Below are positions 1-31,337 of a stretch of DNA of 31,337 bases, one piece after another. Position numbers and translations under genes: made by a program. The stretch is taken from the IMG/VR virus record IMGVR_UViG_3300044940_000083, positions 1 to 31,337 of that record. The stretch is one strand, 5' to 3'. Numbering within the stretch: position 1 is the stretch's first letter; each line of letters begins with the position of its first letter. This DNA comes from a virus. Under the pieces are notes generated by a model that saw only the letters and a program-made list of their open reading frames with translations, was not told the DNA's origin and made no database searches.

Positions 1-71
1 TTAATGCCCCAGCGCCGGGCGTTGCGGCGCTATCCGTTCACAAAAGCATTTACGCGGGGCGACAACCCCGC
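1..71 (+). other. Double-hairpin leader before the 87-449 gene
   Basis: Two GC-rich inverted repeats precede the first plus-strand gene. One pairs AGCGCCG (11-17) with CGGCGCT (25-31) across a 7-nt loop. The other pairs GCGGGG (54-59) with CCCCGC (66-71) across a 6-nt loop and ends directly before the ribosome binding site AAGGAG (73-78). The first 17 bases (TTAATGCCCCAGCGCCG) recur at 31290-31306. The unit is probably part of a structured leader or intercistronic RNA in a rightward transcript. Its function is unknown, and no uridine run follows either hairpin. Confidence 0.55.
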
Positions 72-86
72 AAAGGAGATTTCATC

Positions 87-449
87 ATGTCGATTAACAC
101 GTTTGTCGTGGGGGTGGCCGACCCCACGACAAAATACGAAGTTAGGCCAGACGGCCTCATTTTGGTGCGTATGGGGGTGTACGCCACCCCGGAAGGGGCA
201 GTTACCCCCGGATTCCGGATCAGCCACTTGCGCGCCATGTGCGGGCACTCGGTATGGTGGTACTTCGCTTCCCGTTCCGAAGCCGTCGCTTGGCTTCGGA
301 ACAAGGATAATTTTGACGAGCTGTCTTACTTTAGAGAAGATGATCGGCGAGAGATCGTCGCCGATATGATCGAACAAAAAAAGGACTACTCTTGCTGTTA
401 CGGGGTAGTCTGGGATGAAATACATCCTCCCTTAGACCCTTTGATTTAG
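87..449 (+). CDS. Hypothetical protein, 120 aa
   Basis: I do not recognise this protein. It is one of only two convincing plus-strand genes. The ATG at 87 has a strong ribosome binding site (AAGGAG at 73-78, 8-nt spacing), which decides the start. The sequence is soluble in character, with no signal peptide or membrane segment. An aromatic and cysteine-containing centre (CGHSVWWYFASRSEAVAWL, about residues 50-68) is followed by a charged stretch (FREDDRREIVADMIEQKKD). The central part could be an alpha/beta fold. A CRISPR array begins 32 nt past the stop, and the minus-strand late operon converges on it from the other side. If the molecule is circular, this gene is the second in a rightward operon starting at 30943, which makes a host-takeover or regulatory role possible but unproven. 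Confidence 0.75.
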   Translation: MSINTFVVGVADPTTKYEVRPDGLILVRMGVYATPEGAVTPGFRISHLRAMCGHSVWWYFASRSEAVAWLRNKDNFDELSYFREDDRREIVADMIEQKKDYSCCYGVVWDEIHPPLDPLI

Positions 450-481
450 CCGCCTCCGCCCAGTCCGGGCTTCGACCACAG

Positions 482-808
482 ATTTCCATGCTTGAATAAG
501 CATGGCCGAATTGAAGCTTAATCCCTACGGTTTGTTCCCACTCTTTCACGCGCACATTTCCATGCTTGAATAAGCATGGCCGAATTGAAGCGGATTGTCA
601 CGAGGAAGAACGGCAAGCATTTTTCGAGATTTCCATGCTTGAATAAGCATGACCAAATTGAAGCAGGTTCGTACCGCACCCATTCGCCATTTTCGTTCTT
701 GATTTCCATGCTTGAATAAGCATGGCCGAATTGAAGCAACGTATCCTTCGCGTCTGTTGTGTCTGGCAATGCATTTCCATGCTTGAATAAGCATGGCCGA
801 ATTGAAGC
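482..808 (+). CRISPR. Phage-borne CRISPR mini-array, 5 repeats and 4 spacers
   Basis: Five 36-bp repeats lie at 482-517, 556-591, 629-664, 702-737 and 773-808. They are separated by four unrelated spacers of 38, 37, 37 and 35 bp. Repeats 1, 2, 4 and 5 are identical. Repeat 3 has two G-to-A changes in its right half. Each repeat contains an inverted repeat, CCATGCTT-GAAT-AAGCATGG, giving an 8-bp stem with a 4-nt loop, and ends in ATTGAAGC on the plus strand. That ending resembles the ATTGAAAC-type 5' crRNA tag of many type I and III arrays and suggests plus-strand transcription. No cas genes are in the window and no AT-rich leader adjoins the array: only 32 bp separate it from the upstream gene, and the downstream side runs straight into a convergent gene. 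It probably uses host Cas proteins. Confidence 0.93.
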
Positions 809-815
809 AAAAGCA

Positions 816-1142
816 TCAGTGCCCCGTGAACGGGGCCGCCAAACCTTCTGCGATCATCCTCAAATTGATCGATTCCCCGTCGAGCGTCAACGTCGCCACA
901 CACCGCCCGTATTTGTCCCACGCTTTCGATTCGAGTTGGACCTCTTTACCCTCGATCCAGCTCCGCAAAACTTCCTCAGACCGCACACCTTCAGCCATTG
1001 TGGGGCGTTTTTTCTCTGGGGCGCTGATCCCGTAGAGGCGAACCGTCTCAACGAAATAAACCCCGAAACCGAGGTCAATGCGAGCCTCAACGGTATCCCC
1101 ATCAATCACGCGGGTAACTAAGGCGTTGTAGGTGTACATCAT
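816..1142 (-). CDS. Thermonuclease-like (SNase-fold) protein
   Basis: This is a 108-residue protein of the staphylococcal nuclease family (SNc domain). It shows the family motifs VIDGDTV (residues 12-18), RLYGISAPE (35-43) and DKYGR (76-80). By alignment with S. aureus nuclease, the catalytic Arg35, Glu43 and Arg87 equivalents are present as R35, E43 and R80, and Asp21 is D16. The calcium ligand Asp40 is replaced by Ser (S40) and Thr41 by Ala, so metal binding may be changed or activity reduced. There is no signal peptide, so it acts inside the cell if active. It is the last gene of the leftward series and converges on the CRISPR array. The start may be either of two adjacent ATGs (1142 or 1139); neither has a strong ribosome binding site. 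Confidence 0.85.
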   Translation of the reverse strand: MMYTYNALVTRVIDGDTVEARIDLGFGVYFVETVRLYGISAPEKKRPTMAEGVRSEEVLRSWIEGKEVQLESKAWDKYGRCVATLTLDGESINLRMIAEGLAAPFTGH

Positions 1143-1210
1143 TCAAATGCCGTGACGGCATCCTCCGTAGTCTGCAATACTCTGCACCCCCACCGCCCAA
1201 TACAGTGAGA

Positions 1211-1570
1211 TCATCCCGCACCCAAGCCGATTGTGTCGCGAACCTTGTACAAATTCTCTTTGAGATATTCTCTCAGAGATTCGATTAACTGCCCACGCAT
1301 CGGGTAGAGGATCAGATTCGCCGGAAAAGGCAATTTGATTTTGTCCTTGATCTGGTCAATCAGATAATCGACGAATGCATCGGCGTCCGAGAATTCCCCT
1401 TCCTTCGCAAAAAATGCTTGCCACTGGCCCTGCATCGCTTCGATTTGCGAGAGGATCGCATCACGCACGGCACGCAGATAACGGCCCTTGAACGGTAGGT
1501 TATTGCTCCATTTGGGGAGCAAACTATCGAAGATTGTGGTAACGCGAACCTTTAACTTTTCGAGTAACAT
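1211..1570 (-). CDS. Hypothetical protein, 119 aa
   Basis: I do not recognise this protein. It is predicted to be mostly helical. It begins MLLEKLKVRVTTIFDSLLPK and contains an acidic, aromatic middle (EGEFSDADAFVDYLIDQIK) and a C-terminal amphipathic helix rich in Leu and Arg. It has no clear transmembrane segment. The ATG at 1570 has AAGGAA as a ribosome binding site 6 nt upstream. It lies between the tRNA gene and the thermonuclease-like gene, at the distal end of the late operon after the membrane-protein cassette. A role late in infection is possible from position only. Confidence 0.75.
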   Translation of the reverse strand: MLLEKLKVRVTTIFDSLLPKWSNNLPFKGRYLRAVRDAILSQIEAMQGQWQAFFAKEGEFSDADAFVDYLIDQIKDKIKLPFPANLILYPMRGQLIESLREYLKENLYKVRDTIGLGAG

Positions 1571-1603
1571 AGTTGTTCCTTTATTTGTGTTTGTGTTATC
1601 CAG

Positions 1604-1675
1604 TCGGAGAGGCAGGAATCGAACCTACAATCTACGGCTTATAAGACCGTCGCTCTCCCACTGAGCTACTCCCCG
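1604..1675 (-). tRNA. tRNA-Ile (anticodon UAU)
   Basis: A complete 72-nt cloverleaf folds on the minus strand. The acceptor stem pairs CGGGGAG with CTCTCCG (one G-U pair). The D stem is GCTC/GAGC. The anticodon stem ACGGT/GCCGT closes the loop CTTATAA, giving anticodon UAU, which reads the isoleucine codon AUA. The T stem GTAGG/CCTGC closes the loop TTCGATT, and the discriminator is A. The first pair is C-G rather than the usual G-C, and CCA is not encoded. It lies between the 1211-1570 and 1714-2247 genes on the same strand, so it could be processed from the late transcript. It may supply a tRNA for a codon that is rare in a GC-rich host. Confidence 0.9.
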
Positions 1676-1713
1676 AGCAACCGACCCGTCACACGGACGA
1701 GCATAACCTACCT

Positions 1714-2247
1714 TCACGATCCTGTCGGACAATCTGGCCCACTACCAACGGGAAAACGGTATGGAACCTGTTGCGGAATCACCACCCGCGAATCTGGCCC
1801 CCCCATAACTTCACGATACACTGCTTGCATTTTTTTCGGCGTCTCTTTGTTCGGCTTGAACGAGTAGGCCACGACTTCCATTTTGTCGGGTCGAGCATAC
1901 AACAAACGTGGCTTATCGTTACCATTGTTTGATCGTACCACAACGTGAATACACTCGCCGAAAGCATCGTATACGTCTCGATGTTCAAGCGGGTCAATTC
2001 CCACCCAGATAACGAGCGGAATTCCCTTTCGGCGAGCGATAACACCGGCATCAGTGATACGTTCGACGTCGGTTTTGGTCGATGCAATCGGTGAGACTTT
2101 AGCCCGTTCGCGTGCTGCTTTCGCCAGTGCTAAACTCGCTTTGGTTCTCGCTTCCGATTCGTCCTCCGATCTCAGTTGACCAGCCCACGCGAAGGCAAGG
2201 AATAATACGACGAATAAAACCACAAACGGATATTCAAACAATCTCAT
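1714..2247 (-). CDS. Secreted or membrane-anchored protein, 177 aa
   Basis: The start is placed at 2247 because GGGAGG lies 9 nt upstream and the ATG overlaps the stop of the preceding small gene (ATGA). A longer reading frame upstream is less likely. The protein opens with MRLFEYPFVVLFVVLFLAFA, a signal peptide or N-terminal anchor. A charged helical stretch follows, then a mixed alpha/beta region (GIPLVIWVGIDPLEHRDVYD) that looks thioredoxin-like, though it has no Cys-x-x-Cys. The C-terminus is proline- and glycine-rich. It is the last member of a three-gene set with four-base overlaps. The function is unknown; involvement in lysis or envelope modification is inferred from context only. Confidence 0.7.
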   Translation of the reverse strand: MRLFEYPFVVLFVVLFLAFAWAGQLRSEDESEARTKASLALAKAARERAKVSPIASTKTDVERITDAGVIARRKGIPLVIWVGIDPLEHRDVYDAFGECIHVVVRSNNGNDKPRLLYARPDKMEVVAYSFKPNKETPKKMQAVYREVMGGPDSRVVIPQQVPYRFPVGSGPDCPTGS

Positions 2248-2405
2248 AACTGACGGCCTCCCATAGGTGCGACAAAATTTCCGAACAAATTGCCAAAAAA
2301 CCATAGTGCGATTATTGGAATAATCAGTATCAGTGCAACGTAGATGACCATGTAGACCACCCACATAGCCCCGTAAACACATCGCCAGAACTTTGATTCA
2401 CTCAT
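2244..2405 (-). CDS. Small membrane protein, 53 aa (holin candidate)
   Basis: This short gene is joined to both neighbours by ATGA overlaps. Its ATG (2403-2405) overlaps the stop of the protease gene, and its TGA (2244-2246) overlaps the start of the next gene. It encodes a 53-residue protein starting MSESKFWRCVYGAMWVVYMV. One long hydrophobic segment covers about residues 12-42 (VYVALILIIPIIALWFF lies within it). The tail is short and glycine- and arginine-containing (MGGRQL). The overlaps and the unbroken membrane segment make it a convincing gene despite its size. Size, topology and position beside an exported protease suggest a holin or pore-forming role. This is inference only; a spanin-like or accessory membrane function is also possible. 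Confidence 0.8.
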   Translation of the reverse strand: MSESKFWRCVYGAMWVVYMVIYVALILIIPIIALWFFGNLFGNFVAPMGGRQL

Positions 2406-3676
2406 CGTAATTCTTTGCGTCTCTGTTCTTCGAGAAGATCGGCCTCACGATAAATCACAGCATAACCTTTCAGCAACGCTTTTTGTTCGCCTTTTTCTGT
2501 CAGCTCATTTCGCTCGATTGAGTTTCGTTCTGCGAACCAGTCGTCGATTTCGATTTTGCGTCTTGGGAAACCCTTCACGCCGGAGACCGCGTAGCTATCT
2601 CCTTGTGCTAATATTCGTGCCATTGTTGGTTCATCGCACCAGAACGAACCATCTGGAATATCCGAGTATTTACCCGCTGGCCCCTTCACCCATTTCGGCC
2701 CCCATGAATTGAGGATCAAATAACCTTTTTTGTCGGCACGGTATCCGATGACCGCCATACAGTGAGCCCACGATCCAGAGGCACGGAGGAACCCTTCGGC
2801 ATCCCGCGTATACGGACCACTCTGACCGAATCCCACATCAGAACAGATGAAAAGTGCGTACCCCTGCCCGAGAGCTTTTTTCGCGTCTTCTGTGGTTTTC
2901 ACTAACGCAACAGAGACAACGGTTTGTTTTTTCGCTTCGGGTTCCAACTCGTCCGGAACGCCCGAATATCCCCACTGTCTGCAACGCGATTCCGAGTAGG
3001 CCGTTAGATCGTAATTGCCGTATTTCCCGCGTGCAAGAACACCGCCAGAGCTAAGCCATTTTGCAGCCCATGCCCCCGTTGAACCGTCGCCATTGAACGG
3101 CACACGCCCCCCATTAACCTCGACCCGCGAACCGCCGTAAATAACCTCCTGCACGAGGTCGGGTAACTCCTGATTTGGCCCACCCTTTCGTAGTGCCCCT
3201 GTCGCTGCCATCGCATACTCGCACGCGGAGGCAGCCCCGAACGCAACACATGATCCCACCTGCCCCTGATTGCGAGATGCGAAGGGTTTTAGGCCGACCA
3301 TCGACCGGCCCCGATTCGCCAGCCGGAACACGAGAGCATCGGCAGTGTCTGCGAAAATGTCGTCCATCTCCGCACGACCCGCAGGAGTGTCCGCGAAGAT
3401 CGGGAACGGCAACGACTGAATGACTTTGTCCCGTTCCGCTTGTGCTATCGGCCTCCACCCGAGGTCAGAAAAATCGGGAAGCGGCGGAAGGTCAGGTTCG
3501 GGAACCGGCGGAGGAACGAACGGCGGAGCATCAGGATTACCACACCCCTGCACGGCCCACGTTCCGAGACCCGCCAGAAACATGATTGCATAGAGTGCGT
3601 ATTTACGCAGATTCCACGAGAAAAACAGCATCACCCATGCTTTTAGTGCAGCCCACGTCGCTTTGATTTTGTCCAT
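2402..3676 (-). CDS. Membrane-anchored papain-like (C1) cysteine protease
   Basis: This 424-residue protein has an N-terminal hydrophobic anchor (about residues 26-43) followed by VQGC, which could be a lipobox. A proline-rich linker (51-68) leads to a papain-fold domain. The oxyanion Gln137 and catalytic Cys143 are in NQGQVGSCVAFG. The catalytic His305 is in GSWAHCMAVIGY, and the Asn323 is in ILNSWG. The triad is intact, so the enzyme is probably active outside the cytoplasm. The usual Cys before Gly-Ser-Cys is Val, which removes a conserved disulphide partner. A charged helical tail ends the protein. It is translationally coupled to a small membrane protein. It may serve in host lysis, envelope breach or processing of surface proteins. 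No muramidase, amidase or endopeptidase of classical endolysin type is present. Confidence 0.88.
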   Translation of the reverse strand: MDKIKATWAALKAWVMLFFSWNLRKYALYAIMFLAGLGTWAVQGCGNPDAPPFVPPPVPEPDLPPLPDFSDLGWRPIAQAERDKVIQSLPFPIFADTPAGRAEMDDIFADTADALVFRLANRGRSMVGLKPFASRNQGQVGSCVAFGAASACEYAMAATGALRKGGPNQELPDLVQEVIYGGSRVEVNGGRVPFNGDGSTGAWAAKWLSSGGVLARGKYGNYDLTAYSESRCRQWGYSGVPDELEPEAKKQTVVSVALVKTTEDAKKALGQGYALFICSDVGFGQSGPYTRDAEGFLRASGSWAHCMAVIGYRADKKGYLILNSWGPKWVKGPAGKYSDIPDGSFWCDEPTMARILAQGDSYAVSGVKGFPRRKIEIDDWFAERNSIERNELTEKGEQKALLKGYAVIYREADLLEEQRRKELR

Positions 3677-3678
3677 TT

Positions 3679-4419
3679 TTATCGCTTCCTCTTTTCAATG
3701 TTGTTTAATCGATCAAGTGCCGTTGTAATTTCCGTAAGTGCGACCTTCGCTTTCCCGCGTATTGTTGGGTCTAATTTCGCTTCGGGATCCGTTCCCAGTG
3801 CCGACCTGAGCCGTTGAGCAATCAGCCGTCGGCAATCACTTAACACGTCCGCAGGAATGTCGCCAAGAACTTCCGCCATTGCAGTTTGCCAGTCCGAACG
3901 AAAATCGCCGACGGTTACGCTGTCGGGCTTGTCGATGTAACTCAACAGAGCCTTGTAGAATCCGGTCAGCTTGGCGAGCCATTCGCGTTTCACTTCGACT
4001 TCCGTTTTGTCCGCATCGTACAACCGTTTCAAATCCGCATAGAATCCCGCATCAGGTGTCGGTGGAGTTGGTGGAACCGGTGGTTTTGGTTCGGGCGGAG
4101 TAGGTCCGCTATCGTCGATGATGACCGTGATTATTTCGGCAGCGGGGGAGGGTTCGCCTCCCTCAGCGGTCCAGCAGAGCAATTTGTATCGACCCGCTTT
4201 TGTTGCCGTGACAACCGCCGTCTTAGAGTCTCTGAGAAGCTCAGGCGGGAAGACTTTGAGATTCTTATCAGCGCTATACCATTGAACGGGGTTTTTCGAG
4301 ATTGCCGGCACGCGAATCCAATCACCTACCGACCCCTTCACCTCACTGGGCACTGAGGGCGGATCGACGGCGTAGACCGACGATGCGAAAAAGACCGAAA
4401 GTAGAACGCATAAACGCAT
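3679..4419 (-). CDS. Secreted protein with Ig-like domain and proline-rich linker
   Basis: This 246-residue protein starts with a clear signal peptide (MRLCVLLSVFFASSVYA, cleavage after about residue 17). Residues about 20-105 look like a beta-sandwich of Ig or PKD type (strands such as KAGRYKLLCWTAEGGE and EIITVIIDD). A linker of PPEPKPPVPPTPPTP follows, and then a helical, charged C-terminal domain ending EKRKR. It ends 2 nt before the protease gene and is probably co-expressed with it. The layout suggests an exported binding or scaffold protein for the cell surface. I do not recognise a named family. Confidence 0.75.
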   Translation of the reverse strand: MRLCVLLSVFFASSVYAVDPPSVPSEVKGSVGDWIRVPAISKNPVQWYSADKNLKVFPPELLRDSKTAVVTATKAGRYKLLCWTAEGGEPSPAAEIITVIIDDSGPTPPEPKPPVPPTPPTPDAGFYADLKRLYDADKTEVEVKREWLAKLTGFYKALLSYIDKPDSVTVGDFRSDWQTAMAEVLGDIPADVLSDCRRLIAQRLRSALGTDPEAKLDPTIRGKAKVALTEITTALDRLNNIEKRKR

Positions 4420-4445
4420 AAAATTTTCTTAATGGATTATACAGA

Positions 4446-5039
4446 TTACCACCCCATCGCCTCAACAATATCAATCGCGGTCTTGATCCGGTCGGCAAAT
4501 CCGAGCATCTTCAAGCGACTGGTTAACGCAACACCGATTTTCGTTCCGGCGGGGAGAATGCCCGCGTTAATTGCACGAGTAACTAACGCCTGCACCAACA
4601 CCGCCGGAACCTCTCCGGCATTGTCGCCTAACGCTTGCAGCTGATCGAGCAACAGATTACGCCACGTCGTTTTGGTATTCGCATCGAGCTGTTCGTGAAG
4701 GGCAATTTCCGCGAGAAACCCTGAGATTGCAGAGCGAACGATGGGAGCGGGAATCGGGTCTAGTTCTATCTCGATATTCTCATTAGTGAGATATTGATAG
4801 AGTCCCTTTGCGTCTTTCGTCTGAACGAATGCTTGATATTCTGGTTTAGCAAGTTCTTCCCGAAACATCGGCCACCACGATTTTTTTACGCTTTCGAGTA
4901 ACGCAATTTGTGCCCTTAAAACGCCTAATTCTTGCGATTTCGCAAGGTCACTTGCTTGAGCGTCCAACAAACCTTGCCGTAATTCGTCGCGTTGCGTGGT
5001 AACGAGTCTCAATTGCTCTTGCAATGATTCTAATGTCAT
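4446..5039 (-). CDS. Coiled-coil protein downstream of the tail fibre
   Basis: The start at 5039 is chosen because the ATG overlaps the tail-fibre stop (ATGA) and GGAG lies 9 nt upstream. The 197-residue product begins with a coiled coil (LESLQEQLRLVTTQRDELRQ, about residues 3-50). A helical domain rich in Leu and Ala follows and ends EAMGW. There is no signal peptide or membrane segment. Genes immediately after a tail fibre often encode fibre assembly chaperones or virion-associated proteins, and translational coupling fits that. No family was recognised, so the role is inference. Confidence 0.75.
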   Translation of the reverse strand: MTLESLQEQLRLVTTQRDELRQGLLDAQASDLAKSQELGVLRAQIALLESVKKSWWPMFREELAKPEYQAFVQTKDAKGLYQYLTNENIEIELDPIPAPIVRSAISGFLAEIALHEQLDANTKTTWRNLLLDQLQALGDNAGEVPAVLVQALVTRAINAGILPAGTKIGVALTSRLKMLGFADRIKTAIDIVEAMGW

Positions 5040-7012
5040 GTTTCCATTCTCCGAGCGGTTAATTCTGTTTGTCCGTTTGCGTCCGATACGACCTGAGATG
5101 CTGCTAGCGCGGCCCCTTGCCAATTCGCTTGGACTGTAATTAAATCGCCCGCCGTACAAGCTACGCTTTGGCAATGCAAAGGCACCGTGTCTTGCCAGTT
5201 TGCCCCAGCCCCCAGGACGGCCAAATAAATCGCCGGGCTTGATTCAATAACTACCCCGTTTCTGAAAATGGCCCCGACCATGAAACTTGCACCACCAGCA
5301 CCGGCGGTCATGCTCATTCGTATTTTCCCGACAAAATCGTATCTGCCCGTTGATGGAATAACAAACGCGAGACCTGTTGGGGTATAGCCCGGACCTGCAA
5401 AAATGTTCACAGGAGAGACAGGCAAAACAGCTTCGACCCGCGTGATTCCCGTCCCAATAGCTGTTGTTAGCCCGTTTGAATGCGTGTCGCCGATAATGTT
5501 GGGGAGAGATGATCCGGTCGTTGTTGGCGGAGCAAACGTCCCATCAGCACGAAGGAAATTCGCCGTTCCGCCACCGCTTGCGGGAACAAGCCCCTTGAGT
5601 GCCGGCGTAAACACATCGAGCATCGCGGTCGTTTGTGTCGCCGTCAGGTCACTAGCATTTGCTAATCCGCCTGTATTGTTCCCTTTGATGGTGTATGCTG
5701 CCATTTGAGCGGATTTGGCATTCGTGACCGCATTATTGGCAATTTTCGCCGTGCTGATTCCATCCGTTGCAATGCCGATCGTGACGTTTCCCCCCGCCCC
5801 GCCATCCGTAATACTCACCACTGATGCTTCGCCGGTCAACACTCGTTCGTTTGTGAGTGTTGCATCTGTGGCGAGAGTGACGTATTGGGCACCTACCGGA
5901 GCACCACCCGAAGGTGTTGTGGGTATCCACTCCGTTCCGTCGTATCCTAACACTTGCCCCGAAGTTGGCGATGTTGCATTGACGTTTACGCCCCGAATTT
6001 TTGCCACTGTGGGATTCGGATAGCTTCCGGCAAGATCGCCACCCGCACTACCCGTCGGAGGAATCGAAGTGGTCGAACCCACTTGCCAGCATATGCCCCC
6101 TGCAAATTTGTTACCGAGCGGATCAGTACCGGTGTCGCCGTAGTAGTACGGGCCACCAATTCCCGTACCGACGGAAAATTTTTGCGTGGCGTGCCAACGC
6201 TCCGCAATGCCGACCTGACGTAACTGATTCGTTTCGTCGGGTGACTTGAATACCCCTAGTTTTATTTCGGGGAACCCCGGTGCTGCATACGTCGGAAGCG
6301 CAGACGCTAAGTAATTCGCTTTGATTATTAAATGTGAAGGCGTGAACAAATAAGGTAACTGGCCACCGGCAGCCATTGCCCCACTGCCCGCGAACCCACG
6401 CGAAAACACTTCGGCCGAACTGATAGCATTAGTGAACGTGGCAAATTGCCGTCCGCTCAACCCGCCATCCGGATCGTCAGCGGAAATCAAACTCAGAATT
6501 GCACTTTGAAGGATGCCAAATAATTCTGCCGATCCTTGATATTGCGTGATGGCCAGATGCAAGTCTGTGATTGCACCCGATTCGTCGATCAACTTGCCGC
6601 GGCGTAATCGCGGATAGGAAGACGCAGCCGTTCCACCGATGCCTAACATCTCGACAGTTTTTTGACCCTTCCCTAAATACTGGTCTACATCGTTGACGAT
6701 CCCGCACGTGTTGTACGCAGCCGACTGAGGGACGAGCAAAACCGCACCGGTCGCCGGATTCGTGATCGCAATGTATTGGGTGCGAATTTCGATAATGCCC
6801 GTGTAGGTCGGAGCACCGGTAGTATCCTTTACCGTGATACCCGCACCGCCCGCGAACGCCGATCCGTCCAAACTGATTAACGGGCCTCCCGATTTCGTGA
6901 ATTGCAGGGGTGGGGCCACACGCAGGCGTAGGAAGTCCTCTAACGCTCGTGCGAGGGCGTTCAGACGCGAAGCAGCTTCGGCGGATAACGGGCCGGGTCG
7001 AAAGAATGCCAT
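5036..7012 (-). CDS. Tail fibre / receptor-binding protein
   Basis: This is a 658-residue protein. An N-terminal domain (about 1-310) probably attaches to the tail tip. It is followed by the repeat-type motif GGDLAGSYPNPTVAKIRGV (324-342) and GQVLGYDGTEWIPTT (352-366), which is common in phage fibres and collars. A Gly/Thr/Ala-rich beta stretch follows, containing KIANNAVTNAKSAQMAAYTI and LKGLVPASGGGTANFLRADG. The C-terminal ~140 residues look like a C1q/TNF-type trimeric head. It follows the tape measure and tip protein, as expected. The ATG at 7012 is the first usable start after an in-frame stop. Its ribosome binding site is weak (AGG), and a 133-nt gap precedes it. Confidence 0.87.
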   Translation of the reverse strand: MAFFRPGPLSAEAASRLNALARALEDFLRLRVAPPLQFTKSGGPLISLDGSAFAGGAGITVKDTTGAPTYTGIIEIRTQYIAITNPATGAVLLVPQSAAYNTCGIVNDVDQYLGKGQKTVEMLGIGGTAASSYPRLRRGKLIDESGAITDLHLAITQYQGSAELFGILQSAILSLISADDPDGGLSGRQFATFTNAISSAEVFSRGFAGSGAMAAGGQLPYLFTPSHLIIKANYLASALPTYAAPGFPEIKLGVFKSPDETNQLRQVGIAERWHATQKFSVGTGIGGPYYYGDTGTDPLGNKFAGGICWQVGSTTSIPPTGSAGGDLAGSYPNPTVAKIRGVNVNATSPTSGQVLGYDGTEWIPTTPSGGAPVGAQYVTLATDATLTNERVLTGEASVVSITDGGAGGNVTIGIATDGISTAKIANNAVTNAKSAQMAAYTIKGNNTGGLANASDLTATQTTAMLDVFTPALKGLVPASGGGTANFLRADGTFAPPTTTGSSLPNIIGDTHSNGLTTAIGTGITRVEAVLPVSPVNIFAGPGYTPTGLAFVIPSTGRYDFVGKIRMSMTAGAGGASFMVGAIFRNGVVIESSPAIYLAVLGAGANWQDTVPLHCQSVACTAGDLITVQANWQGAALAASQVVSDANGQTELTARRMET

Positions 7013-7145
7013 ACCTGATAATATGATCCGTGTGATCTACGCAGACTGATGGCAAGAAAAATGAGTGATAGCGTGGAGAGTTGCGCAGCAGAATTTTCGT
7101 GGGACAACGCGGACGAGAAGATAACCGCGACTTGAAGAAGACAAA

Positions 7146-8138
7146 TCAAATTGACCAGTGCGAAAACAACCCCCTAAAATCATAACTCTCATATCGATAT
7201 GCTTCTTTCGCTGGGTCGGCATTCACTGACTTGATCGGATAGTATTTGCCATCAGCTCGATACGGCATCAGGTTATGCCCGCGAATTGAATTCGGATCGC
7301 CTCGTTCGGGATCAAAAAACTTGAAAAACAAATCGATGTGATTGCACCGAAACGGTGACCAGTTATTTGTCCTGAACGGTGGATCAACCCGCTCGATCTC
7401 GTATGAATCGTACAACAATGTTCCCGCAGGGTACCCCATGAATTCTGTTTCATTAACGAACCCCGTCTTACTCTGCAACTTAACTGGGCGCTCTCCATTG
7501 TGCGTCCACTCTTGCGGCACATAACACCACCGCAATTTCAAATCGGCCTTACGTTCAGGAATTGCAAGGCTCCCTGAAACTTCCACGCCGTCGGCATCGC
7601 CACCATGATATTTGAACGCCGCCCCTTCGACACTCAGCACATCCGTCGCCGGCTTATAACTCACCCTCGTAAAACGCTCCCACTCCTCCCGCACCCCCGT
7701 ATCCGTTGTTATCTCGTCGTCGTCCGCTACAACATAAGGCAACGGGCCAAACTCACAATCGATCAGCAAATCCTTATATTTTGTTGTCTCATCGGCCCGC
7801 TTCCACTCGGGCAAATTCTCGCCCGTCGATTCCTGCCCCTTGTAGAACTGACCGCCAAGCCGCACCTTTTTGCAATAGAAATTCGGGTAATCAGGATGCC
7901 GAAAAGGTATCTCACGTCGCAAAATGGGATCGGCCCCAGACGGATATTCAACCCAAGAATAACCCAGAAGGAACATTGCTGCATCGTACCGCTTATTCCA
8001 GCCTTCTTTCACGCGGAATAATTTGGTTGCAAGCCCGTCTTCCAAGCTCATCGTAATCGCACCGGGATCGATGTCCGCGATTCGTTCGAGCAATGTAGAC
8101 GGATCAAAATTGGGTAAAACAAGATTCGATTTTGCCAT
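7146..8138 (-). CDS. Predicted tail-tip / virion structural protein
   Basis: The start at 8138 (MAKSNLVLPNF) is preferred over an in-frame ATG 21 nt upstream, because GGGGGA lies 8 nt before it and it begins one base after the tape-measure stop. The 330-residue protein is rich in aromatic and charged residues with mixed alpha/beta character, and has no membrane segment. Its place directly after the tape measure and before the fibre is where distal tail and baseplate hub proteins are usually encoded. I do not recognise sequence motifs of those families, so the call rests on gene order. Confidence 0.65.
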   Translation of the reverse strand: MAKSNLVLPNFDPSTLLERIADIDPGAITMSLEDGLATKLFRVKEGWNKRYDAAMFLLGYSWVEYPSGADPILRREIPFRHPDYPNFYCKKVRLGGQFYKGQESTGENLPEWKRADETTKYKDLLIDCEFGPLPYVVADDDEITTDTGVREEWERFTRVSYKPATDVLSVEGAAFKYHGGDADGVEVSGSLAIPERKADLKLRWCYVPQEWTHNGERPVKLQSKTGFVNETEFMGYPAGTLLYDSYEIERVDPPFRTNNWSPFRCNHIDLFFKFFDPERGDPNSIRGHNLMPYRADGKYYPIKSVNADPAKEAYRYESYDFRGLFSHWSI

Positions 8139-8139
8139 G

Positions 8140-9207
8140 TTAAAAATCCCCCGATGCACTGACCGCCCACGACGTTTGCTGGCCCTTTTGTTCTGTCATT
8201 TTGGCTTTGATGAATTCCGCGAACTGCGTGAAATTCGAATTCAGTTTCTCGGTTGCCTTGACCTCTGGCGATGCCCCCGATTGCACGGCTAACTGGCGTG
8301 CTTTTTGCCCCAACTCGTAGAAACTCGTGTAGATCGCATTACCAGCCGCAGCACCAACACTACTCTTGTTGCCACCCGGGAAAAGCCCCTGTATCCCGTT
8401 TCCTTCATTGTTCTTGTCAAACCCTAACCGTTGCACCCTAGGTATAAACTTCATCAGGTCGGTTATCTGCCGAAACACCCAGCTAATGACCGAAGCGACC
8501 CGCGACAGAGCGTAGGCCAAATCGAGCAACACCGGTTTCATTTCGATCAGCAGGTCTGCAAAGATTCGCATCGTCATTACGATATTTGGGAGTGATTTTT
8601 CAATTTCTTGCAATACGTCGTCCCACAATTCCACCAATACATCTGCGATGACCGCCAGCGCTTCGCCAAGTGGTTCTGTAATAGGTAACACCTTGCCCAA
8701 ATACCGTTCCGCCATGCTCCCAAATTTCTCGAAAGCCGGAGTCAGATACGAAAAAACTTTCGACCAAATGTAGCCCGTCATCGCCGCAAATTTGGCAATC
8801 GAACCCGCAACAGAAACAACCAGCCTCCCCATGCTCTGGATCGACTGGACAAACTCAGGGGAGGCATTTGCAATCGCATCACCAAACTTGCGAACTAGCG
8901 CAGTCGCCTCGGTCAACACAGGTGCGAGGATTCGACCAAAAACGGCCTGCATGTCCGCGAACGCACGGGTGAATCGGTCGTACACGCCGGGGTTGCTCAA
9001 CGCCACGAATTTGCCAATTAGCTTGTCAACGGAACTCACCGCCCCTGTTATGCTCTCGGTCATTTTCCCGAAAGTGTCGGCCATGCTCTGCATAGCTTCG
9101 GCAATTTTTTTCGGGTTGAGCGAATCCTTTAATGTGTCAAGGAATTTCGTGCCCACTTGAAGGGCCATGCTCTTGGCTTGTGCGAGTAACGCAGCTTGGA
9201 CGGCCAT
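8140..9207 (-). CDS. Tape measure protein (short)
   Basis: The start at 9207 has an excellent ribosome binding site (AAGGAGG, 7-nt spacing). The 355-residue protein is almost entirely helical, with long Ala/Leu/Phe-rich amphipathic stretches and hydrophobic segments (such as VLVELWDDVLQEIEKSLPNI). It ends with a glycine-rich loop and a helical tail. It directly follows the frameshifted chaperone pair, the diagnostic position for the tape measure. At the commonly used 1.5 angstrom per residue it would give a tail of roughly 50 nm, short for a siphovirus. Confidence 0.85.
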   Translation of the reverse strand: MAVQAALLAQAKSMALQVGTKFLDTLKDSLNPKKIAEAMQSMADTFGKMTESITGAVSSVDKLIGKFVALSNPGVYDRFTRAFADMQAVFGRILAPVLTEATALVRKFGDAIANASPEFVQSIQSMGRLVVSVAGSIAKFAAMTGYIWSKVFSYLTPAFEKFGSMAERYLGKVLPITEPLGEALAVIADVLVELWDDVLQEIEKSLPNIVMTMRIFADLLIEMKPVLLDLAYALSRVASVISWVFRQITDLMKFIPRVQRLGFDKNNEGNGIQGLFPGGNKSSVGAAAGNAIYTSFYELGQKARQLAVQSGASPEVKATEKLNSNFTQFAEFIKAKMTEQKGQQTSWAVSASGDF

Positions 9208-9209
9208 GA

Positions 9210-9536
9210 TTACCCCTCCTTCTTTGGTTGACCAGTGGGAACGTTTACCCCCATCGATTTCAACCACGCCGTGCCCGCCTTGACCAACTTACCCGCTTCC
9301 TCTTTGGTCAATTTGTCGTGGTTGATACTCTTGCTTGTCGTTATGGGTTCAGGCTTGCCCGCTTGTGCGGCGAGCCGTTTGCGGGCGATAGTGAACAGAC
9401 GATGGATGTCTTTGTTAGTTGCGTCTGCTAGTTCTGCCCGCGTGACTTCTGGCATCACGACCCGGATGGTAACGTACATATCTTCAAACGATATTACGGC
9501 AGGAGTCCCAGACTCTTGAGGAACTCCGCTTGGGCT
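9210..9536 (-). CDS. Tail assembly chaperone, -1 frame extension (gpT-like)
   Basis: This is the second open frame, translated only as a fusion to the upstream chaperone by -1 frameshifting at 9536-9542. It adds 108 residues (from SPSGVPQESGTPAVISFEDM to PTGQPKKEG) to the first 148 residues of the upstream protein, giving a product of about 256 residues. It has no good start of its own. The segment includes a helical region (AELADATNKDIHRLFTIARK) and a lysine-rich stretch. In lambda and many siphoviruses the fusion protein binds the tape measure and recruits tail tube subunits. The stop is 2 nt before the tape-measure start. Confidence 0.83.
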   Translation of the reverse strand, partial: SPSGVPQESGTPAVISFEDMYVTIRVVMPEVTRAELADATNKDIHRLFTIARKRLAAQAGKPEPITTSKSINHDKLTKEEAGKLVKAGTAWLKSMGVNVPTGQPKKEG

Positions 9537-9979
9537 TTTGGGTCGAGCTTGCTGACCTCCTGGGCAGCAACGTGGATTTCTTCTTTTAGAGCCTCGAAAA
9601 TCACCATGTACTCGGTGCCGCATTCATTCAAAAATTGTGCGACCTCTTCGTCGGTCGCTTTCTCGAACCCTTCGACTTGTGCACGTACCCACGCTGGGAG
9701 GGATGCAGGGGACCCCATGTACGCGAGTAAATCTTGGGTAGTAATTGCATTTGGGTCGGTGAGGCACTTGGCAGCCTCTCGGTAAATCTCCGCACGATCC
9801 TCAGCATTATCGATTACTTTTGCCATCTCGACAAACGTGCGTTGCAACGATTGCCGATAGGCCATTTCCACTGCGGCGAGAACGGCTTGCGTGCGGAACG
9901 ACACGGCACGGAGTTTGCCCTTATAGTTGATTGTTGGCTTGGCCCCATCGTTACCCAATACCGAAATGCGGTCTAACAT
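9494..9979 (-). CDS. Tail assembly chaperone (gpG-like)
   Basis: This is a 161-residue, largely helical acidic protein (core AVLAAVEMAYRQSLQRTFVE), located between the tail tube and tape-measure genes. I place the start at the ATG 9979; a GTG at 9997 in the same frame overlaps the preceding gene by 10 nt and is possible. Near its 3' end the codons CCA-AAA form part of the slippery heptamer CCCAAAA, where some ribosomes shift to -1 and continue into the downstream frame. The unshifted product ends KSLGLLP. Gene order, size and the frameshift signal fit the lambda G/GT family, although sequence similarity is not obvious by eye. Confidence 0.85.
   Translation of the reverse strand: MLDRISVLGNDGAKPTINYKGKLRAVSFRTQAVLAAVEMAYRQSLQRTFVEMAKVIDNAEDRAEIYREAAKCLTDPNAITTQDLLAYMGSPASLPAWVRAQVEGFEKATDEEVAQFLNECGTEYMVIFEALKEEIHVAAQEVSKLDPKAQAEFLKSLGLLP
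9502..9542 (-). promoter_or_regulatory. -1 programmed ribosomal frameshift signal
   Basis: On the minus strand the heptamer CCCAAAA (9542 to 9536) sits in the zero frame as C-CCA-AAA, a perfect X-XXY-YYZ site. Eight nucleotides downstream an 8-bp stem forms between GGAGTTCC (9527-9520) and GGGACTCC (9509-9502), with a 10-nt loop and one G-T pair. Slippery site, spacer and stem all match the standard -1 frameshift element. The frame entered has an open reading frame down to 9210. Confidence 0.88.
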
Positions 9980-9987
9980 GCGTGCGA

Positions 9988-10404
9988 TTATTCCCACTTA
10001 GAAGAAACGAACTTGTTGATGTGGAAAGCCAGCTCGACGTTGTCCATATCGGTGATTGCGGTAGATAGTTTTTCGCCAGTCCAGACCGCTTCCACGACGT
10101 AGCCGATATCCGGTTTCATGACGAGCAGATCGAGAGTAACTGTGGATTCTCCGCCGACGAAGATATCCACGTTTTCCGGCACTTGATCGAGCGTAAACCG
10201 GCCTTTCATTGTGCCCGTGCATTTTGTGCGACCGACACCGGCCTGTTCGAGGCAAAACCCATCATCGCCCACCTCGTCCTCAAAGGTGCTGATATCGTGC
10301 GTGGTCACAGCAGTGTCTATATTCCACTCACCGAGGAAGGTGATGATAACACCGTTGACGCGAACGCGACCATATTTGCCGTGTAGTGGATTGATAGCAG
10401 ACAT
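9988..10404 (-). CDS. Predicted major tail tube protein
   Basis: This is a 138-residue beta-rich protein. It begins MSAINPLHGKYGRVRVNGVI and contains GEWNIDTAVTTHDISTFEDE and repeated strand-turn elements (GTMKGRFTLDQ, GESTVTLDLLVMK), a pattern typical of tail tube proteins. Its position immediately before the chaperone pair supports this. A ribosome binding site AGGGG precedes the ATG at 10404. The stop is 8 nt upstream of the chaperone ATG. Confidence 0.75.
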   Translation of the reverse strand: MSAINPLHGKYGRVRVNGVIITFLGEWNIDTAVTTHDISTFEDEVGDDGFCLEQAGVGRTKCTGTMKGRFTLDQVPENVDIFVGGESTVTLDLLVMKPDIGYVVEAVWTGEKLSTAITDMDNVELAFHINKFVSSKWE

Positions 10405-10425
10405 TTTTTTCCCCTACGGTGTTAT

Positions 10426-10953
10426 TTATGCTTTGATGCCAACTACTGTAATTCTCAGGGTCGCTTTGTTTGTTGCGTCTTGATTAGTGAATTTCAGAAT
10501 CTTGTGCGTGCTGTCAACGGTGATACCGGTCTTAGGTTCGAGCATGACTAACGCTCCATCCTTGTACAAATACTCGCCCGAAGTCGTAGCTTTCCATAGG
10601 CCTAACCACCCGTTGATGTCATTAGGTTCGACAAGGATTGATGTAGCTTGTGTCGATTCATCCGCGTTAGCTTCGAGCGTAATTTGCAGAGCCTTCACTT
10701 TTTGGAAACCGACGGTCGTACCAGACCCCAATTCTGCAAACGAAGATAGGTCGAAAGTCGCATTACCTGACGCTGCAAGCTCGATAACTTTTTCGTGAAC
10801 GAGGTCGGCTTGTCCTGTGCTCGTTCCTGCCGTAATTGCTACCGTGTTACTGTTATCAGTCGATGAAATTTTTGAATCGGTCAGACCTGTGCCCAGACTT
10901 TGTTTCGCCGTCCATGTGAGAGCATTGCTTGCAGAGACTGTCAAATTTGTCAT
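10426..10953 (-). CDS. Virion structural protein, beta-rich, 175 aa
   Basis: The sequence is rich in Thr, Ser, Gly and Ala (MTNLTVSASNALTWTAKQSL). It reads like a beta-sandwich surface or tail protein, with TGITVDSTHKILKFTNQDAT near the end. It is translationally coupled to the upstream gene by an ATGA overlap, and GAGGAAGAG lies before the ATG. It sits between the tail terminator-like gene and the tail tube gene, so a second tail tube, tail decoration or neck protein is likely. I cannot name the family. Confidence 0.65.
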   Translation of the reverse strand: MTNLTVSASNALTWTAKQSLGTGLTDSKISSTDNSNTVAITAGTSTGQADLVHEKVIELAASGNATFDLSSFAELGSGTTVGFQKVKALQITLEANADESTQATSILVEPNDINGWLGLWKATTSGEYLYKDGALVMLEPKTGITVDSTHKILKFTNQDATNKATLRITVVGIKA

Positions 10954-11390
10954 GGTAACTCTTCCTCATTCGTATAGGTCACTGAGAATGCCGAGACATC
11001 GTAATTGCCTTCGATATAACTCGCGTCAAAAGTCGGATTCAGGTTGATCTCAGCGTTTCGCACGGTCGTGTAAATATCCAGCTTGTAAACTTTCTTGCGT
11101 ATGTCCTGCCGAAGTTTAGGGACGGTATCGGGGTTAGCGGTTCGTTCTTGTGCTTTCTTAGTGATTATCACAATCAGCACCTCGTAGTTGACCAGCAATG
11201 TCCCTTCAAAAGTCTGGTGTGCGCCCGTCAAATCGTCGTCGCCGTAGCACACGCAAATGAGCGGGAACGTATCCTGTTCGAACGCACGGGGAACCTTCAT
11301 CGTCTTCACGTTCGCTGCGGTCAACCCCGATACCGTGGTGATTGCCGTAGCGACCGCATTGACGATTTCGCCGTGTGAACTCAGTGCCAC
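10950..11390 (-). CDS. Predicted tail completion / terminator protein
   Basis: This is a 146-residue protein starting at a GTG (11390), three bases after the stop of the preceding gene. It has an N-terminal helix (GEIVNAVATAITTVSGL), then alternating strands and a helix (PKLRQDIRKKVYKLDIYTTV), consistent with the alpha/beta fold of tail terminators. The order head closure, this gene, tail tube is the usual order for tail completion proteins. The assignment rests on size, secondary-structure impression and position. Confidence 0.6.
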   Translation of the reverse strand: MALSSHGEIVNAVATAITTVSGLTAANVKTMKVPRAFEQDTFPLICVCYGDDDLTGAHQTFEGTLLVNYEVLIVIITKKAQERTANPDTVPKLRQDIRKKVYKLDIYTTVRNAEINLNPTFDASYIEGNYDVSAFSVTYTNEEELP

Positions 11391-11393
11391 TGG

Positions 11394-11723
11394 TCAACTC
11401 TCCAGAACGCATTCGCATTCGCACATCGCATCGCCGAACGAGGTTTTTACCGCGAGCACCTGATAGTTCAATCCGCCGTAGACCACTCGATCACCAACAC
11501 GCGGGCGGATAACCTGCGAATCGCTCGCGTACAAAGACCACATGATTGAATTTTGCACGATCATGTCTTCCGTCTTCTTGGCCCATTTTTGAGCTTTGAA
11601 ATTCACGCCTTCGGCAAAGGTATCGTCACTCTGACGAAGCGATAACTGGACCGTTAGAACGTAGGGGATTTTGTCCACGAACGCTTTCAACGAGTCAATC
11701 TGAGGCATAACGGGTAATGCCAT
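11394..11723 (-). CDS. Predicted head closure / head-tail connector protein
   Basis: The 109-residue protein contains SQVIRPRVGDRVVYGGLNYQ followed by VLAVKTSFGD. This strand-turn-strand pattern is common in SPP1 gp16-type head closure proteins. The ATG at 11723 begins one base after the upstream stop. It lies between the 94-residue connector-like gene and the tail terminator-like gene, in the expected neck-gene order. Two Cys residues near the C-terminus (ECECVLES) are a curiosity. Confidence 0.6.
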   Translation of the reverse strand: MALPVMPQIDSLKAFVDKIPYVLTVQLSLRQSDDTFAEGVNFKAQKWAKKTEDMIVQNSIMWSLYASDSQVIRPRVGDRVVYGGLNYQVLAVKTSFGDAMCECECVLES

Positions 11724-11724
11724 G

Positions 11725-12009
11725 CTACACCCCGGATTCCGTTCGCATCTCGAAGGGTGCGGTCATGTTGGCCAGTGTGATAGCGAGTGCGACCTGTTCC
11801 GCAGATTCCTTCACCTGTTGTTGCAAGTGGGCCTCATACGCGGGCCAGTCAACGTTCGTGCCGTCCGGTAGCGTGAACTTCGGGTATTCTCCGTTCGCAT
11901 CGATCAACGTCCCGTCGGCATAACGAGCACGCCACGTCACGAGGTGGGCCAGAGCATCCGTATAGGCTTGCTGTGCGAGTCCCAGAGTATCGTCAATCGT
12001 GAAAGCCAC
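11725..12009 (-). CDS. Small head-tail region protein, 94 aa
   Basis: This 94-residue acidic protein starts at a GTG (12009). It has a helical N-terminus (LGLAQQAYTDALAHLVTWRA), a turn (YADGTLIDANGEYPKFTLPD) and a C-terminal helix. It sits between the capsid genes and the head closure-like gene. A head-tail adaptor role is plausible from position, but helical adaptors usually have recognisable motifs and I do not see them. It remains hypothetical. Confidence 0.6.
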   Translation of the reverse strand: MAFTIDDTLGLAQQAYTDALAHLVTWRARYADGTLIDANGEYPKFTLPDGTNVDWPAYEAHLQQQVKESAEQVALAITLANMTAPFEMRTESGV

Positions 12010-12061
12010 AGGAAATTCTCAATGAGTTGCGGGCGTTACTGGATACCGGTTCGTTGTCGTG

Positions 12062-12337
12062 TTAGACCTTGTCGCCGTCGGGTGTGACCGGTTTCGTCTC
12101 GAACAACTCGGTCACGAGGAATGGGTGTGGTGTTGACAATATCCCAAAATATTCGCACGCTTTCGCTTGCACTGTGGTAATGTCGTCCGTTTCGACTACG
12201 CACCCCTCTGGATGATTTGGGTGGGTGCAAAGGTATTTGCGAACGACCGGTGGTGTCGCAACCGGTGGTGTCGCAACCGGTGGTGTCGGTGTATCGGTCG
12301 GTTTCGGCGTATCGGTCGGTTTGGTATCTTTTGCCAT
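12062..12337 (-). CDS. Small protein with Pro/Thr repeats, 91 aa
   Basis: The N-terminal third is low-complexity (KPTDTPKPTDTP, then PPVATPPVATPPVV), encoded by short tandem DNA repeats. The C-terminal part is compact (RKYLCTHPNHPEGCVVETDD) and could be a small metal-binding or beta domain with two Cys and two His, although spacing is not that of a standard zinc finger. It lies directly after the major capsid gene. It could be a capsid-surface or head-associated protein. The ribosome binding site is weak. Confidence 0.55.
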   Translation of the reverse strand: MAKDTKPTDTPKPTDTPTPPVATPPVATPPVVRKYLCTHPNHPEGCVVETDDITTVQAKACEYFGILSTPHPFLVTELFETKPVTPDGDKV

Positions 12338-12400
12338 GTTCGTTTATGCGTTAGTGTTTTGAAGGCGACCAATATCGGGCGATTGTTATTGGGTATTTGG

Positions 12401-13639
12401 TTACAAGTTTTTCGATTTACTCGTGTATCGTGGGTCTTTCACGCCACCCGCGCCGGCTTCAATCGCTTTAATCAATATGGCTACTTCTCGGTTAAACTCT
12501 GCTTCGTTACCCGGAGGAGCGGCTTTGAAGGTCGGCTGAATCCATGATCGATAGACAAACGCGCGTTTGAACTGGCCCATGAACCAATAGTGCACCGCAT
12601 CGCTTGGGCTCACCCCAGCATCCAAGAGCATCTTGTAGGCGTATTTACTCTGCAAGAAGCCTTGCGGAGGAGTAAGCGGGTTTGGCCCTTCGGTGGACAA
12701 CACAGGATTTGTGTTGACTTGACCTGTTCGTACGGTTGTGGCATTGATTGCTGCATTGAAACTCAGTGCAGCATCGGGCATGTGTAAAACCTGCATTTGC
12801 CCAACATCGATATCAATTGGTTCGTTGATGTATGGATCATTGATCTTGTTGAACAATGCTTGTTGTTTGAAGAAGTCGTTCAGACCGAACGTACCGGCGG
12901 TAACGTCAACACCTGTGCGATAGTTAACCCAACTGCCAGTAGTCTGATACGTGTTGTAAGTCGTGTCTTTCCACTTGTAGTTGTTTGTTAAGCCCATGAC
13001 AACTTTGAGGATTTCTTTTTCGCGACGGAGACCGCAACGGAATCCGAGTTTTGTCATGGTGTCTTGCAGCTTGCCCGTGCGGTCTTGGGCAAGCGCTTCG
13101 ATAGTGATCGGCACGATTTGGCCGTAACGACCGATACCGGGCAGGGTGAACCAGTCTTCGACGACCGATGTTTGTGGGTACGGTTCGTTTGGCCGCACCA
13201 AACGGGGTTCGTCAATCACGTTCGAGATACCCGGCACTTTCAATTCGCCCAAAATTGCAGCGGGCATCGTCTCTTCCATTTCTTCGACCAACTGGTCACC
13301 GATGAACGCGGGGTTCTGGTAGCCTTCAATCACCTTGCGAACTAACAATTGACCAGTGATGTTTGTGAACGCACTCGGATCGATACCTAGCGAAGAGTCA
13401 TAGACTCGCCCGTATCGATCCATCGTGAATTCGTTAGGTCGGTGGGCGAGAACATTCCGCCAGTCCTCGCCGAGCATACCCTGTGCAAGTCCGCCCAATG
13501 GCAAGTTAGAATCAATCTTGCCCTGAGCAAACGCATCCATTACTCGCTCAACACCGACACGTATGCTGGGTAAGTCGGGTCGTAGAAAAATCTCGCGGAT
13601 GATTCGCCCCGTTGTAACGGGACTGTTTTTGACAAACAT
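12401..13639 (-). CDS. Major capsid protein
   Basis: This 412-residue protein comes after protease and decoration-like genes, where the major capsid protein is expected. It has a central region SSLGIDPSAFTNITGQLLVR and a spine-helix-like stretch (LQDTMTKLGFRCGLRREKEI), then IDVGQMQVLHMPDAALSF. It ends with a basic tail (RYTSKSKNL). GAGG lies 7 nt before the ATG at 13639. An HK97 fold is likely but is inferred. Its size and order match phage major capsid proteins processed or chaperoned by a protease-scaffold. Confidence 0.8.
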   Translation of the reverse strand: MFVKNSPVTTGRIIREIFLRPDLPSIRVGVERVMDAFAQGKIDSNLPLGGLAQGMLGEDWRNVLAHRPNEFTMDRYGRVYDSSLGIDPSAFTNITGQLLVRKVIEGYQNPAFIGDQLVEEMEETMPAAILGELKVPGISNVIDEPRLVRPNEPYPQTSVVEDWFTLPGIGRYGQIVPITIEALAQDRTGKLQDTMTKLGFRCGLRREKEILKVVMGLTNNYKWKDTTYNTYQTTGSWVNYRTGVDVTAGTFGLNDFFKQQALFNKINDPYINEPIDIDVGQMQVLHMPDAALSFNAAINATTVRTGQVNTNPVLSTEGPNPLTPPQGFLQSKYAYKMLLDAGVSPSDAVHYWFMGQFKRAFVYRSWIQPTFKAAPPGNEAEFNREVAILIKAIEAGAGGVKDPRYTSKSKNL

Positions 13640-13711
13640 AATGGCCTCGGTGTCTGATATTCGTTCGTGTGATCCGATTGTGTGGTGTGCGGGCGTGGGC
13701 GATACTGTGCG

Positions 13712-14188
13712 TTAACTCTGGCGTGCTGCGGGCATGAGTTTCGAGAGCAATTGCACGTCAATGCTGGTGAGCCCTGTCCCTGCGGATCGGCATCGACCAA
13801 TAGCGGTCGCTTCGGTGGCCACACCGACGACCTTTTGCGATTCCAGTGCGTTACCCGTTTGCTTGGCAAGCCCGACGAGGTCGCCGACCGCGTAGGTAGC
13901 CGGCACACACGGCAGGTTAATCACCCCGTCGGTTATCACGAGAACCTCGTTGTCCTTCGGGTGCCCTACAACCCTTGCCACGTTCGCGGGTTTCGCACAG
14001 TTTGAGTAGCCTACAAAGCCGTTCACAAACGCAGCTTGCGTGGTCGCAAGGTTAGTGTCCCACGCGACGTCTTGGCCGCGTACCATTGTGCCGTTGATAA
14101 TTGCGACGAGGTCACCGATTGCAACAGCTTGTGCGGTAGCGATAGGGACTGCGACGGGTGCTTGATTTGGTCCTACGATTACTTGCAT
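13712..14188 (-). CDS. Capsid decoration / cement-like protein
   Basis: The start at 14188 (MQVIVGPNQAPVAVPIATAQ) is chosen over a longer frame that would run into the protease gene. The 158-residue protein is rich in Val, Ala and Gly, with repeated AVAIGDLVAIING and TYAVGDLVGLAKQ elements. This is the style of DUF2190-type capsid cement proteins. It lies between the protease and the major capsid gene, the usual place for decoration proteins. The ribosome binding site is only moderate. Confidence 0.6.
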   Translation of the reverse strand: MQVIVGPNQAPVAVPIATAQAVAIGDLVAIINGTMVRGQDVAWDTNLATTQAAFVNGFVGYSNCAKPANVARVVGHPKDNEVLVITDGVINLPCVPATYAVGDLVGLAKQTGNALESQKVVGVATEATAIGRCRSAGTGLTSIDVQLLSKLMPAARQS

Positions 14189-14232
14189 GGCGGTCTCTCG
14201 GTCATTAGTTTTACTTGGTACGGGCGAATCGG

Positions 14233-15276
14233 TTAGCGAACCTTCGCAATCGCCTCTTCCCACAGTTTGTCCAGTGCGGGGAACTCTTTCGGCTTGTTGG
14301 TCGGTGTAGGGCCGATGGGTTCACGATTGCCGCTAACCGGTCGCGTGGACGGTGCAGGCGTCGGGGTCGCATCGGTAACAGTTTCGACACGACCGGCTTT
14401 AATGGATTCTTCCAGTGCGGCGATTTTTTGGAGAAGGTACACGTTGAGAGCGTCTTGCGTTTTCTCCTCTTTAGATTCGCTGGGATCGCTGTCTTTTTCA
14501 GGTTCTTTCTTTTGTTCTTCTGGTTCGCCCTTCATCACGCTCATAAAAGTTTGCAATGCTTTGATCGCCTTCGATTGCTGAACTTCGTCAAGCTCGTGGT
14601 TACCCATAACCATTGCGGTTAACTCGCCGATCTTCGCAGCGTAGTCTGCAATCGTGATAGGGCCATTGTCCACGTCGGTCGTTGAAGGTGTTGTCGGATC
14701 GAGTAAGGCATCCATGGCTTTTCCTTGTGTTTGTGCGGGGTAACTATTGATCGGGGTCGCGTCGGCAATGCCTTCGGTGCTGTATGGATCGCTCACAAGG
14801 TCGATCCCGATCACACGGAGGATTTCTTGTACAACGCGGGGTTTATTTGGTTGCGGGGGCTCGGTGTAGAGCACTACAGAGTCTTGCGAGAATCCGACCG
14901 CGTGCGGGTTGTTCTTACACCACCACACAAAGGACGGTGCAGCCGAGTGGCACGGGTTAAACCGCAGGTCAGCGTACAGACCAGTTTCGTCAGCTTGCAC
15001 ATTCTCGAACCACCCAAAACGCTCTTCGTACTCGCGGAATTTAGGTTCGCTTAACGGGTCGCTTTTTGAAACGAGGTGATTGATATTGCACGGCTTACCC
15101 TCGAATTTCGATGCGCACCTTGCGAGCATTTCCGCGGGGTAGATTCGATACCCATCCCGCGACGATGTGCCAAGTATTTTGACCCGACGAACGATACCTT
15201 GCACCGCATCGACTTCGGGGAATGCCCCCTTTTCGACGGGTGGTGCAAGGTGTCGTTCTCGAATGTTGGCCAGCAT
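14233..15276 (-). CDS. Capsid maturation protease with C-terminal scaffold-like domain
   Basis: This is a 347-residue protein read from the ATG at 15276; a TTG one codon upstream is possible. The N-terminal domain has prohead protease features: GTSSRDGYRIYP (37-48), NINHLVS with the likely catalytic His67, AVGFSQDSVV with the likely nucleophile Ser130, and IGIDLVSDPYSTEG (157-169). The C-terminal ~130 residues are a highly charged helical region (EEQKKEPEKDSDPSESKEEK) that could act as an internal scaffold removed during maturation. It lies between the portal and the decoration/capsid genes, and no separate scaffold gene is seen. Confidence 0.78.
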   Translation of the reverse strand: MLANIRERHLAPPVEKGAFPEVDAVQGIVRRVKILGTSSRDGYRIYPAEMLARCASKFEGKPCNINHLVSKSDPLSEPKFREYEERFGWFENVQADETGLYADLRFNPCHSAAPSFVWWCKNNPHAVGFSQDSVVLYTEPPQPNKPRVVQEILRVIGIDLVSDPYSTEGIADATPINSYPAQTQGKAMDALLDPTTPSTTDVDNGPITIADYAAKIGELTAMVMGNHELDEVQQSKAIKALQTFMSVMKGEPEEQKKEPEKDSDPSESKEEKTQDALNVYLLQKIAALEESIKAGRVETVTDATPTPAPSTRPVSGNREPIGPTPTNKPKEFPALDKLWEEAIAKVR

Positions 15277-15303
15277 CAAATAAGACTATATGTTCGTTGT
15301 CGG

Positions 15304-16863
15304 TCAATCGGACTGAGAATTTTCGGAACCTTGTTTTTGTGCGGTATTTCTCGGCGTTGCACTCATGTCTTTTTTTGAGTTGCGTGGTGCTTTACCCAAT
15401 TCCGCACGGATTTCGTCCTGATCCAGCACACCCATGTCGTAGTAGTTCTTGTGCTTCACTGCTTCTTTGTCAAAGTCTCGCGTTTGCAATGGCGGAGCCG
15501 TGACATCGATCTTCATGTGCCGGAATTGTGACCGGTCGATGAGACCACAATCAGCAGCATGATGTAGGTATCGCCAGAGCAACGACATGTTCGGGTTAAC
15601 TCGACGGGTTCCAAAAAAGCTAGACACACGTTTTTGTTGTCGCTCAAACGCGCGTGTTGAAGGTGATTCAGCAACCAGTCCAGCCGTGTACGCACCCATG
15701 TTGCTCGCGTTGCTGGTCAACATCCATTCGGGCATAGTGATTGCACTGCCAATACCGCGAAGCTCAAATTCCAAAACCTGAATGAAATCACCGGCACCCA
15801 AATTGGCATGAGGATATTCGTAGTCGGTGTTCTCGTTAGTGCTAAGGATCGTCCCGTCTTTCATGTCCTCAATATTCCGCTCTTGCCCCGTCAAGGGATC
15901 GGTTGTCTTAATGGCCGTCACTGCACTCTTGATCTTTTCGGCGGTGTTTGCCGTCAGTCCTTTTATGCGCCGGATCAGTGCGATTTTCGCCCGTGCTACG
16001 GCAATCGCCGACAGACTCCGACTTAACGATTCGACCCGTCGCAGGTTAGTAAACACGGGGTAGAATAGAGGGCGACCACGACGGGACGACCTATAAACCT
16101 GCCCGCCCTTGAAGTGCATCACGAGATCCGCTCCCACAAATTCCGGTTCGGCTGATGTAACCGGATTGACCAGCCAATACCCCAACACTTTTTCGCGGTC
16201 TACGTTGTCAACCTGCACCCCATAAGCGTTACACGCATCTTGCCCACCTGTAGGCGACCGCATCCACTCAGGTTCAACGAATCGGACGGACATAGACCCG
16301 TTAGGCTGTGGATAAAGGCGTAGGATCGCTTCGCCGTCAATATCGGCACGCAACATAGTTTCTTGCTCAATCCCGTGCAAATCGTTAGATTCATCAAACA
16401 GGTTGACCAGTGCTTGAGCATCGGCAATCGCATTCAGCAACGCAGGATCGGTTACATTTTCGTTGATCGGTTTGACCTGATAAACAAGCCCCGTTCCGAC
16501 CGTGTAACTAATGCGGTTTTGTAGACCACTGATCGCGTACTCGGACGTCGCACACAACAATCGTGATACGTTGCGTATCGCGGTCAATTCCCCTTCGGAA
16601 ATCTGGACGGGAATATCTTCGCCCCGTTGCTGATTCTGCGGGATGTATGCCGTCTGTTGTGGTCGTGCCCCCGGCTGGTCGTAGATCGCTTCGCGGGGGT
16701 CGATCCATGATGACATCGCACCCAGAAGGTTTATCGCATCTTGCACATGCGCACGAAGGTCATCGGGGGCTATTTTGGGTGCGTTCTGTTTTGCAATTTC
16801 TGCCGTGCGTTCAGCGTCTACGGCGTCCCATTCGGCTTGCGTCATCGGTCGTGGTTGTGTCAT
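15304..16863 (-). CDS. Portal protein
   Basis: This 519-residue protein directly follows the large terminase. It contains portal-type segments: REAIYDQPGA near the N-terminus, LLCATSEYAISGLQNRISYT, FVEPEWMRSP, VMHFKGGQVYRSSRRGRPLF and FELRGIGSAITMPEWMLTSN. A DNA-tunnel-like helical wing and a charged C-terminus (AELGKAPRNSKKD) complete the portal pattern. It forms the dodecameric channel through which DNA is packaged. AGGG precedes the ATG. Confidence 0.9.
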   Translation of the reverse strand: MTQPRPMTQAEWDAVDAERTAEIAKQNAPKIAPDDLRAHVQDAINLLGAMSSWIDPREAIYDQPGARPQQTAYIPQNQQRGEDIPVQISEGELTAIRNVSRLLCATSEYAISGLQNRISYTVGTGLVYQVKPINENVTDPALLNAIADAQALVNLFDESNDLHGIEQETMLRADIDGEAILRLYPQPNGSMSVRFVEPEWMRSPTGGQDACNAYGVQVDNVDREKVLGYWLVNPVTSAEPEFVGADLVMHFKGGQVYRSSRRGRPLFYPVFTNLRRVESLSRSLSAIAVARAKIALIRRIKGLTANTAEKIKSAVTAIKTTDPLTGQERNIEDMKDGTILSTNENTDYEYPHANLGAGDFIQVLEFELRGIGSAITMPEWMLTSNASNMGAYTAGLVAESPSTRAFERQQKRVSSFFGTRRVNPNMSLLWRYLHHAADCGLIDRSQFRHMKIDVTAPPLQTRDFDKEAVKHKNYYDMGVLDQDEIRAELGKAPRNSKKDMSATPRNTAQKQGSENSQSD

Positions 16864-16891
16864 TTGTGCCCTTCGTTCGTATGCTTGTTTG

Positions 16892-18400
16892 TTAATTCAC
16901 CCAGTAAGCAGCAAGGTTAAAGCAATCGCCGTAGTCAGGAGACTTCCCGATTCGTGCTTTAATAACGTCTTTTTTGTCGACCAACTTCACGTTGTCCGGT
17001 CTCACCGTGTAGGTCACTTGCATCAGTTCCCGTTTGAGCCTTGCGAGGTCATCATGTGCAATTCGCGACAGGTCGATCATGTTCGCTTCGGCCTGTTCAA
17101 GCGCGACGAAGTGCAATTCCGCACGCATGTTGTAAAACTCTTTCGGTCGTGTCGATCTCGCACTGCTAATCACATCGACAAAATTAAACCCTTCCGAGTG
17201 ATCGACCAGTGGGCCACCCATGCCCACACCGTCAATCAACACGGGTATTGTCTTCGCTGGTTGATGCGGTGTCTGAAACTCCCAACACAATTCGCGCAAT
17301 CGTTCACCTGTCCGTTTCGTGCTTTGCCCCTGATAGTGTTCGAGCACCATCCAGCACGGGCCTTTCCGGACCATGATGACCGTTTCATCATCGCCATATC
17401 GTGCCACGTCGCAACCGATCTGTACTAACCAGTCGGGGTTAAGCGTGTGTCTCACCTTGCACATTTTGGCCCACGCCGATTCGCTCCAGACGACATTTGC
17501 ACCGACTTTTGCCCATCGACCCAACACACGGCAATCCGCTTCGGGGCCGGGGATCCAACGCAAGGGAGGTTTGCCCACCGGTTGCAGGCTTACCTCGTCG
17601 GGATGCTCAGAGTCTTCGGGGCCAAGTTTCCGCGAGTGGGCGTCCATCATCGAGATCACTTGGGCCAGTCGGACAGCACTCGGATAGGGTGGCGGTAATC
17701 CCGCCAATTCCGCAATGACGTTCGGGTGGTCGAATTGCGAGATAACAACGGTCGTCCACTGATCCGACATTTCGAGCGTTTTTACGTAGGCCGTCTGGTC
17801 GTCAGGGTTGTAGGTCACAAGGATTCCGCCCGCACCCGTTTCGCCAGTAAACATCGTGTTGGCAACCGTGAACACCTGTTCAGGGATACCCGTCCCTTCG
17901 TCGAGAAAAAGGTACACCTTCTCGCCGTGTCGTCCTTGGAACTTGACACCTTTGCCCGCAGCACGGCCCATAATATCCCAGCCGGCCTTGCGTTTCGCTT
18001 CGGGTGCTGCGGGCATCATCCCGGGTAATTTTGGTCGATGCTTACGCAACTCCATGAATATCGCATCGTTCAGCGTTTTTAGAGTTGTCGATGCTGCAAT
18101 ACACCGGCACGGCCCTTCACACTCATACGCATATCCAAGCAATGACGCTTGCAGCCACGACTTGCCCACGTTGTGTCCGGCCCGCACTAACACGCGATGA
18201 GGCGGGCGCATAAAAGCTTCAACAACCTCGATCTGTTTTGCCCATGGAATGCCGAAAAACTCGTTGATGTAACCGAGAGGATTACCCCGGTATCGCATCA
18301 GGGGATCGAGACCCACCGCCCGGGCTATTTCCTCCGCCGGATAGATTTGCTGCAAGGATTCGGCGAAGGACTGTAGCAACTTCGGGGTCAAGGTGTTCAA
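16892..18400 (-). CDS. terL: Terminase large subunit
   Basis: This 502-residue packaging motor has an N-terminal ATPase with Walker A RAGHNVGKS (73-81) and Walker B VYLFLDE (162-168). Its C-terminal RNase H-like nuclease carries acidic residues in IGCDVARYGDDETV (Asp331) and in GKSPDYGDCFNLA near the end (Asp489, Asp492), with VLIDGVGMGG between. The start is uncertain. A TTG at 18400 has GGAG 7 nt upstream but overlaps the small terminase by 119 nt. An ATG at 18298 would cut the overlap to 17 nt but lacks a ribosome binding site. I keep the longer form. Confidence 0.92.
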   Translation of the reverse strand: MNTLTPKLLQSFAESLQQIYPAEEIARAVGLDPLMRYRGNPLGYINEFFGIPWAKQIEVVEAFMRPPHRVLVRAGHNVGKSWLQASLLGYAYECEGPCRCIAASTTLKTLNDAIFMELRKHRPKLPGMMPAAPEAKRKAGWDIMGRAAGKGVKFQGRHGEKVYLFLDEGTGIPEQVFTVANTMFTGETGAGGILVTYNPDDQTAYVKTLEMSDQWTTVVISQFDHPNVIAELAGLPPPYPSAVRLAQVISMMDAHSRKLGPEDSEHPDEVSLQPVGKPPLRWIPGPEADCRVLGRWAKVGANVVWSESAWAKMCKVRHTLNPDWLVQIGCDVARYGDDETVIMVRKGPCWMVLEHYQGQSTKRTGERLRELCWEFQTPHQPAKTIPVLIDGVGMGGPLVDHSEGFNFVDVISSARSTRPKEFYNMRAELHFVALEQAEANMIDLSRIAHDDLARLKRELMQVTYTVRPDNVKLVDKKDVIKARIGKSPDYGDCFNLAAYWVN

Positions 18401-18761
18401 GCAACATCTCCAATGATAGCATTTGTTCCGGTGTCTTCTCTACCCATCCACGATGCTTACCCTGACATTTCAGGTAAAAACACACCGCCCACGCCTTGCC
18501 TTGTTTCGCAGCCGTAAGCAACGCACCTTCGACGTCGTCCAGTGCCGATTCGCGTGCTTCTTCGGTCACTCGTTGCAACGATTCGTTAGCGGAAACTAAC
18601 CGCGAGATTGTTTGCCGACACGCACCCAGATAACGAGCCGCAGCCGTGAAGTTACCGCAACATTTCGTGATAGCCGCACCGACCTCAATCAGGTCAAGAG
18701 GGTCTTTTTCACCACGTTCGCCTTTCGGTTTGGGCTTTCGTTTCGTCCCTTTCTTTGCCAC
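18282..18761 (-). CDS. Terminase small subunit
   Basis: This 159-residue protein has a basic N-terminus (KKGTKRKPKPKGERGEK). It is followed by a helix-turn-helix (TAAARYLGACRQTISRLVSA) and an oligomerisation helix with AVCFYLKCQGKHRGWVEK, the typical ending of a family of small terminases. It recognises packaging-site DNA and hands it to the large subunit. The GTG start at 18761 has AGGAG with 8-nt spacing, and that site overlaps the sigma-factor stop. The gene overlaps the large subunit start. Confidence 0.85.
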   Translation of the reverse strand: MAKKGTKRKPKPKGERGEKDPLDLIEVGAAITKCCGNFTAAARYLGACRQTISRLVSANESLQRVTEEARESALDDVEGALLTAAKQGKAWAVCFYLKCQGKHRGWVEKTPEQMLSLEMLLEHLDPEVATVLRRILAANLSGGGNSPGGGSRSPDAIPG

Positions 18762-18772
18762 GTTCCATTCTC

Positions 18773-19396
18773 CTATTCGTCGTCTGCAATCGTGTCGTCG
18801 TAGTCATCTCGCAAGTGCAACGTGCGTTCTCGTAAGCGGCGTTTTGCACACATGAGCAACGACTTTGCTGACAAATAATCGTATTGCTCCGCAAGTTCTT
18901 CTAACCTTCGTTTGCTGAGTTTTTTCCCAAAATACAAATGTTCGCAAACTTGCCGATGAGGTGCGGACATGCTTTGGATGATACGCTGGACCGCTTGCAG
19001 CCGATCTTGCACGTCCAGTGCTCGCGTATGATCGTCATCGCACTCGACCCCGTAAGTATCAATTAAAGATTCGGTATGAACGATTACCGGGGTTTGCGTG
19101 CGTGCTACCCGAATAAATCCCGATTTGCTGGATTTCCGATGCCACAAAACGACAGATTGACGCATCAGCAAGACCGCGAACGCTGAAAATGTCGAGTTGC
19201 GTTTATCGTCATATTTTCGGGCCGCGAGATGCAGCCCTTCCAAAGCAGCCGAATAGTAGTCTTCCCAAAGGTGCGAACCCTCTTCAATCTTTCCGAAAAA
19301 ACGACCGAGGAACCATTTGACCAAAGGGAGATTATCGTTCACTAAACGTGCAACCGTTCGTTTGTTTTTCGCTCGTTTTTTCACTTGTGCTACCAT
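18773..19396 (-). CDS. Sigma-70 family RNA polymerase sigma factor
   Basis: The product has region 2 features: NDNLPLVKWFLGRFFGKIEE, then WEDYYSAALEGLHLAARKYD and STFSAFAVLLMRQSVVLWHR. These match the sigma-70 core-binding and -10 recognition helices. A C-terminal helix-turn-helix of region 4 type follows (LEELAEQYDYLSAKSLLM and KRRLRERTL). I use the ATG at 19396; one at 19441 is possible, and neither has a strong ribosome binding site. It sits exactly between the replication and packaging modules, so it probably directs host RNA polymerase to the late genes. Promoters specific for it were not identified. Confidence 0.83.
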   Translation of the reverse strand: MVAQVKKRAKNKRTVARLVNDNLPLVKWFLGRFFGKIEEGSHLWEDYYSAALEGLHLAARKYDDKRNSTFSAFAVLLMRQSVVLWHRKSSKSGFIRVARTQTPVIVHTESLIDTYGVECDDDHTRALDVQDRLQAVQRIIQSMSAPHRQVCEHLYFGKKLSKRRLEELAEQYDYLSAKSLLMCAKRRLRERTLHLRDDYDDTIADDE

Positions 19397-19460
19397 GAAA
19401 TTGCCGCTAATAATATGATTGTTTTTTTTAATATATCGCATAATTCACGCGACCCAATTC

Positions 19461-20456
19461 TCAAACCAATTTGACCAGCACGTTATGCGAAGACAAACAA
19501 TGCGGCGAAAACCATATCCGTTCACGCTTCGCGTTCTCGATTCCGGCTTTGTTGGATATCAGACCATAACCCCCACCAGTCTTCCACGGGACACATGTCC
19601 ATCCATGCGATTCGAGCACTTCATGGCCTTCGCCCGCGTACCCGCATAATGCAATCCGCATCCGCGCGTCGTCTCCGTGGGCCAGACACCATTCCCGGAC
19701 CTCACTCGATACCTGTGTTTCCACGGCATAGATGTCCGGATCACGCTGAGATTGGTCGTAAGGGGGGTCAAGGAACACACCCGTCAGCCCATGGGTTACA
19801 GTTGAGGCATTCCCGCATACGCGAGTCCAGTCTCCGCAACACACCCTCACGTATCGCAATCTGTCAGCCAAAGATTGAAAGTAGTCCTTGAGCGCGATCT
19901 TACCATCGGGTCGTTGATGCGATACTCGGTGAACTCCTATTCCCCCGTTTCCTAGGTGGGGCCGTCTACGATGCGCTACTCGGTGGGCTCCCTTTCCCCC
20001 GCTTCCTAAGTCAGGTCGTCTTTTATGAGCCTTTTTGCACCAGTCGGAGCCGATCCATTGGCAAATCCCCCACACCCACCATCCGGCGATCTTCGGGTCG
20101 TAGTAATCCGGGTCGGTTTTTAGCCGCTCAACATGTCCCAGACCCTCATTGATCAGCCATTGATGTCGAGCGTGCAAGTCGCATTCATTGACCGGCCAGT
20201 CAGCGTAGTATGCCACCTCGTCAGGCGATCGGCTCAGTGCGCGCCAGAAGTTGGCGACCATCCCATTCAGATCGTTTACCGTTTCGATTCGCGTGTCTTG
20301 GAATGGCCAGTGGGGACGGCCCAACAATACCGCGCCCGAGCCGAAAAACGGCTCAACATAGTTTTTCACGTCGCCGAATCGCTCCCACACCAGGGATGCG
20401 ATACGGCTCTTGCCGCCAAAGTAAGGGAATGGCGACTGCAACGGCTTATTACTCAT
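19461..20456 (-). CDS. D12-class DNA adenine methyltransferase
   Basis: This 331-residue N6-adenine methylase has PYFGGKSRIA (11-20), the AdoMet-binding VEPFFGSGAVLL (34-45) and the catalytic DPPY (230-233). These are all hallmarks of the Dam/D12 family. Between the target recognition region and the catalytic half is an insertion of two 18-residue repeats (143-178). Specificity cannot be read from sequence; GATC is typical of the family. It may protect phage DNA from host restriction or mark it. AGAGG precedes the ATG. Confidence 0.92.
   Translation of the reverse strand: MSNKPLQSPFPYFGGKSRIASLVWERFGDVKNYVEPFFGSGAVLLGRPHWPFQDTRIETVNDLNGMVANFWRALSRSPDEVAYYADWPVNECDLHARHQWLINEGLGHVERLKTDPDYYDPKIAGWWVWGICQWIGSDWCKKAHKRRPDLGSGGKGAHRVAHRRRPHLGNGGIGVHRVSHQRPDGKIALKDYFQSLADRLRYVRVCCGDWTRVCGNASTVTHGLTGVFLDPPYDQSQRDPDIYAVETQVSSEVREWCLAHGDDARMRIALCGYAGEGHEVLESHGWTCVPWKTGGGYGLISNKAGIENAKRERIWFSPHCLSSHNVLVKLV
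19923..20030 (-). repeat. Tandem 54-bp coding repeat inside the methylase
   Basis: Two adjacent 54-bp units encode 18-residue repeats: AHKRRPDLGSGGKGAHRV and AHRRRPHLGNGGIGVHRV. They are rich in His, Arg and Gly and lie in a probable surface loop between the AdoMet-binding and catalytic motifs. Copy number of such a repeat can change by slippage or recombination without breaking the frame. Confidence 0.8.
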
Positions 20457-20518
20457 ATTGTCCTCTTTGCTATCTTAAGCCAGCGTTGCTCTTTCCACAA
20501 GCGCTGGTGACTTTTCTG

Positions 20519-20548
20519 ATTATCATCGGAAGAACCTAGGCCGGGCAA
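20519..20548 (-). promoter_or_regulatory. Candidate promoter for methylase/sigma/late genes
   Basis: On the minus strand TTGCCC (20548-20543) and GATAAT (20524-20519) are spaced by 18 nt. They lie about 63 nt before the methylase start and just downstream of the putative origin. An inverted repeat CCAGCG/CGCTGG (20480-20485 and 20502-20507) follows within the leader. The match to the sigma-70 consensus is only fair. Confidence 0.35.
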
Positions 20549-20886
20549 ACTAGGCAAGCTAGGCAAACTAGGCAAGATAGAGAAGATAGAGAAGATAGAG
20601 AGAGAGAAGAGAGAGAGAGAGAGAGAAGAAGTATTTATTGCATATTATTCCAATTTGTTGTTCCCCCCTCTCGGATACACTTTGGCCTAGAAAACATAGA
20701 GAAAAAGAATTATTGCATTTATTGCATTTATTGCTCCCCCCTCTCGCTCGTATGCACTTTTGACCTCGCCATCGCGAGCTTGGCGCAATAAATGCAATAA
20801 ATGCAATAATTCGTAACCACCAGTGCCCAAAGCACTTACGCCGCGGCTTGCGAAACGCGATAAAAAGCAACAAAAGCAACAATTCC
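20549..20886. other. Repeat-rich putative replication origin
   Basis: This gene-free stretch (20457-20886 overall) is dominated by 9-bp-period repeats. AGGCAAACT/AGGCAAGCT units run from about 20542, followed by AGAGAAGAT and an AG-rich run. TTTATTGCA-type units then appear in both directions. A perfect 28-bp inverted repeat built of these units (20707-20734 and 20785-20812) encloses a 50-nt loop. A second element (CCCCCCTCTCG followed by CACTTT) occurs on each side of 20700. AT-rich iterons and a long inverted repeat beside a PrimPol primase-helicase gene suggest a replication origin. A transcription regulatory role is an alternative. Confidence 0.55.
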
Positions 20887-23034
20887 TCATGCGGTTTCCT
20901 TTCTGGTGCAAGGCGTGGGCGCTAGTCGGTAGAACAGCCCCGGCCGGCCGCGTTTCCCGGTGGCCAAAACCTGCGCTTCGACGAGCCGTTGTTGCAGGAG
21001 CGTATGGCGGATTTCTTCGTGCTCTCGGGTCGACCATGGCAGTTTACGGTTGATCTTCCAGAACGGCATCCATTCGTCGCCGTGTTGACGTCGCCACTGG
21101 TCGAGCACGTCGAGCAGGCGTTTCCGCTTGCTGTCAAACTCGCTCTCGCAGGCGTGATGGCGGGCCATGTAGAGCATCCGCCGGGTCTGATGCTCAACGA
21201 ACGCCCCGGCCCAGGTCGCCGCCTCGGGCGTGACCACCGGGGTGTCGCGGCACACGCTCACTGCGTACAAGAGCGCCAGGCGTCTGGCCTTCTCGTAGGC
21301 CCGTGCCCAGATGGCCATGCCGGCCGGGTCGTTCTGAGCTTCCGCCCGGGCGTACTCGGCATCGGCTCGTTCGCGGATGGAGCGAAAGACTACCTCGGCT
21401 TCCGGCGTCTGCGGTACGCGGTGCGGGGCCGGGTGCCAGCCAGCCAGGTTCCCCGCTTTCCCTGGGCGATACTCGGCCCACCAGCGGGCCGCCTCAAGGA
21501 TCGAGGCGGGAATTGGCAGCTCGGTGTCGTCGCGGCCGACACCACGCCCGCGGCATTCCAAGATTAGCATACGCGCCAGAAAGCCGTTTGTCAACAGCCG
21601 GGCCGACAACGCCTCGTAGAAGTGCTTGGGCACGGCGGTGCCGAACATGCAGAGGCACGGCTGGTCGATGACGGTGCGTTCCTGGTTCGCCTTCGCCCGC
21701 ATGACGTAGATGCTGCTGGCCGACGAGTACATCTGCAGCAGCATCGACACGATGGCCTCGTGCCGGGCGTCCCGGGCCTGTCCGACCCGCATCAAGAGCC
21801 CATCGATCTCGTCCACCTGGAACAGCGTGGCGGGCTGCAAGAACATGCGGTCTTCGATCCCCTCCCCGCTGGCGAAACTGGTCCCGAGGCAGTCGGCGAG
21901 CCCGGCTTCGTACAGGATGCGAGCGTTGACCTTCCTGGCGTGGTCCTTGCCGACACCAGAATTTGCCAAACTCAAGACGTACAGGTTCGTTCGGTTGTCC
22001 ATCGTATCCTTTACTTTTCTTCCTGCAAGCAATGCTTGCAGGGAGAGCGCCCCGGCGAAGGCCAGCACGGGCTCGGGGTACGGGGCGGTGTCGAGCGTGT
22101 ACCGCATCACCTCGTCGATGAAGCCGGGCACGCGGAGCAGCTCGTCGGGGATCGGTCCCGGGTCCGGAGCTTCGGTCTCGGGTTCGTTCTCGTCAGCGGC
22201 CGCTTGCATCTGGATGTAATGGTTCTCGGCCAGCGCGACGGCGACCTGATCCGGCTCGTAGCGGGCGATGCTGGTGGCGATCCGCTCGACTTCGCGGGGC
22301 GACAGCGGCGGCGAGCAGCGGTCCGTGTTGGTCTGGTGCAGCGCGGCGGCGATCTCAGCCTGGGACATTCCAACGCGGCGCATCGCTCCGGCCAGGCGTG
22401 CCAGGGTCGCGTTGCGTTGGCCTTCCGGGATCGGGTTAGCGTCTTGCCCGGCCGGCGCCGCGAGCGGCCCACGGTTTGCCGCTCCGTTCCGTTCCGGTGA
22501 GCCCAGCGCGTCAAGGACGGCGACCAGCCACGCGGGCGGCTCCGGCAGTCGGTCGAGCGGGTCGTCAAGCTCTAATCCATCAACCCATTGATATATCCCA
22601 GACTCAGTCGCCGACGGTGCGACTACGATGTAGCCGCCGTCTGTGCGGACATCGACACCGGGAGCGAGCTTACCGGCTGAGCACTTCCAGCTCTTGCCCT
22701 TGTCCTCGGGCCGACGGAATATGTAGTGCCGGCCGCCTCGTGGCGTCACGGCTATGGCCCCGGCATTAGCCAGGTCGGCGGCTCGATCAGGATCACTTGG
22801 CCAGGGGTTGTTGGCTCCGTCGATGTCGATGACCAGTAGGCCTTCGGTGGCGATGCCGATGTTAGCCCGCGGGTGTTGCGACCACCAGCGTTCGATCTGG
22901 GCCGCGTCCGTGGAGGCATCGTGGAAGCCGCGCTCGGTGAGCGGTGCCTTGCCCCCAGGGGCGCACGGGAACACGCGATAACCATGCCCCGCATAGCGGA
23001 GAGCAGCAGCCAAGAGATCGTCAGTAGTTACCAC
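20887..23034 (-). CDS. PrimPol primase-helicase
   Basis: This is a 715-residue replication protein. The N-terminal PrimPol (archaeo-eukaryotic primase) domain has VIDIDG with Asp70 and Asp72, and GGRHYIFR with His103. A PriCT-like helical domain follows (EGQRNATLARLAGAMRRVGM, about 204-260). An ATPase/helicase domain comes next, with Walker A NSGVGKD (358-364) and Walker B LFQVDEID (404-411). The Walker A Ser/Thr after Lys is Asp, which is unusual. It primes and unwinds DNA in the phage replisome. It starts with GTG, overlaps the helicase stop by 7 nt and ends beside the putative origin. Confidence 0.9.
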   Translation of the reverse strand: MVTTDDLLAAALRYAGHGYRVFPCAPGGKAPLTERGFHDASTDAAQIERWWSQHPRANIGIATEGLLVIDIDGANNPWPSDPDRAADLANAGAIAVTPRGGRHYIFRRPEDKGKSWKCSAGKLAPGVDVRTDGGYIVVAPSATESGIYQWVDGLELDDPLDRLPEPPAWLVAVLDALGSPERNGAANRGPLAAPAGQDANPIPEGQRNATLARLAGAMRRVGMSQAEIAAALHQTNTDRCSPPLSPREVERIATSIARYEPDQVAVALAENHYIQMQAAADENEPETEAPDPGPIPDELLRVPGFIDEVMRYTLDTAPYPEPVLAFAGALSLQALLAGRKVKDTMDNRTNLYVLSLANSGVGKDHARKVNARILYEAGLADCLGTSFASGEGIEDRMFLQPATLFQVDEIDGLLMRVGQARDARHEAIVSMLLQMYSSASSIYVMRAKANQERTVIDQPCLCMFGTAVPKHFYEALSARLLTNGFLARMLILECRGRGVGRDDTELPIPASILEAARWWAEYRPGKAGNLAGWHPAPHRVPQTPEAEVVFRSIRERADAEYARAEAQNDPAGMAIWARAYEKARRLALLYAVSVCRDTPVVTPEAATWAGAFVEHQTRRMLYMARHHACESEFDSKRKRLLDVLDQWRRQHGDEWMPFWKINRKLPWSTREHEEIRHTLLQQRLVEAQVLATGKRGRPGLFYRLAPTPCTRKETA

Positions 23035-25814
23035 GGGATATCGTCCTCCTGCGCATTAGCCCCAAACGGAAAATCGAATGCGTCATCGCTCAGTGGCCCA
23101 TCATCATAGGCATCACCACGATCCAGCAACTCGGGGATCGGACCCAACTCATAGTCGGTGATGCGGTCGTACTCCTCACCAGAGACAGACCGGACGGTGA
23201 TGGACTTGGTGGTAGCCAAACCGCCGGCGTTAGCGATTTCGACGGCCTCGGCCGCCGTCCTCGGCACCGGCTCTTTGGAGCGTGCCTTCCACCACGATTC
23301 CGCCTTTCGCCTGGCGTATCCGGTGTGCTCGAAGCAGACCCATTCCGACTTCCAGCGGTGCCAGCCGATCTTGTAGTCCACCCGCATCGACTTGGGCGCG
23401 TCTTGGCTTGCGCCCCGCTTGGTGTGGACACTGTACATCACGTCCCGCACCGGCAGCGTCTCGACGGTCACCTGGCCTGAGAGGATGCCGGCGCCGCTAG
23501 CCTTGGCCGCGTGCTTGGCCCGCTCCGGCGGCGGGAACTCGTAGCCGCACTCCGGGCAGACCGTATACCCGGCCGAGATCAGTGCTTGGCACTTTGGACA
23601 CTCCTTCGCCGGGGCCGGGGCGGTGCCAGTGCTAGCGTGTCCCTTGACCCGAATCTGATCGACCGGCCCGTGCCGCAGCACGTTGCCGCCGTAGTCGAGC
23701 ACCAGACAGTTCTGCTTGCTCGGGTGCAGTCGGAAGCCGCGGCCGCAATTGCCGACGATGGCCACCTTCCCATTACGTCGCGTCACCAGTGTTCCTTGCT
23801 CAGTCGTCAGACACCAGACCCATTCATTCGGGGTGAATGGCACAGGCTGAATCTGGCAGCGTTTCGCTCCAAGCGGTGAATGGTCAACCCGTGTCCCGCC
23901 AATCCACGCGACCCGCTGTGGTTTGATCCGAAGGATCCACTGCCGTTGAGGATGAGCGTTCCAATCGCTGGGCTTGGGGTCCACGGTCGCAATGTTGCAC
24001 CGAAAGCCACGTTCGATCGCCAACTGCTGAATCCGGTTTGCCATGCGTTGCCGACACCCGACCGCGATGTCCATGACCCTCGGCCGATAGTTGAGGGTGG
24101 TTTGATTCGTGCCATTGGCTTGATTCATGGCGTGAAGTAGGATGCTAAATTGCCGCGAACTGAGCGTATCAAAAACCGCAGGAATATCTTTGTCGATCCA
24201 GTCGGCTAATGCAGACCAGCCTCTCCCACCTGCTCGTTCCCCACGCGGTGCCCCGTGTGGGATGACGAAATTGATCCCGTTGTCATAGCCACGCTGTTTG
24301 CCGACCCGAACCAGTTCGTACTCGCAAAAACCGAATCCGCATCGGGTTAACAATTCGCGGACTTCCTTAGCGTACTTGGCCTTCGATTGACTGATTGTGA
24401 TGGTGCCATTGGCTCGGTTGTGGTAGCCGTCGGTCAGAAACCAGCCAATGAATCTGACTTCGTCGTCGCTTAGTGGGGTGTCCGTGCAATGAGCGTTGCC
24501 TTGACCAGCCACCGGGATCACAAAACTTTCACGACGTCGAGCCGCTTCTTGGGCCGTCTGCAAATGCCAATGAATGCATGAATGAGATCGACCGCGAACG
24601 ACAAGATTGTGCCCGTCCGTGAGGCGAATATCTAGATGTGGTGCCGTGACGCCCATCATCGATTCGTGGGGACAGAGGGGCCGATGGATTTTGTCGAGAG
24701 CTGGCCCGTAAACAATCTCATTAGTTTTCATGTCAAAGGATGCCACGATGTCTCCTTTAATCACTTCGTGGCATCGTCGCCAGCCGGATTTGGTCAGAAC
24801 CTCAGTCTCCATATCGAGACACATCTGGTAGTAGAGCCCCGGCGACAGCGTGGGGCGCAGCAAGGCCACGCAGTCGATGTTGGGGGCATCGAAGCCCGTG
24901 GTCAGCACGTTGACGTTGCACAGGTACTTCAACCCCCCGGCCTTGAACCGGGCCAGGGTCGCGTCTCGCTCCTCGGTGGGCATGTCGCCCGTGACGAAGC
25001 CGCAGTCGATACCATGCTCGTCTCGCATCACTTGCACGATGTGCTTGCCATGGGCAACCCCAGACGCAAAGATTAGCACAGCCTGTCGCTCGCGGGTCTG
25101 CTCGACGATCTCGGCACATGCGGCCCGCACCAGCTCGTCATCATCCATCAGAGCCTCAACCTCGTCGGCGATGTACTCGCCGCCTCGAACGTGCAGGTCT
25201 GAGGTGTCGGCTTTCACCTTGCCGGCCTTGGTGACGAGCGGACATAGGTAACCCTGTACGACTAGCTCCCGCACCTCGACCTCGTAGCAGACGTGATTCA
25301 GGACCCCATCCGGCGTGCAGATTGAGCCGGTCTTGAGCCGGAACGGCGTGGCCGTCAGACCGATGACGCGGAGGTGCGGATTGATCACTTTGGCCTCGGC
25401 GAGGAATGTCCGATACATGCCGTCCCCTTCGGGTGTGATGAGATGAGCTTCGTCTACGAGTACCAGGTCGAAGGCCCCTAGTTCGCAAGCCCGCTGATAC
25501 ACCGACTGGATGCCGGCGACGATCACGGCGTGCTCCGTATCTCGCCGCCCCAGCCCGGCCGAGTAAACGCCGAACGGCACCTCGGGGCAGATGGCCCGTA
25601 GCTTGCCCGCCGTCTGCTCCAGTAGCTCCTTGACATGGGCAAGGACCAACACCCGCCCACCCCACTGAACGACAGCATCTCGGCATATCGTAGCGATGAC
25701 TGGCGTCTTGCCGCCTCCAGTCGGGATGACCACACACGGGTTGTCGTCCCGCGTCCGCAGGTGGTCGTACACCGCCTCAATGGCCGCACGCTGATAGTCG
25801 CGAAGGGTCAGCAT
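23028..25814 (-). CDS. DEAH-box SF2 helicase interrupted by an intein
   Basis: This is a 928-residue precursor; after splicing the helicase would be 570 residues. Motif I is PTGGGKT (31-37), motif II DEAH (121-124), motif III TAT (154-156), and the second RecA domain includes VLTTGFDAPN. Motif VI is split: QM (330-331) is followed by the intein, then CGRGFR (690-695). The C-terminal extein has a zinc ribbon (Cys739, 742, 753, 756) and an acidic tail ending EDDIPW. It probably acts in replication or recombination and lies directly upstream of the primase-helicase. GGAG is 10 nt before the ATG at 25814. Confidence 0.93.
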   Translation of the reverse strand: MLTLRDYQRAAIEAVYDHLRTRDDNPCVVIPTGGGKTPVIATICRDAVVQWGGRVLVLAHVKELLEQTAGKLRAICPEVPFGVYSAGLGRRDTEHAVIVAGIQSVYQRACELGAFDLVLVDEAHLITPEGDGMYRTFLAEAKVINPHLRVIGLTATPFRLKTGSICTPDGVLNHVCYEVEVRELVVQGYLCPLVTKAGKVKADTSDLHVRGGEYIADEVEALMDDDELVRAACAEIVEQTRERQAVLIFASGVAHGKHIVQVMRDEHGIDCGFVTGDMPTEERDATLARFKAGGLKYLCNVNVLTTGFDAPNIDCVALLRPTLSPGLYYQMCLDMETEVLTKSGWRRCHEVIKGDIVASFDMKTNEIVYGPALDKIHRPLCPHESMMGVTAPHLDIRLTDGHNLVVRGRSHSCIHWHLQTAQEAARRRESFVIPVAGQGNAHCTDTPLSDDEVRFIGWFLTDGYHNRANGTITISQSKAKYAKEVRELLTRCGFGFCEYELVRVGKQRGYDNGINFVIPHGAPRGERAGGRGWSALADWIDKDIPAVFDTLSSRQFSILLHAMNQANGTNQTTLNYRPRVMDIAVGCRQRMANRIQQLAIERGFRCNIATVDPKPSDWNAHPQRQWILRIKPQRVAWIGGTRVDHSPLGAKRCQIQPVPFTPNEWVWCLTTEQGTLVTRRNGKVAIVGNCGRGFRLHPSKQNCLVLDYGGNVLRHGPVDQIRVKGHASTGTAPAPAKECPKCQALISAGYTVCPECGYEFPPPERAKHAAKASGAGILSGQVTVETLPVRDVMYSVHTKRGASQDAPKSMRVDYKIGWHRWKSEWVCFEHTGYARRKAESWWKARSKEPVPRTAAEAVEIANAGGLATTKSITVRSVSGEEYDRITDYELGPIPELLDRGDAYDDGPLSDDAFDFPFGANAQEDDIPW
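23748..24821 (-). other. Intein (358 aa) with LAGLIDADG-like endonuclease domain
   Basis: This protein-splicing element is inserted in helicase motif VI, from Cys332 to Asn689. The N-terminal splicing block is CLDMETEVLTKSGW. Block B is LTDGH (Thr399, His402). The C-terminal block ends RRNGKVAIVGN, and the downstream extein starts with Cys690. The penultimate residue is Gly instead of the usual His. The endonuclease region has RFIGWFLTDGYH (454-465) and a second motif LLHAMNQANGT (559-569). The second motif has lost the usual acidic residue, so cleavage activity may be weakened. The DNA looks less GC-rich than the surrounding helicase. Joining the exteins restores QMCGRGFR, a canonical motif VI. 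Confidence 0.93.
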
Positions 25815-25818
25815 CGTA

Positions 25819-26160
25819 TCACAGCTCCTGTATTCTCACGATTGTCTTACCGTTTATTGCAGACTCACGTTTAGTTATTACCAAACGCACAATCTGACTA
25901 TCGTCTAAATAAGCCCCGCCGTGCTGGAGAGCATCGAGCAAAGCCTTGATGGCGTTGTCGAGGTCGCGTTTGCGCCGGTCTGGTGGATGCAGATCGACTT
26001 CGACAGCAAGTGGCCCAGTGAGCGGCTCTAGCCGCATCGCGGCGAGGATAGCTACTACACTCTCGCGGAACCGTCGCCCCTCACGGCTGATGATCATACG
26101 GTAGCCAACACGTCGCCAGTAGTGGTTGACCGACGGCGGGTACGGTAGTTCGATTTCCAT
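25819..26160 (-). CDS. rusA: RusA-family Holliday junction resolvase
   Basis: The 113-residue protein has the RusA pattern: an N-terminal LPYPPSVNHYWRR, then PPDRRKRDLDNAIKALLDAL with the catalytic acidic residues, and GAYLDDSQIVRL. It resolves branched DNA during replication and packaging. The ATG at 26160 has GAGG upstream. A strong hairpin (26183-26216) lies in its leader, and the helicase start follows 4 nt after its stop. Confidence 0.92.
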   Translation of the reverse strand: MEIELPYPPSVNHYWRRVGYRMIISREGRRFRESVVAILAAMRLEPLTGPLAVEVDLHPPDRRKRDLDNAIKALLDALQHGGAYLDDSQIVRLVITKRESAINGKTIVRIQEL

Positions 26161-26182
26161 GTTTACCTCATTAGATGAAGCA

Positions 26183-26216
26183 AGCGCGACACGGCGTTGA
26201 TATGCCGTGTCGCGCT
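26183..26216 (-). other. Perfect 13-bp hairpin upstream of rusA
   Basis: AGCGCGACACGGC (26183-26195) pairs perfectly with GCCGTGTCGCGCT (26204-26216) around an 8-nt loop. It separates the pentamer-repeat tract from the rusA leader. No uridine run follows on the minus strand, so it is not a canonical intrinsic terminator. RNA processing, transcript protection or protein binding are possible roles. Confidence 0.65.
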
Positions 26217-26299
26217 AACTGTGACCATGCCCTACCACGCCATGCCGTGCCCAGCCTCGCCTCGCCCAGCCTTGCCCCGCCAAGCCACGCCTCGCTTGT

Positions 26300-26346
26300 C
26301 TCTCGTGTATCGCTAGGCGGTTTGGGGCCGCTCATATGTCGGCAGG
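26300..26346 (-). pseudogene. Decayed copy of the 3' end of the 26638-27261 gene (copy 2)
   Basis: On the minus strand this element shares CTGCCGACATATG and TAGCGATACACGAGAG with copy 1. In one frame it reads VWESLPTYERPQTA followed by a stop, aligning with VGDFRPTYGRFQVI of the intact gene. It is more diverged than copy 1 and is flanked by pentamer repeats on both sides. Confidence 0.5.
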
Positions 26347-26481
26347 GATTCCCACACCATGCCCCGCCCCGCCTAGCCTGGCCGCGCCCCCCCGCGCCTG
26401 ACCCAGACTGACCACGCCACGCCACGCCACGCCTAGCCTTACCTCGCCCGACCTCGCCTCGCCTCGCCGAGCCGCGCTTAG

Positions 26482-26550
26482 CTCTCGTGTATCGCTAGGG
26501 CGGTACTAAAACCGCACATATGTCGGCAGGTAGCCCCCGCCGATCAGCGG
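26482..26550 (-). pseudogene. Decayed copy of the 3' end of the 26638-27261 gene (copy 1)
   Basis: On the minus strand the element reads LIGGGYLPTYVRF followed by a stop. The intact gene has LIGVGDFRPTYGRFQ, so one codon is missing. DNA identity is clear over CTGATCGGCG and again over CCGAC.TATG. It appears to be a duplicated gene end trapped between pentamer-repeat blocks. Confidence 0.6.
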
Positions 26551-26637
26551 ACACAAATGATCCTCGCCTTGCCACGCCTTGCCACGCCACGCCACGCCTA
26601 GCCTTGCCACGCCCAGCCCAGCCCAGCCTTGCCTCGC

Positions 26638-27261
26638 TTAGTCCACAAGTACCGAAAAGTTAATCACTTGGAATCGCCCATACGTCGGTCTGAAATCCCC
26701 CACGCCGATCAGCCGGCCAGCGTCGGTCAACAGCCCCAGGAGCATTTCCTGTGAGACGTATTCGGGCAGGTTGACCAAGAAAATGAACGATGCCTGCCAG
26801 CCGGCCCGCAACGCCGGTCGTACACGGGTCACGCCGTTGCGCTGCACTTGCACCCGGCATCGGTGCTCGTAGTCCCATTCGGTGACGCCCAGGCTGGCTA
26901 GCGGTGTCAGGCTGACCACCGCAGCCTTGACCAAATCCTGTGCACTCTTGCGCGGTGACCTTGGGTCCTGCCGGAATTTGGCGGCCGCGATCACCGCCTG
27001 TCGCAGGTACTCGCCGGGTAGGCAAATCTCCCCCTGATCATTGCGGTAGACATACGATTCGATATTGTCTGTTTTCTTCGCCGCCGACCCCTTGGCGGCC
27101 TTGGATTTGGCCTCGACCGCCTCGCAGTTCCATCTGTGGAACAAGAGGTCGGCCTCACCACGGATGGTCAGCTCGACACGATATGGGATCGATCGTTCGA
27201 TTTCGGTTGCCCCGCCGTTGGTTACGTCGGGGCCGATGTTCTTGGCCGTTTTTGTGCTCAT
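26638..27261 (-). CDS. Replication-module protein with Cas7/RAMP-like features
   Basis: This is a 207-residue protein with no certain family. Several features recall RRM-fold Cas7/RAMP proteins: an N-terminal strand YRVELTIRGEADLLFHRW (27-44), EICLPGEYLRQAVIAAAK (78-95) like the 'IPGSSLKGALR' helix of RAMPs, a strand ASFIFLVNLPEYV, and a C-terminal helix with a glycine-rich loop GRLIGVGDFRPTYGRF (182-197). It is encoded after a Sak4-like ATPase and a DUF669-like protein, so nucleic-acid binding or strand annealing is plausible. GAGGAG precedes the ATG. Truncated copies of its 3' end lie downstream. The RAMP link is inference from pattern only. Confidence 0.75.
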   Translation of the reverse strand: MSTKTAKNIGPDVTNGGATEIERSIPYRVELTIRGEADLLFHRWNCEAVEAKSKAAKGSAAKKTDNIESYVYRNDQGEICLPGEYLRQAVIAAAKFRQDPRSPRKSAQDLVKAAVVSLTPLASLGVTEWDYEHRCRVQVQRNGVTRVRPALRAGWQASFIFLVNLPEYVSQEMLLGLLTDAGRLIGVGDFRPTYGRFQVINFSVLVD

Positions 27262-27287
27262 TAGATCAACTCCTCGTTAAGGTAGCA

Positions 27288-27794
27288 TCACCGCTTCCAC
27301 GGTGGGGTAGTTGGTGTAGTTGGTGTAGTTGGTGTCGTCGGGGTAGTCGATGTACCATTAGCGGATGGCCCCGCCGGTTTGACCGCCTCGGTCAGAGCGG
27401 TCTTGGGCGAGTAGCCCTTGACCTCGTTAGTGATCTCGCCAGTATCGTCCCGCTTCTTCAGCTTGACCGTGATCACCAAGGGCAGGTTGTGCAGCTCGAC
27501 CGAGTCCTTCGGGGCCATGACGCCAACAGCCCGACAGATAGCGGATAATTCCGCTTGCGCGATGGCTACTGCCGTCGCATTCGGGTTGTCCATGTTGAGC
27601 CGCGCCCAGAGCAGCCGGCCCTTGTGCTCGCCCTCGATGATCTCGAAGGTCAATTGCAGGTAGTGCCCCGTGCCGGCCTTGTTCGGCCGCATCTCGCTGT
27701 CGATGATGACCGCGAGATACTTGCCGGCGGGAATCGGCTCGAAGCCGCCGGTCGGTTTCACCTCGTTCGCGTTGAAGCCACGCAAATCAGCCAT
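27288..27794 (-). CDS. DUF669-like ssDNA-binding protein candidate
   Basis: This is a 168-residue protein of the DUF669 type: ADLRGFNANEVKPTGGFEPI, PAGKYLAVIIDSEMRPNK, HYLQLTFEIIEGEHKGRLLW and ARLNMDNPNATAVAIAQAEL. These proteins often accompany Sak4-like ATPases and have been proposed to bind single-stranded DNA. The C-terminal tail is a TTP repeat (five units) before PPWKR, encoded by a 9-bp minisatellite. AGGAG lies 8 nt before the ATG. The gene overlaps the ATPase stop by 8 nt. Confidence 0.82.
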   Translation of the reverse strand: MADLRGFNANEVKPTGGFEPIPAGKYLAVIIDSEMRPNKAGTGHYLQLTFEIIEGEHKGRLLWARLNMDNPNATAVAIAQAELSAICRAVGVMAPKDSVELHNLPLVITVKLKKRDDTGEITNEVKGYSPKTALTEAVKPAGPSANGTSTTPTTPTTPTTPTTPPWKR

Positions 27795-28578
27795 TAGAAG
27801 TCTCCTCAGTATTGGGGTGTTGATGACGGGCTAAGGCGTCCATAAACGCCGCCCAGGATAGTGGTAGTTCTTCGGTCAGTCCGTAACGATTCTTGGCCAC
27901 GCAGCTGGGCCCGCCGACGGTGCGGATAACCCGCTCGCCGCCGTCCTTGCCGATGGCGTGGGCAGTCGTCCGCTTGCGGCCGAAGCCGGCGTCCTCGCTG
28001 GCGGTCCGAAACTTCCGCGTGGCGAACAGCACGGCATCGACCCACTCGGTCACGAGTGCCGCAGCGTGCTTGTGCAGCCGGGGCGAGTAGCGATCATACG
28101 GCGGCGCCTCCGGGTCCTCGAATCGCTCCACCTTGGCATGCGCGATCAGCACGACCACCATGCCCCGCTGCGTTCGCAGCAGGCTCAGCTGATCGATGAC
28201 CTCGCGCCAGTGCGTGAGTGCGTGCGTGTAGCCGCGGGCGTAGCCGCCGTCGGCCTTCTCGATGGATTTGACCGAGAACTCGTCGCACACTCGATCCCAA
28301 ATGAGCCGCTCCAGCCAGTCGAGACTGTCGAGCACGACCGTCTCGAAGTCGTGCGGCTGTGTCCGCAACTCGGTGAGCGCCGCGAGTACCTCGTCGAGCG
28401 TGGCGGCCATCGGGAACTTAGCGGCCTCGATCTCGTCGAGACCGTCTTCTGTCGGCACGAACACCGGGCTCGGGGCGCAAGCCCCGAAGGTACTCTTGCC
28501 TATGCCGGGGGTGCCGTATATGAGTACCCGTGGCGGTCGCGGGGTGCGGCCGCGCTGGATTTTGCTGATTAGGTTCAT
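27787..28578 (-). CDS. Sak4-like RecA-fold ATPase
   Basis: The 263-residue protein has Walker A YGTPGIGKST (21-30) and a Walker B-like VVLDSLD (81-87), with VVVLIAHAKVERF as a later strand. This matches the AAA_24 / Sak4-type phage ATPases linked to single-strand annealing and recombination. The start at 28578 is chosen because its ATG overlaps the upstream stop (ATGA) and GGAAAAG precedes it; a TTG at 28593 is an alternative. It is co-transcribed with the DUF669-like gene. Confidence 0.87.
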   Translation of the reverse strand: MNLISKIQRGRTPRPPRVLIYGTPGIGKSTFGACAPSPVFVPTEDGLDEIEAAKFPMAATLDEVLAALTELRTQPHDFETVVLDSLDWLERLIWDRVCDEFSVKSIEKADGGYARGYTHALTHWREVIDQLSLLRTQRGMVVVLIAHAKVERFEDPEAPPYDRYSPRLHKHAAALVTEWVDAVLFATRKFRTASEDAGFGRKRTTAHAIGKDGGERVIRTVGGPSCVAKNRYGLTEELPLSWAAFMDALARHQHPNTEETSNG

Positions 28579-29162
28579 TGTTTTCTTTTCCAATACAATT
28601 TGGCTTCGGCCACGCTCTTGATATTTTCGGCCAACAAGGCCACATCGAAAGGCTTCTTGAAGACGTCGCTAAAGCCCACTTCTTTTAATTCTTCGGTGTG
28701 AGCATCATCCTCGGCGGCCAGCCCCACGATAAACGTGTTTTCATAAGCTGGGTTCTTTCGGAGGTTCGCAGTAATTTGAATGGCTTCGGTTCGTCCTAAG
28801 GCCAAGTCGATCACAATCGTATCTGGGTGGAACGATTCGGCCATGATACCGGCTTCAAATCCACTTTGCGCCACTTCGTACCTGAAATCTTCCGATTCGG
28901 GAAGAAGCTCTTTCAATCGTTCGAGGAAGACACGTTCTGCCCCAATTACAAGGAGCTTGTGCCATTCTTCTTCTTCCAGCTCTCTCAGCGGCATACCGTG
29001 TTTTTTCAGGAACTTGATCAGTTGCTCGCGCGGAATCCGGCGCTCCTTGCTGCCGGGGATGCGATAACCACGTAATAGCCCCGAGTCAAACCATTTCGAG
29101 ACGGTTCGAGGTGCGACATTGCAAATTTTGGCCACCTGACCGGCTGTGAAAACCTTCCTCAT
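28575..29162 (-). CDS. HTH (excisionase-type) and receiver-domain regulator
   Basis: This is a 195-residue two-domain protein. Residues 1-57 form a MerR/excisionase-type winged helix (FTAGQVAKICNVAPRTVSKW, RRIPREQLIKFLKKHG). Residues about 69-188 form a response-regulator receiver domain with the phospho-acceptor-like Asp119 (IVIDLALG) and Lys170 (FKKPFD). The acidic pair that normally binds magnesium near the first strand is replaced by IGAE, so phosphorylation may not occur. This fusion is frequent in planctomycete genomes as I recall them, which hints at the host and at capture of a host regulator. AAGGAG precedes the ATG. It heads the replication gene block. Confidence 0.87.
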   Translation of the reverse strand: MRKVFTAGQVAKICNVAPRTVSKWFDSGLLRGYRIPGSKERRIPREQLIKFLKKHGMPLRELEEEEWHKLLVIGAERVFLERLKELLPESEDFRYEVAQSGFEAGIMAESFHPDTIVIDLALGRTEAIQITANLRKNPAYENTFIVGLAAEDDAHTEELKEVGFSDVFKKPFDVALLAENIKSVAEAKLYWKRKQ

Positions 29163-29208
29163 TTTATCTCCTTATCTAATTGTGTTGCTGGTCCGTGCTG
29201 CCCGCCCC

Positions 29209-29288
29209 CTGCACTGACACTCGGAGTGCAGCTCTGCTGCGGACTGGCTCTTCCCTACCCAGACATCATGCGAGTCTCGCCTGATGTC
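29209..29288. promoter_or_regulatory. Two palindromes in the leader of the HTH-receiver operon
   Basis: CTGCACT (29209-29215) pairs with AGTGCAG (29225-29231). A 27-bp near-perfect palindrome at 29262-29288 consists of GACATCA, one base, GCGAG, T, CTCGC, one base, TGATGTC. The second overlaps the stop codon of the upstream XRE gene. Without a following uridine run on the minus strand these look more like operators or RNA structures than intrinsic terminators. Confidence 0.45.
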
Positions 29289-29517
29289 ATTCTGAGTTAT
29301 TATTGCTGGCCTCGTCGCTCTGATTACAGACCAGAGCAGCCACGGTGACCCCCAGAGCGGCAGCTATCTGGGGCAACCGGTGTGCTCGTGGGGCTAGCCC
29401 ATGTTCCCATCCGGCCACTACCGACTGGTGAGTGCCGAGGCGAGCAGCCAGTTGCTTCTGTGTCAGTCCGGCGGCCAGTCTGGCCGCACGGATTCTATCG
29501 GATATGTGTGATTTCAT
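29287..29517 (-). CDS. XRE-family regulator (paralogue A)
   Basis: This is a 76-residue Cro/CI-type helix-turn-helix protein: RIRAARLAAGLTQKQLAARL, then GTHQSVVAGWEHGLAP, ending in a polar Asn/Glu tail. It is nearly identical in its core to the protein at 29788-30018. The ATG overlaps the upstream stop (ATGA), so it is translationally coupled. It probably regulates one of the two divergent promoter regions of the phage. Confidence 0.85.
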   Translation of the reverse strand: MKSHISDRIRAARLAAGLTQKQLAARLGTHQSVVAGWEHGLAPRAHRLPQIAAALGVTVAALVCNQSDEASNNNSE

Positions 29518-29786
29518 TCTTGCTCGCCATCCTTCTCCATGATGGCGGTGATGATGTGTCTTTTCCCGACCACCCCGACTACCCCCCCCGAGGATGTGAC
29601 GGCAAGGGAAACCCGCCCATCCGAAAAGGCACGGGCGGCCCCGTCGCCTGAGACACCAGCGTAGGCATTTACCGCTGCCGCTAAAGCCTGGGGGGTCAAG
29701 CGGCGGCGAGGCAGCCGGGCGAGCAATCTGACCCGCCCGCTGCTAACGCCGTCACACCACTTTTGTACCGCATTCTTCTTGTCCAT
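29514..29786 (-). CDS. Hypothetical protein, 90 aa, between XRE paralogues
   Basis: The start at 29786 has AAGGAG 5 nt upstream. The protein begins MDKKNAVQKWCDGVSSGRVR and has an arginine-rich centre (LLARLPRRRLTPQALAAAVN). A Gly/Val-rich segment (SSGGVVGVVGKRHIITAIM) could form a beta hairpin. It has no membrane segment or recognised domain. It is coupled to both neighbours (1-nt gap upstream, ATGA downstream) and may be a partner of the regulators. Confidence 0.7.
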   Translation of the reverse strand: MDKKNAVQKWCDGVSSGRVRLLARLPRRRLTPQALAAAVNAYAGVSGDGAARAFSDGRVSLAVTSSGGVVGVVGKRHIITAIMEKDGEQE

Positions 29787-29787
29787 T

Positions 29788-30018
29788 TCATCTCCTTTTC
29801 TTTTTCTGGGCGGTTCCCCCGCCCAGAAGGTGCTCAAGTGTAGTGCCCAGTATCTCTGCGATCTGGGGCAACCGGTGTGCTCGTGGGGCTAGCCCACGTT
29901 CCCATCCGGCCACTACCGACTGGTGAGTGCCCAGGCGAGCAGCCAGCTCCGCCTGCGTCAGCCCGGCGGCCAGTCTGGCCGCACGGATTCGGTTTGCTAC
30001 TTTTATGGTTGTATCCAA
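29788..30018 (-). CDS. XRE-family regulator (paralogue B)
   Basis: This is a 76-residue helix-turn-helix protein: RIRAARLAAGLTQAELAARL, GTHQSVVAGWERGLAP, ending in a lysine- and arginine-rich tail (AQKKKRR). It starts at TTG (30018) with GGGG about 5 nt upstream; no better start is available. A 130-bp core is nearly identical in DNA to the copy at 29366-29495, so the two genes arose by recent duplication. The different tails suggest diverged roles. Confidence 0.8.
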   Translation of the reverse strand: MDTTIKVANRIRAARLAAGLTQAELAARLGTHQSVVAGWERGLAPRAHRLPQIAEILGTTLEHLLGGGTAQKKKRR

Positions 30019-30021
30019 AGT

Positions 30022-30075
30022 GCCCCGTGCCGGCGATGAAGGTTGCCGGGTGACCAGCCCGGCCCGGCACGGGGC
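30022..30075. other. Nested 12-bp and 6-bp hairpin between genes
   Basis: GCCCCGTGCCGG (30022-30033) pairs perfectly with CCGGCACGGGGC (30064-30075). Inside, GCCGGG (30045-30050) pairs with CCCGGC (30058-30063). It fills the gap between the 30084-30386 gene and paralogue B, reaching the leader of the TTG start. It could attenuate or stabilise the leftward transcript. No uridine run follows on the minus strand. Confidence 0.6.
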
Positions 30076-30083
30076 GAGGGTCT

Positions 30084-30386
30084 CTATTTAGCCGCCTCGA
30101 TCACCACCGAGGCATCGAGGTCGCCGTTGCATGTCGAGTAAATTACATCCCTGTCCTGCCCATTCAGTCGCCGAGCGGTCTCGGCAACCTGACCGGGGGT
30201 TAGGTCCGCATCTCGGAACGCCGCTGCCGCGGCGGGGTCCCAGACCCCAATGCTGCACCATTCATCGGCGCTGCTCGGGGTGAACCCATGGTCCACCCAT
30301 TCCTCTGCGACCGTGACCGGGTCCAAACCCGCGAACCGTTCTCCGTGGGCGGCCAACATTTTTGCCATAGCGTAGATATCACTCAT
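30084..30386 (-). CDS. Hypothetical protein, 100 aa, first gene of the leftward operon
   Basis: The start at 30386 has AAGGAG with 7-nt spacing. The protein begins MSDIYAMAKMLAAHGERFAG and has a repeated helical pattern: VAEEWVDHGFTPSSADEWCS, then IGVWDPAAAAAFRDADLTPG, QVAETARRL. This looks like tandem short helical hairpins. It is the first gene after the operator-promoter at 30423-30462, so it would be made early. The function is unknown. Confidence 0.72.
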   Translation of the reverse strand: MSDIYAMAKMLAAHGERFAGLDPVTVAEEWVDHGFTPSSADEWCSIGVWDPAAAAAFRDADLTPGQVAETARRLNGQDRDVIYSTCNGDLDASVVIEAAK

Positions 30387-30422
30387 CTTCGTTCTCCTTT
30401 TCCACGGGGCCAATTCCCCGTG

Positions 30423-30462
30423 TGTCTGATATCATGATATCAGACATCGGGACGGAATGCAA
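30423..30462 (-). promoter_or_regulatory. Leftward promoter overlapped by a 24-bp perfect palindrome
   Basis: On the minus strand the -35 element is TTGCAT (30462-30457) and, after 17 nt, the extended -10 is TGATATCAT (hexamer 30439-30434). The -10 lies inside a perfect palindrome at 30423-30446 with half-site TGTCTGATATCA. An AT-rich stretch (30466-30505) upstream could act as an UP element. A dimeric repressor bound to the palindrome would block this promoter, which serves the operon starting at 30386. Confidence 0.75.
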
Positions 30463-30529
30463 GAGGAAAATTTATTTTTTTTGCAAATTTTTTTTGCAAT
30501 TTTTCCCCCGTAGTAAGCCGGTCAATGGC

Positions 30530-30766
30530 TTACATCGAATCTCGCATCCTCCGCGGCGGGATCAGGTCGTATATCGTCACGCCGTACACCTCGGCGAGCG
30601 TGTACAGAGTGTCGAGCGATGGGAGCCGCTGCCCCCGCTCGAATCGGCACATCGTGACATACGATAGTCCGCCGGCCATCTGACCGGCGGCAGCCTGCGA
30701 TAGTCGGGCACGTGCCCTTGCTGCCCGCAGACGCGCAGCGATCTCAGCATGTGTATTTGTATCCAT
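30530..30766 (-). CDS. XRE/Cro-CI-type transcriptional regulator
   Basis: This is a 78-residue protein with a helix-turn-helix (RLRAARARARLSQAAAGQMA, then LSYVTMCRFERGQRLPSLDT) and a tail of LAEVYGVTIYDLIPPRR. It lies between the leftward promoter with its 24-bp palindrome and the divergent rightward promoter, the classic place for a switch repressor. The ATG at 30766 has no ribosome binding site, and a TATGCT -10-like element ends 8 nt before it. The mRNA may therefore be leaderless, as for lambda cI from PRM. Confidence 0.85.
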   Translation of the reverse strand: MDTNTHAEIAARLRAARARARLSQAAAGQMAGGLSYVTMCRFERGQRLPSLDTLYTLAEVYGVTIYDLIPPRRMRDSM

Positions 30767-30831
30767 AGGGGTAGCATATCAAGCTCTGAGCCTGGTGGGG
30801 AAAAATTTTTTGGAAAAAATCAGATTTTTTG

Positions 30832-30859
30832 TTGACTTTTTAGCCCGCTGGGATAATAT
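30832..30859 (+). promoter_or_regulatory. Strong rightward sigma-70-type promoter
   Basis: TTGACT (30832-30837) and TAATAT (30854-30859) are separated by 16 nt, within a generally AT-rich region. The start point would be near 30866. The 64-residue gene at 30943 follows with a good ribosome binding site. If the genome is circular, this promoter also feeds the 87-449 gene and the CRISPR array. Confidence 0.75.
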
Positions 30860-30885
30860 ATGGGTGTGAGGGGCGAATAACAGGT

Positions 30886-30905
30886 AGGTGATCAAGGTGA
30901 TCACC
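30886..30905 (+). promoter_or_regulatory. Tandem 9-bp direct repeat / operator with GATC sites
   Basis: AGGTGATCA occurs twice in tandem (30886-30894 and 30895-30903), and the second overlaps the palindrome GGTGATCACC (30896-30905). The element lies about 20-40 nt into the rightward transcript, so a bound protein would block elongation or initiation. Both repeats contain GATC, a typical target for Dam-class methylases. Confidence 0.5.
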
Positions 30906-30942
30906 GACAACCCCCCAGACGAAAACCAAATAGGAGAAAAAC

Positions 30943-31137
30943 ATGAAAACCAAACTGAACTGGGAAGCCAAGCGGCACAACGGGCAAGCATCGTACGGCG
31001 AATGGATCGATCGAAACGATGTACCTCCAAGCCATCGGGAGTGGATCGATTCGGCAATTCTCGATGGGGAGCTCAAGGACGGAGACGTTATCCGGGTTGA
31101 GGGCGGTACCATGTACCGCATCAAATTCAAAAAATGA
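30943..31137 (+). CDS. Small early protein, 64 aa
   Basis: This charged, soluble protein begins MKTKLNWEAKRHNGQASYGE and ends MYRIKFKK. The middle contains EWIDSAILDGELKDGDVIRV, suggesting a small beta-rich fold. The ribosome binding site AGGAG (30932-30936) is 6 nt from the ATG. It is the first gene of the rightward transcript and therefore probably early. No family was recognised. Small early proteins often act as antirepressors, anti-host factors or transcript regulators, but nothing here shows which. Confidence 0.78.
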   Translation: MKTKLNWEAKRHNGQASYGEWIDRNDVPPSHREWIDSAILDGELKDGDVIRVEGGTMYRIKFKK

Positions 31138-31146
31138 TGGTTTGAA

Positions 31147-31337
31147 AATGCCCGTTTAGGGCATTCGACATCCCGGCCTCGCCGGGATGTTACCCAGTGG
31201 TCCGCGTGGATTACTGAGACCTGTTTCCCCCGCCATCGCCGTGCGGGCGGGGGATGAGATGTGCAGAGTGGCCCGCCCCCCTGGGCGGGTTAATGCCCCA
31301 GCGCCGCGACGTGCGGGCGCTGGCCGTCACAAGGCGG
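31147..31337 (+). other. Cluster of GC-rich hairpins after the rightward early gene
   Basis: Five inverted repeats follow the stop of the 64-residue gene: AATGCCC/GGGCATT (31147-31165), ACATCCCGGC/GCCGGGATGT (31168-31190), CCCCCGCC/GGCGGGGG (31227-31253), CCCGCCC/GGGCGGG (31272-31289) and CCAGCGCC/GGCGCTGG (31298-31323). None is followed by a uridine run, so they are not standard terminators. The last unit (31290-31337) is related to positions 1-57. The stretch could be a structured noncoding RNA or intercistronic leader. Confidence 0.6.
31290..31337 (+). repeat. Repeat unit shared between the two ends of the window
   Basis: TTAATGCCCCAGCGCCG at 31290-31306 is identical to 1-17. Both copies continue with a loop, GGCGCT, then CCG-TCACAA, in the same order. 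Copy 31290 is preceded by GGCGGG and the window ends in GGCGG. Joining end to start therefore gives two tandem units of about 48-57 bp with matching upstream context. Similar but not identical sequence argues against a simple terminal redundancy. Confidence 0.7.

Follow-up and report, generated by a model that had tools for sequence, protein, structure and literature searches.

A leaderless, cas-less type I-G CRISPR array with four spacers in a probable Gemmataceae phage, and its possible use of host effectors

A CRISPR array on a phage genome that holds no detectable cas genes raises the question of whose effectors the array would serve and against what. The window analysed here corresponds to a whole IMG/VR record (31,337 bp) in which genes for terminase, portal, tape-measure, primase/helicase and recombination proteins are present, and the array occupies positions 482–808. 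It is composed of five 36-bp repeats and four spacers, all on the + strand, and the repeat consensus is ATTTCCATGCTTGAATAAGCATGGCCGAATTGAAGC (36 nt). Repeats 1 (482–517), 2 (556–591), 4 (702–737) and 5 (773–808) carry the consensus, and repeat 3 (629–664) has two G-to-A substitutions and a hairpin shorter by one pair. The spacers are 38 nt (spacer 1, 518–555, TTAATCCCTACGGTTTGTTCCCACTCTTTCACGCGCAC), 37 nt (spacer 2, 592–628, and spacer 3, 665–701) and 35 nt (spacer 4, 738–772) in length; they are mutually unrelated, and none resembles the remainder of the window. Direct repeats at regular intervals, separated by unique spacers that vary little in length, are what define a CRISPR array, and this is the arrangement found here; the number of repeat matches expected from dinucleotide-preserving shuffles is 0. 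The repeat is predicted to fold into a stable hairpin (−10.2 kcal/mol, z −2.75) whose 8-bp stem closes a 4-nt loop; 4 nt separate the hairpin from an 8-nt handle, AUUGAAGC. The sequence-only reading, which had described five hairpin-forming 36-bp repeats and four distinct spacers, was confirmed exactly, one copy having the two substitutions; the unrelated dispersed repeat that it had considered as an alternative is not what was found, the 36-bp repeat being absent from the window outside the array.

No cas gene was detected in the window. Searches by tblastn with five I-G cas families taken from four genomes gave no match at 1e-6, and a PADLOC scan of ten window proteins returned only generic helicase and methyltransferase matches and no Cas protein; this is not a phage-encoded complete CRISPR-Cas system. 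On the same strand as the array, and with its stop codon 32 nt upstream of it, lies an ORF of 120 aa (87–449, + strand) that had no match in Pfam, PADLOC or PHROGs and no phage relative; the array may be co-transcribed with it. On the other side, convergent with the array, is a gene for an SNase-like endonuclease (816–1142, − strand). No promoter-like site was found in positions 1–1300. A sigma-70-like promoter, recognized by consensus match only, is located at 30832–30859 (+ strand) in a rightward unit at the record's other end, and in a circular or permuted genome its transcripts would run towards the array.

Repeat 5 comes within 7 nt of the SNase stop codon, and the product of that gene matches only 75 of the 107 positions of the Pfam SNase profile. 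Both features could speak for an assembly artefact, in which a host CRISPR array was fused to a phage contig via a common spacer/protospacer, and the start of a related phage contig, G002, described below, indicates that such joins probably occur with the very same repeat. The position of the window array makes this reading very improbable, since the array lies inside the record with sequence to either side of it, so that two joins would be required, and neither a leader nor a cas gene adjoins it. In trinucleotide composition the left 481 bp are also phage-like, at a distance of 0.21 where other stretches average 0.26, and they begin with a 17-bp intergenic element (1–17, + strand), an exact copy of which at 31290–31306 ties the array's left flank to the opposite end of the record. 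Further against an artefact, a phage-type array is also found in the Gemmataceae genome G417 (below), within a prophage that is part of a 9.0-Mb contig.

The class of the repeat was approached by scanning genomes for tandem copies of its 3′ half, with GGCCNNATTGAAGC required twice at CRISPR spacing, a scan that returned at least 118 genome stretches from many phyla. The layout TCC-stem-loop-stem-GGCC-NN-ATTGAAGC is common to most of the at least 118 stretches listed, and cas8g, cas7g, cas5/6g and cas4/1g or cas3g adjoin several of them; the same repeat architecture is observed beside I-G genes in L029, L104, L016, G412 and G417. Because I-G cas genes lie beside several arrays of the same layout, the window repeat belongs to the type I-G (I-U) class, and the array at 482–808 is a real CRISPR array of type I-G (formerly I-U). 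In a published I-G system Csb2 cuts 4 nt past the hairpin and leaves an 8-nt handle (PMC9638904), and the window repeat shows the same geometry of hairpin, 4 nt and 8-nt handle. The published I-G PAM is TTN; the protospacers of two G412 spacers lie beside TTC and ATT, and that of the spacer joined in G002 lies beside TTT. The window array is like the I-G systems of Thioalkalivibrio sulfidiphilus (PMC9638904) and of the Gemmataceae genomes G471, G412 and G417 in its 36-nt repeat, hairpin geometry, 8-nt 5′ handle and 35–38-nt spacers, and the TTT beside the G002-joined spacer is in keeping with them; it differs from them in that the phage has neither a cas operon nor a leader.

Within this class, the details of the repeat point to a host family. 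The GA dinucleotide ahead of ATTGAAGC was present in 4 of 118 arrays among the matches listed, and all four GA-bearing genomes belong to one family, presumably Gemmataceae (Planctomycetota). A relaxed form of the repeat was matched in 26 of 95 Gemmataceae genomes. The exact 36-mer is absent from the GTDB species genomes; when up to three mismatches were allowed, none of 392 Planctomycetota genomes contained the phage repeat, and one of 102 genomes of the order did, the Gemmataceae genome G471. The G471 repeat, ATTTCCATGCTTGAATGAGCATGGCCGAATTGAAGC, is identical to the window repeat at 35 of 36 positions, and the single difference converts an A-U stem pair into G-U with the same predicted fold. 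In G471 the array sits at the edge of its contig, and what precedes it is a leader-like stretch together with a Cas2-like ORF and a complete cas set (cas3g-cas8g-cas7g-cas5/6g-cas4/1g). Comparison of the repeat with planctomycete genomes, proposed at the outset as the way to find a matching host system, did lead to one, a complete type I-G locus in a Gemmataceae genome. With a 35/36 repeat and a complete I-G locus in G471, a matching effector exists in Gemmataceae, and the repeat makes this the probable host family of the window phage. The earlier description of a cas-less mini-array, carried by a phage that probably infects planctomycetes, is accordingly supported, by the negative tblastn and PADLOC searches and by the Gemmataceae repeat match. 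Nothing similar to the G471 leader is present anywhere in the window. A partial G471 spacer that matched phage G400 at 21 of 26 positions was discarded, as 1 of 150 control 26-mers did equally well and the match had no TTN PAM.

All four window spacers came back empty from the searches for targets. There was no useful match for any of the four among INPHARED phages and PLSDB plasmids, none of them matches the sister phages described below, and degenerate-codon scans of IMG/VR with spacers 1, 2 and 3 were empty. The proposal to trace the spacers in databases was thus followed through in phages (INPHARED, the sisters, and IMG/VR for three of the spacers) and in PLSDB plasmids and yielded no protospacer, so that use of the array against rivals is a matter of what we infer. 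The spacers are not conserved in the sister phages, as they would be if they were ordinary intergenic sequence, a possibility that the sequence-only reading had raised. Matches of the spacers to the phage itself, at the protein level and at the seed level, are at chance level only, and no seed match beside TTN in the window or the sisters is longer than 9 nt. The seed result also bears on a regulatory role, in which partially complementary spacers would bring host Cascade to promoters of the host or the phage and repress them with no cleavage. Regulatory crRNAs have a precedent in crRNA-like regulators such as CreA/CreR, and in related arrays the spacers show no more than partial matches to the genomes that carry them. 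The partial matches in the G417 prophage are, however, equally compatible with diverged relatives, and with no seed match above 9 nt beside TTN in the window or its sisters we consider repression the least probable of the readings weighed here, with a very slight chance of being right.

The explanation that we favor, at a probability of roughly 0.6, is that 482–808 is a cas-less, leaderless four-spacer type I-G array of a Gemmataceae phage which borrows host effectors, probably for use against rival phages. Because the phage repeat is nearly identical to a Gemmataceae I-G repeat, the phage probably supplies guide RNAs to the host immune machinery. The + strand would be transcribed during infection, probably because transcripts of the short gene at 87–449 extend into the array, and the host I-G Cas5/6 (Csb2) would cleave each repeat 4 nt past the hairpin to yield four crRNAs with the 5′ handle AUUGAAGC. 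These crRNAs would load into host Cas7/Cas8g complexes, and Cas3 would be directed to DNA beside a TTN PAM. Competing related phages are the likely targets, with the carrier phage holding no matching sequence, and occupation of the host effectors by phage crRNAs would be a side effect. Against this explanation stand the lack of protospacers, of a G471-like leader and of a promoter match directly upstream, together with a host repeat that is one base off, an exact repeat that occurs in no genome searched, and the two substitutions in repeat 3.

The sister phages offer a second view of the same repeat. The sister set was obtained by terminase alignment (a single-sequence search for relatives of the major capsid gene gave none), and the identical 36-mer is present in two IMG/VR phages, G001 and G002, whose core proteins are 49–52% identical to those of the window and whose DNA, beyond the repeat, has in common with it a few short stretches of 67–87% identity. 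The repeat is solitary in both, in sense orientation between two genes of one early operon (L006 10896–10931 and L007 5293–5328, − strand). Occurrence of the same repeat at different places in otherwise diverged genomes is best explained by an outside template, namely the host repeat. By analogy with Racr (PMC10651486), the solitary repeats of G001 and G002 are candidate type I-G RNA anti-CRISPRs: each of these phages has one isolated, identical repeat in sense orientation in an early operon and no cas genes, whereas the window has a five-repeat array and no promoter was found immediately upstream of it. Subtype I-G/I-U is unmentioned in the main text of PMC10651486. The stretch that follows the solitary repeat in G001 was considered as tRNA-like and rejected, since ARAGORN and Rfam searches were empty and its fold was no better than that of shuffles.

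The G002 contig opens (L008 1–122) with the last part of one repeat; a spacer of 37 nt and a full repeat come next, and the sequence then passes directly into a tape-measure gene. This gene is intact in G403, where the match begins at the first base past the repeat (G403 14041; L183 241) and is preceded by the three bases TTT. The G002 start is probably a chimeric assembly join, leaving a CRISPR array via a spacer identical to a phage gene. If the join reflects such an assembly path, an array with the very same repeat has a PAM-correct spacer against this phage group, and that array would be either the host's or a rival phage's.

These observations bear on decoy action, the main alternative to guide supply, in which the repeats of the window would mimic those of the host, soak up Csb2/Cas7 and blunt I-G immunity, the spacers being incidental. 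The Racr-like gene layout of the identical solitary repeats in G001 and G002 is consistent with such a role, as is the PAM-correct spacer that an array with this repeat has against their group (G002/G403), and a degenerate repeat 3 and spacers with no target found would fit it as well. Five repeats with regular 35–38-nt spacers nevertheless exceed what a decoy needs, and the comparable array of the G417 prophage has spacers related to phage genes; we regard decoy action by the window array as unlikely. Guide supply by the window and decoy action by its sisters could also coexist. One Gemmataceae phage group might put one host I-G repeat to two opposed uses, as a four-spacer array against rivals in the window and as a solitary RNA anti-CRISPR of the G001/G002 type, with that group itself hit by arrays that carry the repeat. 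We put this forward tentatively, as a possibility that falls well short of even odds; if true, it would amount to a CRISPR-mediated conflict between sister phages fought via the host type I-G system.

An array comparable to that of the window is found in the Gemmataceae genome G417, which has its own I-G locus with a long array and, in addition, a prophage whose terminase is related to that of the window (E 2e-104) and lies ~16 kb from a six-repeat array. The region of the prophage array is also catalogued as viral in IMG/VR (L158 1–430; L197 14600–15010). Three of the prophage spacers are diverged copies of the prophage's own genes 0.7–3 kb distant, and the differences between spacer and gene fall in the seed, the PAM or the PAM-distal part. 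Viral mini-arrays have been reported to target relatives while sparing the carrier (PMC6858448), and diverged self-like spacers of this kind are as expected if relatives are the targets; they thereby support, indirectly, the proposed use of the window array against rivals. The prophage repeats have their last 14 nt in common with the main array of the host, and the stem is not shared and differs in sequence in nearly every repeat of the prophage array; in this group, then, the repeats of phage and host need not be exactly identical, a point that counts against the favored explanation. The viral contig L157, which encodes a related capsid protein, also carries an array of this repeat class, with five repeats.

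A scan of IMG/VR for the repeat class returned 31 stretches (L134–L164), many with 2–8 repeats, and an I-G cas protein match was found in only one of them (L150), which suggests that phages may often borrow I-G effectors. Some of the contig-end arrays among the 31 may be host DNA. The viral contig L152 contains scattered I-G-like repeats (9085–10277) whose stems are of three kinds; one of these repeats matches the window repeat at 29 of 36 positions. In two more such contigs, L134 (353–377) and L155 (356–379), part of an array spacer matches, with mismatches, DNA of the same contig that lies no more than ~1 kb from the array.

Virus-borne mini-CRISPR arrays have been described in the archaeal portogloboviruses SPV1 and SPV2 (PMC6858448), and phage mini-arrays, defined as having one or two spacers, have been reviewed (PMC11656645). 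The window array resembles both in its intergenic position on a viral genome without cas genes, in the absence of a self-match, and in a repeat that is, or nearly is, that of a system of the host family (35/36 to G471 in the window); the spacers of the related G417 prophage, moreover, resemble nearby own genes with mismatches, as in SPV. It differs in its I-G type, in a planctomycete host family, in targets that were not found in the databases searched, in having four spacers and not one or two, and, with respect to the SPV arrays, which have a leader, in being leaderless. In view of the one-or-two-spacer definition, we call the window array a variant and not a plain member of the mini-arrays. 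Viral mini-arrays and RNA anti-CRISPRs are already known (PMC11656645, PMC10651486), and the new elements here are the I-G type, four spacers without a leader, a probable host in the Gemmataceae and sister phages in which the repeat stands alone. Experimental tests of viral mini-arrays have been made in archaeal viruses; the present case is a bacterial one tied to a probable host family and a subtype (Gemmataceae, I-G), and specific predictions follow from it, both for sequence comparison and for plasmid interference.

Several further features of the record were observed outside the array region, all on the − strand. A tRNA-Ile gene with the anticodon TAT is positioned at 1603–1675, and 2402–3676, downstream of the tail genes, encodes a protein of 424 aa that has a papain-family cysteine protease domain. 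A helicase ORF of 928 aa (23028–25814) seems, by eye only, to contain an intein-like insertion that starts with CLDMETEVLTKSGWRRCHEVIKGD and ends with VGNC. Two HTH repressor-like ORFs (29287–29517 and 29788–30018) overlap a 133-bp direct duplication, the copies of which are 93% identical.
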